64,000 nucleotides of DNA from Butyrivibrio fibrisolvens 16/4 (GTDB taxonomy: Bacteria > Bacillota > Clostridia > Lachnospirales > Lachnospiraceae): assembly GCA_000209815.1 (NCBI GenBank), contig FP929036.1, forward strand, positions 745,658 to 809,657. The letters are read 5' to 3'. The translations under genes and the position numbers were made by a program. Shown here piece after piece: positions 1 to 64,000 of the stretch. Positions within the stretch are counted from its first letter, which is position 1. Each line of letters begins with the position of its first letter. A model generated the notes under the pieces. That model made no database searches. It was given only the letters and a program-made list of their open reading frames with translations, and was not told the origin of the DNA.

Positions 1-37
1 TGCCTTTATAGTGAAGATAAAGAAAGGGGAAACACTT

Positions 38-865
38 ATGACTGAAAAAATAATTGAAATTAAAAATTTGACTAAATCCTATGGAAAGCATCGAGGTGTG
101 GAAAAGGTATCTTTTGAGGTGGAGAGGGGAGACATCTTTGGATTCCTAGGACCTAATGGTGCAGGTAAATCCACAACCATACGCTCCATGTTAGGTTTTT
201 TGGATTACGAAGGCGAAATAAATATATTGGGGAAGGATACAAAAGCACAGAAGGAATTGATTCTACAGGATATTGGATATATGCCATCAGAGGCAATGTT
301 TTATCCCAATATGAGGGTCAGAGATGTTATTAAGTTTGCCGCAGATGTCAGGAAAAAGGATTGTGATGATGAGGCAAACAAATTGTGCGAAAGACTAAAG
401 GTGGATGTAAATAAACGAATCAATGAGCTTTCATTGGGGAACCGCAAAAAAGTCAGCATCGTATGCGCTATGCAGCATAAGCCAAAGCTATTTATATTTG
501 ATGAACCTACCAGCGGCCTGGATCCACTTATGCAGAATATATTTTTTGAGCTGATAAACGAGTATGTGAAAACAGGAACAACCTGCTTCTTGTCCACTCA
601 CGTTTTACCAGAGGTAAAAAGATATTGTAAACATGTAGCCATTATGAAAGAAGGGCATTTGATTAGCCAGGGAAGCGTAGCAGAGCTTACCAATACCAGC
701 TCAAAGAGGGTGGTTGCTACAGTAAATGGAGAGAGTGTCGATTACCTATTTACTGGTGATATTAATACATTGCTCGGTGAGTTAAGTGGGAAAAATGTTG
801 AAGATTTGAATATTTCTGATCCATCAATTGATGAGATTTTTATGAGTTTTTACAGTGATAAATAA
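38..865 (+). CDS. ABC transporter ATP-binding protein
   Basis: Nucleotide-binding subunit of an ABC-2 type exporter, cytoplasmic face of the membrane. Walker A (GPNGAGKST), a signature-like LSLGNRKK and Walker B (LFIFDEPTSGLDP) appear in order, with the H-loop in STHVL. I start at the ATG at 38 because GGGGA lies just upstream; an in-frame GTG at 11 has no ribosome site. The permease begins 11 bases downstream, so the two form an operon. The substrate cannot be read from sequence; bacteriocin/antibiotic-type exporters of this family have the same two-gene layout. Confidence 0.93.
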   Translation: MTEKIIEIKNLTKSYGKHRGVEKVSFEVERGDIFGFLGPNGAGKSTTIRSMLGFLDYEGEINILGKDTKAQKELILQDIGYMPSEAMFYPNMRVRDVIKFAADVRKKDCDDEANKLCERLKVDVNKRINELSLGNRKKVSIVCAMQHKPKLFIFDEPTSGLDPLMQNIFFELINEYVKTGTTCFLSTHVLPEVKRYCKHVAIMKEGHLISQGSVAELTNTSSKRVVATVNGESVDYLFTGDINTLLGELSGKNVEDLNISDPSIDEIFMSFYSDK

Positions 866-876
866 GGAGGAGACAA

Positions 877-1671
877 ATGTTAATTTTATTGAAGCACGAA
901 TTAAAACAAAACTATAAAAGCTTGATAATCTGGAGCTTGTCCGTGGGGATTATGGGGATGTTTTGTATATGCTTATATTCAAGTATGACAGAGGATATGG
1001 CGGCTCTTTCAGAAAGCTTTTCAAATATGGGCGCGTTTTCTGATGCATTTGGAATGAGCACATTAGGTATTGGAACTATAGCAGGATATTTTGCAACAGA
1101 AGTAGGCGTGGTCCATAGCTTAGGAAGTTCAATGTTTGCAGCAGTTACTGCCACTACAATTCTTTCCAAGGAGGAAGATGGTCATACGGGAGAGTTTTTG
1201 TATTCACTTCCTATATCAAGAGGGAAAGTAGTAGTGGCTAAAATTTGTTCAATGTTAATTATGATTATCGTATTTACGATAATTACAGTTGCCTGCTACA
1301 TTCCAGGATTCGTATATATTGATGCGCATCCAGAATGGGAGTTGTTTGTAATATTTATGCTATCTCAACTTTTGATGAATGTGGAGATTATGTTTATCTG
1401 TACTATGATTTCTGCATTTGTAAAACGAAATATGCCAGGAACAGGACTTGGAATAGCCCTTTTATTATACGCCTATGATTTGATAGGCCGCGTTGCCTCA
1501 GAGATGGAGGATGCAATTACCATAGGACCATTCAGCTATTGCAACGCCACAGAGATATTTGCAAAGGAAACCATCCCTGGCACAGCGTACATTTTTGGAA
1601 CGATAATTATCGTATTTACGGTAATCCTAACTTTTATAAAATACACAAAGAAAGATTTTGCTTCATATTGA
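877..1671 (+). CDS. ABC-2 family transporter permease
   Basis: A 264-residue integral membrane protein with about six hydrophobic segments, an N-terminal cytoplasmic stretch (MLILLKHELKQNYKS) typical of ABC-2 permeases, and a conserved ILSKEEDGHTGEFLYSLP-like coupling region around residue 100. AAGGAGG precedes the ATG. It pairs with the ATPase directly upstream. It ends 8 bases from the stop of a convergent gene, with no clear terminator between them. Substrate unknown. Confidence 0.9.
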   Translation: MLILLKHELKQNYKSLIIWSLSVGIMGMFCICLYSSMTEDMAALSESFSNMGAFSDAFGMSTLGIGTIAGYFATEVGVVHSLGSSMFAAVTATTILSKEEDGHTGEFLYSLPISRGKVVVAKICSMLIMIIVFTIITVACYIPGFVYIDAHPEWELFVIFMLSQLLMNVEIMFICTMISAFVKRNMPGTGLGIALLLYAYDLIGRVASEMEDAITIGPFSYCNATEIFAKETIPGTAYIFGTIIIVFTVILTFIKYTKKDFASY

Positions 1672-1678
1672 GATAGAA

Positions 1679-2430
1679 TTACTCTATATGTTCCAGTATT
1701 CTTTCTGTTATAACTTCATAAGCCAAGTCATTTGGATGGGCAGTTACAGGTGGGAAATCTACTTTGTGGATGTTCCCATCTTCGCCATATACTTCTGCTC
1801 CTAAATAAGAGCGATACTTTGCTTTATCGCGAATATCAGAAAGATCAATATATGGACAGTTCTGTTCCGCTGCTACGGTCTTTTTATTGCATCATGGCCT
1901 GGGCGAGACCAAAAATCACCAACTAATAGCATTTTTGATTCAGGATACTTATCTTTGAAATATCCAACTAGTGTTTCGTAGTCTGATTTATAATGAGCCA
2001 CGTGATGTACATTGTCGCCCACCTGAACAATTACCAGATCGTAATCCTTTACTAAAACTTTATCTAACTTGCTGATTGCTATTTGACGAGTATTGTCTCT
2101 TTCCCATAGGGAAAATGAGATAACATCATAATCTACAGTTTTATCTGTATTATTAAGCTCAGCCACAACTCTATGTACATAATCATATTCAGGTTTAGAT
2201 GCAGCCATTCCCCAGTAGCCCCACCAGTAATCGCAGGCGGGATGCATAGTGATGCTGTTTCCAACAAAAAGTATGCTATAATCTGCATCTTCTACTTCTT
2301 GCTCTTTTAATAAAAAGAATTCATGCTCCTGGTCAGGTGCGTAGATAGAAGCTTCTGCTTCAATAGAAGACATACCTATTGTTGCAACAATTGCAGCGGC
2401 CATAACAAGACTTAATACTGATTTTTTCAT
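1679..2430 (-). CDS. Secreted SGNH/GDSL-type hydrolase (one-base frameshift)
   Basis: Signal peptide (MKKSVLSLVMAAAIVATIGM) followed by an SGNH fold: block I is GNSIT near residue 50 and the C-terminal catalytic block is HPND. The printed frame stops after HDAIKRP. Adding one base to the T5 run at 1881-1885 (A5 on the coding strand) restores a 250-residue protein that continues through HPNDLAYEVI to a stop at 1679. This fits one of the many homopolymer losses in the window rather than a real mutation. The substrate is probably an ester on polysaccharide or wall material (inference). GGGAAAGG precedes the start. Confidence 0.78.
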
Positions 2431-2664
2431 TGATAACGCCTTTCCCAAAAAATAAAAGTTATAAATAATGCACTATAAACAATATAATGGATTAAATATA
2501 ACTTTGCCCTAGGCGTTATCATACACCTATACAATACAAAAATACAAGATTATATAACGTGAATATTTTATGATTTCTTTAAAAATGTGAGGATTATCAT
2601 CATGTTTTTTACTTGGTACTCAATATATTATGAGTATAATCTTGTATAAAAAATAGGAAGATGT
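2431..2664. other. AT-rich intergenic region
   Basis: Between the SGNH hydrolase start and the next hairpin I see only AT-rich sequence that presumably carries the hydrolase promoter on the minus strand. No ORF, RNA gene or repeat is recognisable. Confidence 0.5.
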
Positions 2665-2667
2665 GAA

Positions 2668-2703
2668 AAGCAGCAGGGACACATTAAGTGTCACTGCTGC
2701 CTT
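2668..2703 (-). terminator. Hairpin, probable terminator of the small membrane gene
   Basis: GCAGCAG(G)GACAC and GTGTCACTGCTGC pair around an ATTAA loop. Flanking A and T runs allow termination in either direction. It lies just beyond the end of the minus-strand gene at 2730. Confidence 0.65.
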
Positions 2704-2729
2704 TGGGTTAATCCTAACAAATAATTATT

Positions 2730-2969
2730 TTAAGTCCTATAAGTCCTAAATGTAGTTCTACAGCGTCTCTTCAACGGTGAGGGCAATAGAAAAGAGTTTT
2801 CTATGATGTTTGCAAATATTGATGAGGCAATTGAAGAAAAACATAGAACACCTTCATCTTTATTTATTTTAAAATAGACTACAGCGATGGCCACCAGAAT
2901 AAGGGCAACCACAATAGTTATAATAGAAATTATTCTTTTTTGTCGTCTTCTTTTTCTCCGCTTGTTCAT
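2730..2969 (-). CDS. Small single-pass membrane protein, C-terminus uncertain
   Basis: A very basic N-terminus (MNKRRKRRRQKR) is followed by one hydrophobic helix at about residues 13-33. A good GAGGGAG ribosome site supports the start. The last ~45 residues (after KINKDEG) are of odd composition. The opposite strand of that part reads as an acidic peptide (EFSMMFANIDEAIEE), so the 3' half may be a fused fragment of another gene. Function unknown. Confidence 0.45.
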   Translation of the reverse strand: MNKRRKRRRQKRIISIITIVVALILVAIAVVYFKINKDEGVLCFSSIASSIFANIIENSFLLPSPLKRRCRTTFRTYRT

Positions 2970-3207
2970 TAGTTATCTCCCTCATATGTAAATTAATACG
3001 CTAAATATTTTAAATGCGCAATTTCTATTATAGTAGTTTAACATTAGTAATCAAGAATTATGAGCGGGGATAAATCTAGTTCTTATAAATGTGGAATGTA
3101 TTTAAATTTCATAAATTCATTTAAATAATGTACTAGCCAATTTAATTACAATCAATTAAACCATGTAAGATAAAAAGAAATAAAAGAAAGAATTAAGGAA
3201 AGATACT

Positions 3208-4923
3208 ATGAAACTAATTAAAAGATTTATTCCATACTATAAGCCTTATATTGGTGTATTTATTTTGGACTTGGTTTGTGCCACCATTTTGTCTGTAATT
3301 GATCTGGCATTTCCACAGCTCCTTAGATTTTTAAGGGGAACATTATATTTGGAGGCTCCGGAAACCATTCTTAAGAATTTAGGTTGGATTGCCATACTTA
3401 TGATTGTCATGTATCTAATAAGGACAGCCTGCAAATATTATGTCACTTATCAAGGACATATGATGGGTGCGAAAATCGAATCTGGGATGCGCCGAGAGTT
3501 ATTTGAGCGTTTTGAAGCATTCTCATTTTCCTATTATGATACCCATAATACTGGAGAGATGATGAGCAAGCTGGTCTCGGATTTGTTTGATATTTCAGAG
3601 CTTGCACACCATGGTCCTGAGAACATTTTCATCTCAGTGGTAAAGATAGTAGGTTCTTTTATACTTTTAATGAGAATCAATGTTCCTATGACACTTTGTC
3701 TGGCTTTAGTTGTGGTGCTTATGGGAATTTTTGCTGTAAATCAGAACCAAAAATGCGTCGAACATTTTCTGATAATCGAAAGAAGATTGCAGGAATCAAT
3801 TCTTCCTTACAGGATACTTTAGGCGGTATTAGGGTAGTAAAGTCATTTACAGGAGAGGATATCGAACAGAAGAAATTTGATAAGAGTAACCTTGCATTTT
3901 TAGATTCTAAAAAAGCAAACTATAAGCAAATGGGAACATTCCACTCTGGAAACAGTATGTTTGAAGGTCTGATGTTTATGACCGTGTTGGTATCTGGCGG
4001 CTACTGTATTGCAAAGGGGCAGATATCAGTTGATGATTTGGCGATTTATGCTCTGTACATAAATATCTTTATAAACCCGGTTAACGTACTTGTGGAATTT
4101 ACCGAGCAGCTTCAAAAGGGAATGGCTGGTTTTGAGCGATTCACAGAAGTAATGGATACCATGCCTGATATTGTTGATAGTAAAGATGCAACAGAGCTAA
4201 ATAATGTAAGTGGAGTAATTGATTTTGAAAATGTGTCATTCTCTTATGAAGAGGAGGAGACAGTATTAATTAGATGCTGGAAAATCTGTTGCTATAGTAG
4301 GACCTTCCGGTGGTGGAAAGACCACGCTTTGTGCACTTATTCCTAGATTTTATGATGTAACTGGAGGCAGTGTGCGAATAGATGGTGTTGATGTCAGAAA
4401 TGTGACTCAGAAATCTCTGCGTTCATATATTGGAATAGTTCAACAGGATGTTTATCTGTTTAACGGAACAATAAAAGAAAATATAGCCTATGGAAAGCAG
4501 GATGCTACCATGGAAGAAATAGTAGAGGCTGCAAGAAATGCAGATTTATTGGATTTTATCGAAAGTCTTCCTGATGGATTTGATACAGAGGTGGGTGAGC
4601 GAGGTACTAGATTATCCGGAGGTCAGAAGTAACGTATAGCTATTTCAAGAGTATTCCTTAAGAATCCACCTATCTTAATTTTGGACGAGGCAACCAGTGC
4701 CCTGGATAATGAAAGTGAGCGATATATTCAGGAAAGCTTAGATAAGCTTGCCGTGGGCAGAACAACAATTACAATTGCTCATCGTTTGTCTACTATACTT
4801 GGTGCTGATGAAATAATTGTTTTGGATGGAGATGGAATTAGAGAAAAGGGTACCCACAAGGAATTAATTAAAGAAGGCGGTATCTATGAGAAATACTATA
4901 AGATGCAGCTAGGTGCAATTTAA
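3208..4923 (+). pseudogene. Multidrug-type ABC exporter (TMD-NBD), inactivated
   Basis: Remnant of a ~575-residue half-transporter, with the membrane domain at the N-terminus and the ATPase at the C-terminus. It carries three lesions: a one-base loss in the A5 run at 3749-3753; a deletion of roughly 17 bases near 4265-4275, just before Walker A (GPSGGGKTT in the shifted frame), which also changes frame; and a TAA at 4630 where LSGGQKQRIA needs CAA. Walker B ([12 protein letters not shown]) and the H-loop (IAHRLS) survive downstream. The first lesion may be a read error, but the deletion and nonsense codon indicate real decay. Confidence 0.85.
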
Positions 4924-4950
4924 GACTCATTTCTCATTGAATGCTATACT

Positions 4951-5205
4951 GTGGCACAAAACATACTCAAACAAAACACAATTACGCCAAATTTATATGC
5001 TAACATTACCCTTGTCAATATAATGTCTAAACCGGTTACTGTATTTCTGAGGAAAAACAAAGATTTAAATAATCATACGTATTTATTTGATAATGGCAAT
5101 ATTTTGATTGAAGATTGTGATGATAATGGGAAGATAAGTGCAAGACTACTTATGCCGAAGGACGCTTTGATTGAGTGGATGAGAATAGTGATAAGCGGCA
5201 ATTAA
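4951..5205 (+). CDS. Hypothetical protein, 84 residues
   Basis: GTG-initiated frame without a visible ribosome site, 27 bases after the dead exporter. The product has no transmembrane segment and no recognisable motif, with mixed charged and hydrophobic residues. It could be the end of an older gene. Low support. Confidence 0.3.
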   Translation: MAQNILKQNTITPNLYANITLVNIMSKPVTVFLRKNKDLNNHTYLFDNGNILIEDCDDNGKISARLLMPKDALIEWMRIVISGN

Positions 5206-5417
5206 GAGTTCAAAAATAATATCAGCGAATGATAATCAACGGTTTAATATTAATGAGGAATTAAAACATTGATTAGTTTCATAAATCCATGCATAATTCA
5301 AATGTAAAGTGAAGTTATTACATTTGGCGAAGCATGTAATTTGAAATGAATGAAATGAATTATCATATGTAACAAGCTGTGTTGAAGTAAAGGAGCTTCC
5401 TGTATAGTTTAAATCGT
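5206..5417. other. Gene-free AT-rich stretch left of the IS element
   Basis: No ORF. Short repeats of an ATGTAA/TTACAT type occur around 5300-5345. The sequence may include the left boundary of the IS110 element, but no clean end or target duplication can be seen. Confidence 0.4.
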
Positions 5418-5435
5418 GGTGGACGTTGAAAAGAA

Positions 5436-5506
5436 AAATACCTCAGAGTAGAATAAGATTTACTGACTGGCGGTTGGTAAAAATCTTATTAAACAGAGAG
5501 GTATTT
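5436..5506 (+). promoter_or_regulatory. Long interrupted hairpin covering the transposase ribosome site
   Basis: Outer stem AAATACCTC (5436-5444) with GAGGTATTT (5498-5506). Inner stem AATAAGATTT (5452-5461) with AAATCTTATT (5481-5490). Two short internal strands separate them and a ~19-nt loop caps the structure. The transposase ATG at 5510 follows by 3 nt, so its GAGAGG ribosome site is inside the outer stem. Possible roles are translational shut-off of read-through mRNA or part of an IS110 structural RNA. Confidence 0.65.
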
Positions 5507-5509
5507 CAA

Positions 5510-6691
5510 ATGAAGTCTAACACGCAGAACGCAAAAATTGAAGCAGTAACAGAAAATACTTTGGTTGTAGGTATCGATGTCGGAAGCGAATTCCATTATG
5601 CCAGAGCTTTTGACTGGCGGGGGATCGAGTTCTCCAAGAAGCCATTTAAGTTCAGCAATACAGAACCGGGCTTCACAGAGTTTAAGGCATGGATCCTTCA
5701 TATACAGACAGAGCATGATAAGAATGCAGTACTACCGGGGATGTAGCCGACAGGCCATTACTGGTTCAACCTGGGGAAGTTCCTTCAGGACAACGGCATG
5801 AAGCCGGTACTGGTGAATCCGCATCATGTGAAGAAGTCAAAGGAATTGGACGACAATAATCCGACAAAGAACGATCGTAAGGATCCAAAAGTCATTGCAG
5901 GATTGATCAAGGATGGACGATACTCGTACCCCTACCTGCCGGACGGTGTGTATGCGGATCTGAGGACAGCATCAAATCTTCGGTTCCAGATGCAGTCGGA
6001 ACTTACGAGAATACAGAACCGGATCAGTCGTTGGTTCAGCATCTACTTTCCTGAATACAAGGATGTTTATGGGAATCCGGATGCAAAGAGCGGAATGATG
6101 ATACTGAAAGTTGCCCCGCTCCCGGAAGACATCGTGACGTTGGGTGTCGAAGGGGTAAACAGGATATGGCGGGAAGCCAAGCTCAAGGCGGTAGGACTTA
6201 AGAGGGCGAAGACCTTGTATGAAGCCGCAGAGCACAGTATCGGAAACCGGGAAGGAGAAACAGCCGCAAGGCTGGAAATCCGGATGCTGCTGGAGGATTA
6301 TGAATCCAGAGCGGCAAGGCTTCAGGAGATTATGACGCTGATCGAAACACTGGTAAAACAGATCCCGATGGCTGAAAAGCTGATGGAGATCAAGGGTGTC
6401 GGTATAAAGACGGTATCCGGATTTCTGGCGGAGGTCGGTGATATCAGCCGGTTCGATAATCCCAAGCAGCTTCAGAAGCTGGCAGGCCTGGCGATCAAGG
6501 AGAACAGTTCAGGGAAACACAAGGGTGAGACAACGATAACAAAACGTGGCCGGAAAAGGCTGAGATATTTACTGTTTGAGGTTGCGATGTCCCTTGTGAG
6601 TAAGAATACAGAGTTTTCCCAGCTGCACCAGTATTACACGACCAGGCGGATCAATCCGCTGAAGAAGATGCAGTCACTGATGGCAGCATAA
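5510..6691 (+). pseudogene. IS110-family transposase with amber codon at the catalytic Glu
   Basis: RuvC-like DEDD domain at the N-terminus (GIDVG with Asp23; ND..KD near LDDNNPTKNDRKDPKVIA) and a C-terminal Tnp domain (MEIKGVGIKTVSG, ENSSGK with the catalytic Ser). TAG at 5744-5746 (codon 79) replaces Glu in the family motif EPTGHYWF; the frame is open before and after it. The C-terminus stops at KKMQSLMAA, shorter than usual. The element is therefore expected to be immobile unless the amber is suppressed or complemented. Confidence 0.88.
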
Positions 6692-6768
6692 TAGAGACAG
6701 TAACTCGATGGCGGCTGTATCCTGAACAGCCACTGAATAAAGGCAGACTGTCACAGATAACGTCCACC

Positions 6769-7040
6769 GCAAGGTGCTGTAACAGGAAGCGAGTCAGTAA
6801 TCAAACATACAAAGAATGAGCCGGCAGTCAGCAGGAGTGTTTTCCATAGGGCATGATCCTGCAAAGGAGCTAAGCTGACGCCCTGGTTATGGATAGGCGG
6901 TACGAAGGAAGTTGGGACCCTTGGGGACAAGGGAGAACCCGTTGGATACAGGAGGTTCGCTGCCATAGAGGGAAGGGGTTCGCACAAAGGCCATGTAGAG
7001 CGAAATCAATGACGTTCTATTTCGTGCACCCATCTACCAC
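6769..7040 (+). ncRNA. Structured GC-rich tail of the IS110 element, candidate bridge-RNA region
   Basis: Non-coding, GC-rich and full of short pairings. One is a CCCTTG-GGGA-CAAGGG hairpin (6918-6933) with a GNRA tetraloop. IS110-family recombinases use a bridge RNA from a non-coding end, the 3' end in IS1111-like members. Assignment of this stretch as that RNA is inference from position and structure only. Confidence 0.35.
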
Positions 7041-7160
7041 TATTTCAGCACCTGATGCATTGAAATATCCATGAAACTGACTCTTCTTACTGAGATATAC
7101 CAAGGGAAAAACCTTGGATTTTCAACAAAAACTACTTGATTATATGGAGGGAAGGTATTT

Positions 7161-8900
7161 ATGAAGGCAATGAAAAACTTGAATATTAGGATGAAAATAA
7201 TGGTTCCAATGTTTATGCTGGTACTATTATTAGTTTTTACGTTTTTATCATCGATTTCTAGTTTGACGCAGATGAAAAACGCAGATGAGAGGATTTCTGG
7301 TTATTATGCAGAAAGTATGTCGTTGCTGGGGGATATTTCGACTGATGTTGAGGCTTTACAGAAATTAGCCTATTCTCACTGTACAGCTACTGATGTAGAA
7401 ATGAAAAAGTCAGTAGAGGCAGAAATTGAAACTGTTACAGCGCGTTTGGCTGAAACATGTTCGAAATATGAAACAGTATTAAAAGCAAATAATGGAGATG
7501 CTGCTTTATATGAGCAGTATAAGCAGAAATATGATACTTTTATGGACACCTTTAATACAGTAATTACTTGTAGTTCATCGTATCAATATACAACAGCTCA
7601 GGGAATGGCAAACGTTGAGTTAAAGGCTCAGGGAAGTGATGTAAATACAATGGCTAACCAGATGCGTGAAGCAAACAAGCAGGAAATGGGTGAAGCCGTT
7701 CGCAAGAATAGAGGAGTGTACAGTGCTTCAATTAATATAAGCTTGATTATTTTATTACTTGCTGTTATTTTAACAGTACTTTGCTTTATCGTTTGCAAGA
7801 GAACAGTTATTAAGCCATTAGAGAAAACACATGAGACATTGCAGCACATTGTAGATGAAATCTCGGATAATAGAGGAGATTTGACAAGAAGAATTGAAGT
7901 TAAGGGTACAGATGAAGTTGGTCAGATGGGTAAAGGTATCAATGAGTTTATTGAAGCTTTACAGAGAACGATGAAGAGTATTATTTCAAATTCATCTGAG
8001 CTTGACAAGATCGTTGGAAATGTTGCTCACAATGTGACTACAGCAAATGAAGATGCTTGTGATATTTCATCTGTTATGGAGGAGTTATCTGCTTCTATGG
8101 AAGAGATATCAGCTACTACAACTGGTGTAAATGAGAATGCAGCAAATGTTGACGCACATGTTGCTGATTTGGCGAGTGTATCAGAAGACTTATCTGGATA
8201 CGTTCAGGAAATGAGAAATAGAGCCGATGAGCTTCAGAGAACGGCTGAAGAAAATAAGAAAAATACAAATATAATTATGGGAGATATATTAAGCGCTCTC
8301 CAGGAAGCGATTGAAGAATCAAAGAGTGTAGAGAAGGTTAATGGTTTGACAGATGAGATTTTAAGTATTTCATCTCAGACAAACTTACTTGCATTAAATG
8401 CTTCCATCGAGGCTGCTCGTGCAGGAGAAGCAGGAAAAGGTTTTGCAGTTGTTGCAGATGAAATTAGACAGTTGGCTGATTCAAGTAGAGAGACAGCAAG
8501 TAATATTCAGAATATCAATGATATGGTAACAGTTGCAGTTAAAGAATTAATTAAGAGCTCAGACCAGATTATTACGTACGTTAATGAAACAATCTTGCCT
8601 GATTACGACGGTTTCGTATCAAGTGGACAAAAATATAGAGAAGATGCAGCTTACGTAGATAGTGTTGTACATAAATTTAATAAAATGTCTATTGATTTGA
8701 AGGATTTGGTAGGAGGTATCAAAGAGGCAATTGAAGGAATTACATCAGCAGTTGATGAAGGTGCAGAAGCAATTTCGAATGCAGCGGATAATACATCTGA
8801 TTTGGTAAGAAAGATGGAAAATATCGATGAACAGATGCACGGAAATAATGAAGTAGCAAGACAATTAAAAGTTGAAACTGATAGATTTGTTAAATTTTAA
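7161..8900 (+). CDS. Methyl-accepting chemotaxis protein
   Basis: A 579-residue membrane chemoreceptor. TM1 is at about residues 14-34, followed by a helical extracytoplasmic ligand domain (four-helix-bundle type) to ~185, TM2 at ~190-213, HAMP ([30 protein letters not shown]), and a long coiled-coil signalling domain. The latter contains the conserved hairpin tip [20 protein letters not shown]. There is no C-terminal pentapeptide. GGAGGGAAGG precedes the ATG. The binding-protein gene starts 13 bases after the stop, so the two are probably co-transcribed and the lipoprotein may present a sugar to this receptor (inference). Confidence 0.95.
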
Positions 8901-8913
8901 CTGGAGATGTAAT

Positions 8914-10254
8914 ATGAAGAGAAAAATTATATCATGTATATTGGCAACGGGCTGCGTTATATCGCTTTGTTCGTGTGGAACTGACAATGCCGCTCCTAAA
9001 ACAGAAGCTGGTATAGAAGAGAGTTCACAGCAGCCAGAGCAAACTGAACAGTCTGAGACTGTTAGTGCAAGAGATGTTTATATTTTACCACAGCATTTAG
9101 ATAATCCGAATTTGGTGATTGTTTGGGATATGTCAGAAGAAGAGTGGGAGAATTTTAAAGCAAATGATTCCAATGCATTTAACCTTGTATGGTCAACAAA
9201 AGAAGCCTTTGAGCAAATGTATGGTGGTACTGTAACTGTATATGGCGTAGGCTGGGGTGAAATGATCAACAAAACAACTGAAATGGTTGAAAAGGGTGAG
9301 GTCTGTGATTTGGTTCAGGCAAATGATCAGAATTTCCCACGATATGCAAACGATGGAATTGTACAGGATGTGTCTAAGTATGTAAATTTGGACGATGATT
9401 TCTGGTATGATAATGTAACAACAGCTTTCACTTTTGGAGGAACTCCATATGCGATGGGGGCAGATGCTAATCCTGTAGTAATTAGTTACAATAAGACCCT
9501 TTTTGAACAAAAAGGTGTGAAAACACCTTCGGAATATTTTGAGGAGGGGAATTGGAACTGGGATACCTTTAAAGAGGTTGGAACTAAAATGGCAGAAGAC
9601 ACCGATGGTGATGGAGAAAATGATATTTATGGCTTTGGTTGGTGGGATTCATTTTATGTTCAAGTGCTAAATGCAGATGGCACTACTGCTTTAGTTTACG
9701 ACGATGAGGGTAAAGTTTATAGCAATTATGCGAGTAGTGAAGCTAAGGAAACTTTCGAATTTCTTCAGGATGGATATTGTAAAAGCAAGTATATACAGCA
9801 GCCAGGAGTAGATTTTGTAGAAGCATTTAAGAGTGGAAAGCTTGCGATGACATGTGAGTATGGTTTTGGTGCAAAATCGGTTTATGAGTGCGATTATGAA
9901 GTGGGATGGGCACCACTTCCGACTGGACCATCTGGAGAGGCATATAGCAGCGGAGGAAGTATTGCAGGCTTTGCAATTCCTGTAACGAGTGCAAATCCAG
10001 AGGGGGCAGCAGCTTTTGCAAGAATGGCATACGAGATGCAGCTGGATTATAATAGACGTCAGAGAGTTGAACAGAATGGATTGCAGGAAGTTGAATTAAT
10101 GAATGAACTTTCAAAGCACATTTACTTTGCACCAATCGGTGTAAATAATTATGGGGATGCTCAGTGGATTGTTGCTAATGGTATAGTGACAGGTCAACCA
10201 ATTCCAGAATTTACAAAAGAAGCAGATGATAAATTGAGAGAAGGAAATAAATAA
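8914..10254 (+). CDS. Extracellular solute-binding lipoprotein, family 1 (sugar type)
   Basis: Lipoprotein signal with a lipobox-like LCSCG around Cys20, an acidic Ser/Glu linker, then a ~400-residue type I ABC sugar-binding fold. I start at the ATG at 8914 (GGAG upstream), not at an upstream in-frame ATG inside the chemoreceptor. DTDGDGENDIYG resembles a calcium-binding loop seen in this family. No permease or ATPase gene is nearby, so this is either an orphan subunit or a sensing partner for the chemoreceptor. Confidence 0.88.
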   Translation: MKRKIISCILATGCVISLCSCGTDNAAPKTEAGIEESSQQPEQTEQSETVSARDVYILPQHLDNPNLVIVWDMSEEEWENFKANDSNAFNLVWSTKEAFEQMYGGTVTVYGVGWGEMINKTTEMVEKGEVCDLVQANDQNFPRYANDGIVQDVSKYVNLDDDFWYDNVTTAFTFGGTPYAMGADANPVVISYNKTLFEQKGVKTPSEYFEEGNWNWDTFKEVGTKMAEDTDGDGENDIYGFGWWDSFYVQVLNADGTTALVYDDEGKVYSNYASSEAKETFEFLQDGYCKSKYIQQPGVDFVEAFKSGKLAMTCEYGFGAKSVYECDYEVGWAPLPTGPSGEAYSSGGSIAGFAIPVTSANPEGAAAFARMAYEMQLDYNRRQRVEQNGLQEVELMNELSKHIYFAPIGVNNYGDAQWIVANGIVTGQPIPEFTKEADDKLREGNK

Positions 10255-10661
10255 GATAACATAAAAAGGGGCTGTGAAAAAACGGCCTCTTTTTCTAGTG
10301 CTTCTTTTACTTGTTCTTCTTTTGCCTCCTCGGTTTCCTCTTTGACACGTTCTACCATATCATCAATATCAGCATCAATTCTTTCCAAGAGCTTTTTCCA
10401 CTCTTCATCAGTCATATTTCGCCAATCTACTTCTTCATCTCCATTAACATCGATTCGGGTTTCAAACTGTTGCATTACGCCTTGATAAGAAAATGATGTA
10501 ATGCCGTCTGCAAGTTCCGTAGTATTCAATTGTTCATCTGTTGATGTTTTCAAAGCATTTCCAAAGTCGTTATCTTTATTCGCAAAATTAGAGAAATAAA
10601 GATAACTACTTGAAAAGTTACCCTGAAATAGATAATTGTTTTCTGCTAAATAATCTGCCAT
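10194..10661 (-). CDS. Hypothetical acidic coiled-coil protein, C-terminus doubtful
   Basis: Starts from AAGGAG with a plausible N-terminus and a highly charged helical region (WRNMTDEEWKKLLERIDAD). The last ~35 residues run antisense through the terminator and the 3' end of the neighbouring gene, so the natural end is probably near 10300 and the frame has been extended by a deletion or base loss. Similar acidic proteins occur in Lachnospiraceae, but I cannot assign a function. Confidence 0.5.
   Translation of the reverse strand: MADYLAENNYLFQGNFSSSYLYFSNFANKDNDFGNALKTSTDEQLNTTELADGITSFSYQGVMQQFETRIDVNGDEEVDWRNMTDEEWKKLLERIDADIDDMVERVKEETEEAKEEQVKEALEKEAVFSQPLFMLSYLFPSLNLSSASFVNSGIG
10263..10294 (+). 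terminator. Intrinsic terminator of the binding-protein gene
   Basis: AAAAAGGGGC and GCCTCTTTTT pair with G-T wobbles around a 12-nt loop, followed by T residues, 9 bases after the stop codon. Confidence 0.75.
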
Positions 10662-10904
10662 AAAACTCCTTTCTGCAGCTCATCTGTCAGTCAAAGCTGC
10701 TCCGCTCTCCAGAAAGGTCCGAGCGGGTGTTGCTGACTAAAAAAAGCGCCTATCTCAACTTCATTCCGTTGAAATAAGCACTTCCTTAGCCGTATAAAAA
10801 TTCATATACTTTTATATCGAGATTAATAGACAAATTATTAATGAACAATTTTAACAAATATGCAGGATGCTTGTTGTAGATTACATCAAAGCCATTTCCT
10901 TTTA

Positions 10905-10926
10905 ATGCGGAAGGCGGGACTTGAAC
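10905..10926 (-). repeat. tRNA-Leu 3'-end fragment (att-like copy 1)
   Basis: 22 bases identical to the 3' end of the intact tRNA-Leu at 14474-14495, same orientation. Past the T-loop the tRNA identity stops and a perfect 16-bp palindrome (CCGACATATATGTCGG, 10926-10941) begins. This is the pattern left by integrative elements that target tRNA 3' ends. Confidence 0.7.
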
Positions 10927-11089
10927 CGACATATATGTCGGGAACACCAGTAAAATCAAGGAGGAAAAGCGTGTCGGCATTGCTCGTTGTCCTTTTTGTT
11001 TGTCTTTATAGATATTGTAGTTCTGTTAGCTTTCATATATAATGTGCAAAGCAAGTGATATCTAGTATGTTTTGAAGATTTTAAGCATA

Positions 11090-11117
11090 TTGACTATTTT
11101 TAAAGACTTGCTATAAT
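11090..11117 (+). promoter_or_regulatory. Sigma-A promoter of a small RNA
   Basis: TTGACT at 11090-11095, 16-bp spacer, TATAAT at 11112-11117. No ORF follows before the terminator at 11163, so the product should be a short RNA starting near 11124. Confidence 0.7.
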
Positions 11118-11123
11118 AAACAT

Positions 11124-11200
11124 AGGCAAAGAAATGATAACTTAATGTCTTAACAAGACAGCAAAAAAAGCTAGGAGCTGCAACTCCTAGCTTTTTTTAT
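11124..11200 (+). ncRNA. Candidate ~77-nt small RNA, possible type I antitoxin
   Basis: A strong promoter and a strong terminator enclose ~77 nt without coding potential. It has a 5' single-stranded stretch, a TGTCTT-AAC-AAGACA hairpin (11146-11160), then the terminator hairpin. It converges on the membrane-peptide gene at 11222-11329 and shares its terminator, so the two RNAs would overlap at their 3' ends, as in the par (Fst) and txpA/ratA systems. Antitoxin function is inference. Confidence 0.5.
11163..11199. terminator. Bidirectional terminator shared by sRNA and peptide gene
   Basis: Near-perfect stem of 15 pairs (AAAAAAAGCTAGGAG with CTCCTAGCTTTTTTT) and a CTGCAA loop. U-tracts arise on either strand. 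Confidence 0.85.
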
Positions 11201-11221
11201 GCCATTTTGGAACAAGGCGGC

Positions 11222-11329
11222 TTAATCCTTAGGCTCATTGCCATTTTCATCGCTGTCGAACCATTTGCAAATATAATAGGCCGTTATACTTGCCATGACA
11301 GAGATTAGAAATGATAAAATAATGTCCAA
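11222..11329 (-). CDS. 35-residue membrane peptide, candidate type I toxin
   Basis: TTG start preceded by GGAGGGG at correct spacing. The product opens with MDIILSFLISVMASITAYYI (one membrane helix) and ends in a short charged tail with KWFDSDENG. Size, single helix and charged tail match Fst/TxpA-like toxins. The leader (about 11330-11372) can fold ACCCTC over GAGGGGT and so cover the ribosome site. It faces the sRNA across a common terminator. It may also be a harmless small membrane protein of the kind common in Clostridia. Confidence 0.6.
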   Translation of the reverse strand: MDIILSFLISVMASITAYYICKWFDSDENGNEPKD

Positions 11330-11378
11330 GACTGCACCCCTCCTTTCTGCGCCAGTCTAGAGGGTGGCAACGTTCATT

Positions 11379-11387
11379 ATTATAGCA
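11379..11387 (-). promoter_or_regulatory. Extended -10 promoter of the membrane peptide
   Basis: On the minus strand this reads TGCTATAAT, an extended -10 with no good -35. Predicted start is near 11372, giving a ~43-nt leader. Confidence 0.5.
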
Positions 11388-11511
11388 TCCTGTAAATAGT
11401 ATTTCTATCCAAACTTACATCCATTATTACTATTTAAAAAATATGAAATTAAGTTTTTTCCCTATATTAGATTTGATGTATCAAAAATAAAACCTAAGAA
11501 AGGAAAAAGAT

Positions 11512-11655
11512 ATGAGAAATAAAACTACAGCCCAACACAAAATGTTATTCACAATATTTTCATTGAAAAAATGGAAGCTCCGTGATATACTCGTGAAGCT
11601 TTTTAACGTAAATATTATTTATAACATTTTGACGAGATCGCGTAATGCGATATGA
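11512..11655 (+). CDS. Possible 47-residue basic peptide
   Basis: ATG preceded by AAGAAAGGAAAAAG, encoding a basic, helix-prone peptide (LKKWKLRDILVKLFNV). It ends inside a stem-loop at 11621-11677. No family recognised. It may be real, a leader peptide, or chance. Confidence 0.25.
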   Translation: MRNKTTAQHKMLFTIFSLKKWKLRDILVKLFNVNIIYNILTRSRNAI

Positions 11656-11677
11656 ATAGGTATTTCCAAAATGTTAT
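11621..11677. repeat. Inverted repeat with a third direct copy at 11538
   Basis: ATAACATTTTG (11621-11631) pairs with CAAAATGTTAT (11667-11677). Between them ATCGC-GTAAT-GCGAT (11637-11651) forms an inner hairpin. CAAAATGTTAT also occurs at 11538-11548. Three copies of an 11-mer in 140 bp suggest protein-binding sites or an RNA structure. Confidence 0.5.
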
Positions 11678-11780
11678 CCTATCTACAGTTGAAAAGTAAG
11701 AACCTTTTTAAAAGGTCTTTCCATAATAAAATAGAACATCGCTCATTTGAGAAAATAAAAAAATAAGGAGGTAGAAATCA

Positions 11781-12532
11781 ATGAGAAGATTGATCAACTC
11801 CATGGTTATATTTACATTTGTTATGATTGCAGGACTTGCAATGAGTACAGTAGAGGCTAGAGCTGAAGAAGGTGGTAATGCTGTTCATATTGAAAGCGGT
11901 CTTACTGAAGAAGAAAGACTTTCTGCGCAAGATGCTTATTTAGCAGAATTGGCTGCGCAAGATGAGGCTATGTATGGTCCATCTTCAAATTCTTCATCTT
12001 CTGAAACTCAGTCAACATCTAAGACAAATAATTCAAGTTCGACATCTCAGAAGGCTTCATCTGCTCCTAAGTATACAGAGGCAGAAATTGAGGCCGCTTG
12101 GTCTGAGACTGGAAGAACTGATGCAACTTGTTCTAAGGATGGCGTTATTACATATAAGAACTTACTTACAGGTAAGACAAAGACTGAAGTTATTCCAGCT
12201 ACAGGTGAGCATTCATACGAGTTATCTGAACACGTAGATTCTACATGTATCAATAATGGATATGATACTTATACTTGCACTGTATGTGGTGATTCATATA
12301 AAGATGAGATTGCCACAACAGGTCACACTGAAGGAGAACCACAAATTACTAAATATGCTAGTTCTTTCTCGACAGGAGAAAGCAAAACATATTGTACAAC
12401 TTGTGGTGAATTAGTTTCTACTAATACTATCCCTCAAACATTCCCTCTTCCACTATCAATCGTCGGTGCCTTTGGTGCAGGCGCGGTAGTATTCCTTATA
12501 GGATTACTTTCATTATTAGGGAAGAAAAATAA
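11781..12532 (+). CDS. Secreted surface protein with C-terminal membrane anchor
   Basis: Signal peptide to ~residue 28 (VEARAEE), a Ser-rich linker at ~70-92, and two CxxC-containing modules (CTVCGDSYKDE, CTTCGELV) with TGH-type spacers. One C-terminal membrane helix (IVGAFGAGAVVFLIGLLSLL) precedes a Lys-rich tail. The printed frame runs on to 12638 through a terminator. Adding one base to the A5 run at 12525-12529 gives a stop right after GKKK at 12532, a normal end for such anchors. AAGGAGG ribosome site. Role at the cell surface unknown. Confidence 0.7.
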
Positions 12533-12562
12533 AGGGGAAACAAAACATAATATAGAATTCAA

Positions 12563-12597
12563 AAATAGGTCTGAAGATATTCAGATCTATTTTTTTG
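12563..12597 (+). terminator. Intrinsic terminator
   Basis: AATAGGTCTGAA and TTCAGATCTATT pair around GATA, followed by seven T. It ends the surface-protein transcript. Confidence 0.75.
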
Positions 12598-12639
12598 AAA
12601 AAATACACAGAATGTGTAGCGCTTTTTCTTCTCCATAAA

Positions 12640-12777
12640 AATACACTTATTCCAAAAGGAATACTTGTTGCGGATAGAGCAAGACTACTCGGACATAGTG
12701 TTGAGACAAATCTGCGAAACTATTCGTATGCGCGTATTGGAGTGGATGAAGAAATTAGAGATTTACTAAATGCGTAG
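12640..12777 (+). pseudogene. Tyrosine recombinase (integrase), C-terminal remnant
   Basis: Only the end of the catalytic domain remains. ARLLGHSVETNLRNYSYA matches the conserved box LGHSS..TT..YYSH with its terminal Tyr, followed by a short helix (DEEIRDLLNA). No N-terminal or core-binding domain lies upstream. The next tRNA-like fragment is ~105 bases downstream, the usual int-attP arrangement of elements that enter tRNA genes. Confidence 0.65.
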
Positions 12778-12826
12778 GTTGTCCCTAGGTTGTCAGAATT
12801 TTTAACGATTATATACGAAGATAAAA

Positions 12827-12862
12827 AGAAAAAGTCCTATGAAGCTTTATTTCATAGGACGT
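12827..12862 (-). terminator. Terminator of the pyrophosphatase-like gene
   Basis: GTCCTATGAA and TTCATAGGAC form a perfect 10-bp stem. On the minus strand it is followed by a T-rich run. Confidence 0.7.
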
Positions 12863-12881
12863 TCAAAACTAAATTTTAAGA

Positions 12882-12960
12882 GCGCGAGGCGGGACTTGAA
12901 CAGTTCTGTCAGTCCAGAAACCCGCTAAGAAAGGAGGTTCTGACACCGTCTACCACACCT
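12882..12960 (-). repeat. Degenerate tRNA-like sequence (att-like copy 2)
   Basis: Holds the tRNA T-arm (GGCGGGACTTGAAC, 12888-12901) and, about 50 bases on, sequence like a tRNA D-arm (CCGTCTACCAC), but the middle does not fold into a proper anticodon arm. It is probably a scarred or hybrid tRNA end left by an integrative element. Confidence 0.5.
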
Positions 12961-13005
12961 GTCTCTATAAAACCTATATTTCGATACAATGCCAGTGCAG
13001 TATTG

Positions 13006-13338
13006 TTATCTTAAAAGCTCACCTTCAAAGTATTGTTCCTGAAACTCAATTGCAGACAAAATGTCTTCATCCGAATAATCGGTACCATCCAATGAAACAA
13101 TCCATTTGTCCTCATTATCATTAGTTCTATGATATACAGCAATAACCTTTCCTTCAAAGGTTTCTAAAGGCTCGTTTGTGCCAAACACATAAACATCCTG
13201 CTCCTCGCCATCAGCTGCAAAAACATCATCCACATAACCATAGTTAATTGGATAAATCATGTCCGGATAATCTGGGTGAGCCGAGCCTAATGGACGATCG
13301 ATATGGCCTTTTACAATAGTGCCTATTATTTTATCCAT
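13006..13338 (-). CDS. Inorganic pyrophosphatase-like protein
   Basis: About 110 residues, start MDKIIGTIV, with GSAHPDYPDMIYPINYGYVD and DVYVFGTNEPL resembling the core of soluble family I pyrophosphatases (YPxNYGYV). It is shorter than the ~175-residue enzymes and lacks part of the acidic metal-binding set, so hydrolysis of pyrophosphate is not assured. Cytoplasmic. GAAAGG precedes the ATG. The next gene upstream on the same strand is the acetyltransferase. Confidence 0.7.
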   Translation of the reverse strand: MDKIIGTIVKGHIDRPLGSAHPDYPDMIYPINYGYVDDVFAADGEEQDVYVFGTNEPLETFEGKVIAVYHRTNDNEDKWIVSLDGTDYSDEDILSAIEFQEQYFEGELLR

Positions 13339-13371
13339 CTCAAGCCTTTCCTTCAATTTGGAAAATAATTT

Positions 13372-13953
13372 TCATTTTAATATCTTCCAGTAATCTTTAT
13401 ATAAATAGTGATCCATTGTGCCCTCAAGCATAGACTCACTCTTTTTAAATCCATACTTTGAGAAAGCATCCATACGCTCTATAGCATAGACTGGAACCTT
13501 AGAGATTATTTCTGTGCAATCAAACAAAACAAATGCAGGTGATATGATAATTGATAACAATTCATTTATTATTTCAGATTTTTCATAATCACTTCTTACA
13601 TCTAATCTAAGTACTCCAACGTGATTAAAATCATCTTCAGCAATTCTATGGAACAACTCTATTGTTCCAACAGCTTCTTCTGTCTGCTTATCTATTATAG
13701 CCCAACGTACAAAGAATTTTTGATTGTAAGAATAGATCCAAAAATCTATAGCCTTATCCATTCTTTCTTTAGTTGGATAGTAAAAATTGTCTCCGTGACA
13801 GTTATCACTATTGAAAAATGGCAAGGCGTTTTTATCACTATAAACTTTTAGTAAATCATCCGAATCTTCTTTAGTCACAAACCGCAATAAAAACCTATCA
13901 TTTTCAATAATTGGACATTCGTCATATACATTATTCACAGCTAGTTCCCCCAT
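13372..13953 (-). CDS. GNAT-family N-acetyltransferase
   Basis: 193 residues with the RimJ/RimL-like layout: ENDRFLLRFVTKEDSDDLLKVY at the N-terminus, VGTIELFHR in the central strand, and NHVGVLRLDVR before the acetyl-CoA region. A typical Q/RxxGxG/A loop is not obvious, so the fold assignment is moderate. Substrate unknown. Only 33 bases separate it from the pyrophosphatase-like gene. Confidence 0.65.
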   Translation of the reverse strand: MGELAVNNVYDECPIIENDRFLLRFVTKEDSDDLLKVYSDKNALPFFNSDNCHGDNFYYPTKERMDKAIDFWIYSYNQKFFVRWAIIDKQTEEAVGTIELFHRIAEDDFNHVGVLRLDVRSDYEKSEIINELLSIIISPAFVLFDCTEIISKVPVYAIERMDAFSKYGFKKSESMLEGTMDHYLYKDYWKILK

Positions 13954-14009
13954 ATTTTCATTATTCTACAATATCTTATAAATGGTAATTGTGCAATTGA
14001 GAATTTATT

Positions 14010-14260
14010 TAGTGTGGCATATCTTTTTCGCATATGCATCCCAAACCAACAAAAACTAATTTGGGGATGTAAGGAATTTACATTTTCAGTGCACAAATCG
14101 CAGATTTAAGTATTTAGTATCATTCAAACATTTGTAAAAGCATATTTTAAGAAACACCTTTATATAATCTGAGAATTAATTTATGGACACTGAAAGAAAA
14201 AATACATCCCATTTTCAATAAAGTTGGTGTTGGGATGCATATTGCACTTTGCACCCACTA
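14010..14260. mobile_element. MITE-like element with long imperfect terminal inverted repeats
   Basis: The left ~75 bases and the reverse complement of the right ~75 share ordered blocks: TAGTG, ATATGCATCCCAA, CCAAC, GGGATGTA and TTTCAGTG. Both tips carry TA (14010-14011, 14259-14260), as expected for a Tc1/mariner-IS630 type TA duplication. No coding capacity. Confidence 0.6.
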
Positions 14261-14302
14261 ATTGAAAAAAATTCAACCAGTTGATTAAGCTTTTCTATCC
14301 AA

Positions 14303-14316
14303 ATGCGGAAGGCGGG
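14303..14316 (-). repeat. tRNA-Leu 3'-end fragment (att-like copy 3)
   Basis: ATGCGGAAGGCGGG matches the tRNA-Leu 3' end exactly, then diverges. It lies 160 bp downstream of the intact gene. Confidence 0.6.
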
Positions 14317-14331
14317 GTGAGGTGGATAAAG

Positions 14332-14354
14332 AAAAAGGTCCGGTGGACCTTTTT
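14332..14354. terminator. Perfect hairpin with A/T flanks
   Basis: AAAAAGGTCC-GGT-GGACCTTTTT, a 10-bp perfect stem with tri-loop. It can terminate in both directions. Confidence 0.6.
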
Positions 14355-14382
14355 CCCACCGAACCGACCGACGAAGGCACTT

Positions 14383-14428
14383 GTGCCGAGGAGACCTTGA
14401 ATCCCGGATTCAAGGGACTCTTCGGCAC
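14383..14428. other. Unassigned strong RNA-like hairpin
   Basis: GTGCCGA pairs with TCGGCAC. Inside, CCTTGAATCC pairs with GGATTCAAGG. It has no T-run and no neighbouring gene, and sits between two terminators downstream of tRNA-Leu, so it may be a short stable RNA. Confidence 0.5.
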
Positions 14429-14430
14429 AT

Positions 14431-14470
14431 AAAAAAATAACCAGAGCTTTATGCTCTGGTTATCTTTTTT
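14431..14470 (-). terminator. Terminator of tRNA-Leu
   Basis: ATAACCAGAGC and GCTCTGGTTAT stem with A and T runs on either side, immediately past the tRNA 3' end. Confidence 0.8.
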
Positions 14471-14474
14471 AGGA

Positions 14475-14559
14475 TGCGGAAGGCGGGACTTGAACCCGCA
14501 CGCTCGCAATGAGCACAAGATCCTTAGTCTTGCTCGTCTGCCAGTTCCGACACTTCCGC
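14475..14559 (-). tRNA. tRNA-Leu (AAG anticodon)
   Basis: 85-nt class II tRNA. Acceptor GCGGAAG pairs with CTTCCGC, the anticodon loop CTAAGGA sits in a CAAGA/TCTTG stem, there is a long variable arm, and the T-loop is GTTCAAGTC. CCA is not encoded. Its 3' end is the sequence repeated at 10905, 12888 and 14303. Confidence 0.93.
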
Positions 14560-14776
14560 GTGTCGCAAAAACAACTCACAACGACGTTTATAGTAGCATT
14601 CAACTCAGGATTAGTCAATGGTTTATAAAAAGAAGTTATATTTGTTAACATAATATATAATTGTCGCAAACATTGGTATTTATGATTTAAGGTTGTGAAA
14701 AAAAGATTTGAGGAAAAACTAGTCTTACAAACGGCCCACAGTAGAATAACTGATAAAGCAGGCCATTTGGAAGTTT

Positions 14777-16265
14777 TTAATTATTTGCTTCTATTAAATA
14801 ATAGTATTCCGAACCAGAATAAATGCATTTACCTTTAATCTCTTTAGGTAGCTTATCTGCGTGTTCTCCATATATTGCCCAAACATATCCAAGCTTATTA
14901 TATTCATCAACTAAATTCAGTGTATCGCTATTTAAAAATACGTAGGATTTTGCATGCTGGACTGGCTCGAAGAAGCTAGGTACAACCCAATCCTCATCTA
15001 TGTATATTACACAAGTCTTGCCTTCAAGCTCTTCGAATAACTGAGCTTTTGCTTCGCTATAGAAGTCCATTTCAACATAGAATTTTGAAGCAGCAATTCC
15101 TGCAAAGTTTGCAACTAGGCAAAGTCCAACTAAAATGGCTACAGCCTTTTTAAAGCCAAAGCGTTCCTTTAATAAATTGGATGTAATAACAATTCCAGCA
15201 TATACAAATACGAAGGCAACCGGTGAATAATATCTAAAATGCTGGTAAGGAGCCACCTTTCCAACTGCAATCAAATAGAAAATGGCTGAATAAACCAGTG
15301 CATATTCATAAGAAAAACAATGGACTTAGCTCTTAGCTTCTTAACGAATACCACAATCAATACAATGGAGATTATGAAATATAGTCCACAGAAAAGATAG
15401 ATATTTAGGGATACTATCATCAAAAGTACATTTTTTATGGTTGAAAGAGAAAATGCAGAGGCCATTGCTTCTTCGCCTCTGTACCCAAAAAATACATGCT
15501 TGATGGCGTGCCTCCAAACTACCAAATAGATTAAAGCATCCACACCTGAAACTATCAATGAGGTAACTATTTCTTTTGTACGTTTTTCGAAATGTAGATG
15601 TAATGCAAATAGGAAGCAAAGAGAAAAAGCGAAAAACATGTAATAATATTGAGTCAGCATTCCTGATAATAATAATACTGAGAAGAAGAAATAAAACTTT
15701 TTATCAAGCTGTTTATCCCAATATATTTTTATCAGATAAGCTAAAGCTAGTGCCACAAATGTGAGCTGGGCATACATTCTGATGAATAGTATTAGATTAA
15801 TGAAAAGTGGTGTGGTGCAGAATGCCAAAAGGATTCCCATAGATAGGTAAGTATTTTGCGTCATGAGCATTAATAGCCTGTACAACACAAATACTATACA
15901 CCACATCCAAAAAATATTAAGTCCTATTCCGTACCAGACACTAAATGAATTTGGGAAAAAAGAACATACAGTGTGAAAGATGCAGTAGTAAAGAGGTGGA
16001 TGTACATCCTCCCATTGATTATGATATACATTTCTGTAGTTAAATCTTTGGGTAGCATCAACTTCTACGAAATCTTCGAAGGGTCCAAGACCTGTGTAAA
16101 CTTTTCCGTAGTCGATGTGGGCATCTTTGCCTACCACATGATTAGATAAGCCATAATTAGCAATTTCATCCATGTGAAAATCCAGCTTTCGCTGGCCAAA
16201 AAGATGATAATTGCTGTAAGAAATAATAGAAACACAACTAGTTTCAGTCGTTCTGTCAAATTCAT
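14777..16265 (-). CDS. Multi-pass membrane glycosyltransferase (GT39/PMT-like), two frameshifts
   Basis: Restoring one base in each of two runs (A5 at 15313-15317 and A4 at 16177-16180, plus-strand view) gives a 496-residue protein. It has an N-terminal membrane anchor, DEIANYGLSNHVV in the first loop, WEDVHPPLYYC (the acidic-plus-H-P-P motif of ArnT/PMT-type GT-C enzymes), about ten more membrane helices and a C-terminal extracytoplasmic domain. Such enzymes transfer sugars from polyprenyl carriers to lipids or proteins; acceptor unknown. The start at 16265 follows AAGGGGAG. Confidence 0.75.
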
Positions 16266-16371
16266 ATTAATAACACACTCCCCTTAAAAAGAATTACTTA
16301 GCGTTTGATTATCTCAAAACGTCACAGGACAATAACATATCAGAGATTATCAAAAATTGCAAAAAATCTTC

Positions 16372-16400
16372 TTAACAGTGGGTATTGCCTTTGATAAGAT
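16372..16400 (+). promoter_or_regulatory. araR promoter, probably leaderless transcript
   Basis: TTAACA (16372-16377), 17-bp spacer, TAAGAT (16395-16400). Transcription should begin at or next to the araR ATG at 16407, which has no ribosome site. Confidence 0.55.
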
Positions 16401-16406
16401 AAAGCT

Positions 16407-17474
16407 ATGATTAAAGCGAAAAATGAATTGATAATTAAAGATATAAAGAAAGCCATTAATTCTGGAAAATACGAACCGGGGCAGAAGATTCCATCAGAAA
16501 ATCAGTTGGCCAAGGAATATGCTGTTACCAGACAGACAGTTCGAAAGGCACTGGGGAAGCTGATTGATGAAGGGTATCTTTATGCAAAACATGGCAGTGG
16601 AACTTATGTGTCAAAACGTCTTCAGAAAAGAGGTAAAAGCAAGAATATCGCAGTGGTTTCTACCTATATGTCTGATTATATTTTCCCTAGAGTCATTCAG
16701 GGAATCAATCAGGTCCTTTCAGAAAATGGCTATAGCATACTTTTGAAAACCACCAACAATTCCCGTAAAGGGGAGGCCTGGTGTATGGAGGAGCTTCTTT
16801 CAAAGAACATTGATGGAATGATTATAGAGCCTAGTCAGAGCGCCATCAGTTGCCAGCATCAGGTATTGTATGATCAGATGGATGCTATGGGGATTCCGTA
16901 TGTATTTATCCAGGGATGCTACGAGTCTATGATGGACAGACCTCACGTTATGCTTGATGATGTAGAGGGGGGCAGGCTTATTACCGAGCATCTGATAAAG
17001 CTGGGACATAAGCACATCGCTGGAATATTCAAGGCGGATGATACTCAGGGGATTCTTCGACACAAGGGTTATGTTAAAGCACTGCAGGAGGCAAAGATTG
17101 CATACGACCCGGACTTAGTAATCTGGTATCACACAAAGGATAGAACCATGAAGCCTATGGAAGGTGTCCTGGGACTTATTGAAAAAGGCATATCATTTCA
17201 GGCAGTGGTTTGCTACAACGATGAGATTGCAGCTGATGTTATAAAGGGACTTACAAACATTGGCCGCAGTGTACCTCATGATATTTCAGTTACAGGATTT
17301 GATAATTCACTGCTGTCACAAAGTAGAGGCATCACTACAATATCTCATCCACAGCAGGAGTTTGGTCACAAGGCTGCCCAGACATTAATAGGTCTTATAG
17401 AGGGCAGCATTAGCAGAAAAGATGCACACATACTTTTGACCCCGGAGCTGGTGGAGAGAAAGAGTACATTGTAA
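16407..17474 (+). CDS. araR: AraR-type arabinose repressor (GntR-LacI)
   Basis: 355 residues. The N-terminal winged helix-turn-helix of GntR type (PSENQLAKEYAVTRQTVRKALG; GSGTYV) is joined to a LacI/periplasmic-binding-like effector domain (DDVEGGRLITEHLIKLGH, VVCYNDEIAADVI, SVTGFDNS). This fusion defines AraR, which represses arabinose genes until L-arabinose binds. It sits directly upstream of araA. AraR-like half-sites lie after its stop (17473-17482 and 17566-17575). Confidence 0.92.
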   Translation: MIKAKNELIIKDIKKAINSGKYEPGQKIPSENQLAKEYAVTRQTVRKALGKLIDEGYLYAKHGSGTYVSKRLQKRGKSKNIAVVSTYMSDYIFPRVIQGINQVLSENGYSILLKTTNNSRKGEAWCMEELLSKNIDGMIIEPSQSAISCQHQVLYDQMDAMGIPYVFIQGCYESMMDRPHVMLDDVEGGRLITEHLIKLGHKHIAGIFKADDTQGILRHKGYVKALQEAKIAYDPDLVIWYHTKDRTMKPMEGVLGLIEKGISFQAVVCYNDEIAADVIKGLTNIGRSVPHDISVTGFDNSLLSQSRGITTISHPQQEFGHKAAQTLIGLIEGSISRKDAHILLTPELVERKSTL

Positions 17475-17575
17475 CTTGTACACCATAGATGCCGCTTGTC
17501 CACCATCTAAATTTATTGATTTTATAATGAATTTGAACTAAAAGAATACAACTTGTGCATAAAACTGTACAAGTT
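17473..17575. promoter_or_regulatory. Candidate AraR sites and araA promoter region
   Basis: AACTTGTACA (17473-17482) and its reverse complement TGTACAAGTT (17566-17575) contain the TTGTAC/GTACAA core of known AraR operators. TATAAT at 17523-17528 lies between them and could be the araA -10, though no good -35 is seen. Confidence 0.5.
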
Positions 17576-17588
17576 GTATTCTTTTTTT
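17541..17588 (+). terminator. araR terminator or araA leader hairpin
   Basis: AAAGAATACAACTTGT (17541-17556) pairs perfectly with ACAAGTTGTATTCTTT (17569-17584), followed by T. If transcription starts after the TATAAT at 17523, this hairpin is in the araA leader and would act as an attenuator; otherwise it ends araR. Confidence 0.7.
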
Positions 17589-17595
17589 AGGACAT

Positions 17596-17677
17596 ATATT
17601 AAGGAGGGGCCCTTTAGGGAAGATGCCTTAATATCCAGAACTGCCCATTGCCTTTAGGCAATCTTAATGGCAGTTCT
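17596..17677 (+). promoter_or_regulatory. Two-hairpin leader upstream of araA
   Basis: Hairpin 1: ATATTAAGG with CCTTAATAT, inner CCC-TTTA-GGG. Hairpin 2: AGAACTGCC with GGCAGTTCT, inner GCC-TTTA-GGC and a 3'-side bulge. The same arrangement precedes guaD (27672-27746). Confidence 0.5.
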
Positions 17678-17711
17678 TCCATCGGTATAATAAGTATTGG
17701 AGGGTAATTTT

Positions 17712-19211
17712 ATGAAAACACAGCTTAACTACAAATTTTGGTTCTGCACAGGTTCGCAGGATCTCTACGGTGATGAATGTTTAGCACACGTAGCAGCACA
17801 CTCAAAGGAGATAGTAGAGTGCCTCAACAAATCAGGCGTTCTTCCATTCGAAGTAGTTTGGAAGCCAACAATGATTACAAACGAAGTAATCAGACGTACT
17901 TTCAATGAGGCAAACAATGATGAGACTTGTGCTGGCGTAATCACTTGGATGCACACATTCTCACCTGCAAAATCTTGGATTCTTGGCCATCAGGAGCTTA
18001 GAAAGCCTCTTTGCCATCTTCACACACAGTACAATCGTGAGATTCCTTACGAGACAATGGATATGGATTTCATGAATGAAAATCAGGCTGCTCACGGCGA
18101 CAGAGAGTACGCTCATATTCTTTCAAGAATGGGTATCGAGAGAAAGACTATCGTTGGCTATTGGCAGGACAAAGAAGTACAGGAGAAGCTTGCTTCTTGG
18201 ATGCGCACAGCAATCGGTATTGTGGAATCTAGCCATATCCGTGTAATGAGAATTGCTGATAATATGCGTAATGTTGCTGTTACAGAAGGTGATAAGGTAG
18301 AGGCTCAGCTTAAGTTTGGCTGGGAGGTAGATGCTTATCCAGTAAATGAGATTGCTGAGGCAGTTGCTGCAGTATCTCAGTCAGATATAAATGCACTTGT
18401 AGATGAATATTATGGTAAATACGATATTTGCCTTGAGGGACGTAATCCAGAGGAGTTCAGAAGACATGTAGCTGTTCAGGCTCAGATTGAGCTTGGCTTT
18501 GAGAGATTCCTTGAGGAGAAGAACTATCAGGCAATCGTAACACACTTCGGTGACCTTGGCGCATTACAGCAGCTCCCAGGTCTTGCTATTCAGCGTCTTA
18601 TGGAAAAGGGCTATGGCTTTGGCGCAGAAGGTGACTGGAAGGTAGCAGCTATGATTCGCCTTATGAAAATTATGACCACAGGTATGAAGGATGCTAAGGG
18701 TACTTCAATGCTCGAGGACTACACATACAATCTTGTAAAGGGCAAGGAAGGCATTATTCAGGCACATATGCTTGAGATTTGCCCAACAATTTCAGATGGC
18801 CCAATCCAGATTAAGTGCCAGCCACTTTCAATGGGAGACAGAGAGGATCCAGCTCGTCTTGTATTCCAGTCTAAGGAGGGACGTGGTATAGCTACATCAC
18901 TTATCGATTTAGGAAATCGCTTCCGTCTCATTATTCAGGATGTGGATTGCAAGAAGGTAGAGAAGCCTCTTCCAAAGCTTCCTACAGCTATCAATTTCTG
19001 GACACCACAGCCTGATTTCTATACAGGTACAGAGGCGTGGCTTCTTGCAGGTGGCGCACATCATACAGCATTTACTTATGATCTTACTGCTGAGCAGATG
19101 GGAGATTGGGCTGCAGCTATGGGAATTGAGGCAGTTTACATTGATGCCGATACAAAGATTCGCGACTTTAAGCGTGATCTTGCACTTGGAAGTCTGGTAT
19201 ATGGAAAGTAA
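17712..19211 (+). CDS. araA: L-arabinose isomerase
   Basis: 499 residues, L-arabinose to L-ribulose, cytoplasmic and Mn-dependent. Opens with FWFCTGSQDLYGDE. THFGDLGALQQLPGLAIQRL, GYGFGAEGDWKVAA and GGAHHTAFTYDL hold the conserved acidic and His ligands. I start at 17712 after TTGGAGGG rather than the in-frame alternative at 17697. First structural gene of the arabinose operon, full length. Confidence 0.97.
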   Translation: MKTQLNYKFWFCTGSQDLYGDECLAHVAAHSKEIVECLNKSGVLPFEVVWKPTMITNEVIRRTFNEANNDETCAGVITWMHTFSPAKSWILGHQELRKPLCHLHTQYNREIPYETMDMDFMNENQAAHGDREYAHILSRMGIERKTIVGYWQDKEVQEKLASWMRTAIGIVESSHIRVMRIADNMRNVAVTEGDKVEAQLKFGWEVDAYPVNEIAEAVAAVSQSDINALVDEYYGKYDICLEGRNPEEFRRHVAVQAQIELGFERFLEEKNYQAIVTHFGDLGALQQLPGLAIQRLMEKGYGFGAEGDWKVAAMIRLMKIMTTGMKDAKGTSMLEDYTYNLVKGKEGIIQAHMLEICPTISDGPIQIKCQPLSMGDREDPARLVFQSKEGRGIATSLIDLGNRFRLIIQDVDCKKVEKPLPKLPTAINFWTPQPDFYTGTEAWLLAGGAHHTAFTYDLTAEQMGDWAAAMGIEAVYIDADTKIRDFKRDLALGSLVYGK

Positions 19212-19343
19212 AAATCTTGCCATTAGTTAGACATTAATTTGATTGTGGTTATATGAACCTAGTACTAGAATTGATAACATAAACACAATTGATTAAAATA
19301 ATGGCTCAAGTATTTGAGCATGTAGAAAGAAGGAGAAAAAGAA

Positions 19344-20000
19344 ATGAAGTTATTCGTTGATACTGGAAAAATTGAGGACATTAAGAAGGCAAATGATCTT
19401 GGAGTAATCTGTGGTGTTACTACAAATCCATCACTTATCGCAAAAGAGGGTGGACGTTCACAGGAAGAAATCCTTAAGGAAATTGCTTCAATCGTAGATG
19501 GACCTATCTCAGGCGAGGTTAAGGCTACTACTGTCGATGCTGAGGGTATGATTAAGGAAGGCCGTGAGATTGCTGCTATGCATCCAAACATGGTTGTAAA
19601 GATTCCTATGACTGCAGAGGGACTTAAGGCTGTAAAGGTTCTCTCATCAGAGGGCATCAAGACAAATGTTACACTTATCTTCTCAGCAAACCAGGCTATC
19701 CTTGCTGCAAATGCTGGGGCTACTTATGTATCACCATTCCTTGGCAGACTTGATGATATCAACATGGCAGGTATTGATCTTATCCGCGATATCGCTGAAA
19801 TCTTTGATATCTATGGATATGAGACAGAAATCATTGCTGCATCAGTTCGTAACCCAATTCACGTTACAGACTGCGCACTTGCAGGTGCTCACATTGCAAC
19901 AGTACCATACTCTGTAATCGAGACAATGATTAATCATCCACTTACAACTGCAGGTATCGAGAAATTCCAGAAGGATTACATCGCAGTATTCGGAGAGTAA
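19344..20000 (+). CDS. Transaldolase / fructose-6-phosphate aldolase family
   Basis: 218 residues, the short TalC/Fsa type. [16 protein letters not shown] at the N-terminus, [13 protein letters not shown], the Schiff-base Lys in [17 protein letters not shown] and SPFLGRLDD. It interconverts sugar phosphates downstream of xylulose-5-phosphate, which explains its place between araA and araB. Transaldolase and F6P aldolase activity cannot be separated by eye. AGAAGGAG ribosome site. Confidence 0.92.
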
Positions 20001-20027
20001 TAAAATAACTAAGGGGGAATTTACGGT

Positions 20028-21622
20028 ATGAATATTAACGAAATAATTGCGGAGGGTAAACGCACTGCCCTCGGTATTGAGTTTGGTTCTACACGAATCA
20101 AGGCCGTTCTTGTAGACGAGGACAACAAGGTTCTCGCCCAAGGAGACCACGAGTGGGAGAACCATCTTGATAATGGCATCTGGACATACCCACTTGAAGA
20201 GGTATGGGCAGGTGTACAGGATTGCTACGCAAAGCTTAAAAAGATGTAAATGACAAGTACGATGTTAAGCTTACAAAGCTCGGAGCAATCGGCTTTTCAG
20301 CTATGATGCATGGTTATCTTGCATTTGATAAAGATGATAATCTTTTGGTTCCATTTAGAACCTGGAGAAATACTATTACTGGAGAGGCAGCTGCCGAGCT
20401 TTCTAAAGAGCTTAACTTCAATATGCCACAGCGCTGGAGCATTTCACATTACTACCAGTGCATCCTTAATAAGGAGCCACATGTACCAAATGTTGCTTAC
20501 TTTATGACACTTGCAGTGTACGTTCACTACAAGATGACAGGCAAGAAGGTAGCAGGCGTTGGCGAAGCATCTGGAATGTTCCCAATCGACTCAAAGACAT
20601 GCCAGTATGACAAAGCTATGCTTGAGAAATTCAACAAGCTTGCAGCAGCACATGGCGTAAATACAAAGGTAGAGGATCTTCTTCCACAGGTACTTGTAGC
20701 AGGTGATGATGCTGGTACACTTACAGAGGAAGGTGCAAAGCTTCTTGACCCATCTGGAGATTTACAGCCAGGATGCCCACTTGCTCCACCAGAAGGTGAT
20801 GCAGGTACAGGTATGGTTGCTACAAATGCAGTATCGGTAGGTACAGGTAATGTATCAGCTGGTACATCAGTATTCTCTATGGTTGTTTTGGAGAAGGCAC
20901 TTTCAAAGCCATACGAGGAAATTGATATGGTAACAACACCTACAGGCGAGGCAGTTGCAATGGTTCACTGCAACAACTGTACATCAGATCTTAACTCTTG
21001 GATTGGTATTTTCAAGGAGTTTGCAGATGCCTTTGGTGTAGATATTTCAATGAATGATATTTACGGAACACTTTATCGCAAGGCTCTTACAGAAGATGCA
21101 AACTGCGGTGGTGTACTCTCATACAACTACTTTGGTGGTGAGCCAGTAGTTGGTGTAAACGAAGGACGTCCAATGGTTGTTCGTCAGCCAGATGCAAAGT
21201 TTACACTTGCAAACTTTATGCGTTCAAATCTTTACGGAGCACTTGGTGTTCTTAAGATTGGTAACGATATTCTCTTAAAGCAGGAGAAGGTTAATATCAA
21301 ATCAATCACAGGCCATGGCGGATTCTTTAAGACAAAGGGTGTAGGTCAGTCTGTACTTGCAGCAGCTCTTAATGCACCTATCACTGTAATGGCAACTGCT
21401 GGTGAAGGTGGTGCCTGGGGTATGGCTGTACTTGCAAACTACTGCATCCGTGACGACAAATCACAGAAGCTTCAGAGCTATCTTGATGAAAAGGTATTTG
21501 CGGGACAGGAATCTACTACTATGGAGCCAGACCCAGAGATGGTTAAGGGCTACGATGAGTGGATAGCAGAATATCGTAAAGGTTTGAAGGCTGAGGCTGC
21601 TGCCGTAGATAATTGGAGATAA
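20028..21622 (+). CDS. araB: Ribulokinase-like FGGY kinase (one-base frameshift)
   Basis: FGGY-family kinase phosphorylating L-ribulose. ATP-fold start [34 protein letters not shown] and [14 protein letters not shown] in the middle, [20 protein letters not shown] near the end. The frame breaks after KLKKM. One extra A in the A5 run at 20228-20232 joins it to [20 protein letters not shown] and gives 531 residues. I treat this as a read error because araA, tal and araD are intact. Four bases precede araD. Confidence 0.9.
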
Positions 21623-21626
21623 TGAT

Positions 21627-22322
21627 ATGTTAGAAGAACTTAAGAAACAGGTTTATGAAGCAAATATGGAGCTTCCTAAGAGAGGTCTTGTTACTTATAC
21701 ATGGGGAAATGTTTCAGGAATCGACAGAGCTTCCGGAATCTTTGCTATCAAGCCATCTGGCGTGGAGTACGAGGATTTAAAGCCAGAGGATATGGTGCTT
21801 GTAAATCTTGATGGCGAGGTTGTAGAAGGTAAGTATCGTCCTAGCTCAGACACAGCTACACACTGCGAGCTTTACAAGAAATACGAGAATATTGGTGGCG
21901 TTGTTCACACACATTCTACTTATGCTGTAGCTTGGGCTCAGGCTGGAAGAGATATTCCTCTTTATGGTACAACCCACGCAGATTATTTCTGCGGAACAAT
22001 CCCTTGCACAAGAAATCTTACTGAGAAAGAAATTGATGAGGCTTATGAGGTTAACACAGGAAAGGTCATCATCGAGACTTTCGAGGATAGAGGCATTAAT
22101 ACAAAGTATGTGCCAGGTGTTATCTGCAAGAACCACGGCCCATTCACTTGGGGCAAGGATGCAGATCAGGCAGTATATAATGCAGTAGTACTTGAAGAGG
22201 TTGCAAAGATGGCTCTCTTCACAGAGCAGGTTAATCCACAGGTTCAGCCAGCTCCAGACTGCATTAGAGACAAGCATTTCAACCGTAAGCATGGCGCTAA
22301 TGCTTATTACGGACAGAACTAA
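21627..22322 (+). CDS. araD: L-ribulose-5-phosphate 4-epimerase
   Basis: 231-residue class II aldolase-fold zinc enzyme making D-xylulose-5-phosphate. Phosphate loop GNVSGIDR, zinc ligands in [12 protein letters not shown], catalytic region TTHADYF, and a third His in KNHGPFTWG. Follows araB by 4 bases (coupled translation likely). A terminator at 22334 closes the operon. Confidence 0.96.
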
Positions 22323-22333
22323 ATCAAAATAAT

Positions 22334-22368
22334 AAAAGCGACTGACGTTTTGCCAGTCGCTTTTTGTG
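22334..22368 (+). terminator. Terminator of the arabinose operon
   Basis: AAAAGCGACTG and CAGTCGCTTTTT pair around a 9-nt loop, followed by T residues. It also faces the convergent amidase gene. Confidence 0.85.
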
Positions 22369-22378
22369 TCCTATAAAA

Positions 22379-23124
22379 TTACTTTTGAGCAAAGTAGCTA
22401 TCGATTCCTGATACGATACCATCAGATACTTTCTGTAGGTACTCTGTATCATTCAAAAGTTGCTCATCTGCTTCATTATTTAAATTTCCAATTACAACTA
22501 CTGCATTAGGAATAGTGCACCAGTTGATTCCCATTAATTCATCTGTTTCTTTAACTTTATATTTTTTATTAGAAGTTTTCTCTGCCATACTTCCTAAAAG
22601 AGTATCTGCTAATAATCTGGAATTTCTATAAGATTTATAGTTATAAGGATTGTCCTCAGTTTCACATAATACCAGGATGCCTTCGTCCTCACTCTTTTGG
22701 CTGCTGGCGTGAATGCTGATATATAAATCTGCTTCAAGAGTATTGGCGAACATTGCTCTATCCACGTTTGACATATCAACATCATTTGTACTTCTGGTGA
22801 GCTCTACCTTATATCCGCTGTCCTTGAGTAATTGCTGAACTTTCAGAGCTACACGCAAATTAAGGGTACACTCATCAATTCCTGTAGTAGCACCCGTAGC
22901 TCCTGTCATATTCTCCGTAATTCTAGTCCAGTCTCCAGGGCCGATAGATTCCTTCTTTGCAGATTCGATACTCTGGCAACCTGGGTCAATTACTATTAAG
23001 TGAGAAGCCTTGTCAGAGACTGTGTTGCCTTCCTTAGCCTGAACATTCACTGAACTGCACACTAAGGCGAAAAACAGGAGAATTACCATTGCCGTTGCAT
23101 TTAATTTTTTAGTCTAATAATCAT
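22379..23124 (-). CDS. Amidase_3-like secreted protein with altered active site
   Basis: N-acetylmuramoyl-L-alanine amidase fold with signal peptide. One extra base in the T6 run at 23105-23110 joins the start at 23124 (GGGAGTG upstream) to the main frame, giving 248 residues. Family landmarks: IDPG, then SIHAS for the second zinc His. The first zinc His is Cys (IDPGCQ) and the catalytic Glu region reads NAVVVIGNLNN, with Val where Glu is expected. It is likely catalytically dead or strongly impaired, perhaps a wall-binding or regulatory homologue. Confidence 0.8.
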
Positions 23125-23241
23125 GGAAAACACTCCCTTCTAAAGAATTCTAACCCTAGTATTATTATCGGCGTTTTATGTGAAAAATATATGTTATTTT
23201 AAGGAGAAAAATAATGTTAAACGATTAAGTTTTCTCAGGTT

Positions 23242-24396
23242 TTACAAATAATAGTTGGTAAAGCCCATATCGATTAATCTATTTGTTTCATAGTAACGCA
23301 TTGAGATGGTATTTCCGTCAAACATCTTTCTATTTTTGGCTCCAAGAACAACCGATATAACAGTCTTTTCGTTTTGCTTTGCGACACATACCAGACACTG
23401 ACCAGCGCGGTTTGCTGTACCAGTCTTGCCTCCTATTACATAAGGGTTATAGTAGCCACTTGTTGGATTAATGATAGCATCTGTGTTTTCTAGCACCCTA
23501 GGGGTAGCACAAAGATTGGTAGCAGGAAGAACTGCATTACTCACATTAAAGTATTTATTAAACAAAGGATGCTTGATGGCGTTTGCGGTAATTAGATATA
23601 GACTATAAGCGTTTGTATACATATTTTTATCAGGGTAGCCAGATGGGTTTGTAAAGTTAGTGTTAGTACATCCGAGAGCAGCAGCCTTCACGTTCATCAT
23701 TGAAACAAAATCAGGTACAGAACCAGCCACCACTTCTGCAAGCACATTGCAGGAATGACAATCAGAACTAACCATCATTGCCGTGAGAAGCTGGTCAATG
23801 TTGAAAACTTCTCCAGCCTGAATCCTAGGCGATACGTGACTGGCATCCAGTGGCATACCAGCGATTGCTGTAGGAGATACAATGACCGGTGTTTCAAGTG
23901 AAATCTGCCCGGCCTCGATAGCTTCTATAGTAAGTAATGCAGTCATAATCTTGGTTGTGCTGGCTGGCTCTAAAATATCAGTAGCACCCTGAGAATATAA
24001 AGCCTTACCAGTTGTTGCATTCATAACCAGGGCTGCCCTTGCATCCAAGGATGTTATTTTATAAGCAGTTGTATTTGCCTGCATAGAAAGTGCTTTTTGT
24101 GATACGAAGTATGGCACTCCCTTTATGTCGATTCTCCAATATCCGTTGTCAGTTTTTCCTGTAACCAATACAGGAGTATTAACTGGAAGTGTAGTAACAA
24201 AAGTTGCAGGATCTGCATCTGAAAATACCTCTGTACCATTGCAGGATAATAGAGAGCCGTTTCCTTCTGTTATAGTATAAGAAGCAGCTCTTGCACACAT
24301 TTTGTTTTCTGGCATAAATGCCATCAAAAGTGAGATAATAAAGAATGATACAATAAATTTAGAGATAATCTTTTTAATAGAAATAAGATTTCGCAT
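23242..24396 (-). CDS. D-alanyl-D-alanine carboxypeptidase with N-terminal SH3-like domain
   Basis: 384 residues. Signal anchor at 10-30, an SH3-like segment to ~95, then the S11 serine peptidase domain with SxxK in ASTTKIMTA, SxN in SSDCHSCN and KTG in GGKTGTANRAG. It trims terminal D-Ala from muropeptide stems outside the membrane. GGGGAGGG precedes the ATG. The PBP5 C-terminal domain is absent, as in DacF-like short forms. Confidence 0.92.
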   Translation of the reverse strand: MRNLISIKKIISKFIVSFFIISLLMAFMPENKMCARAASYTITEGNGSLLSCNGTEVFSDADPATFVTTLPVNTPVLVTGKTDNGYWRIDIKGVPYFVSQKALSMQANTTAYKITSLDARAALVMNATTGKALYSQGATDILEPASTTKIMTALLTIEAIEAGQISLETPVIVSPTAIAGMPLDASHVSPRIQAGEVFNIDQLLTAMMVSSDCHSCNVLAEVVAGSVPDFVSMMNVKAAALGCTNTNFTNPSGYPDKNMYTNAYSLYLITANAIKHPLFNKYFNVSNAVLPATNLCATPRVLENTDAIINPTSGYYNPYVIGGKTGTANRAGQCLVCVAKQNEKTVISVVLGAKNRKMFDGNTISMRYYETNRLIDMGFTNYYL

Positions 24397-24484
24397 AACA
24401 TAACCCTCCCCATTTAATTAGCTACTATAATTGTAGCAGATAGGCCTGTTTTACCTCAATGGAGAATAATTCACAAAAAAAGTG

Positions 24485-24540
24485 TTGACAAACAAAATTA
24501 AATTGCGTACAATCGAAACATAAAATCGATTGCGCACAAT
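24485..24540 (+). promoter_or_regulatory. Glutathione peroxidase promoter with tandem MarR-like operators
   Basis: TTGACA (24485-24490), 17-bp spacer, TACAAT (24508-24513). ATTGCGTACAAT (24502-24513) overlaps the -10 and ATTGCGCACAAT (24529-24540) lies over the start region. Both are near-palindromic with ATTG/CAAT arms, the form used by MarR/OhrR repressors. Confidence 0.65.
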
Positions 24541-24593
24541 TTATACTAAATCAGAACCAAAAAGTGATTATAAAGAAAACGGAGGTTTACACA

Positions 24594-25136
24594 ATGGGAT
24601 TCTATGATTTATCAGTTGAAAAGACTAATGGTGAGATGCTTTCAATGAAGGAATTCGAAGGCAAGGTTGTAATGGTAGTTAACACAGCTACAGGCTGTGG
24701 TTTTACACCACACTACAAGGATATCGAGCGTATCTACGAGACATATCACGATAAGGGATTTGAGGTAGTAGATGTTCCTTGTAATCAGTTTGCAGGCCAG
24801 ACACCAGGAAACGATGAAGAAATCCATGAATTTTGCCAGCTCAACTACAATACTCAGTTCCCACAGATGAAGAAGACAGATGTTAACGGTGAGAACGCTA
24901 CTGAGTTATTCAAGTATCTTAAGTCTCAGAAGGGCTTCGAAGGCTTTGGAAAGGGACCAGCTGCTCTTGCTATGGGCGTAATGCTTAAGAAGATTGATAA
25001 GGATTACAAGAACAACCCAGAAATCAAGTGGAACTTTACAAAGTTCATCATTGACCGTCAGGGTAATGTTGTAGCTCGTTTCGAGCCAACAGCTGATATG
25101 AAGAAGGTTGAGGAGTGTGTAGCATCTCTTATCTAA
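24594..25136 (+). CDS. Glutathione peroxidase family thiol peroxidase
   Basis: About 180 residues. Peroxidatic Cys in NTATGCGFTPHY (Cys instead of selenocysteine), the Gln region PCNQFAGQTPG, and WNFTKFIIDRQGNVV with the conserved Trp-Asn. It reduces peroxides, in bacteria usually with thioredoxin. Start at 24594 after GGAGG. The operator pair upstream suggests peroxide- or redox-linked derepression. Monocistronic by context. Confidence 0.95.
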   Translation: MGFYDLSVEKTNGEMLSMKEFEGKVVMVVNTATGCGFTPHYKDIERIYETYHDKGFEVVDVPCNQFAGQTPGNDEEIHEFCQLNYNTQFPQMKKTDVNGENATELFKYLKSQKGFEGFGKGPAALAMGVMLKKIDKDYKNNPEIKWNFTKFIIDRQGNVVARFEPTADMKKVEECVASLI

Positions 25137-25205
25137 TATAGGACTAGTCAATTAGACTCAAAATAGTTACAATTAAATCCGTGGGGAAAAGAATGGAGAT
25201 TTGTA

Positions 25206-27314
25206 ATGAAATTTGAGTATATTTTTGATAAGTTAAATAATTATAAGTCTAATCTCAGCAGAGAGTGGCTTTTGACAAATGGCCTTGGTGGATACGCTGG
25301 CAGTACTGTAATTGGTGCACACATGCGTACTCATCAGGGCTATTTGATTGCCAGCCTTCATCCACCGGTTGATAGATATCTTGTTTTTTCAAAGACAAAT
25401 GAACGACTGGTGTGTGGAAGCAGAATATATGACCTTACTACTGCACAGCACAAAGGCCCATATACAAGCGAATTCAATCAGGGCAATATGCACCTAAAGC
25501 TTTTTAAATATGATGGTGCCATTACCTATATATATGAGGCTGGTGGAATGCGTCTTACCAAAACTATCTCATTAGTATATGGTAAGAATCAGTGCGTTAT
25601 CGCATATACGTTAGAAAATAATGGTCCAGCAGCAGGTGTTGTTATCACCCCTCTTATGAATTTCAGAGAACACGGTGAACATATGACCGTTGATGATTTA
25701 CGATGGGAGCTTCCAGAGGAAGTGTTCCAGGAGATTCGTGATGAAGCCAGTGGCAATGTGGGCTTTTCTTACAAGCCGGTAGGACATTCTAATGTTCGTA
25801 TCTCATTGGTAAGTGCTGGTTGCGAAATGGTAAAGCGCAACAATATCTACGATGAAAATATGGAGCTTCAGTTTGAGCTGGATAATGAAGCAGATGGACT
25901 GGATTGCCATCTGAAACCATACGACTTTGTTATGGAGGTAGATGCAGGTGGAGTATCAAAGGCTTCATTTGTTTGTACTGTAGATGTTCGTGAGAGCGTA
26001 GGCAGAAAGAAGGGGGCATTTGATGCCATCCCTGTCATCGAAAAGGATACTGCATTTATTCAGGTGGAAAAGGCGAAGCAGAGAGTAGCAGACCTTATTG
26101 AGAAGGCAGATTTTGATGAGGAGGATGAATTGGCTCAGCTTCTTACAGTTGCTGCAGACCAGTTTATAGTTTCCCGTCGTTCTACAGGTGAGAAAACTGT
26201 TATGGCAGGCTATCCTTGGTTTACAGACTGGGGAAGAGATACCATGATTGCATTTACAGGTCTTTGTCTGGAAACAGGCAGATTTGATGATGCTAAATCT
26301 ATCCTTATATCCTTCTCAAAATACATTAAAAATGGACTGGTTCCTAATATGTTTCCAGATAATGGCAAGGAGCCACTTTACAATACTGCAGATGCATCTC
26401 TTTGGTACTTCTATGCAGTTTATAATTATTTGAAATACGTAAATACGGATGAAGCATGGAAGTTTGTAGAGGATGAAATTTTCCCAGGCCTTCAGGAAAT
26501 AATGGGTGCATATAGAAAGGGGACACTGTTCTCTATTGGAATGGATGATGATGCTCTTATGAGAGCAGGCTCAGGTCTCGATCAGGTTACCTGGATGGAT
26601 GTACGTATTGGCGATGAGGTTGTTACACCTCGCCACGGCAAGCCAGTAGAGATTAATGCTCTTTGGTACAATGCCCTTATGACAATGGAAGAAATCTCAC
26701 GAGGAATTGCCAGACGAACACACAACAAGCCAGAGAATTATCTTGCTTATGCTGGTGGATGTTCACAGCTTGCCATGTGGGTGAAGGAAGCATTTAACGA
26801 GGAATTCTGGTACGAAGAGGGTGGCTATCTCTACGATGTAGTAGGAGATGATTTTAAGGATGCATCCCTTCGTCCAAACCAGATATTTGCAGTAAGCCTT
26901 CCATTTACAATGTTAGACCCTGCCAAGGAAAAATCTGTTGTAAGGGTGCTTAAGGATAGATTATATGTAGGTGTAGGCCTGCGCTCCCTGGATGTGGACG
27001 ACCCACAGTATGTAGGAGTATATCAGGGGGCACTTGAAAAGCGTGACCACGCATATCATCAGGGAACAGCCTGGGGATTTTTGCTTGGGGCTTTCATTGA
27101 AAGTTACCTTAAGGTTGGTGGCGGCAGCCCTCAGTCTATAGAGGAGGCCAAGGCATTCTTTGAGCCAGTAGAAAAACATCTTCTTCAAAATTGCATAGGT
27201 TCTATATCAGAAATCTTCGATGGAAACGAACCACATTATGGCAGAGGCTGCTATGCACAGGCTTGGTCAGTTGGAGAAGTTCTCAGGGCTTACGCACTTT
27301 TAAAATCAAAATAA
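25206..27314 (+). CDS. Glycogen debranching enzyme (amylo-alpha-1,6-glucosidase type)
   Basis: 702 residues: GDE N-terminal beta domain (SREWLLTNGLGGYAGSTVIG) and C-terminal (alpha/alpha)6 barrel of the GH133-like family with GYPWFTDWGRDTMIAF and EINALWYNAL. The catalytic acids are presumably in FTDWGRD and the DGNEPHYGRGC region. It removes alpha-1,6 branch stubs from glycogen, cytoplasmic. GGAGA ribosome site. No other glycogen genes nearby. Confidence 0.9.
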   Translation: MKFEYIFDKLNNYKSNLSREWLLTNGLGGYAGSTVIGAHMRTHQGYLIASLHPPVDRYLVFSKTNERLVCGSRIYDLTTAQHKGPYTSEFNQGNMHLKLFKYDGAITYIYEAGGMRLTKTISLVYGKNQCVIAYTLENNGPAAGVVITPLMNFREHGEHMTVDDLRWELPEEVFQEIRDEASGNVGFSYKPVGHSNVRISLVSAGCEMVKRNNIYDENMELQFELDNEADGLDCHLKPYDFVMEVDAGGVSKASFVCTVDVRESVGRKKGAFDAIPVIEKDTAFIQVEKAKQRVADLIEKADFDEEDELAQLLTVAADQFIVSRRSTGEKTVMAGYPWFTDWGRDTMIAFTGLCLETGRFDDAKSILISFSKYIKNGLVPNMFPDNGKEPLYNTADASLWYFYAVYNYLKYVNTDEAWKFVEDEIFPGLQEIMGAYRKGTLFSIGMDDDALMRAGSGLDQVTWMDVRIGDEVVTPRHGKPVEINALWYNALMTMEEISRGIARRTHNKPENYLAYAGGCSQLAMWVKEAFNEEFWYEEGGYLYDVVGDDFKDASLRPNQIFAVSLPFTMLDPAKEKSVVRVLKDRLYVGVGLRSLDVDDPQYVGVYQGALEKRDHAYHQGTAWGFLLGAFIESYLKVGGGSPQSIEEAKAFFEPVEKHLLQNCIGSISEIFDGNEPHYGRGCYAQAWSVGEVLRAYALLKSK

Positions 27315-27405
27315 ATATCAGTTAGACAACACTGACTACCTTTTTTTGAGAATTTATGGTAAATTATCTTTGATAAATATATAGCTAACTATGGAGGATT
27401 TAAAT

Positions 27406-27672
27406 ATGTTACCAGAGCAGACAATTGAATTTAGATATGATACTCAGCTTCTTATTGAGGGAGAGGACCTTGATGAGGATGCTATCAATGATTACATCAC
27501 AGAGAACTTCAAGGGAGATTGTCTTCTTGCAGTAGGTGATGAAGAGCTTATCAAGATTCACTATCACACAAACGAGCCATGGAAGGTATTAGAGTATTGC
27601 CGTTCACTTGGCGAAATCTACGATATCGTAGTTGAGGATATGGATAGACAGGCTAGAGGGTTACAGGGTTAG
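27406..27672 (+). CDS. Stand-alone FakA/YloV C-terminal-like domain protein
   Basis: 88 residues resembling only the DAK1-like C-terminal part of the fatty-acid kinase FakA: FRYDTQLLIEGEDLDEDAI, LLAVGDEELIKIHYHTNEPW and VLEYCRSLGEIYDI. The kinase (DhaL-like) and middle domains are missing. GGAGG is placed 8 bases before the ATG at 27406, so I prefer that to the ATG at 27391. It may partner a FakA-like kinase or bind FakB-type proteins in trans (inference). Confidence 0.7.
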   Translation: MLPEQTIEFRYDTQLLIEGEDLDEDAINDYITENFKGDCLLAVGDEELIKIHYHTNEPWKVLEYCRSLGEIYDIVVEDMDRQARGLQG

Positions 27673-27746
27673 CAGATAGGGGGAACCCGAAGGGGAGAAC
27701 CTGTCTGCCACAGCAGGCCCATTGCCGAAGGCAATTTGCATGGGCC
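27672..27746 (+). promoter_or_regulatory. Two-hairpin leader upstream of guaD
   Basis: Hairpin 1: GCAGATAGG with CCTGTCTGC, inner CCC-GAA-GGG. Hairpin 2: GGCCCAT with ATGGGCC, inner TGCC-GAA-GGCA, with a 6-nt bulge only on the 3' side. Same plan and shared CCATTGCC/GGCAAT core as the araA leader. It begins inside the stop region of the preceding gene. Confidence 0.5.
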
Positions 27747-27769
27747 TTGCTTTCCCGAAAGGAGTTTGA

Positions 27770-29059
27770 ATGACTGATAGCTTTATATTACGAGGAGGCA
27801 TTGCCTTCTCGGACAGCAAAAACAACATAACCACATATTATAGAGGCTATCTGGTATGCATAGATGGCATATGTATGGGAGCCTTTCCTTCTCTCCCAGA
27901 GGAATATAAGGATTTAAAACTGTACGATTACGGAGAGAGACTTATCATTCCTGGAATGACAGATTTGCATGTGCATGCACCTCAGTATACATTCCGCGGA
28001 ATAGGTATGGATGAGGAGCTGTTAGAATGGCTTTCTACATACACATTCCCAGAGGAAGCAAAGTATGCTGATATGGAGTATGCAAAAAAGGCCTACAGCT
28101 ATTTCTCTGAGGACTTGCGCCGTTGCTTTTCTACAAGGGCAGTTGTGTTTGGCACACTTCATAATGATGCTACAATCGAGCTTATGGATCAGCTTGACGA
28201 AACAGGTGTCATTACCTATGTAGGAAAGGTCAACATGGATAGAAATGGTGGAGTAGATTTGCAGGAGGCAGATGCTGATGCATCTCTTGCAGCTACAAAG
28301 GAATGGCTGGAAAAGATAAAGGGCAGATACACTAATACTTTCCCAATCCTCACACCAAGATTTATCCCATCCTGCTCAGACGAGCTTATGAAGGGACTTG
28401 GAGAATTATCTAAGGAGACCGGTCTTAGAATTCAGTCTCATCTTTCAGAGAATAAATCTGAGATAGCCTGGGTAAAGGAGCTGGTACCTTCCTCTACTAG
28501 CTACGCAAATGCTTATGAGCTGTTTGATACAATGGGTACACCAGAGTGTCCTACAATTATGGCTCATTGTGTTCATTCAGATGATGAGGAAATGAACATT
28601 CTTAAAAAGCATGGTGCATATATTGCACATTGCGCAGATTCAAATATGAATCTTACATCCGGTATTGCCCCTATCCGCAAGTTTTTGGATGCTGGTGTAA
28701 ATATCGGTCTTGGTACTGATGTGGCGGCAGGTTCATCTATGAATATGGTTAAGACTATGCTTATCACACTTCAGGCATCAAAGATGTATTATCGCCTTGT
28801 GGACCAAAATGTTAAACCACTTACATTTGAAGAGGTTTTCTATCTTGCCACAGAGGGAGGCGGAAGCTACTTTGGAAAGGTAGGTTCATTTAAGCCAGGG
28901 TATGATTTTGATGCAGTTGTAGTTGACGACAGCAAGATGTATTCAATGAGAGATATGTCTATTCGCGAGCGAATTGAGCGAATGTGTTATAACGATGCAG
29001 ATGCAATAATTAAGGATAAATACGTCAAAGGACGCAAGGTCTATACAAGAACAGAGTAG
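27770..29059 (+). CDS. guaD: Guanine deaminase
   Basis: 429-residue amidohydrolase, guanine to xanthine plus ammonia, zinc-dependent. The first metal motif is PGMTDLHVHAPQ, with the PQ typical of guanine rather than cytosine or SAH deaminases; then QSHLSEN, AHCVHSDD and GLGTDVAAGSS. AAAGGAG ribosome site. Purine salvage role; no purine permease adjacent. Confidence 0.93.
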   Translation: MTDSFILRGGIAFSDSKNNITTYYRGYLVCIDGICMGAFPSLPEEYKDLKLYDYGERLIIPGMTDLHVHAPQYTFRGIGMDEELLEWLSTYTFPEEAKYADMEYAKKAYSYFSEDLRRCFSTRAVVFGTLHNDATIELMDQLDETGVITYVGKVNMDRNGGVDLQEADADASLAATKEWLEKIKGRYTNTFPILTPRFIPSCSDELMKGLGELSKETGLRIQSHLSENKSEIAWVKELVPSSTSYANAYELFDTMGTPECPTIMAHCVHSDDEEMNILKKHGAYIAHCADSNMNLTSGIAPIRKFLDAGVNIGLGTDVAAGSSMNMVKTMLITLQASKMYYRLVDQNVKPLTFEEVFYLATEGGGSYFGKVGSFKPGYDFDAVVVDDSKMYSMRDMSIRERIERMCYNDADAIIKDKYVKGRKVYTRTE

Positions 29060-29080
29060 CTTTTAGCTACTCTTTTTTTG
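29053..29080 (+). terminator. guaD terminator
   Basis: GAGTAGC-TTTTA-GCTACTC followed by seven T, overlapping the guaD stop codon. Confidence 0.85.
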
Positions 29081-29139
29081 TGGGAAAAGATAACATTTAA
29101 AACACAGTTCTAACAAAATCTAGGATTATAATTCAAAAG

Positions 29140-29174
29140 AGTGGAATTAGTAGCTGACAGCTATACAAATTCCA
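29140..29174 (+). other. Nested hairpin in the atp operon leader
   Basis: TGGAATT and AATTCCA enclose TAGCT-GAC-AGCTA. It lies ~105 bp before atpB in a 218-bp gap that also must contain the operon promoter, which I cannot place with confidence. No T-run. Confidence 0.4.
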
Positions 29175-29277
29175 TAATCTGTATCTTATATTTTTGTTTA
29201 AAAAGACTAAAATAGGGGATATGTTTGGGCAGGGGCCACTCTTGTCTAACAGGATATTTTAATAAGGAGGTGTTTTC

Positions 29278-29964
29278 TTGAGTTTAGCAGAGAAGCTTGT
29301 AGAAGAGCTAAATTGCGAGACCGTCTTCACTATCCACGCTGGCAGCTTGGAAATTCCAATTATGGAATCAGTTGTTGTTACTTGGATTGTAATGGCAGTG
29401 CTTATCCTGTTGGCTGTGTTTTTGACATCGGGATTAAAGACACAAAACATCAGTAAGAAGCAGGCATTCGCAGAGCTAATTTACGAGAAGCTGAACGCCA
29501 TTGTCGGTGCTACTCTTGGAGAAGAAGGAAAAGCTTATACAGGCTACCTTGTAACAGTTCTTCTGTACATCGGTTTATCAAACATCATTGGCTTGTTCGG
29601 TTTCAAATCACCAACAAAGGATGTAAATGTCACAGCAGCGTTGGCACTCATGAGTATTGTACTAGTTGAGGCCGCTGGCATTTATCACAGAGGCGTTAAG
29701 AAATGGCTTCATTCATTTGTAGAGCCAGTTCCTATCGTAACACCATTCAACATTTTGGATGTATTCACAAGACCATTGTCACTGTGTATGCGACTTTTCG
29801 GAAATGTTCTTGGTGCATTTGTAATTATGGAGCTACTTAAAATAGTATGCCCACCAGTTATTCCTGCAGTATTCAGTTTGTATTTTGATTTATTCGACGG
29901 ATTACTTCAGGCGTACGTATTTGTATTTTTAACGTCGTTATATTTAAAAGAAGCTATTGAGTAA
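29278..29964 (+). CDS. atpB: ATP synthase Fo subunit a
   Basis: 228 residues with about five membrane helices. The essential Arg of the ion path is in SLCMRLFGNVLGAF. TTG start, justified by AAGGAGG eight bases upstream. The N-terminus is shorter than the E. coli subunit but usual for Clostridia. First gene of the operon; no atpI or atpZ precedes it. Confidence 0.93.
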   Translation: MSLAEKLVEELNCETVFTIHAGSLEIPIMESVVVTWIVMAVLILLAVFLTSGLKTQNISKKQAFAELIYEKLNAIVGATLGEEGKAYTGYLVTVLLYIGLSNIIGLFGFKSPTKDVNVTAALALMSIVLVEAAGIYHRGVKKWLHSFVEPVPIVTPFNILDVFTRPLSLCMRLFGNVLGAFVIMELLKIVCPPVIPAVFSLYFDLFDGLLQAYVFVFLTSLYLKEAIE

Positions 29965-29982
29965 ATTCTAGGAGGAAAAATT

Positions 29983-30204
29983 ATGAACACATTAATCGCA
30001 GTTGGAGCAGGTATTGCAGTTGTAACAGGTCTTGGAGCAGGTATTGGTATCGGTATTGCAACAGGTAAGGCTTGCGAAGGTATCGCACGTCAGCCAGAGG
30101 CAGAGAGCAAGATTCAGAAGAACCTTATCTTAGGATGTGCCCTTGCAGAGGCAACAGCTATTTACGGTTTCGTTATCGCCCTTATGATTATGTTCGTATT
30201 ATAA
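29983..30204 (+). CDS. atpE: ATP synthase Fo subunit c
   Basis: 73-residue two-helix proteolipid. Polar loop ARQPEA, ion-binding Glu in CALAEATAIYGF. The helix-1 position that is Gln32 in Na+-binding rotors is Ile here (GIGIGIATGKA) and the Ser after Glu is Ala, so the sequence favours proton coupling. AGGAGG ribosome site. Confidence 0.95.
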   Translation: MNTLIAVGAGIAVVTGLGAGIGIGIATGKACEGIARQPEAESKIQKNLILGCALAEATAIYGFVIALMIMFVL

Positions 30205-30234
30205 AATTCTTCGATTAAAGGATAGGTATAAGAT

Positions 30235-30716
30235 ATGATTAACGTTTCTTTTTGGAATATATTTTTACAGTTCTAAATCTTCTTATCCTATTTGTTGCTT
30301 TTAGAATCGCATTCTTCAAGCCTATTGCAAAGATTATTGCAAAGCGCCAGGAAGAAGCTAATGAGATTTATGATAAGGCGGCAACAAAGGAGAATGAGGC
30401 CAAAGAGCTTGTAAAGCAGTACGAGGATAAGCTTGCTTCAGCAGAGACAGAAAAGAAGCAAATCATTTCCGAGGCAAGAAAATCTGCAGATGGACAGTAT
30501 CAGAAGATTCTTGAGGATGCAAAGGCAGACGCAAAGAACATTCATGATGCAGCTATTGCAGAGGCAAATAATGAGAAAAACAAGATTATTGCCAGTGCTA
30601 AGAAAGAGATTGCAGATATCGTAGTTGATGCAACTACAAAGGTTGTTGGTAGCAAGACAGGAGCTGATGTTGACAGCAAACTGTTTGACGAATTTTTAGG
30701 TAAAGCAGGTGAATAA
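30235..30716 (+). CDS. atpF: ATP synthase Fo subunit b (one-base frameshift)
   Basis: 160 residues after adding one T to the T5 run at 30262-30266. MINVSFWNI then continues as FTVLNLLILFVAFRIAFF (membrane helix) and a long charged coiled coil (KAATKENEAKELVKQYEDKL) forming the peripheral stalk. As printed, the frame from the ATG stops after 13 codons. A functional b subunit is expected since every other atp gene is intact. Confidence 0.9.
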
Positions 30717-30718
30717 AA

Positions 30719-32734
30719 GTGACAGAGAAATCTTTAAATTATGCCCGTGACCTACATAGCATAGGAAATGCCGAGGCTTATTTGCAGACTGCCGCTTCTA
30801 TTATTGAGGCTGTACCTGCAGTAGGCGAGGAGTTATCAGATCCTACAGTTGCCATCGCTAAAAAGCATGTGGTAATTGATAGCATCTTCCCTCACGAGAT
30901 TCGCAATTTCTTAAAGCTACTGTGTGATAACGGAGACTTCCAATTATTTAATGATATTAGAGCTGCATACAAGGATTCAATTGAAACTACTGACGAGAAG
31001 GTAAACAAGGCAAAGCTTCGCTATGTTACTGCACCTTCAGATGAGCAGCTTGCAGGCATCAAGAGATTCTTAGCAAAAGAATACTCAAATGATGATATTG
31101 AAATTGATTTAGTACAGGATTCTTCCCTTAAGAGTGGATTCATTCTTTCAGTGGGTACAAAGGAGTATGACTGGAGTCAGCAGGGACGTTTGGAGCAGTT
31201 TGCTACAAAAATCAACAAGGCTGTTGGTGTTTCTGCAGTTGATGAGAGCATCCTTTCAATCTTAAAGGCTAATGTTGAGGACTTTAAGCTTCAGGCCCAG
31301 GAAAAGGAAGTAGGTATTGTAAAATGGGTAGGTGACGGTATCGCCAATATCGATGGTATTGACCATGCATTCTATGGCGAGATTGTTATCTTTGATTGTG
31401 GTGTTAAAGGTATGGTTCAGGATGTACGCCGTGACGAAATCGGTGTTATCCTCTTCGGCCGTGATACAGAAATCAAAGAAGGTTCTAAGGTAGTTCGTAC
31501 AGGAAAGATGGCAGGTCTTCCTGTAGGTGATGGCTTCCTTGGAAGAATCGTCGATGCCCTTGGTGCACCTTTGGATGGACTTGGAGAAATCCCAGCTAGT
31601 GGATTCCGTCCAGTAGAGTGTCCAGCACCTTCTATCGTAGATAGAAAATCAGTTAGCCAGCCAATGGAGACAGGTCTTCTTTCAATCGATTCAATGTTCC
31701 CAATCGGTCGTGGTCAGCGTGAGCTTATCATCGGTGACAGACAGACTGGTAAGACATCAATTGCCACTGATACAATTATCAACCAGAAGGGCAAGGATGT
31801 TATCTGTGTATACGTTGCAATCGGCCAGAAGGCTTCTACTATTGCAAAGCTTGTTAATACACTTAAGGAGCATGGAGCTATGGACTACACAATTATCGTT
31901 AGTGCCACAGCATCAGATCCAGCTCCACTTCAGTACATCGCACCTTATGCTGGTACTGCACTTGCAGAGTACTTTATGTATTCAGGCAAAGATGTACTTA
32001 TTGTTTATGATGATTTATCAAAGCACGCTGTTGCATACCGTGCTATTTCACTTTTGCTTGAGCGTTCACCAGGACGTGAGGCATACCCAGGTGATGTATT
32101 CTACTTACATTCTAGATTGTTAGAGCGTTCAGCTAGAATCACACCAGAGGCAGGAGGCGGCTCAATCACAGCTCTTCCTATTATTGAGACACAGGCAGGA
32201 GATCTTTCAGCTTATATTCCTACCAACGTTATCTCAATTACTGATGGTCAGATTTTCCTTGAGTCACAGCTGTTCAATTCAGGACAGAGACCAGCGGTTA
32301 ACGTAGGTCTTTCTGTATCCCGTGTAGGTGGTGCAGCTCAGACTAAGGCAATGAAAAAAGCAGCAGGTTCTATTCGTATCGATCTTGCTCAGTACCGAGA
32401 GATGGAAGTCTTCACACAGTTCTCATCAGATCTTGATGATGCAACAAAGAGACAGTTGGCTCACGGACGTGCTCTTATGGAGTTACTTAAGCAGCCACTT
32501 AACAGACCATTCTCAATGGCAGAGCAGGTTATTATTCTTGTGTCTGCAAATGCACATATCTTCAGTGATTTGGACATTGCATCACTTAAGAAATTCAGAA
32601 CCGATATGCTTGATTATTTTGCTGCAGAGCATAGTGATATTATCAGCCAGCTTCAGTCATCAAAGGATTTATCAGATGATTTGAAGACAGCTATTATTGA
32701 GGCAGCAACTGAGTTCAAGAAGAATCAGGAGTAA
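30719..32734 (+). CDS. atpHA: Fused ATP synthase F1 delta-alpha subunit
   Basis: A single 671-codon frame. Residues 1-173 are a complete delta subunit (OSCP fold, starts KSLNYARDLHSIG). From ~174 a complete alpha subunit begins (DESILSILKANVEDFK helix, GIVKWVGDGIA), with Walker A GDRQTGKT at 339-346, Walker B-like VLIVYDDLSKHAVAYR and the C-terminal helical domain. No stop and no ATG, GTG or TTG in frame lies at the junction, so separate initiation of alpha is not evident. GTG start, 2 bases after atpF. Known alpha subunits contact delta by their N-terminal helix; the fusion makes this contact covalent. Confidence 0.93.
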   Translation: MTEKSLNYARDLHSIGNAEAYLQTAASIIEAVPAVGEELSDPTVAIAKKHVVIDSIFPHEIRNFLKLLCDNGDFQLFNDIRAAYKDSIETTDEKVNKAKLRYVTAPSDEQLAGIKRFLAKEYSNDDIEIDLVQDSSLKSGFILSVGTKEYDWSQQGRLEQFATKINKAVGVSAVDESILSILKANVEDFKLQAQEKEVGIVKWVGDGIANIDGIDHAFYGEIVIFDCGVKGMVQDVRRDEIGVILFGRDTEIKEGSKVVRTGKMAGLPVGDGFLGRIVDALGAPLDGLGEIPASGFRPVECPAPSIVDRKSVSQPMETGLLSIDSMFPIGRGQRELIIGDRQTGKTSIATDTIINQKGKDVICVYVAIGQKASTIAKLVNTLKEHGAMDYTIIVSATASDPAPLQYIAPYAGTALAEYFMYSGKDVLIVYDDLSKHAVAYRAISLLLERSPGREAYPGDVFYLHSRLLERSARITPEAGGGSITALPIIETQAGDLSAYIPTNVISITDGQIFLESQLFNSGQRPAVNVGLSVSRVGGAAQTKAMKKAAGSIRIDLAQYREMEVFTQFSSDLDDATKRQLAHGRALMELLKQPLNRPFSMAEQVIILVSANAHIFSDLDIASLKKFRTDMLDYFAAEHSDIISQLQSSKDLSDDLKTAIIEAATEFKKNQE

Positions 32735-32737
32735 GCT

Positions 32738-33748
32738 ATGGCAAGTACAAAGGAAATCCAGAATAGAATAAATAGTATTCAGGATACCATGAAGATTACA
32801 AATGCCATGTATATGATGTCCTCAATGAAGCTTAGAAAAGCTAAGCAGAAGCTGGCGGACACTGAACCATTCTTCGAAGCAGTACAGAGAGGTATCGCAG
32901 AGAATCTTGTGCGTTTCCCAGATATGCGTCATATCTACTTTGATAATCGAGTAGAGGATGAGCAGGAGGAAATCAAGCACCGTGGATTCGTAGTATTCAC
33001 AGGCGATAAAGGTATGGCAGGTGCATACAATCACAATGCCATCAAAATGACTCTCGACCGTATTGCAAATCTGAACAAAGATGAGTATATGTTGTTCGTC
33101 GTTGGTGAAGTTGGTCGTGCTTTCTTTATCAATAATGGTTACAACGTGGATGAAAACTTTAGATTTTCATCTAACAACCCATCAATGCACAGAGCCCGCG
33201 TCATATCAGAATATATGATTGAAAAATACAACCAGGGTGAGCTTGATAGAATCGATGTCATCTATACAAAGATGCTCAATTCAGTTACTGAGGAAACTTG
33301 CGTAGAGCGATTACTTCCTCTGAAGACACACAAGTTCATCAAGGAGCAGGCGAAGGAGATTCAGGAAGACGTTGATGGAACAGGAAAGGCTGCATCAGAG
33401 TTAAAGTCTGGTGTAAAGCACGTTCACTCTATTAACAGCTATGAATTGGAAGCTGTCACTAAGGGCGGAGATTCCTGGTATCCATTCTATCCATCACTTT
33501 CGGTAGTTTTGGAACATCTGGTACACAACAATTTTACAGGCTTCATTTATGGAGCATTGGTAGAATGTTCAGCCAGTGAGGAAAATGCCAGAATGATGGC
33601 TATGCAGTCGGCAACAGATAATGCAGAGGCAATTCTTCGTGAATTATCTATAGAATACAACCGAGTGCGTCAGGCGGCCATTACACAGGAAATTACTGAG
33701 GTAATCGGCGGAGCCAAGGCGCTTAAGAAGAAAAAGGCAAAGAGGTAA
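32738..33748 (+). CDS. atpG: ATP synthase F1 subunit gamma, extended
   Basis: 336 residues against ~285-290 in most bacteria. The N-terminal helix (MASTKEIQNRINSIQDTMKI) and the C-terminal helix (EYNRVRQAAITQEITEVIGG) are standard, so the rotor shaft is intact. Extra sequence of roughly 30-50 residues lies between residues ~195 and 248 (KFIKEQAKEIQEDVDGTGKA..). AGGAG overlaps the end of the preceding gene. Confidence 0.93.
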   Translation: MASTKEIQNRINSIQDTMKITNAMYMMSSMKLRKAKQKLADTEPFFEAVQRGIAENLVRFPDMRHIYFDNRVEDEQEEIKHRGFVVFTGDKGMAGAYNHNAIKMTLDRIANLNKDEYMLFVVGEVGRAFFINNGYNVDENFRFSSNNPSMHRARVISEYMIEKYNQGELDRIDVIYTKMLNSVTEETCVERLLPLKTHKFIKEQAKEIQEDVDGTGKAASELKSGVKHVHSINSYELEAVTKGGDSWYPFYPSLSVVLEHLVHNNFTGFIYGALVECSASEENARMMAMQSATDNAEAILRELSIEYNRVRQAAITQEITEVIGGAKALKKKKAKR

Positions 33749-35152
<1,404 letters not shown>

Positions 35153-35155
35153 TTT

Positions 35156-35581
35156 ATGGCATCATTATTTGATTTGAAAATTGTTGCCTGCGATGGAGTC
35201 TTCTACGATGGTAAATGCGAGATATTAGTCTTCCCAGGTGCAGACGGAGAAATGGCAATTATGAATCATCACGAGGTCTTTACAGGTATCGTGGAGATTG
35301 GAAATATCCGCTTCAAAACAGAAGATGGTGAAATGAGAAATGCCATCATTTCAGATGGACTTGTCTCTGTTTATCCAGATGGTTCTGTTAAGGTAGTGGC
35401 ATATTCTTGCGAACGTCCAGAGGATATTGATACCTTCCGTGCTCAGGAGGCCCTTGAGCGTGCTCAAGAGCAGCTTCAGCAGACTCAGAGCCGTATTGAG
35501 TACCAGATTTCTACAAATAACATGGCCCGTGCTATGGCTCGACTTAAGGGCGCAGGCGCGAAGAACCTTTATAAAATTTAA
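35156..35581 (+). CDS. atpC: ATP synthase F1 subunit epsilon
   Basis: 141 residues. N-terminal beta sandwich (FDLKIVACDGVFYDGKCEILVFPGADGEMAIMNHHE) and two C-terminal helices (ERAQEQLQQTQSRIEYQ) that inhibit hydrolysis in this family. Last gene of the operon, followed by a strong terminator. Confidence 0.95.
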   Translation: MASLFDLKIVACDGVFYDGKCEILVFPGADGEMAIMNHHEVFTGIVEIGNIRFKTEDGEMRNAIISDGLVSVYPDGSVKVVAYSCERPEDIDTFRAQEALERAQEQLQQTQSRIEYQISTNNMARAMARLKGAGAKNLYKI

Positions 35582-35588
35582 GTATACT

Positions 35589-35627
35589 GATAGCCCCTTG
35601 ATAGTGTAACCAAGGGGCTAGTTTTTT
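35589..35627 (+). terminator. atp operon terminator
   Basis: TAGCCCCTTG and CAAGGGGCTA stem, 10-nt loop, then GTTTTTT. Confidence 0.88.
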
Positions 35628-35693
35628 AGTTGAATAACAAGGAGAAATACAATAAAATAAGTAGTACTTAAGGGTAGAATTGGAGGATGTGTT

Positions 35694-36638
35694 ATGGTTA
35701 CACAGCAGGAGTATACATTTAATTCAGCCGATGGTCATTCGGTTATTCACTGTAGAAAGTGGATTCCAGAGGGGGAACCAGTTGCAGTATTGCAGTTGGT
35801 GCATGGAATGCTCGAATACATAGAAAGATACAATGAATTTGCTACATTTTTAGCAGAGAAGGGCTTCGTGGTAGTAGGACACGATCACATTGGCCACGGA
35901 CATTCAGTAGCTAGCGATGATGAGCTCGGTGTTATGACAGGTGTTCATCCATCTGATGATATGGTGGAGGATATTTATACACACTATTCACTTACCAGAA
36001 AGGCTTATCCATCTTTAAAATATTTCATCTTAGGACATTCCATGGGTTCATACATGGTTAGAAAGTTCCTTTCAGTAAAGTCAGCATATATTGAGGCTAT
36101 GAGCGGTGCTATCATTATGGGTACTGGTCAGGAATCTGCTGCTACATGTAATGGCGGTCTTGCAGTCATAAAGCTGCTCTCGTTATTCAAGGGAAAGAAT
36201 TTCAGAAGCGCACTTGTACGAGATATGAGCTATAGTGCGCCTTACAAGCAGTTCGATTGCTATGGTCAGGATTATGCAAATTCTTGGCTTACAAAAAATG
36301 TAGAAGAGGTGGAGCGCTATTTCCACGACAAATACTGTACATTTATGTTTACAGTCAATGCTTATAAGGGCTTGGTTGAAGCAGTTAAATATGACGGCAC
36401 TGCAGAGTGTGTTTCAAAGATGCGCCAAAGTATGCCTATATTTGTTGTATCAGGTGATTCTGATCCAGTAGGAAATCTTGGTCAAGGCCCTAAGGCTGTT
36501 GCAGAGTCATTTAAGAACGCTGGAATTAAGGATGTTACCTTAAAGCTTTATACAGGGGATAGACACGAGATTCTTCACGAGATAGACAAAGAACAGGTAT
36601 TTACAGACCTTTATCATTGGTTAGAGACACATAGATAA
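35694..36638 (+). CDS. Alpha/beta hydrolase, monoacylglycerol lipase-like
   Basis: 314 residues. QLVHGMLEYIERY and GHDHIGHGHS mark the oxyanion region, nucleophile elbow GHSMGS, Asp in SGDSDPVG, catalytic His in GDRHEIL. Cytoplasmic, no signal peptide. Hydrolysis of a lipid or lysophospholipid ester is the likely role. GGAGG-type ribosome site; starts a run of four tightly spaced genes. Confidence 0.85.
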   Translation: MVTQQEYTFNSADGHSVIHCRKWIPEGEPVAVLQLVHGMLEYIERYNEFATFLAEKGFVVVGHDHIGHGHSVASDDELGVMTGVHPSDDMVEDIYTHYSLTRKAYPSLKYFILGHSMGSYMVRKFLSVKSAYIEAMSGAIIMGTGQESAATCNGGLAVIKLLSLFKGKNFRSALVRDMSYSAPYKQFDCYGQDYANSWLTKNVEEVERYFHDKYCTFMFTVNAYKGLVEAVKYDGTAECVSKMRQSMPIFVVSGDSDPVGNLGQGPKAVAESFKNAGIKDVTLKLYTGDRHEILHEIDKEQVFTDLYHWLETHR

Positions 36639-36654
36639 GTTTTCTGGAGTATAT

Positions 36655-37698
36655 ATGGATTCACTGGAGCATTTAATTACAAGGTCAATAAAATCATATT
36701 ACAAAAATAGGCTTTATGCTCCTATCATATTTTTGGTTATTCTTCTGGTACTGGCAGTGATATTCCCGGTGGGACACATGCTTTTTCCAAAGACCTATTC
36801 CGAGGAAAATGTGAGCCTTTATCAGTTGTACAACAGGAAAGAGAGCTTCGCAAAATTCAGCCTCAATAACCTGTATTTTACAGGCTACACTAGCAAATGG
36901 CTGGATAGAAATAGAGGATACTATTATTACACCATGGTCAATTCAGAATGTGTGATAGTTCTTTTGGATCCTATCACCTGTGATCAGGGTACTCCTGTTA
37001 TTGATTCGCTTACAGTTAAGGGACAGATAATATACGATTCCGAGGCAGCCCGTTCACTACTTTCTAATCTTGCAAGAGATTTAAACTGGAGTGAAGAAGG
37101 CATCCTTTCTACAGTATCCAGCTATACTATTTCAGAGCCGGATGCTACAGGACTTGTTTCTACAGCCTTTGAATTGTTCTATGTAGTATTTGGAATTTAC
37201 AGCATTTTATGTGTTGTAATATGTGGATTATTTATCGCATTTCCGGTATTATCAGTTCCTGTTCAAAAGACCAGAGCCTATGGTAAGCCAGCGGAGATTT
37301 TGGCAGAGGCCGAGGAAGAGCTTGCAACACTTCCACAGTTGGCTACAGAGGATATGTTTATTACGGAGCATTATTTTATAGAAACCAGTAGCTATGGTGT
37401 GGCTATTGTTCCTATTGATGCCATTATATGGATATACAAATATTCTACTATGCACAAGTTCCTATGGCATCATTTTTCTATTACATACACTCTTCATATT
37501 ACTGCAGGAAAGCGTCACTATATTAAGTGTCCTAAGAATATTAAGAGTGATATTGACGGTATCATGGACTACCTTTCTGAGGCAAATCATGATATCCTTG
37601 TTGGGTTCTCGGAAGAGAATCGATTAAAAGTTGAAGAGATACAGGATGATTTTGAAATCATCAAAAAGATTACCAGCTTTTTATCTAAGAGGGTTTAA
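36655..37698 (+). CDS. Uncharacterised two-helix membrane protein
   Basis: 347 residues. Membrane helix at ~22-42, an extracytoplasmic segment to ~170, a second helix at ~172-195, then a cytoplasmic domain (ITAGKRHYIKCPKNIKSDIDGIMDYL) of the kind in Lachnospiraceae proteins of unknown function. 16 bases after the lipase and 3 before the methyltransferase, so co-transcribed. Confidence 0.75.
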   Translation: MDSLEHLITRSIKSYYKNRLYAPIIFLVILLVLAVIFPVGHMLFPKTYSEENVSLYQLYNRKESFAKFSLNNLYFTGYTSKWLDRNRGYYYYTMVNSECVIVLLDPITCDQGTPVIDSLTVKGQIIYDSEAARSLLSNLARDLNWSEEGILSTVSSYTISEPDATGLVSTAFELFYVVFGIYSILCVVICGLFIAFPVLSVPVQKTRAYGKPAEILAEAEEELATLPQLATEDMFITEHYFIETSSYGVAIVPIDAIIWIYKYSTMHKFLWHHFSITYTLHITAGKRHYIKCPKNIKSDIDGIMDYLSEANHDILVGFSEENRLKVEEIQDDFEIIKKITSFLSKRV

Positions 37699-37701
37699 CA
37701 G

Positions 37702-38445
37702 ATGGAAGCTTATACAGGTTTTGCCAGTGTTTACGACAGGTACATGGATAATGTGCCATACGACACCTGGGCAGAAAATATAAAGACATTATTTCAAAAA
37801 TATAATATGCCAATGGAAATCGTGTGTGACCTTGGCTGTGGTACAGGCCAGATTACCAGACGTCTAAAGGCGGCTGGCTACGATATGATTGGCATTGATG
37901 TTTCCTATGATATGCTTATGGAGGCAATGGCTAACGAGGATTCCGATGGAATCCTTTATCTATGTCAGGATATGCGTCAGTTCGAGCTATATGGCACTGT
38001 AGGTGCTGTGGTCAGTCTGTGCGATAGCATTAATTATCTTAGAGACACAGACGAATTGCTCACTGTTTGCAAGCTGGCAAATAATTACCTTGATCCTAAG
38101 GGACTGTTTATTTTCGATATAAAGACAGAGCACTTTTATCAGCAGCTAGGTAGTAGCACAATTGCAGAGAATCGTGAGGAAGGTAGCTTTATCTGGGAGA
38201 ATGATTACGATCCTGATTCCAGGGACAATGCCTATTATCTCACTATCTACGAGGAGAATGAGGAAGGCACCTTCGATAGATACGAGGAAGAGCACCTTCA
38301 GCACGCCTTCACAGTTGATGAAATCAAAGCCGCCATTAAAGATAGTGGACTAGAGCTTTTAGATATTATAGATGTAGCCACTATGTCTGCACCTGCAGAG
38401 GATAGTGACAGGTTGTATTTTATAGCAAGAGAGGTAACAAAATGA
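37702..38445 (+). CDS. Class I SAM-dependent methyltransferase
   Basis: 247 residues. SAM motif I VCDLGCGTGQITRRL, motif II acidic residue in MIGIDVS, and VVSLCDSINYL in the motif IV position. Small-molecule type; substrate unknown. Its last 4 bases overlap the Hsp33 start (ATGA). Confidence 0.88.
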   Translation: MEAYTGFASVYDRYMDNVPYDTWAENIKTLFQKYNMPMEIVCDLGCGTGQITRRLKAAGYDMIGIDVSYDMLMEAMANEDSDGILYLCQDMRQFELYGTVGAVVSLCDSINYLRDTDELLTVCKLANNYLDPKGLFIFDIKTEHFYQQLGSSTIAENREEGSFIWENDYDPDSRDNAYYLTIYEENEEGTFDRYEEEHLQHAFTVDEIKAAIKDSGLELLDIIDVATMSAPAEDSDRLYFIAREVTK

Positions 38446-39311
38446 GTGATTATATAGTTAGAGCAACAGCAGCAAATGATGCAATTCGCGCATTTGCAAT
38501 CACAAGCAAGGACATAGTAGAAGAGGCACGTGTGCGCCATAATACTTCTCCTATTGTTACAGCTGCACTTGGCCGTATGCTTTCAGCTGGTTCTATGATG
38601 GGGGTGATGCTTAAGGGTGAGGATGATTTAGTTACTCTTCAGATTCAGGGCTCTGGCCCTCTTAAGGGAATCACAGTTACTGCAAACAGCAAGGGAGAGG
38701 TAAAGGGCTTTCCTAATGTTTCAGTTGTTGATCTTCCACCAAAGAACGGCAAGCTTGATGTGGGCGGTGCTATCGACCTTGGTATCATGCGTGTAATCAA
38801 GGATATGGGTCTTAAGGAGCCATATGTTGGTACAGTAGAGCTTCAGACAGGTGAAATCGCAGAAGATCTTACATATTACTATGCAGTATCAGAGCAGATT
38901 CCTTCATCAGTAGGTCTAGGTGTTCTTATGAACAAGGATAATACTGTAAATTGCGCAGGCGGTTTTATTATTCAGCTTATGCCATTTACTTCTGAGGAGG
39001 TTATTGCACAGCTTGAAGAGAATTTAAAGACTCTTCCTTCAGTTACAGATATGCTTTCAAGCGGCAAGACACCAGAGCAGATGCTTGAGACAGTTTTAGC
39101 TGGTCTTGATGTTGATTTCAAAGAGACTTATCCAGCAGCTTACAAGTGTGATTGTTCTAGAGAAAGAGTCATCAAGAGTCTTGCTTCACTTGGCAAAGAG
39201 GATATGGATGATATTATCGCTGATGGCAAGCCTGTAGAGGTAAAATGTCAGTTCTGTAACGAGGCTTACGAGTTCACTATTGATGAAATTAAAAGCTTTA
39301 GGAAAAATTAA
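38442..39311 (+). CDS. hslO: Redox-regulated chaperone Hsp33
   Basis: 289 residues. N-terminal holdase domain (YIVRATAANDAIRAFAITS) and C-terminal zinc switch with CDCSRERV and CQFCNEAY, the CxC...CxxC set that forms disulfides and activates the chaperone under oxidation. Translationally coupled to the methyltransferase. Confidence 0.96.
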   Translation: MSDYIVRATAANDAIRAFAITSKDIVEEARVRHNTSPIVTAALGRMLSAGSMMGVMLKGEDDLVTLQIQGSGPLKGITVTANSKGEVKGFPNVSVVDLPPKNGKLDVGGAIDLGIMRVIKDMGLKEPYVGTVELQTGEIAEDLTYYYAVSEQIPSSVGLGVLMNKDNTVNCAGGFIIQLMPFTSEEVIAQLEENLKTLPSVTDMLSSGKTPEQMLETVLAGLDVDFKETYPAAYKCDCSRERVIKSLASLGKEDMDDIIADGKPVEVKCQFCNEAYEFTIDEIKSFRKN

Positions 39312-39415
39312 TGATAACCGCCTGTTTACAGGCGAAACTTTAGTTGATTTTACATTTAAAAATCCTGTAAACTATCACACGGAACAGTTTTACATTTTTT
39401 TAGAGGATTATTGTA

Positions 39416-41139
39416 ATGAGTGCGGGAAAGAGGAAAGTAAAAGCACATAAAAAATCTAATAGATTTTATAATAAAAAACAATGCTTCGCTGGGAAATTAT
39501 TGGAGGCATTGTTTTATTTGTGTATTTAGCAGGCAGTATTTTCTTTAGCAGCCACTTCTATATCAGAAGCAAGGTAAATGGTGTAGGTGCTTCATTCTTA
39601 GGAGCAGAGAATACCTACAATAAGATAGTAGAGAATGCAGATAAATACACTATCACATTTGTTAATGCTGATGGAGATGTTGTAAACGAAGTAAGTGCAG
39701 CAGATCTTGGCGTTGGCGTTAACTACCCTGAAGAACAGGTTCAGGAATTACTGGATTCCCAGACAGGCTTCAATTGGATTTTACGTCTTATCGTTCCGGC
39801 AGAATATTATACATCTACTGGTAATTCATTCGACAAGACAAAGGTAAAGGCTGTTGCATCTTCTTTGGATTTTAGTCACCAGAAGGCTACAAAGGAATCA
39901 GAGGATGCTTACATCGAGTTCGATGGCAATAAATTTGTTATTAAGGACGAGGTATACGGAGATAGAATTGATGCTGAGGGCGTAGAGGAAGCTATCATCT
40001 ATGCAGTTGAGAATCTTCAGACAAAGATTAATCTTACTGATGGCACCTGCTACAACAAGCCAAATGTTAAGGCTGATGACAAGAACATTCAGGCAGCTTG
40101 CGATAAGCTTAATAGCTATTTGGATATAGATATTCACTATGATCTTGGTGAGGGTATTTCCGAGGATATTCCACTGGAGACAAAGGCTTCATTCTTTAAT
40201 TGGGATGATAAATACAAGGTTTTCTTTGATAGAGATGCCATTGGTGAATATGTAAATGCAATGGGTGAAAAATATAACACCTACGGCAAGAAAAAGCATT
40301 TCGTTACTACTGAGGGTGAAGAAATCGAAGTTCCTGCAGGCTCCTTTGGCTGGAGAATAGCATACGATGGCGAGATTGATGCTATTATCGCAGACTTTGA
40401 GGGCGGCAAGGACGTTACCAGAGATTTCACATACCTTTATCGCGGCACCAGCCACGGTGAAAATGATTATGGCAATTCATACGTGGAGGTAAATCTTACC
40501 ACACAGCACGTATACGTCTATAAAGATGGTGAAATGGTCCTTGATAGTAGCTGTGTATCAGGAAATGTATCAAAGGGTCATGGCACACATACAGGTGTTT
40601 ATCCAATCGCTTACAAGCAAAAGGATGCTACACTTAGAGGTGATAATTACGAATCACATGTTAAGTTCTGGATGCCATTTAATATGGGCGAGGGACTTCA
40701 TGATGCCACTTGGCGTGCAAAGTTTGGCGGCACTATTTACAAGACTAGTGGTAGCCACGGTTGCGTTAATCTTCCACTTAAAAAGGCCGAAGAAATCTTT
40801 GGTATTGTGGAAGCAGGATGGCCTGTTTTCGTATTTTATACAGGAGATACTGAGGAGGAAAACTTCCGTCTTCAGAATCCACAGATTGATGCTATGAATC
40901 TTATAGCAGATATTGAATCAGTTACTTTAGAGTCAGAGCCAAAGATTGTTGCGGCTAGACAGAAGTTTGATTCACTTACAGAGGAACAAAAGGCACTCGT
41001 TACTAATTACGAGGATCTTGTTAATGCCGAGCTTGCACTTCAGGCGCTTAAGGCTCAGGCAGCTGCAGATGCAGCCGCACAGGGCGAGGCTGTTGATGGT
41101 CAGGCACCAGTTGCTCCAGAGGCTCCAGTTGTTCCTTAG
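39416..41139 (+). CDS. L,D-transpeptidase with PG-binding domain (one-base frameshift)
   Basis: 574 residues when one A is added to the A6 run at 39473-39478, linking the basic N-terminus (MSAGKRKVKAHKK, GAGG upstream) to the membrane anchor (LRWEIIGGIVLFVYLAG). Then a PG_binding_4-like region and the YkuD domain with SGSHGCVNLP (catalytic Cys), and an Ala/Pro-rich tail. It forms 3-3 peptide cross-links or attaches proteins to peptidoglycan outside the membrane. Confidence 0.88.
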
Positions 41140-41183
41140 AATTTTATGTAGTTATAGGTAGCTTTATTTACGAGGTATTTAAA

Positions 41184-42246
41184 ATGACAGCATGGACTAA
41201 GAACGTTCGTAAAGTGGTTCCTTATACACCTGGCGAACAGCCAAAAGTAAAAATATTATTAAGCTTAATACAAATGAGAATCCATACCCACCAAGTCCTT
41301 TGGTGGGTAAAGCTATTTCTAAAGTTAGTCTTGATTCCTTAAGAAAATATCCAGACCCTGCCTGCGATATTCTTATTAAGGCACTTGCTGCTTACCACAA
41401 TCAGGATTCTTCAAAGGTGTTTGTGGGAGTTGGTTCTGATGATGTTTTGGCTATGAGCTTTCTTACATTTTTCAATTCAGAAAGGCCAGTTTTATTCCCT
41501 GATATCACTTATTCATTTTATGATGTATGGGCAGATTTATTCAGGATTCCACACGAGCAAATGCCGCTTGATGAGGATTTTAAGATTAAGGCATCCGATT
41601 ATGAAAAGCCTTGCGGCGGAATAGTTATTCCAAATCCAAACGCACCAACAGGTGTTGCCGAGCCGGTAGAGTTTTTTGAAAAGATAGTTGCGGCACATCC
41701 AGAGTGTGTAGTTATCATTGACGAGGCCTATGTGGATTTTGGCTCTCAGTCTTGTATTGGACTTACTGATAAATATGATAATGTTCTTGTAGTTAGGACC
41801 TTTTCAAAATCCAGAGCTATGGCAGGAAACCGTATTGGCTATGCCATAGGTTCGCCTGAATTGATAAAGTATTTGTCTGATTGCAAATTCTCTTTCAATT
41901 CATATACTATGGATACTATTACCTTGGCAGCTGGCGTTGCTTCTGTTGAGGATGATGATTATTTCAAAGAAAAATAGCTGCAGTTATTTCCACCAGAGAG
42001 TGGACCAAAACACAGCTTAACGCATTGGGATTTTCATTCCCGGATTCAAAGAGTAATTTTATTTTTGCAAAGCACGAATCCGTAAATGCGATATATATTT
42101 TTGAGGAGCTTAAAAAGAGAGGCATTTATGTCCGCCATTTCTCAAAGCCAGAGCGAATTGCAGATTATCTACGTATCAGCATAGGTACGGATGAAGAGAT
42201 GCAGACGCTAATTAAAAATTTAAAAGAAATATTAGGAGTTGAATAA
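41184..42246 (+). CDS. hisC: Histidinol-phosphate aminotransferase-like enzyme (two frameshifts)
   Basis: 354-residue fold-type I PLP aminotransferase after adding one A at each of two A5 runs (41249-41253, 41970-41974): KLNTNENPYPPSP at the N-terminus, IVIPNPNAPTG, DEAYVDF, and the PLP Lys in RTFSKSRAMAGNRIGY. No other his gene is close, so it could serve histidine synthesis or another aromatic or phospho-amino substrate. Its TAA overlaps the next ATG by one base (TAATG). Confidence 0.87.
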
Positions 42247-42736
42247 TGATTAGATATTTAATAGTTTTTTTGTTTCAATGGTACCACTTGTAGAGCTTAG
42301 AGGAGCTATTCCATGGGCATACGGCTATAAGGCAGCAGATCCTACTTTCAATCTTTTAGCTGCATATATTATAATAGCCATAGGAAATATGATTCCTATG
42401 CCAATAATATATTTCTTTGCCCGCAAGGTATTAGAGTGGGGTAAGGACAAGCCTGTAATCGGTGGTTTCTTTACATTCTGCCTTGAGAAGGGTGAGAAGG
42501 GTGGAAAGAAGCTTCAGGAAAAGGCAGGAAAAGGTCTTTTCGTAGCACTTCTTCTCTTTGTAGGTATTCCAGTTCCTGGTACAGGTGCATGGACAGGTAC
42601 ACTTGCAGCATCTATCCTTGATATGGATTTCAAATCTACAATTCTTGCAGTTATTGGAGGCATCGCACTTGCAGGATGTATTATTGGTTTGGTTTGTACA
42701 TTAGGTTTGGGCGCTTATATAGGAGTGACAGCTTAA
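42246..42736 (+). CDS. Small multidrug-export-type membrane protein, COG2426 (one-base frameshift)
   Basis: 163 residues after adding one T to the T7 run at 42265-42271: MIRYLIVFFVSMVPLVELRGAIPWAYGY. Four or five membrane helices, with the family-typical LRGAIP and GIPVPGTGAWTG. The family is named small multidrug export protein, but transport is poorly documented. Coupled to hisC through TAATG. Confidence 0.8.
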
Positions 42737-42737
42737 A

Positions 42738-42914
42738 ATGGATACAGCTAATATGCTTATAAATGTGGCCGCAATTCTAGCCGGCCTTGTATTGTACATA
42801 TTCGTTACAAATACCAAATGGGGCAAGGACCACGAACAGTATCAGTACATGATTATGCTTGGTACGATTCTGGTTGCTGTTATTGTAGGAGGACTGCTGA
42901 GATGGCTAATGTAG
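42738..42914 (+). CDS. Small two-helix membrane protein, 58 residues
   Basis: MDTANMLINVAAILAGLVLY (helix 1), a short KWGKDHEQ loop, then MLGTILVAVIVGGLLRWL (helix 2). It starts 1 base after the preceding stop and its end overlaps the next start by 13 bases, so it is part of the same translated cluster. Function unknown. Confidence 0.6.
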   Translation: MDTANMLINVAAILAGLVLYIFVTNTKWGKDHEQYQYMIMLGTILVAVIVGGLLRWLM

Positions 42915-43081
42915 CATGTGAGTACTGCAATAATTTTGTTTGGGATGAAGAGGACGAGCAGTATTATTGCGAAATTGATATGGATGAAGACGATTATGTC
43001 AGACTTGTATCAGGTCATTATAAGGAGTGTCCTTACTTTGTAGATGGTGACGAATATAAAGTTGTTAGACACCAGAATTAA
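42902..43081 (+). CDS. DUF6472-like Cys-containing small protein
   Basis: 59 residues with CEYCNNFVWDEEDEQYYCE and a later KECPYF, four Cys likely to bind one metal. The family is widespread in Lachnospiraceae and uncharacterised; the DUF number is from memory. Overlaps the small membrane gene in another frame. Confidence 0.65.
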   Translation: MANVACEYCNNFVWDEEDEQYYCEIDMDEDDYVRLVSGHYKECPYFVDGDEYKVVRHQN

Positions 43082-43126
43082 AAATTATGATAAAATTATA
43101 TAAAAATAATCGAGGAGGATTTTGTT

Positions 43127-44752
43127 GTGAAATTTAAAGGTTTAGTAAAATCTTTAGCTGCATTTGCAATGGCAGCAGTGATGACCCTTTCAGTGCCACT
43201 TACAGCTAGTGCTGCTGGTATTCAGGGTATCGATGTTTCAAAGTATCAGGGAAATATTAATTGGGCGGCAGTTGCTCAATCTGGAATATCATATACATTC
43301 ATTAAGGCAGGAAGCACAAATAAAGGAATAGATCCTTATTTTGCTGCAAACGTTCAGGGTGCACAGGCTGCTGGTGTTCGTACTGGTGTATATATTTATT
43401 CATATGCTACATCGGTAGAGGCAGCTATTCAGGAGGCTCAGCTTCTTCTTCAGTGGATTGAGCCATACAATATCAATTTCCCAGTTGCATTTGATTTTGA
43501 GGACAAATCACAGAAGGGATTAGATGCTAATACATGTACAGCTATGGCTAATGCATTTGCTACAGTTATTTCCCGTGCAGGTTATACACCTATCCTTTAC
43601 ACATACACTAATTTCTACAAGACACATTTTACATCAGCACTTGCTTGCGATAAATGGATTGCTCAGTATGCAGACCACAATGATATCGCTGGCTGGCAGA
43701 TTTGGCAGTACTCTTCAGGTGGAGCAGTACCAGGTGTTAATGGTCGTTGCGATATGAATGTTGCTGTTAAGGATTACACAGCATTTATTCCACAGGTTGG
43801 TTTACTTGATTTAGGTCAGGGCAATGTATATTTCTACAATAACTTCCGTAGACAGTTCGGATGGGTAGATTTAGCAGGAGTTAAATATCACACAGACCCA
43901 ACAACAGGTCTTCTTACAACTGGTTGGTTTGCTGATGAGACTGGTGCATATTACTTCCTTCCAGGTGCAGGAAATGCAGTTACTGGTCTTAATACAATCG
44001 ACAAAGGTATTTACTACTTCAATGAAGCTGCTCAGCTTCAGACAGGTTGGATTGATTTAGGAGAGAACAGATTCCTCTTTAATCCAGCTGAAAACGGAAA
44101 GCTTTATACAGGATGGTGGGCAGATGCCGAAGGCGTTCGTTATCTTGATGCCAAGGATGGACATATGGTAAAGGGACTTCAGGCTATCGATAAGGATGTA
44201 TATTACTTCAATGAAAATGGTTTACGTCAGGCCGGCTGGGTTGAGATTAATAAGCTTACATTTATGTTCAATCCAAATGACGAAGGCAAGCTTTACAAAG
44301 GCTGGTGGAATGACGCTACAGGAGTTTACTATTTAGATGCTAAGGATGCTCACAGAGTATCAGGTCTTAATGCTATCGATGGTTCTGTATACTACTTCAA
44401 TGAGGCAGGCCAGATGCAGGTAGGTGTTGTAAAGGTTAACGGCGTTACCTTCTACTTCGGAGCTGATGGCAAGATGCAGACAGGTATGCAGAGAATCGGC
44501 GATGCTATCTATTACTTCGATACAAATGGTGCTATGGCTACAGGCGTGATTCGCACAGCTGATGGAATCTACTATGCAGGAAATGATGGTAAAATAGTTC
44601 TTGGACAGCCTGTTACTATAAATGGTGTTCAGTTCCTCTTTGGAGCTGATGGTAAGCTTGTAATTAATCAGGTAATCCAGCTTGGAAATATGTATTATCG
44701 CACTGATGAAAAGGGTGTAATCGTACAGACTGCACCTGCTCCAACAAAATAA
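43127..44752 (+). CDS. GH25 lysozyme with cell-wall-binding repeats
   Basis: 541 residues. Signal peptide to ~30 (LTASAAG), GH25 muramidase domain to ~225 (GIDVSKYQGNINW; the Asp/Glu pair in VAFDFEDKSQ). About ten choline-binding-like repeats follow (GWFADETGAYYFLP, YYFNEAGQMQVG). Secreted autolysin or lytic enzyme. GTG start after GAGGAGG. Confidence 0.93.
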   Translation: MKFKGLVKSLAAFAMAAVMTLSVPLTASAAGIQGIDVSKYQGNINWAAVAQSGISYTFIKAGSTNKGIDPYFAANVQGAQAAGVRTGVYIYSYATSVEAAIQEAQLLLQWIEPYNINFPVAFDFEDKSQKGLDANTCTAMANAFATVISRAGYTPILYTYTNFYKTHFTSALACDKWIAQYADHNDIAGWQIWQYSSGGAVPGVNGRCDMNVAVKDYTAFIPQVGLLDLGQGNVYFYNNFRRQFGWVDLAGVKYHTDPTTGLLTTGWFADETGAYYFLPGAGNAVTGLNTIDKGIYYFNEAAQLQTGWIDLGENRFLFNPAENGKLYTGWWADAEGVRYLDAKDGHMVKGLQAIDKDVYYFNENGLRQAGWVEINKLTFMFNPNDEGKLYKGWWNDATGVYYLDAKDAHRVSGLNAIDGSVYYFNEAGQMQVGVVKVNGVTFYFGADGKMQTGMQRIGDAIYYFDTNGAMATGVIRTADGIYYAGNDGKIVLGQPVTINGVQFLFGADGKLVINQVIQLGNMYYRTDEKGVIVQTAPAPTK

Positions 44753-44757
44753 AAAAT

Positions 44758-44790
44758 AAGGACTGGCTTTAAAAGCCAGCCCATTTTTTA
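44758..44790. terminator. Bidirectional terminator between lysozyme and pyrI
   Basis: CTGGCT-TTAAA-AGCCAG with A-run before and T-run after. The pyrI stop lies inside it. Confidence 0.8.
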
Positions 44791-45224
44791 TTTTTACCTG
44801 TATATTTCTCTTCGCAATACTTGCAACGATATACTTCATTTTCCTCATCGGTAAGTATGAATACCTGATCAAGCTCCTGTTCAACAGTGCTGATACAACG
44901 AGGATTCTTGCAAGATATTACATTTTTAATTTCCTTTGGAAGTGTAAGCTTACGCTTTTCTACAATAGCATCATCCTTAATAATATTGCACGTGATGTTG
45001 TGATCTATAAATCCAAGGATATCTAAATCAACTCTCTCAATAGGACACTCTATTTTTATGATGTCCTTTCGACCCATCTTATTTGACTTTGCATTCATAA
45101 TCATAGCAACTGTGCAGTCACAGCCTAGATTTGCAAGATGAAGGTCGTTATAAATAGTCATTGATTCGCCTGCTTTGATATGATCAAGTACGAATCCCTG
45201 ATGGATACCACTTATGTTAAGCAT
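44769..45224 (-). CDS. pyrI: Aspartate carbamoyltransferase regulatory chain
   Basis: 151 residues. N-terminal nucleotide-binding domain (MLNISGIHQGFVLDHIKAG) and C-terminal zinc domain with Cys in CKNPRC and CKYCEEKY. It binds CTP/ATP and controls PyrB allosterically. 13 bases after pyrB with its own GGGAGGG site. Many Gram-positives lack pyrI; its presence is normal in Clostridia. Confidence 0.95.
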   Translation of the reverse strand: MLNISGIHQGFVLDHIKAGESMTIYNDLHLANLGCDCTVAMIMNAKSNKMGRKDIIKIECPIERVDLDILGFIDHNITCNIIKDDAIVEKRKLTLPKEIKNVISCKNPRCISTVEQELDQVFILTDEENEVYRCKYCEEKYTGKNKKWAGF

Positions 45225-45237
45225 TGTATTTCCCTCC

Positions 45238-46151
45238 CTATACTAATTCCAAAAGTGTAAGTATTAGAGCCATTCTAATGAATACGCCATATTTAGCTTG
45301 GGTAAAGTACATAGCTCTTGGATCATCGTCCACATCAACAGAGATTTCGTTAACTCTTGGAAGTGGATGGAGAACCATCATATCTTTTTAGCGAGACGCA
45401 TCTTTTCTGGTGTGAGAATGAAGAAATCCTTCAAGCGGATGTAATCCTCTTCGTTGAAGAATCTTTCTCTCTGAACACGTGTCATATAGAGGATGTCAAG
45501 CTCGCCCATAACATCATCTAAAGAATCAACTTCTTTGTATTCATATCCGTTTTTCTCCAGTACATCCTCGCGAATATACTCAGGAACTTTTAGTTCTTCT
45601 GGTGAGATAAGTACGAATTTAATTCCCGGATAACGAACAAGTGCATTGATAAGAGAGTGCACCGTACGGCCGAATTTCAAATCACCACAAAGTCCGATAG
45701 TAAGGTCTTTGATTTCGCCTCGTAAAGAGCGAATGGTAAATAAATCTGTAAGTGTTTGTGTGGGATGTTGATGACCACCATCACCGGCATTAATAACGGG
45801 AATAAGAGATCGCTGAGAAGCGACTAATGGAGCGCCTTCCTTTGGATGACGCATAGCGCAGATGTCTGCGTAAGAAGAAATAACACGAATAGTATCAGAA
45901 ACACTTTCGCCTTTGGCTGCTGAAGAAGAATCAGCTGAAGAAAAACCAAGTACAGAACCACCAAGATTAAGCATGGCAGCCTCAAAAGAAAGTCTTGTTC
46001 GAGTGCTTGGTTCATAGAAACAAGTAGCTAGCTTTTTGCCGTGGCATTTCTCGGAGTACGAGTCTGGATGAGCTTTAATATCATCCGCCAGGTCCATAAG
46101 CTGCTCTAGTTCCTCTCTGGTAAAGTCCAGAGGGCTCATTAGATGACGCAT
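45238..46151 (-). CDS. pyrB: Aspartate carbamoyltransferase catalytic chain (one-base frameshift)
   Basis: 304 residues with one base added to the T5 run at 45385-45389; the end then reads [18 protein letters not shown], the conserved aspartate-binding HPLPR. Carbamoyl-phosphate loop [21 protein letters not shown]. First step of pyrimidine synthesis. No attenuator seen in the 94-bp gap to priA. Confidence 0.94.
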
Positions 46152-46210
46152 ATGTATCCTCCCTGAAAATGAATGATTGTTTTCAAATCAATTTATTCTA
46201 CCATATTGAA

Positions 46211-46239
46211 TTCAAAATAAAACCCTTTTATGCTAAAAT
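46211..46239 (+). promoter_or_regulatory. priA promoter, probably leaderless
   Basis: TTCAAA, 17-bp spacer, extended -10 TGCTAAAAT (TAAAAT 46234-46239). Only 6 bases separate the -10 from the ATG at 46246 and there is no ribosome site. Confidence 0.5.
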
Positions 46240-46245
46240 ATTTTT

Positions 46246-48475
46246 ATGAAATATGCAGACGTCATTATTGACATATCTCACGAGAGATTGGATAAAACAT
46301 TTGAATATATAGTTCCAGATGATTTGGAAGAGCAGGTTGTAGAAGGGGTTCAGGTAGTTATTCCCTTCGGTCAGGGGAACCGTGCCATCACAGGATATGT
46401 GGTAGGGCTTCACGACAAACCGGGTTTCGATGTTACTAAGCTGAAGCCTATTGCGAGAGTTGTAAAGGACAGTATCGCCATAGAGTCTCAGCTTATTTCT
46501 TTGGCTGCCTTTCTAAAACGTAATTACGGTAGCACTATGAATCAGGCTCTAAAGACAGTTATTCCTATTAAGAAAAAGGAAAGCGAGAAGCTAAAAAAGA
46601 AATCACTTTGGCTATTTCAATTGAGCAGGCAAAAATCGAGCTTAATGAGCTTCTTGTTAACAAACGTCACGCCCTTGGAAAAGAGCGTCTGTTGAGAGAG
46701 CTTTTAGAGGTGGATACCCTTGATTGGGATCTTGCTACAAAACAGCTTCAGGTACCTTCAGCTAATATTCGTGATTTGGAAAAAAGGGGATTATCCACGT
46801 TGAGTCTGTCAGAACCTTCCGTAATCCACATCTTAATAAAGAAGCTAACAAAAAGCATATCACTTTAAATGAGGAACAGGAGGCTGCGGCAGAGCGTATA
46901 AAGGCAGATATTGATACTGGCCGCAGGAAGACCTATCTTATCCACGGTGTTACAGGCTCTGGCAAAACAGAGGTTTATATGGATGTTATGGAGCACGTGA
47001 TAAATATGGGACAGCAGGTTATTGTGCTGATTCCAGAAATAGCTCTTACCTATCAGACGGTTATGCGATTTTACACACGCTTTGGTGATAAGGTCAGCAT
47101 TCTAAATAGCCGTATGTCACCAGGAGAACGCTTTGATCAGTTCGAACGTGCCAAATCTGGAGAGATTAGCATTATGGTGGGCCCTCGTTCGGCATTGTTC
47201 ACACCTTTTGCAAATCTTGGTCTTATAATCATTGACGAAGAACACGAGCCTAGCTACAAATCTGAGGTTATTCCTAGATACCACGCCAGGGAGACAGCAG
47301 TATATCGAGCAAAGCTTTCTGGTGCAACAGTCATCTTAGGTTCTGCCACCCCTAGTCTGGAGGCGTATACCAGGGCCACAGAGGGGGAGTATCAGCTTAT
47401 CACTCTTCACAACAGGGCTATGGGACATGATATGGCCAGCTGTGAGATAGTTGATTTGCGCACAGAGCTCCAGGAGGGCAATCGCTCTATGCTTAGCCGC
47501 AGGCTAAAGGAGCTGATGGCAGATAGACTTGCAAAAAAACAGCAGATAATGCTGTTTTTAAATAGAAGAGGCCTTATGGGCTTCGTTTCTTGTAGGGCAT
47601 GTGGTCATGTGTTAAAATGTCCACATTGCGATGTTGCCTTGCATCTTCACAGTGGTGGTATCATGAAATGTCATTACTGTGGATTCACTACTAAGACTAC
47701 GAAAACCTGTCCTAGCTGTGGCAGCAAATACATTGGCAGCTTCAAGGCTGGTACACAGCGCTTAGAGGAGATTGTGAAGGAGTCATTCCCTCAGGCCAGA
47801 GTCCTTCGTATGGATGCTGATACCACTTCTGGTAAAAATGGTCACGAGGAAATCCTATCAGCATTTGCCGCTCACGAAGCAGATGTACTTATAGGTACAC
47901 AGATGATTGTGAAGGGGCACGATTTTGCCAATGTGACACTGGTAGGAATCATAGCTGCGGATATCTCTCTTAACGAGTCGGATTTCCATAGTGGGGAGCG
48001 TACCTTCCAGCTACTTACTCAGGCAGTTGGTAGAGCAGGTAGAGGTGTGGAGCCTGGCATTGCAGTGATTCAGACCTATCAGCCTGAAAACTATGCAGTT
48101 GTTTCTTCGGCTAATCAGGATTATGATAGCTTTTACGCCCAGGAGATAGCCTACAGAAGGCTGTTGTCTTATCCACCTTGTGGGCATATACTTGGAATCC
48201 AGGTAAGCTGCGACAAACAAAAGGATGCCATCGCTCAGGCAGACATATTAGCAGCTCTCATTAGACGAATGGACCCAGAAATTGTTATAATGGGACCTGA
48301 GGATGCCTACATAGGAAAGCTAAAGGATGTATACCGCAGGGTAATATATCTTAGGGCTGATGATTATGACAGGCTGGTTAACATCAAAGACGCAATCGAT
48401 AAATTTTTATTGGAGCAAAAGCAATACAGAAATACCAGCACTTGGTTTGATTTTGATCCAATCAATACATTATAG
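46246..48475 (+). CDS. priA: Primosomal protein N' (PriA helicase), two frameshifts
   Basis: 743 residues when one base is added at the A6 run 46593-46598 and at the A/G run 46780-46789. N-terminal 3'BD (YADVIIDISHERLDKTFEY), Walker A VTGSGKTEV, DEEH, eight-Cys zinc region (CRACGHVLKCPHC, CHYCGF, CPSCGS), helicase motifs VGRAGRG. Restarts replication at stalled forks. It leads the housekeeping run to thiN. Confidence 0.93.
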
Positions 48476-48499
48476 GTAAAAATAGAAAGAGGTTAGAAA

Positions 48500-48994
48500 A
48501 TGGCAGTTTTAGAAATTAGAGAATATGGTAAAGATGATGTGCTTTTAAAGACTTGCAAGCCAGTAAAGGAGCTTACACCAAAGCTTAGAACATTAATCGA
48601 CGATATGTACGACACAATGTACGATGCAGATGGTGTTGGCCTTGCAGCACCACAGGTTGGCGTTCTTCGTCGTATCTGCGTTATCGACATAGGTGAGGGC
48701 CCTGTTACTCTCATCAATCCAGTGGTACTTGAAACATCTGGTGAGCAGACAGGAAACGAAGGTTGTCTTTCAGTTCCTGGCAAGACAGGTATAGTTACTC
48801 GTCCAAATTACGCAAAGGTAAAAGCTCTCAATGAAGATATGGAAGAGTTCATTGTAGAAGGTGAGGAGCTTATGGCTCGCGCATTACTTCACGAGATTGA
48901 TCATCTTGATGGCCACATCTACACAGAAAAGGTAGAGGGTGAGCTCTACAACGTAGAAGATTTAGTTGAAGAAATCGAGGACGAGGAAGAGTAA
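48500..48994 (+). CDS. def: Peptide deformylase
   Basis: 164 residues with the three metal motifs GVGLAAPQVG, EGCLSVPG and HEIDHLDG. Removes formyl from nascent proteins. Ends in an acidic tail. Stop codon is directly followed by fmt. Confidence 0.97.
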   Translation: MAVLEIREYGKDDVLLKTCKPVKELTPKLRTLIDDMYDTMYDADGVGLAAPQVGVLRRICVIDIGEGPVTLINPVVLETSGEQTGNEGCLSVPGKTGIVTRPNYAKVKALNEDMEEFIVEGEELMARALLHEIDHLDGHIYTEKVEGELYNVEDLVEEIEDEEE

Positions 48995-49930
48995 ATGAAA
49001 GTAGTTTTTATGGGAACACCGGATTTTGCGGTGGAGACATTAAAGGCCATATATGAGGCTGGACACGAGGTTATTCTTGTAGTATCTCAGCCAGACAAAC
49101 CAAAGGGACGTAGCGGCAAGCTGGCACCTACACCTGTAAAGGAATTTGCAGTAGAGCATGATATTCCTGTATATCAGCCAGTTAAAATCAGAGCAGAGGA
49201 GTCTGTGGAGTATCTTCGTAAATACGAAGCGGATGTTTTTGTAGTAGCAGCTTTTGGACAGATTTTACCAAAGGTAATACTTGATATGCCTCGCATTGGT
49301 TGTGTCAATGTTCACGGCTCGCTTCTTCCAAAATACAGAGGCGCAGCACCTATCCAGTGGGCTGTTATTAACGGTGAAAAAGTCTCTGGTAATACTACTA
49401 TGCTTATGGGACCAGGCCTCGATGATGGAGATATGCTTCTTAAATCAGAAGTGGTTCTTTCAGAGGATGAAACAGGTGGCAGCCTATTTGATAAGCTTGC
49501 TATCGATGGCGGAAAGCTTGCAGTAAAGACCATAGAGGCTCTTGAAAGAGGTGAGATTACACCTATTCCTCAGGACGAATCTCAGGCTACCCACGTAGGT
49601 ATGATTAAAAAGGAAATGGGTCTTGTGGATTGGACAAAGCCTGCAGCAGAGATTGAGCGACTTATCAGGGGACTTAATCCTTGGCCTTCAGCATTTACAT
49701 TTATTGATGGCAAGCAGCTAAAGCTTTGGAAGGGTACAGTAGTAGAAAAGTCTGGTGAGCCAGGCACTATTATAGATGTAGATAAAAACGGATTTACCGT
49801 AGCCTGCGGCAAGGGCTCACTTGTAATTAATGAGCTTCAGCTAGAGGGCAAAAAGCGTATGGCAGCTGGGGATTTCCTTAGAGGCTATAGCATTGAAACA
49901 GGTAAGAGGTTTGTAAATGGCAGGGATTAA
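48995..49930 (+). CDS. fmt: Methionyl-tRNA formyltransferase
   Basis: 311 residues. MKVVFMGTPDFAVETL, folate-site motif NVHGSLLPKYRGAAPIQWA and C-terminal OB-like domain (LKLWKGTVV). Formylates initiator Met-tRNA. Overlaps rsmB by 14 bases. Confidence 0.97.
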   Translation: MKVVFMGTPDFAVETLKAIYEAGHEVILVVSQPDKPKGRSGKLAPTPVKEFAVEHDIPVYQPVKIRAEESVEYLRKYEADVFVVAAFGQILPKVILDMPRIGCVNVHGSLLPKYRGAAPIQWAVINGEKVSGNTTMLMGPGLDDGDMLLKSEVVLSEDETGGSLFDKLAIDGGKLAVKTIEALERGEITPIPQDESQATHVGMIKKEMGLVDWTKPAAEIERLIRGLNPWPSAFTFIDGKQLKLWKGTVVEKSGEPGTIIDVDKNGFTVACGKGSLVINELQLEGKKRMAAGDFLRGYSIETGKRFVNGRD

Positions 49931-51188
49931 TTTAAGAGAAATCGCCATGGAGACTGTCATAGAGATTCTGGAGAATGGTCAGTTTTCCCACATATATCTA
50001 AAAGCAGTTTTGGATAAGTATGGATATCTGGAGAAAAACGAGAGAGCATTTTTGAATCGTCTTGTTAATGGAACAGTAGAGCGCAAGCTTCAGCTGGATT
50101 ACATTATCGACAGTTTCTCAAAAACAAAAGTTAAAAAGATGAAGCCTCTCATTCGTACTGTAATGCGATTGGGAGTTTATGAGATTTATTATATGGATGC
50201 GGTTCCTGATTCTGCTACCTGCAATGAATATGTAAAGCTTGCAAAAAAGCGAGGCTTTGCTGGTTTGTCAGGTTTTGTAAATGGCGTCCTTAGAAATATT
50301 TCCCGTGAAAAAGGAAAGCTTGAATTCAAAGATTTAAGCGTTAAATATTCAATGCCTCAGTGGATTGTAGATAAATGGTCTGCTGACTATGGTGTAGAAA
50401 AGACAGAAGAAATTCTTGCAGGATTTCTTTCATCAGAGGATCTTTGCATCAGAGTTAATCTTGGTAAAATCTCCAGGGAAGATTTATCAGAGCGTTTAAA
50501 GAAGCAGGGAATATCAGTTCGTATATGCGATACTGTTGTTAGCGCTTGCTACATATCAGATTACGATTCTTTGGCATCAATACCTGAATTTAATGAAGGA
50601 TTGTTCTATGTGCAGGATTACTCCTCACAGCTGGTTCCTTATGCAGCTAAAATCAGCAGAAGTCAGAATATTCTGGACGTGTGTGCAGCACCTGGAGGAA
50701 AGGCACTTCACTGTGGAGAGCTAGCCTATAAGGGACAGGTTGTAGCCCGTGATTTAACAGAGCAAAAGGTTTCCTTGATTCAGGAAAACATCAACAGAAC
50801 CGGGGCTTTAAATGTTACAGCCCAGCAGTGGGATGCCACGGTTTTGGATGAAGATTCAATTCGTAAATACGATACCGTAATTGCGGATTTACCTTGCTCA
50901 GGATTAGGCATCATTAGAAAGAAGCCTGATATTAAATACAATCAAACCGAGGAATCTCTTTCAGAGCTTACACAGCTTCAGAAAAAGATTCTTGATACAG
51001 TGTGCCAGTATGTAAAGGATGGAGGAGTTCTTTCCTACAGCACCTGCACTATAAATAAAAGTGAAAATGAAAATCAGATAGAAGACTTCTTATCATCACA
51101 TAAGGAGTTTAAGGTAGAAAGTATGACGCAGCTCTTCCCAAACGAAGAGCACGATGGATTTTTTATATGTGTAATGAAAAAGAATTAA
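49917..51188 (+). CDS. rsmB: 16S rRNA m5C967 methyltransferase
   Basis: 423 residues: NusB-like N-terminal domain, SAM domain with DVCAAPGGKALH, DLPCSGLG (PCS box) and catalytic Cys in YSTCTI. Overlaps rlmN by 22 bases. Confidence 0.95.
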   Translation: MAGINLREIAMETVIEILENGQFSHIYLKAVLDKYGYLEKNERAFLNRLVNGTVERKLQLDYIIDSFSKTKVKKMKPLIRTVMRLGVYEIYYMDAVPDSATCNEYVKLAKKRGFAGLSGFVNGVLRNISREKGKLEFKDLSVKYSMPQWIVDKWSADYGVEKTEEILAGFLSSEDLCIRVNLGKISREDLSERLKKQGISVRICDTVVSACYISDYDSLASIPEFNEGLFYVQDYSSQLVPYAAKISRSQNILDVCAAPGGKALHCGELAYKGQVVARDLTEQKVSLIQENINRTGALNVTAQQWDATVLDEDSIRKYDTVIADLPCSGLGIIRKKPDIKYNQTEESLSELTQLQKKILDTVCQYVKDGGVLSYSTCTINKSENENQIEDFLSSHKEFKVESMTQLFPNEEHDGFFICVMKKN

Positions 51189-52252
51189 CCGATATTCGGT
51201 CACTAAATTTAACAGAGCTCACTGATTTTGTCACAACGGATTTAGGAGAACCAAAATTCAGAGCAAAGCAGCTTTATGAGTGGATGCATCAGCATCTGGC
51301 TTTGGATTATGATGAGATGAAAAACATCCCAAAATCTCTTAAGGAGAAGCTTGTGGCAAACTGCAATTATCATCCTCTTAAAAAGGTAGATTTGCAGATA
51401 TCCAAAATCGATGGCACTCGTAAATATCTTTTCGAGCTTTACGATGGTCAGATGGTGGAAAGCGTATGGATGAGCTATAAGCATGGCAATTCTGTTTGTA
51501 TCAGTTCACAGGTTGGCTGTAAAATGGGATGCCGTTTTTGCGCTTCTACATTGGATGGATGGGTTAGAAATCTTACTCCATCAGAGATGTTAGGACAGAT
51601 ATATGCAATTCAGCGTGACACAGGTGAGCGAGTATCAAATCTTGTGGTAATGGGTACCGGAGAGCCTATGGACAACTACGATAATATAGTAAAATTTGTC
51701 AGATTGCTCTCAGATGAAAATGGTCTAAATATTTCTCAGAGAAATATTACAGTCAGCACCTGCGGTATCGTTCCACGTATAAAGCAGCTTGCTGAGGAGG
51801 ATTTGACAATCACACTTGCCATTTCTCTTCATGCTCCTAATCAACAAAAGCGAGCAGAGCTTATGCCTGTTGCTAATAAATATGAAATTCACGAGTTAAT
51901 AGACGCCTGCGAGTACTATTTTAACAAGACAGGTCGTCGCATTACTTTTGAGTATTCACTTGTGGGAGGAGTAAATGATAGAGATGAGGATGCAGCGGAA
52001 TTAGGTCAGCTTATTGGTCATCTAAACTGTCACGTAAACCTCATTCCAGTCAATCCTATTAAGGAGCGAGATTTCGTTAGTCCTAGTATGGACAGAGCCT
52101 ACGCTTTTCAAAAAAGATTGAAAAATATGTTAATAATGCTACTATTAGAAGGGAAATGGGCAGAGATATTGACGGTGCCTGTGGACAACTTAGAAAGCGT
52201 AAAATGGACGCTTCGAAAGGGATTAATTAATGATAAGTTATGGAATTACTGA
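51167..52252 (+). CDS. rlmN: Dual-specificity RNA methyltransferase RlmN
   Basis: 361 residues, radical SAM: CKMGCRFCAST binds the 4Fe-4S cluster, GTGEPMDNYDN, and ISLHAP. Methylates A2503 of 23S rRNA and A37 of tRNAs. The resolving Cys near the C-terminus, expected in a GCG- or S.GxACGQL-like region, is not evident: the end reads VPVDNLESVKWTLRKGL, an altered tail that may reflect a sequence error. Overlaps the phosphatase gene. Confidence 0.9.
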   Translation: MCNEKELTDIRSLNLTELTDFVTTDLGEPKFRAKQLYEWMHQHLALDYDEMKNIPKSLKEKLVANCNYHPLKKVDLQISKIDGTRKYLFELYDGQMVESVWMSYKHGNSVCISSQVGCKMGCRFCASTLDGWVRNLTPSEMLGQIYAIQRDTGERVSNLVVMGTGEPMDNYDNIVKFVRLLSDENGLNISQRNITVSTCGIVPRIKQLAEEDLTITLAISLHAPNQQKRAELMPVANKYEIHELIDACEYYFNKTGRRITFEYSLVGGVNDRDEDAAELGQLIGHLNCHVNLIPVNPIKERDFVSPSMDRAYAFQKRLKNMLIMLLLEGKWAEILTVPVDNLESVKWTLRKGLINDKLWNY

Positions 52253-52949
52253 TGTTGGCATAAAGCGAAAAGTCAATCAAGACACCGTATATGCCAGCGA
52301 CAGTGGAGTTGGTAATTTACCGAATCTATATATAGTTGCAGACGGAATGGGCGGAGAGCTCGCAGGTGATTATGCTTCTGCAAAATGCGTCGAGATAGTT
52401 ATAGATGGTATTACTTCTTCTAAGGAAACAGAGCCTGTAAAAATTTTAGAAAAGGCTATTCAATCAGCAAATCAAATAATTTTCAATGAGTCTAAAAATG
52501 ATCCGGATAAGGCGGGTATGGGTACTACACTTGTTTTGGCCACTGTTAGTGATGGCCATCTTTATGTTGCAAATGTAGGTGATAGCCGTCTTTATGTTGC
52601 TACAGGGACAAAGCTTCTTCAGATTACAAAGGATCACTCTGTAGTTGCGGAGCTTGTTAGAACCGGAGAGCTTGATGAGGATGATGCCCGCACTGACAAA
52701 CGCAAGAATATGATTACTAGAGCTATTGGTGCAGAGGGTAAGATTACCCCAGATTACTTTGATGTAATTCTAAAGGGCAAAGAAAAGATATTACTTTGTT
52801 CTGATGGTCTTACAAATATGGTAGAGGATAAGGATATTTATTCTGTCATTACATCATCAGAGCCACTGGAATCAAGAGCTAAAAAATTGATTCAACTGGC
52901 AAATGGTAATGGTGGTAAGGATAATATTTCCGCAATTGTTATAGAATAA
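52230..52949 (+). CDS. prpC: PP2C-family Ser/Thr phosphatase
   Basis: 239 residues. Metal-binding motifs DVGIKRKVNQD, VADGMGGELAGDYAS, NVGDSRLYV and the terminal GGKDNIS. Dephosphorylates PrkC and its targets. 23 bases upstream of prkC, the canonical pair. Confidence 0.95.
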   Translation: MISYGITDVGIKRKVNQDTVYASDSGVGNLPNLYIVADGMGGELAGDYASAKCVEIVIDGITSSKETEPVKILEKAIQSANQIIFNESKNDPDKAGMGTTLVLATVSDGHLYVANVGDSRLYVATGTKLLQITKDHSVVAELVRTGELDEDDARTDKRKNMITRAIGAEGKITPDYFDVILKGKEKILLCSDGLTNMVEDKDIYSVITSSEPLESRAKKLIQLANGNGGKDNISAIVIE

Positions 52950-52972
52950 ATATCTTAGATAAAGGAGAGTTC

Positions 52973-54838
52973 ATGATTACACAAGGCATGTTTATAGCAG
53001 ATAGATATGAAATAATAGATAAGGTTGGTTCAGGCGGAATGTCTGACGTTTATCGCGCAAAGGATCACATCCTTGGCCGAGAGGTCGCTATCAAAATCTT
53101 AAAGCAGGAGTTTTCTGAGGACGCAACATTTGTTGCAAAATTTAGAACAGAGGCTCAGTCAGCTGCAGGCTTAGAGCATCCAAACATTGTTAATATTTAC
53201 GACGTAGGTTCAGAGAATGGTATGTATTTCATCGTTATGGAATACGTAGAAGGCATTACTCTTAAGACATATATTGAAAAGAAGGGCCAGCTGAATTTCA
53301 AAGAGGCTATCTCTATTGCAATTCAGGTAGGTCGTGGTATCGAGGCTGCTCACCAGAAGGGCATCATTCACCGAGATATCAAGCCACAGAATATTATCAT
53401 TTCTACTGAAGGAAAGGTTAAGGTTACAGACTTTGGTATTGCAAGGGCTGCCAGCTCTAATACAATCCACGCTGATGTAATGGGTTCTGTACATTATTCT
53501 TCACCAGAGCAGGCTAGAAATGGTTTTGTTGATGGAAAGAGCGATATCTATTCACTTGGTATCGTTATGTACGAAATGGTTACAGGCCGTGTTCCTTTCG
53601 ATGGGGATAATACTGTAGCTATTGCTATCCAGCATCTTCAGGAGGAGATGGTTGCACCTAGCGCTTACGCTCCAGATCTTCCTATTTCATTAGAGAAAAT
53701 TATCCTTAAGGCAACAATGAAAAAGGCAGACAGACGTTATGCCACTATTTCAGATTTACTTATGGATTTAAAGAAGGCACTTGTTAGCCCTAATGACGAT
53801 TTTGTTACTATTGTAGAACCTGATTTGGGACATACTCGTGTTATGCACAAGGTTACTCCAGAGCAGGAGGAGAATCTTACAAAGAGAGCCGCAGAGGTTC
53901 TCATTGAGGATGATTACGACGACGAGTACTATGATGATGAGTACTACGACGATGAATATTATGATGACGACTACGATGATGAGGACGAGGAAGAAGATTC
54001 CAAGATGGACAAGGTTCTTACAATCGCAGGCGTTGTAGCTGCTTTTGCAATCGTTGCAATTGTTGTAGCAATCCTTGGAAATATTTCAGGATTGTTTAGC
54101 TTTGGTTCAAAGAAGGTCACAATGATTAATGTTGTTGGAACTCAGTATGAAGAGGCACTTCAGCAGCTTGAGGAGCTTGGCCTTACAGAAAAGAATGTTG
54201 TAGTTTCTTATGAAGATGGTGACGAAGTAGAGGATGGAATTGTTACTCAGCAGTCTGTTCCAGCTGACAAGGAATTCTCACTTAATGATACACTTCGTCT
54301 TACAGTAGAGGGTTCTGATGGTTCTGGTAGCTCAGATAAATCTGAATCTAAGGAATCTAAATCAGAAAAGTCAGGTTCAGAGGGCACAGTTTCTGTTCCT
54401 AGCGTAGTAGGTCTTTCACAGGCAGAGGCTACTCAGACTCTCAGCAACGCACAGATTGTTGTTACAAGTACAACTCAGGAATTCTCTGATGAAGTTCCAT
54501 CAGGTTCTGTTATAAGCCAGTCTATTGAGGCAGGCGAGATGGTTTCTCCAAACTCTAGCATTACACTTGTAATCAGCAAGGGCAAGGAAGAGGTTACTTA
54601 CAGCTATAGTATTTCAAATCCATACGATGGTGAGTGTACATACGAAATTGCCGAGCTTGGCAAGTCAGGTACAATTCCAAAGAATGGAGCAATCAATATT
54701 TCAGAGGTAAAGGTAGATACACTTACAGTTACTCTTACCTACACTCCTCTATATCTTTCAGGTGATGGTACAATGAAGCCTAATCCAAATGCGACAGAGA
54801 CTTCTACTCAGGCTGTGAAGGGAAAACCAAACAATTAA
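52973..54838 (+). CDS. prkC: PASTA-domain Ser/Thr protein kinase
   Basis: 621 residues. Kinase domain 1-270 (GSGGMSDVYRA, HRDIKPQNI, DFGIARA, SPEQARNG). A juxtamembrane stretch at ~312-343 consists mostly of Asp, Tyr and Glu in DDEYY repeats. TM follows at ~350-372, then two PASTA domains (~378-450, ~465-540) and a C-terminal beta-rich tail. Senses wall fragments and controls growth or sporulation-type responses in relatives. The acidic Tyr-rich linker is unusual. Confidence 0.94.
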   Translation: MITQGMFIADRYEIIDKVGSGGMSDVYRAKDHILGREVAIKILKQEFSEDATFVAKFRTEAQSAAGLEHPNIVNIYDVGSENGMYFIVMEYVEGITLKTYIEKKGQLNFKEAISIAIQVGRGIEAAHQKGIIHRDIKPQNIIISTEGKVKVTDFGIARAASSNTIHADVMGSVHYSSPEQARNGFVDGKSDIYSLGIVMYEMVTGRVPFDGDNTVAIAIQHLQEEMVAPSAYAPDLPISLEKIILKATMKKADRRYATISDLLMDLKKALVSPNDDFVTIVEPDLGHTRVMHKVTPEQEENLTKRAAEVLIEDDYDDEYYDDEYYDDEYYDDDYDDEDEEEDSKMDKVLTIAGVVAAFAIVAIVVAILGNISGLFSFGSKKVTMINVVGTQYEEALQQLEELGLTEKNVVVSYEDGDEVEDGIVTQQSVPADKEFSLNDTLRLTVEGSDGSGSSDKSESKESKSEKSGSEGTVSVPSVVGLSQAEATQTLSNAQIVVTSTTQEFSDEVPSGSVISQSIEAGEMVSPNSSITLVISKGKEEVTYSYSISNPYDGECTYEIAELGKSGTIPKNGAINISEVKVDTLTVTLTYTPLYLSGDGTMKPNPNATETSTQAVKGKPNN

Positions 54839-54841
54839 TTT

Positions 54842-55729
54842 ATGGTTGGAAAAATTATTAAAGGTATCGCAGGATTCTACTACGTTCAGGTAGCAGATTC
54901 CTGCGTATATGAATGCAAGGCCAAAGGTGCCTTCAGAAAAGATAAAATAAAGCCTCTTGTAGGGGACGACGTGGAAATCGACGTTATTTCAGAAGAGGAA
55001 ATGACGGGCAATGTTATTAGAATCCTGCCACGCAAGTCTGAGCTTATCAGACCAGCTGTGGCTAATGTGGATCAGGCATTGCTCATTTTTGCTACTAAAA
55101 GCCCGGAGCCTAATCTTAATCTTCTAGACAGATTTTTGTGTATGATGGAGGAGCAGGAATTGCCTATTACCATCTGCTTCAATAAAGATGATTTGGCAGA
55201 TGAAGGCTTTCAGCAGCAAATGAGAGATACTTACGAGCCAGCAGGCTATAAGGTTATTTTTACATCTGCCAAGGAAGAGGCAGGTATCGAGATTATTAAG
55301 GATGTATTAAAAGGCAAGACATCCACGGTGGCAGGGCCATCGGGAGTTGGTAAGAGCTCCATAGTCAATCTTCTTACCCAGGGACAGGTTATGGAAACTG
55401 GAGAGGTATCAGAAAAGATTGGCCGTGGAAAGCATACCACAAGACATTCAGAGCTTTTATATCTAGGGGACGACACCTACATTATGGATACACCAGGATT
55501 TTCTTCCTTGTTTGTACCAAAGGTGGAGCCTACGGATTTATATAGGCTTTTTCCAGAGTTTGTTGGACCTGCAGAAAACTGCAGATTTACAGGATGTGCT
55601 CATCATAAAGAGCCGGATTGTGGGGTTAAGGCTGCTGTTGAATCTGGGGAGATTGCAGCTAGCCGTTACGAGAACTATTTACAGATATATTCAGAAATGG
55701 TTCAGGAACAAAATAACAAGTATCGATAG
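54842..55729 (+). CDS. rsgA: Ribosome small-subunit GTPase RsgA
   Basis: 295 residues. OB domain, circularly permuted GTPase with G4 FNKDD, G1 GPSGVGKSS, G3 DTPGFSS, and zinc ligands in CRFTGCAHHKEPDC. 30S maturation. 3 bases after prkC. Confidence 0.96.
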   Translation: MVGKIIKGIAGFYYVQVADSCVYECKAKGAFRKDKIKPLVGDDVEIDVISEEEMTGNVIRILPRKSELIRPAVANVDQALLIFATKSPEPNLNLLDRFLCMMEEQELPITICFNKDDLADEGFQQQMRDTYEPAGYKVIFTSAKEEAGIEIIKDVLKGKTSTVAGPSGVGKSSIVNLLTQGQVMETGEVSEKIGRGKHTTRHSELLYLGDDTYIMDTPGFSSLFVPKVEPTDLYRLFPEFVGPAENCRFTGCAHHKEPDCGVKAAVESGEIAASRYENYLQIYSEMVQEQNNKYR

Positions 55730-55738
55730 GAGAAGAAT

Positions 55739-56392
55739 ATGGAAAAATGTCTGGCGCCTTCAATTTTATCAGCTGATTTTGGAATACTTAAAGAGCAGCT
55801 GCAGCTTATTGATCAGGCAGGAGCTCAGTATGTTCACTTTGATGTAATGGATGGTGTGTTCGTACCTAGTATTAGCTTTGGACTTCCAGTACTTCGCACT
55901 ATTCGCAAGTATACAGACAGACTATTTGACGTACATCTGATGATAGTGGACCCTGAACGTTATGTTAAGGAGTTTGCTGAGGCAGGAGCAGATATTATTA
56001 CTGTTCATGCAGAGGCCTGCAAGCATCTGGATGCAACAATTGATTTGATAAAGAGTAGTGGAGTAATGGCAGGTGTTGCTATCAATCCTGCTACACCGCT
56101 TTCAGATATTATGCACGTACTTGAAAAGGTTGATATGGTTCTCATTATGACTGTAAATCCAGGATTTGGCGGTCAGAGTATGATTCCTTACACATTAGAT
56201 AAGGTTCGAGAGCTTTCAGTGATGGCACGTCAGAAAAAGCTCAAAATAGATATTGAGGTAGACGGCGGCGTCAATGAAAATACCATTGAGGATGTTTTAG
56301 AGGCAGGTGCCAATATAATAGTGGCAGGTTCTGCAGTGTTCAATGGGGATGCTAAGCTTAATGCCGAAAGATTGTTGGAGAAGATGCAATGA
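55739..56392 (+). CDS. rpe: Ribulose-phosphate 3-epimerase
   Basis: 217 residues, TIM barrel: LAPSILSADFG, HFDVMDGVFVP, DVHLMI, VNPGFGGQ, DGGV. Interconverts ribulose-5-P and xylulose-5-P, useful with the arabinose pathway here. Overlaps thiN by ATGA. Confidence 0.97.
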   Translation: MEKCLAPSILSADFGILKEQLQLIDQAGAQYVHFDVMDGVFVPSISFGLPVLRTIRKYTDRLFDVHLMIVDPERYVKEFAEAGADIITVHAEACKHLDATIDLIKSSGVMAGVAINPATPLSDIMHVLEKVDMVLIMTVNPGFGGQSMIPYTLDKVRELSVMARQKKLKIDIEVDGGVNENTIEDVLEAGANIIVAGSAVFNGDAKLNAERLLEKMQ

Positions 56393-57051
56393 TAGTGGTA
56401 ATAATCGCAGGTGGCGATATTGATGAAGAATTTACAGGAGGATTCATTGCGGATTTGGATGAATCCTCTTTATTTTTGATTGCTTGTGACAAGGGCTATG
56501 AGGCCTGTGAAAGAATGGGAATAAAGCCGGATGTTCTGATTGGAGATTTTGATTCTGCAGTTGGTAATGTGAGCGATAGGGCAAGGGCTGCAGGGGTCAA
56601 TGTCATTAAGCTTAATCCTATAAAGGACGATACTGATGCTGAGGCGGCAATTGATTTGGCTATTGCTAAAACCACAGAAGATGATGAAATATATTTACTT
56701 GGCGCTAATGGAACAAGGCTGGATCACGTATTAGGAAATATCAATCTGGTGGCCAAAGGGCTAAAGGCTCATCGAGAGGTCACAATGATGGACCCTCACA
56801 ATTCAATCCAAATGATAGAGCCTGGGGAAACCTACATTGTAGAAGCTGATTATCAGTTTGGTAAATACATCTCTGTATTTCCATATATGGGAAAGGTATC
56901 AGGCCTTAATATGGATGGTTTTAAATATCCAGTCAAAAATGGCGTTATTGAAGGATATAATACCCTGACTGTAAGCAACGAGCTGGCGGAGGATGAGGGT
57001 ACCATAACAATAGAAGAAGGAGTCCTTATTGTAATCGAGTCGATGGATTAG
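56389..57051 (+). CDS. thiN: Thiamine pyrophosphokinase
   Basis: 220 residues. IACDKGYEACERMGIKPDVLIGDFDS, KDDTDAEAAIDLA and LGANGTRLDHVLGN are the family's nucleotide and thiamine motifs. Makes TPP from thiamine. Confidence 0.94.
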   Translation: MIVVIIAGGDIDEEFTGGFIADLDESSLFLIACDKGYEACERMGIKPDVLIGDFDSAVGNVSDRARAAGVNVIKLNPIKDDTDAEAAIDLAIAKTTEDDEIYLLGANGTRLDHVLGNINLVAKGLKAHREVTMMDPHNSIQMIEPGETYIVEADYQFGKYISVFPYMGKVSGLNMDGFKYPVKNGVIEGYNTLTVSNELAEDEGTITIEEGVLIVIESMD

Positions 57052-57078
57052 ATTTATGTTGGGATATAGGAAGTCGAT

Positions 57079-57804
57079 ATGGACTTAAGAAAAATAGTAA
57101 GAGGATTATTTGAAAGAAAGATGGTAGTGTTACTTGTTGCTATAGTGTTGCTTTTTGCAGTGCTGTTTAACTCAGGTATGTTCGGTGGAACAGATTCACG
57201 AATTCATATTAGCTGCGTGGGAGACAGTCTTACCTACGGAAGTGGAGTATTAAAAACAAGAGAGATAGATAGTTATCCAGCCCAGCTTCAGGCTAGACTT
57301 GGAACCTCGTACCTCGTTTCAAATTTCGGTCTTAGAAATGCTACTGCATCTACAAGTGGCGATTTGCCATATATAGAATCCGAGCAGTACAAAGAATCTT
57401 TAAAATCTAATCCGGATATAGTGATTCTTATGCTTGGTACTAACGATACAAAGACACAGAATTGGAATGCTTCAGAATATCGTAAGGGGCTTACCGATTT
57501 GGTGGAAACCTATAAAAAGCTGGATTCTAATCCAAAGGTATTTCTTATGCGTAGCCCATATTGCTTTCCTATCGAAGGGAATGATGATGCAGAATACAAT
57601 GTACAGGCTTCAGTAGTAAACGGGGAGCTTGGAGACATTATAGGTGAGGTAGCTGAGGAAACAGACGTCAGCTTGATTGATTTACATAAGGTAACAGAAG
57701 GCAAAGAATATTTATACACAGATGGTATTCATTTCTTGGCTAAGGGCTATACACTTATAGCTGATACAGTATATGATTCCATAAAAAATGCTATTGAAAA
57801 ATAA
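57079..57804 (+). CDS. Membrane-anchored SGNH/GDSL hydrolase
   Basis: 241 residues. N-terminal anchor at ~15-33, GDSLTYGSG (block I), LGTNDTK (block III) and DGIHFLAKGY (catalytic Asp-His). Acts outside the membrane, probably on an acyl or acetyl ester of wall or glycan. Last gene of the long run. Confidence 0.88.
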   Translation: MDLRKIVRGLFERKMVVLLVAIVLLFAVLFNSGMFGGTDSRIHISCVGDSLTYGSGVLKTREIDSYPAQLQARLGTSYLVSNFGLRNATASTSGDLPYIESEQYKESLKSNPDIVILMLGTNDTKTQNWNASEYRKGLTDLVETYKKLDSNPKVFLMRSPYCFPIEGNDDAEYNVQASVVNGELGDIIGEVAEETDVSLIDLHKVTEGKEYLYTDGIHFLAKGYTLIADTVYDSIKNAIEK

Positions 57805-57811
57805 GATCAAT

Positions 57812-57877
57812 AAACCCGTTGACAAAATTGTGTAACGGGTTTATATTTATATCAACATATGAACAATTATTCAAATG
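57812..57877 (+). promoter_or_regulatory. Terminator, promoter and ArsR operator of the metal-efflux operon
   Basis: AAACCCGTT and AACGGGTTT form a terminator hairpin for the upstream gene. TTGACA (57819-57824), 17-bp spacer and TATATT (57842-57847) lie within it. ATATGAACAATTATTCAAAT (57857-57876) matches the TGAACA..TGTTCA-type 12-2-12 operator of SmtB/CadC-like repressors, placed just downstream of the start. Confidence 0.7.
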
Positions 57878-57900
57878 TTCAAATCAGGAGGAAGGAAATA

Positions 57901-58118
57901 TGAAGAAAACATATAAGATTGATGTTGATTGCGCAAACTGCGCTAATAAAATGGAGCAGGCAGCTAAAAACACTGCAGGTGTTGCAGATGCTACAGTAAA
58001 CTTTATGGCACTCAAAATGAGCGTAGAGTTTGAAGAGGGGGCTGATGTTAAGGCTGTTATGGATGAAGTTCTTAAGAATTGCAAAAAGGTCGAAGACGAC
58101 TGTGAGATATTTTTATAA
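57901..58118 (+). CDS. Heavy-metal-associated (HMA) domain protein
   Basis: 72 residues, ferredoxin-like HMA fold. DVDCANCANKMEQA contains the metal-binding CANC, and a second Cys pair occurs near the C-terminus (NCKKVEDDCE). A soluble metal chaperone that replaces the N-terminal domain missing from the ATPase downstream. AGGAGGAAGG ribosome site. Confidence 0.92.
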
Positions 58119-58124
58119 AAACTA

Positions 58125-58208
58125 GCCTGTAGCTCACAATCTCCTAGAACTCTGAAGAAGCACATCTAGTGCTCGAAAGAGTTACTAGAGATTTTGAGTG
58201 TAACAGGC
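58125..58208 (+). promoter_or_regulatory. Extended stem-loop between HMA gene and ATPase gene
   Basis: GCCTGT/ACAGGC closes an ~84-nt near-continuous hairpin. Further pairings are CTCA/TGAG, AATCT/AGATT, CTAG/CTAG, AACTCT/AGAGTT and AGCAC/GTGCT, with a GAAGA/CGAA internal loop and ATCTA tip. No T-run, so not a terminator. It ends 24 nt before the ATPase ATG. Confidence 0.7.
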
Positions 58209-58232
58209 GGAATGGTTAGAATAGGTGTGGAC

Positions 58233-60104
58233 ATGAATAAAAAGCAGAAAAATGTTTTGTATAGAATAATAATCGCCGCAGTGCTTATGATAGCGCTGGT
58301 GCTTCTCCCACTGCAGGAGGGCAGCATCATTAGATTTGTGCTGTTTTTAGTACCATATTTTGTCATTGGTTACGACATTTTGAAAAAGGCATTCAAAGGT
58401 ATTAAGAATAAGCAGGTCTTTGATGAAAACTTTCTGATGGCTGTTGCCACTATTGGTGCTATGGCTTTGGGTGAATACACAGAGGGCGTAGCTGTTATGC
58501 TTTTCTATCAGATTGGAGAGCTTTTCCAGTCCTACGCTGTCGGAAAGAGTCGTAGAAACATTTCTGCTTTAATGGACATAAGGCCTGATTATGCAAATCT
58601 CATAGTTAATGGTGAGGTTTCTCAGGTTGATCCTGATGAGGTAGAAATCGGCAGTGAAATTCTAGTACAGCCAGGAGAGAAGATTCCTATCGATGGAATA
58701 GTTATTGATGGTAGCGCTAATCTGGATACAGCAGCCCTTACAGGCGAGAGTGTACCTAGAAGCGTCTCTGTAGGTGATGAAGTAATATCAGGCTGTATCA
58801 ATATGTCTGGCGTGCTTACGGTACGTACAACAAAGGAATTTGGCGAATCTACCGCATCTAAGATTTTAGACTTGGTGGAGAATGCATCATCAAAGAAATC
58901 AAAGCCAGAAAATTTCATTTCGAAATTTGCTATGGTGTACACACCGGTTGTGTGCTACTCAGCGCTAGCGCTGGCAGTTTTACTACCTATTGTCAGGTTG
59001 ATTATTGGTATTGATCCTCAGTGGACACAGTGGATATACAGAGCTCTTACATTCCTTGTAATCAGCTGTCCTTGTGCACTTGTTATCAGTATACCTCTTA
59101 CTTTCTTTGCCGGCATCGGAGGTGCCAGCAAGGAGGGCGTTCTTGTTAAGGGTTCTAATTATTTAGAGGCTCTTTCCAGAGCAAGCATCGCTGTAATGGA
59201 TAAAACAGGTACACTTACAGTGGGTGTGTTCAAGGTTACAAAGATTTGTCCTAAGGGCATTTCAGAAGCAGAGCTTTTGGAAAAGACTGCTATGGCAGAG
59301 GTATATTCTAATCATCCTATTTCTAAGAGCCTGAAAGAGGCCTATGGTAAGCCTATTGATACAAACAAGGTATCAGATGTAGAGGAAATCAGCGGCCAGG
59401 GTATAAAGGCTAATGTAAATGGTTTCTTAGTAAATGCCGGAAACGAGAAATTGATGACAGCCATCGGGCTGAATATTGATTCGGCTAGTGAGCCTGGCAC
59501 AGTTATCCATGTGGCAATAGACGGTGTATATGCAGGATATATCCTTATTTCAGACCAGATAAAGCCAACATCTAAAAATGCTATCAGCTCTATGAAAAAG
59601 GCTGGAATTTCTAATACAGTAATGCTTACAGGCGATAGCAAAAAGGTTGCAGATATAGTAGCCTCTGATTTAGGATTAGATTCAGTTTACTCAGAGCTTT
59701 TACCAGCAGATAAGGTTACAAAGGTTGAGGAGCTTCTTTCTACTAAAAAGGAAAAGGAGCAGCTTATTTTTGTAGGTGATGGTATAAATGATGCCCCTGT
59801 TCTTTCAATAGCAGATATCGGAATCGCCATGGGGGCTCTTGGTAGTGACGCAGCTATAGAGGCTGCAGATGTAGTCCTAATGGACGACGACCCAATGAAG
59901 ATTTCTAAGGCTATTAAAATCGCAAAGAAATGTATGAGAATCGTATATGAAAATATTTACTTTGCAATTGGTATCAAGGTAGCTTGTCTTCTTCTTGGTG
60001 CAGTTGGTATAGCAAATATGTGGTTTGCGATATTTGCAGATGTTGGTGTAATGGTTATTGCCGTCATCAATGCAATTCGCGCATTACGAGTTAAGAATTT
60101 GTAG
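58233..60104 (+). CDS. P1B-type ATPase, zinc/cadmium/lead efflux
   Basis: 623 residues. CPC in transmembrane helix 6 (ISCPCALVISIP), TGES actuator loop, DKTGTL phosphorylation site, SNHP nucleotide motif, GDGINDAP, and Asp in the last helices (IFADVGVMV), the pattern of Zn/Cd/Pb transporters. No N-terminal HMA domain; that function is in the gene upstream. I prefer the ATG at 58233; the ATG at 58212 is an alternative. Exports divalent metal from the cytoplasm. Confidence 0.93.
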   Translation: MNKKQKNVLYRIIIAAVLMIALVLLPLQEGSIIRFVLFLVPYFVIGYDILKKAFKGIKNKQVFDENFLMAVATIGAMALGEYTEGVAVMLFYQIGELFQSYAVGKSRRNISALMDIRPDYANLIVNGEVSQVDPDEVEIGSEILVQPGEKIPIDGIVIDGSANLDTAALTGESVPRSVSVGDEVISGCINMSGVLTVRTTKEFGESTASKILDLVENASSKKSKPENFISKFAMVYTPVVCYSALALAVLLPIVRLIIGIDPQWTQWIYRALTFLVISCPCALVISIPLTFFAGIGGASKEGVLVKGSNYLEALSRASIAVMDKTGTLTVGVFKVTKICPKGISEAELLEKTAMAEVYSNHPISKSLKEAYGKPIDTNKVSDVEEISGQGIKANVNGFLVNAGNEKLMTAIGLNIDSASEPGTVIHVAIDGVYAGYILISDQIKPTSKNAISSMKKAGISNTVMLTGDSKKVADIVASDLGLDSVYSELLPADKVTKVEELLSTKKEKEQLIFVGDGINDAPVLSIADIGIAMGALGSDAAIEAADVVLMDDDPMKISKAIKIAKKCMRIVYENIYFAIGIKVACLLLGAVGIANMWFAIFADVGVMVIAVINAIRALRVKNL

Positions 60105-60148
60105 TTCTTGTTATAACTTGAACCAGGAATCTATGATAGGAGTAAAAC

Positions 60149-60505
60149 ATGGGAAAACACGCAGAATGCTGTGATGAACAGTGTGTACATAAAGATTTAG
60201 TTAATAAGGTTATGCTAGAGCAGCCTGATGAGGATTCATTGTATGATTTGGCAGAGCTTTTTAAGGTATTTGGCGATAGCACCAGGGTTCGTATTCTTTA
60301 TGCTTTATATCGTTCAGAGCTTTGTGTATGCGACCTTTCAGATGCTTTGGATATGACACAGTCGGCCATATCTCATCAGCTTCAGATACTTAGAACTAAT
60401 AAACTGGTTAAGAGCCGTAGAGAAGGCAAGCAAATATACTATAGCCTTGCGGATGAGCATGTAGTCACCATTATGGCTCAGGGCCTGGATCATATATTAG
60501 AATAA
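60149..60505 (+). CDS. ArsR/SmtB-family metal-sensing repressor
   Basis: 118 residues. Cys/His-rich N-terminus (HAECCDEQCVH), alpha3 CVC before the helix-turn-helix (LDMTQSAISHQLQIL), and the alpha5 zinc ligands D.H...H..E (DEHVVTIMAQGLDHILE). Combines CadC-like and SmtB-like sites. Presumably binds the operator at 57857 and releases with zinc or cadmium. Confidence 0.93.
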   Translation: MGKHAECCDEQCVHKDLVNKVMLEQPDEDSLYDLAELFKVFGDSTRVRILYALYRSELCVCDLSDALDMTQSAISHQLQILRTNKLVKSRREGKQIYYSLADEHVVTIMAQGLDHILE

Positions 60506-60598
60506 GCCTAAATGGCAGGGCTTTTCAGGGAGTCTGGGAGTTGTCGGAAAATCAGAAACTTTACACTAAATTCTAACAATTAAATTTAAAAAAAGTTG

Positions 60599-60627
60599 TT
60601 GACATTAGGGGGTTTCTCATATATACT
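60599..60627 (+). promoter_or_regulatory. Promoter of the tRNA cluster
   Basis: TTGACA (60599-60604), 17-bp spacer, TATACT (60622-60627), about 40 bp before the first tRNA. Confidence 0.75.
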
Positions 60628-60671
60628 TCTTTTTGTTCGCGAGAGAAAAACATTGAACGAACGAAAGAAAT

Positions 60672-60746
60672 CGGGGTGTGGCTCAGTTTGGCTAGAGCAC
60701 CTGGTTTGGGACCAGGGGGTCGCAGGTTCGAATCCTGTCACCCCGA
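60672..60746 (+). tRNA. tRNA-Pro (TGG)
   Basis: 75 nt, acceptor CGGGGTG/CACCCCG, anticodon loop with TGG, T-loop GTTCGAATC. First of six clustered tRNAs. Confidence 0.96.
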
Positions 60747-60767
60747 CTTAGAAATAAATATTAATCT

Positions 60768-60838
60768 GCGGGTGTGGTTCAATGGTAGAACATCAGCCTT
60801 CCAAGCTGAATACGTGGGTTCGATTCCCATCACCCGCT
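60768..60838 (+). tRNA. tRNA-Gly (TCC)
   Basis: 71 nt, acceptor GCGGGTG/CACCCGC, anticodon TCC in loop CTTCCAA. Confidence 0.96.
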
Positions 60839-60863
60839 TTTTATTTTCTAAGTAATTGAATAT

Positions 60864-60937
<74 letters not shown>

Positions 60938-60942
60938 TTTAT

Positions 60943-61017
60943 GGTGGGTGTGGCACAGCTGGTTAGCGCGTCGGATTGTGGTTCCGAAGGTCGAGGGTTC
61001 GAACCCCTCTACCCACC
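60943..61017 (+). tRNA. tRNA-His (GTG)
   Basis: 75 nt including the extra 5' G opposite discriminator C, anticodon GTG in loop TTGTGGT. Confidence 0.96.
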
Positions 61018-61063
61018 CTGTTGCGATAGCAACATTATGAATAAGGGCAAGCAAGTCCTTTGT

Positions 61064-61135
61064 TGGGCTATCGCCAAGCGGTAAGGCACCAGATTTTGAT
61101 TCTGGCATTCGCTGGTTCGAATCCAGCTAGCCCAG
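61064..61135 (+). tRNA. tRNA-Gln (TTG)
   Basis: 72 nt, acceptor TGGGCTA/TAGCCCA, anticodon TTG in loop TTTTGAT. Confidence 0.96.
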
Positions 61136-61189
61136 TTTCGAGTCTTATGCCTTTTTATTTTGGCAGTGCTCACTATAATAATTTAATAT

Positions 61190-61262
61190 GGGGTTGTAGC
61201 TCAGTTGGTAGAGCACCTGACTTTTAATCAGGTTGTCGGGAGTTCGAGCCTCCTCAGCCTCA
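61190..61262 (+). tRNA. tRNA-Lys (TTT)
   Basis: 73 nt, acceptor GGGGTTG/CAGCCTC with wobble pairs, anticodon TTT in loop CTTTTAA. Its 3' end recurs at 63582. Confidence 0.95.
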
Positions 61263-61266
61263 GCAA
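61243..61266 (+). repeat. Left copy of tRNA-Lys 3'-end repeat (att-like)
   Basis: 24 bases that match 63582-63605 at 22 positions in the same orientation. Together they bracket a 2.3-kb island. Confidence 0.6.
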
Positions 61267-61270
61267 AGGA

Positions 61271-61305
61271 AAGCACGTAAGCATTGGCTTACGTGCTTTT
61301 TTTAT
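61271..61305 (+). terminator. Terminator of the tRNA cluster
   Basis: AAGCACGTAAGC pairs with GCTTACGTGCTT, then T7. Confidence 0.88.
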
Positions 61306-61356
61306 TTTTGAACTATTAAGAATATCTTAACGGTTCAAATGGTGACAAAGTGACAC

Positions 61357-61383
61357 CAGTTGGTTACAGCCTGTAACCAACTG
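61357..61383. repeat. Perfect 12-bp inverted repeat at the island edge
   Basis: CAGTTGGTTACA-GCC-TGTAACCAACTG, without T-run. GTGACA direct repeats (61342, 61350) lie beside it. Candidate recombinase or repressor binding region next to the att-like site. Confidence 0.55.
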
Positions 61384-61405
61384 TAAAATACCCTAAAAGC
61401 TTGAA

Positions 61406-61434
61406 ATGACAAGCATAGTTAATAATGCTATAAT
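61406..61434 (+). promoter_or_regulatory. Promoter of the DUF3990 gene pair
   Basis: ATGACA (61406-61411), 17-bp spacer, TATAAT (61429-61434). The spacer holds GCAT..ATGC and the start region holds GATTA-GTGT-TAATC (61442-61455), possible autoregulator sites. Confidence 0.6.
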
Positions 61435-61469
61435 TCACTTAGATTAGTGTTAATCATGGGAGGAGAGAG

Positions 61470-61931
61470 ATGGACCAGATTATGGTTTTTCATGGTAGTA
61501 ATGTAGAGGTTTCAAAACCTAAGATTCTTCAAAACGGTTTTTATAAAGATTTTGGATACGGCTTTTATTGCACTAAGTTAGAGAAGCAGGCAAAAAGATG
61601 GGCATTAACTCGAAAAGGTAATTCTATCGTTAATAAGTATAGTTATAATGAAAATCCTAATTTGAAAATCAAATCTTTTTCAGATATGACTGATGAATGG
61701 CTAGATTTTGTTGTTGAATGTAGACGAGGAACACTTCATGATTATGATATAGTAGAAGGCCCTATGGCAGATGATCAAATTTGGAATTTCGTTGAAGGAT
61801 TTATAGAAGGTAGAATTACAAGAACTGCTTTTTGGGAGCTTGTAAAATTTAATTATCCTACTCACCAAATAGTTTTTTGTACCGAAGAAGCTTTAAATAC
61901 TCTTGAGTTTGAAGGGAGTGACAGTTTATGA
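61470..61931 (+). CDS. DUF3990 protein, ADP-ribosyltransferase-like, possible toxin
   Basis: 153 residues. Family landmarks: VFHGSN at the N-terminus (H of an ART-like H-Y-E/Q set), DFGYGFYCTKLEKQAKRWA, EWLDFVVECRR, YDIVEGPMADDQIW, and QIVFCTEEALNTL at the end. DUF3990 members often sit in two- or three-gene defence or toxin modules. GGAGGAGAGAG precedes the ATG. The next gene overlaps by ATGA, so the two are translated together. Confidence 0.8.
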   Translation: MDQIMVFHGSNVEVSKPKILQNGFYKDFGYGFYCTKLEKQAKRWALTRKGNSIVNKYSYNENPNLKIKSFSDMTDEWLDFVVECRRGTLHDYDIVEGPMADDQIWNFVEGFIEGRITRTAFWELVKFNYPTHQIVFCTEEALNTLEFEGSDSL

Positions 61932-62398
61932 AGAATAAATACTTCCCAGATGAAGAAATAGAGCTTAATGATTTGTACTTTATTTGTTATATGATCGAGC
62001 GTGTTGCTCGTCACATACATCAGAAGAATAAGTATGTTGTAAATATGATTGGTAAAGAGGGACTTTATCATTTAATTAGTCTTGCAAATGTATTACATTG
62101 TGAAAATCCAGATAAAGTAGAAGATGATTGGATTAATGATTATAAATTACAAAATAGTGATTTTGATATCACTGATGTCGATAAGGAACTGGCAGAAAAA
62201 ATACCTTCTCCACTCGAGATGGGAGAAGTCTATCAAAGATTAATTAATGATACACTTGATTCTAAAGAAGATTATGTAGATGGAATCATCCGAGTTTACA
62301 ACAATGAAATCTGTGATACGATTGACAATTATAATTGTAGTGCATTTTATGAGCCATCCTATGTAATAGCCAGAGCATATCAGTCTGGTGGTTTTTAA
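61928..62398 (+). CDS. Conserved partner of DUF3990, possible antitoxin
   Basis: 156 residues, mainly helical and acidic (LNDLYFICYMIERVARHIHQ, GKEGLYHLISLANVLHCENP, DNYNCSAFYEPSYVIARAYQSGGF). I recall it as a regular neighbour of DUF3990 genes. Its function as antitoxin or immunity protein is inferred from overlap and acidity only; related short proteins fall in DUF3791. Confidence 0.65.
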   Translation: MKNKYFPDEEIELNDLYFICYMIERVARHIHQKNKYVVNMIGKEGLYHLISLANVLHCENPDKVEDDWINDYKLQNSDFDITDVDKELAEKIPSPLEMGEVYQRLINDTLDSKEDYVDGIIRVYNNEICDTIDNYNCSAFYEPSYVIARAYQSGGF

Positions 62399-62444
62399 AA
62401 CCGAATAGTTTTGGACTGGGCGAGAGCTCTTTGGTCCACCGTAG

Positions 62445-62472
62445 ACGGGAAGAATTTCCCGTCTTTTTTGTT
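62445..62472 (+). terminator. Terminator of the DUF3990 pair
   Basis: AGACGGGAA-GAA-TTTCCCGTCT followed by six T. Confidence 0.85.
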
Positions 62473-62586
62473 ATATATTTTTAGAATGAATAATTTAAGA
62501 CTGCCATAGTAAAAACACAATTGAATGATGGAATTTCTATAGATTTTAAAAATAAAGGGATTGTTAACTTTATTGGAGGAAACAAG

Positions 62587-63449
62587 ATGAAATGTCCACA
62601 TTGTAATGCAGATATTGCACCTAATACAAATTATTGCGAATTCTGTGGGTCTCAAATCTCATATGACATGAAGAGAGAACAAGAACAACTAAATAAGGCT
62701 GGATGTCCAAAATGCGGAAGTTCAAATGTTACTTTTAATCGTGAGAAGCAAGGAGAGGTTAAAGGGAAGAATGCTAGTGCAGTTGTTAGACGTACTGTAG
62801 GTGTTTGTAAGGATTGTGGTTATACTTGGTTTACCGATGATACAGGTGAAAACAAGAAAAAGGCTCCTATTTGGCTGTGGGTATTAGGATGGATTTGTAT
62901 CTTCCCAGTACCTCTAACGATACAAATGTTACGTAATAAGGAGATGAAACCAGCTGTTAAATATGGAATTATCGCAGCAGCGTGGATTTTCTATTTATGT
63001 ATAGGAATTTTGGTAGTCCTACTGATGATACAAAAGTTGAAGATGCTACTACTGTTACTGAGACAACTGTGGCAGATACAACAGATGAATCTGATAACCA
63101 AGACGATGTTCAGAGTCCTATAAAGGAAGGTAGTATTGTTATTAATGCTGTAGATAAAGGTGAATATGGACAGGATTTAGTCCTAAATGAAGATACAGAT
63201 ATGCCGGACAATATAATTGGTCATTTTGTACCGGCGGGAACATATGAAGTTACCAACTTGAGAGACAAACCTACACAGGTTAATGTTTATAAGAATGAAA
63301 AACATGTAACAGAAGAAGGATGGGAAGAATGGGCTGATGGACATGTAATTTTGCTACAGCCAGATGAGACAGAAGAAATAACAGTTGAAGACGGTTATTT
63401 TGTAAATGTTGATGGTACAGCCGAAGTTGTATTGAATTCAAAAAATTAG
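62587..63449 (+). CDS. Zinc-ribbon membrane protein with extracytoplasmic domain (one-base frameshift)
   Basis: 287 residues after adding one T to the T4 run at 63008-63011. Two zinc ribbons (CPHCNADIAPNTNYCEFC; CPKCGSSN..CKDCGYTW), two hydrophobic helices at ~98-135, then an acidic Thr-rich linker (DDTKVEDATTVTETTVAD) and a beta-rich C-terminal domain (AGTYEVTNLRDKPTQVNVY). GGAGG site before the ATG at 62587. Unknown function; cargo of the island. Confidence 0.72.
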
Positions 63450-63581
63450 ATATAATATTAATTAGAAATACAGAAATGAATCTAAATAACTAGGTAAGTG
63501 TTGGGTTTAACCAGAGGTTTAACTTGAAAGCGCAGAGGCAACAAATGCCTTTCTTTTAATATTTTTTGAGGCCGGAATCTA

Positions 63582-63605
63582 TTCGAGCCTCTTCAGCCCC
63601 AGCAA
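63582..63605 (+). repeat. Right copy of tRNA-Lys 3'-end repeat (att-like)
   Basis: 22 of 24 positions match the tRNA-Lys 3' end at 61243. No tRNA body precedes it. Confidence 0.6.
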
Positions 63606-63608
63606 TGA

Positions 63609-63642
63609 AAAGACCTTGAAGTTTTGCTTCAAGGTCTTTTGT
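63609..63642 (+). terminator. Terminator at the right island edge
   Basis: AAAAGACCTTGAAG and CTTCAAGGTCTTTT pair around TTTTG. It insulates sfsA. Confidence 0.8.
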
Positions 63643-63644
63643 CG

Positions 63645-63650
63645 TATAAT
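63645..63650 (+). promoter_or_regulatory. sfsA -10 box, probable leaderless start
   Basis: TATAAT ends 6 bases before the sfsA ATG. No ribosome site fits between. The -35 is weak. Confidence 0.4.
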
Positions 63651-63656
63651 CATATT

Positions 63657-64000
63657 ATGAAATATAAACACATAGAAAAAGCAAAATTCATATCACGGCC
63701 AAATCGGTTTATTGCAAAGGTAGAAATAAACGGGCAGGAGGAGACTGTGCATGTTAAAAACACTGGTAGGTGCAAGGAGCTACTAATACCGGGTTGTACA
63801 GTCTATTTGGAAAAATCCGACAATCCTAATCGAAAGACACTGTATGATCTGGTGGCGGTGGAGGCAGAGATAGGCCTTGTTAATATAGATTCTCAGGCTC
63901 CTAATGCAGTGGTGAAGGAATGGCTTGCTACTAAGGATTATGATGTGGTAATTCCGGAATACAAATATGGTAACTCTAGAATCGATTTTTATATGGAGCG
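63657..64000 (+). CDS. sfsA: SfsA family protein, 5' part (cut by window end)
   Basis: At least 114 residues: ISRPNRFIAKVEINGQEETVHVKNTGRCKELL with the HVKNTGR(M/C)xELL motif, then SRIDF near the edge, all typical of the sugar fermentation stimulation protein/nuclease-fold family. The remaining ~110 residues lie outside the window. Confidence 0.93.
   Translation, partial: MKYKHIEKAKFISRPNRFIAKVEINGQEETVHVKNTGRCKELLIPGCTVYLEKSDNPNRKTLYDLVAVEAEIGLVNIDSQAPNAVVKEWLATKDYDVVIPEYKYGNSRIDFYME

Follow-up and report, generated by a model that had tools for sequence, protein, structure and literature searches.

The window analysed here, a 64,000-nucleotide stretch of contig FP929036.1 from Butyrivibrio fibrisolvens 16/4, encodes the delta and alpha subunits of an F1Fo ATP synthase in one open frame. 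F1 normally holds three alpha subunits and one delta, and an earlier reading of this DNA made from the sequence alone (the sequence-only reading) saw in such a gene a problem of stoichiometry. How many copies of delta does the resulting enzyme carry, and how many stalks could they anchor?

The fused gene and its operon

The fused gene lies within an operon for a complete F1Fo ATP synthase, whose features are the following.

29278..29964, + strand: atpB, subunit a, 228 aa; counterparts stand at the same place in related operons
29983..30204, + strand: atpE, subunit c, 73 aa; Pfam ATP-synt_C; apparently proton type by motif (helix 1 without Gln)
30252..30716, + strand: atpF, subunit b, 154 aa from TTG; Pfam ATP-synt_B
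30719..32734, + strand: fused delta-alpha gene, 671 aa; GTG start 2 nt past the atpF stop
30719..30994, + strand: delta N-terminal domain, residues 1–92; six-helix bundle in the structure model, assigned with pLDDT and a dN/dS of 0.17
31007..31222, + strand: delta C-terminal domain, residues 97–168, from Pfam and the model; binds b in known enzymes
31223..31243, + strand: junction, residues 169–175; neither stop nor start codon; model confidence below 50 for residues 168–194
31244..32731, + strand: alpha subunit, with N-terminal helix (176–196), barrel, nucleotide-binding and C-terminal domains; TIGR00962 at 176–669
31733..31756, + strand: Walker A motif of alpha, GDRQTGKT, residues 339–346, from the translation
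32738..33748, + strand: atpG, subunit gamma, 336 aa; Pfam ATP-synt
33752..35152, + strand: atpD, subunit beta, 466 aa; from its frame and related operons
35156..35581, + strand: atpC, subunit epsilon, 141 aa; from its frame and related operons

All eight F1Fo functions are present in the order a-c-b-(delta-alpha)-gamma-beta-epsilon, with delta and alpha in one frame. Pfam places OSCP/delta at residues 8–164 of the 671 aa product (E 1.1e-19) and, in its alpha part, the alpha/beta barrel at 197–262, the nucleotide-binding domain at 319–534 and the C-terminal domain at 541–666. The alpha part scores 751.6 bits against TIGR00962 (atpA), above the curated cut-off of 484.45. Residues G140, F141, D151, W152, S153 and R157 of the delta C-domain are invariant across 34 fusions. 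The frame, open from 30719 to 32734, and its Pfam domains bear out the sequence-only reading, which had described a complete delta (N- and C-domains) and a complete alpha in a single frame.

The structure model of the window protein has six N-domain helices (residues 3–90), a mixed alpha/beta C-domain (97–168) and a long alpha N-helix from residue 176. Block means of pLDDT are 74–89 over residues 1–90, 78–82 over 101–150, and 68 and 51 over 151–170; pLDDT is below 50 at the junction (168–194), and much of alpha is poor. The two structure models (pTM 0.45 for this one and 0.43) are too weak for geometry, and the top Foldseek match, 9jc1_I, adds little to the sequence match because its rmsd is 22.7.

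Within the genus, dN/dS (Nei–Gojobori; rough values, with synonymous sites close to saturation) is 0.168 for the N-domain (70 of 153 pairs with usable dS) and 0.159 for the C-domain (77 of 153). The corresponding values are 0.466 for the linker between the two domains (111 pairs), 0.213 for the junction (63 pairs) and 0.053 for the alpha core (152 pairs). The ratios of the two delta domains indicate that both are kept by selection.

The genome of the window carries a second F-type operon (L048), with a separate delta and an alpha of 504 aa that is 55% identical to the window alpha. Its c subunit contains GPGIGQG and AETTG, a pattern (Gln in helix 1, Glu-Thr/Ser in helix 2) which we take to be the sodium motif of the c subunit. 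In the window c subunit, the helix 1 Gln of this motif is missing. By the c-subunit motif, the fused operon would encode a proton-type enzyme and L048 a sodium-type enzyme. Two reviews describe an H+-dependent and a Na+-dependent ATP synthase in P. ruminis (PMC11187502) and the detection of both activities in its membranes (PMC11026938, citing Schoelmerich et al. 2020). By the same motif, the fused operon may lie behind the proton-type activity measured in P. ruminis.

Two side observations concern neighbouring genes. An ATG opens atpF in seven of seven congeners compared. Its window counterpart, at 30235, is out of frame with the long atpF reading and runs for just 13 codons; that reading is open only from TTG 30252. 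The T-rich stretch at 30235–30270 looks one base shorter than in L098, so the difference may be a genuine change of start codon or an error in a homopolymer. The window gamma has 336 aa, as against 288 aa in L048; among the matches listed for related fused operons, the longest gamma frames run from 298 to 342 aa.

Distribution and descent of the fusion

Delta is canonically encoded apart from alpha, but a single open frame holds both in the window and in most genomes of its genus, Pseudobutyrivibrio. In a delta-family search of 61 genomes, 26 of the 29 genus genomes have a match in an open frame of 671–677 codons, and all 26 matches read as full delta-alpha fusions (18 + 8). The same search gave no match in G001, G007 and G020, whose completeness is 81–86%. 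A sequencing or assembly artefact is ruled out because the same fusion recurs in 26 of 29 genus genomes. Many other Lachnospiraceae also carry it, which settles the check in related genomes that had been suggested from the sequence.

Eighty named loci were selected for their similarity to the fusion, so their proportions do not measure prevalence: 62 hold the full fusion, 16 carry the delta C-domain alone ahead of alpha, and in two (L156, L168) the alpha frame is broken. None of the 80 gave a separate delta in a BLAST search with the window delta. All other subunits are seen in 15 of the 16 C-domain-only loci, and all but epsilon in the remaining one. An N-domain encoded between atpF and the fused gene was rejected for these operons, as the gap after atpF (−17 to +3 nt, 16 of 16) leaves no room. 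Cultured, named strains with natural candidates are P. ruminis DSM 9787, P. xylanivorans DSM 14809, Agathobacter ruminis JK623 and Eubacterium uniforme ATCC 35992. The E. uniforme fusion (L126:6210-8480, 756 aa) extends about 84 residues past the matched end of alpha.

In a family sample of 397 genomes, at least 73 frames run unbroken for 570 codons or more and have a match that begins in the delta C-domain, and Pfam also sees an N-domain in at least 27 of them. Judged by frame length, 19 further such frames labelled 'same class' occur in a class sample of 391 genomes (six of them, at 679 codons, in a single genus), and 11 labelled 'same order' in an order sample of 295. In a phylum sample of 348 genomes, 47 of the 50 'same phylum' matches contain a stop within the matched stretch; the matches without one are G1137, G1078 and G1246, the last being a short piece.

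Delta and alpha are separate in L049, L059 and L172–L179. The sequence-only reading had named relatives with clearly separate atpH and atpA, together with proteomics showing only separate subunits, as grounds for abandoning the fusion. Such separate genes do exist, but they belong either to the sodium-type paralogue within the same genome or to sister operons that are more distant, so the fusion stands. In the sister operons L172–L179, delta and alpha share a frame and are parted by just one or two stops, and the alpha of L174 and L178 has no obvious ATG start. G033 (L059, contigs C15 and C17) has four delta-family matches, several of them incomplete; an in-frame TAG interrupts the matched stretch of its two alpha-type matches.

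Trees were built from 131 alpha domains, thinned at 93% identity to 85 rows (four more, L061, L156, L168 and L171, were too short), and from alpha and beta together (84 rows, L187 dropped). For AU tests, 71 rows were kept; the further 13 dropped were ten rows that were long or unstable (L185 and L167 among them), two outgroup rows and L130, which has few columns. Separate rows are mostly basal in the proton-type clade of the alpha-only tree, but nested among fused rows in the alpha + beta tree. The two trees differ in where the root falls, and each was inferred rapidly under LG+G4 and drew long-branch warnings, so some lineages may have undergone fission.

Rows with the C-domain alone are dispersed over the alpha + beta tree, with 12 changes of state, seven of them forced by strongly supported branches. 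The AU test rejects C-domain-only rows as one lineage (p 7.6e-5, 13 versus 58 rows). It does not reject the separate-delta rows as one clade (p 0.65), while starred branches of the alpha + beta tree force at least two changes of the separate-delta state; one fusion origin is therefore allowed, yet unproven. These results are read as a single fusion followed by many N-domain losses, with the deep direction unsure.

A further joining of stator genes is seen in L185 (L185:3156-5492), from G120 (96% complete), the sole representative of its genus in the sample. Here b, the delta C-domain and alpha share one 778 aa frame, which sits between c and gamma, has a ribosome-site-like GGGAGG upstream, matches Pfam ATP-synt_B at 9–137 and is the only delta-family match in G120. 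This b-deltaC-alpha arrangement rests on that one genome, and in-frame TTG 169, GTG 212 and ATG 276 could restart translation. Separately, in L167:5907-8255 (782 aa) two delta N-domains in tandem precede the C-domain and alpha.

Fate of the chain and number of stalks

It is proposed that the single gene yields one delta-alpha chain for the proton-type F1Fo ATP synthase of the window's Pseudobutyrivibrio. Because F1 holds three alpha subunits, three copies of delta would be present in each F1. Each delta C-domain would sit at the N-terminal helix of its own alpha, giving every alpha an integral socket to which a b2 stalk could attach, and a single delta would no longer cap the number of stalks. 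Across a wide set of bacteria from gut and rumen, the stator anchor would be part of each of the three alpha subunits. A true fusion with three delta copies per F1 is the best reading. The stoichiometry problem raised by the sequence-only reading is upheld, and three deltas per F1 are the best supported of the options it listed. That the gene gives one polypeptide, that its delta C-domain sockets free the number of stalks and that more than one b2/a unit is probable in N-domain-less forms is judged, as a whole, somewhat probable.

The alternatives in which delta does not remain a working part of each alpha turn on the junction and on other delta genes. As had been claimed, the junction lacks a stop and an in-frame start: no ATG, GTG or TTG occurs in frame at 31215–31260, and the closest start codons in frame are a TTG at residue 158 (31190), upstream, and ATG 232, which falls within the alpha barrel. 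Internal initiation would also yield free alpha, giving an F1 of one delta-alpha and two plain alpha; TTG 158 of the window does have AGGG four bases upstream, and from sequence alone non-AUG starts are conceivable. However, residue 158 is Ile in all 17 aligned congeners, and a start at TTG 158 was rejected as not conserved. Over alignment columns 60–237, moreover, no ATG, GTG or TTG column ahead of the barrel is common to more than five of the 18 genus sequences. Synonymous divergence in 20-codon windows from residues 161, 171 and 181 is 0.56, 0.69 and 0.74 (mean 0.55, sd 0.10); being average or above, it argues against a conserved ribosome-binding or start signal at the junction. The hidden internal start, an option of the earlier reading, is thus disfavoured and is considered very improbable. 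Post-translational cutting into alpha and delta, which would give a normal enzyme and surplus delta, appears improbable too. The junction is modelled with low confidence and may be accessible, and residues 166–190 evolve faster than the alpha core (dN/dS 0.21 versus 0.05), but no long linker is present, as the last delta helix ends at 168 and the alpha N-helix starts at 176 (in the low-confidence region of the model). Furthermore, cutting a C-domain-only form would leave a short fragment with no N-domain by which to hold onto F1. The separate delta of the sodium-type operon might instead serve the fused alpha, whose own delta would then be vestigial. A delta-family (PF00213) search of 79 genomes found an unbroken fused frame in 68, stops in the frame in nine and fragments in two; 41 of the 68 also carry a separate delta of about 180–197 aa, G127 carries fragments of one, and G189 is ambiguous. 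Yet in 25 of the 68 (8 full and 17 C-domain-only; completeness 82–100%) PF00213 matches nothing but the fusion. A very divergent second delta could escape detection there, since even the fused C-domain scored too low to appear in G235, G032 and G096, which are among the 41. Purifying selection on the fused delta domains also speaks against a borrowed delta, and this explanation is scarcely credible.

A different objection accepts the fusion and three deltas, but holds that the enzyme has a single stalk, with one delta binding b2 with its N-domain in the pit and the other two idle. In its favour, the N-domain is retained under purifying selection in the genus (dN/dS 0.17), and Ueno et al. argue that only one stalk can form when an N-domain occupies the central pit (PMC12229609); both points weigh against extra stalks in the window form. 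Even the enzyme engineered by these authors averaged about two stalks, triple-stalk particles being rare in cryo-EM (PMC12229609). On the other hand, scattered fused lineages drop the N-domain yet keep the C-domain, which would be odd if two of three C-domains were useless, and it would presumably be costly for two alpha subunits to carry roughly 20 kDa of unused delta. A single-stalk enzyme is therefore regarded as unlikely, though less so than the alternatives above.

If, as preferred here, the sockets free the number of stalks, N-domain-less lineages would probably carry more than one b2/a unit, which would raise H+/ATP and allow ATP to be formed at low proton-motive force. For the window form, one to three stalks would be expected, with the N-domain as a plug or regulator, because the three N-domains would vie for a single site in the central pit and at most one fits there. 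Fermenters with little ion pumping would be expected to benefit from a higher H+/ATP.

With a single a subunit per enzyme, H+/ATP is set by c-ring size, and the natural fusions are candidates for breaking that rule. More tentatively, and with rather less than even confidence, Lachnospiraceae and other Clostridia may hold natural multi-stalk proton ATP synthases that arose from one ancient fusion and many discards of the N-domain, b being joined as well in G120/L185 (b:alpha 1:1). If so, these enzymes would trade protons for voltage through added a subunits rather than a larger c-ring, as would suit anaerobes at low proton-motive force. Because the many natural candidates include named cultured strains and intermediate stages, the question of natural multi-stalk enzymes is directly testable.

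Comparison with known ATP synthases

The N-ATPase (alternate F1F0) is encoded by an additional F-type operon in the cell and lacks delta. This identity was rejected for the window, as its alpha reaches 613.7 bits against a TIGR03324 cut-off of 750.5 and delta is present. In an NCBIfam scan, no model for the fusion was seen among the best 25 of 38 families, the top one being plain atpA. A fusion of b with delta is usually described as one per enzyme. It joins b to delta, unlike the window gene, and so poses no stoichiometry problem. The b-delta fusion of Gordonia and some Mycobacterium likewise joins neighbouring stator genes (PMC5709465); the available text of that operon survey reports the delta/b fusion and contains no delta/alpha fusion. 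Similarly, the words 'fusion' and 'fused' are absent from the available text of Hackmann and Firkins 2015 (PMC4478896).

The sequence-only reading knew of no described delta-alpha fusion; this is no longer current, as Ueno et al. 2025 (PMC12229609) engineered an N-domain-less one and note natural examples, so the principle and the natural N-domain-less case are already published. In the open-access literature searched, no report was found of the full-length fusion, its breadth in Lachnospiraceae, the repeated N-domain loss or the b-deltaC-alpha frame. Ueno et al. state that every ATP synthase so far has a single a subunit, and they guess that nature may also have broken this rule (PMC12229609). 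They list natural N-domain-less delta-alpha fusions, likely multi-stalk, from Acidaminococcus fermentans and under UniProt G4Q3K6 and A0A1I2C5T3 (PMC12229609). Like the window gene, these carry the delta C-domain on alpha in a native operon; by that paper's statement they lack the N-domain, whereas the window and 62 of the 80 similar named loci keep it.

In the engineered Bacillus PS3 FoF1 (PDB 9JC1), residues 2–104, the delta N-domain, were removed and the rest of delta was fused to alpha (PMC12229609). The resulting deltaDeltaN-alpha enzyme carried up to three b2 stalks and three a subunits, about two on average, with an H+/ATP of 5.8 versus 3.0 and an equilibrium proton-motive force of 68 versus 133 mV (PMC12229609). 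It also lacks the epsilon C-domain, and it differs from the window enzyme in that the latter keeps the delta N-domain, which is absent in 16 of the 80 named relatives. Multi-stalk assembly was measured in the engineered enzyme, and only predicted here for natural fusions. In a PDB search, chain 9jc1_I aligns to window residues 104–661 without a gap at the junction. The spacing from the Trp of delta EYDWS to the Gly of alpha EVG is 47 in both the window and 9JC1, and 45–56 in those 88 of 99 sequences that have both motifs (some genes counted twice, from two collections). The earlier suggestion that the end of delta joins the alpha N-terminal helix sensibly is supported. As in the engineered PS3 enzyme, the window delta C-domain is covalently joined to the alpha N-terminus with matching spacing, and the C-domain-only relatives have the same layout as that enzyme.
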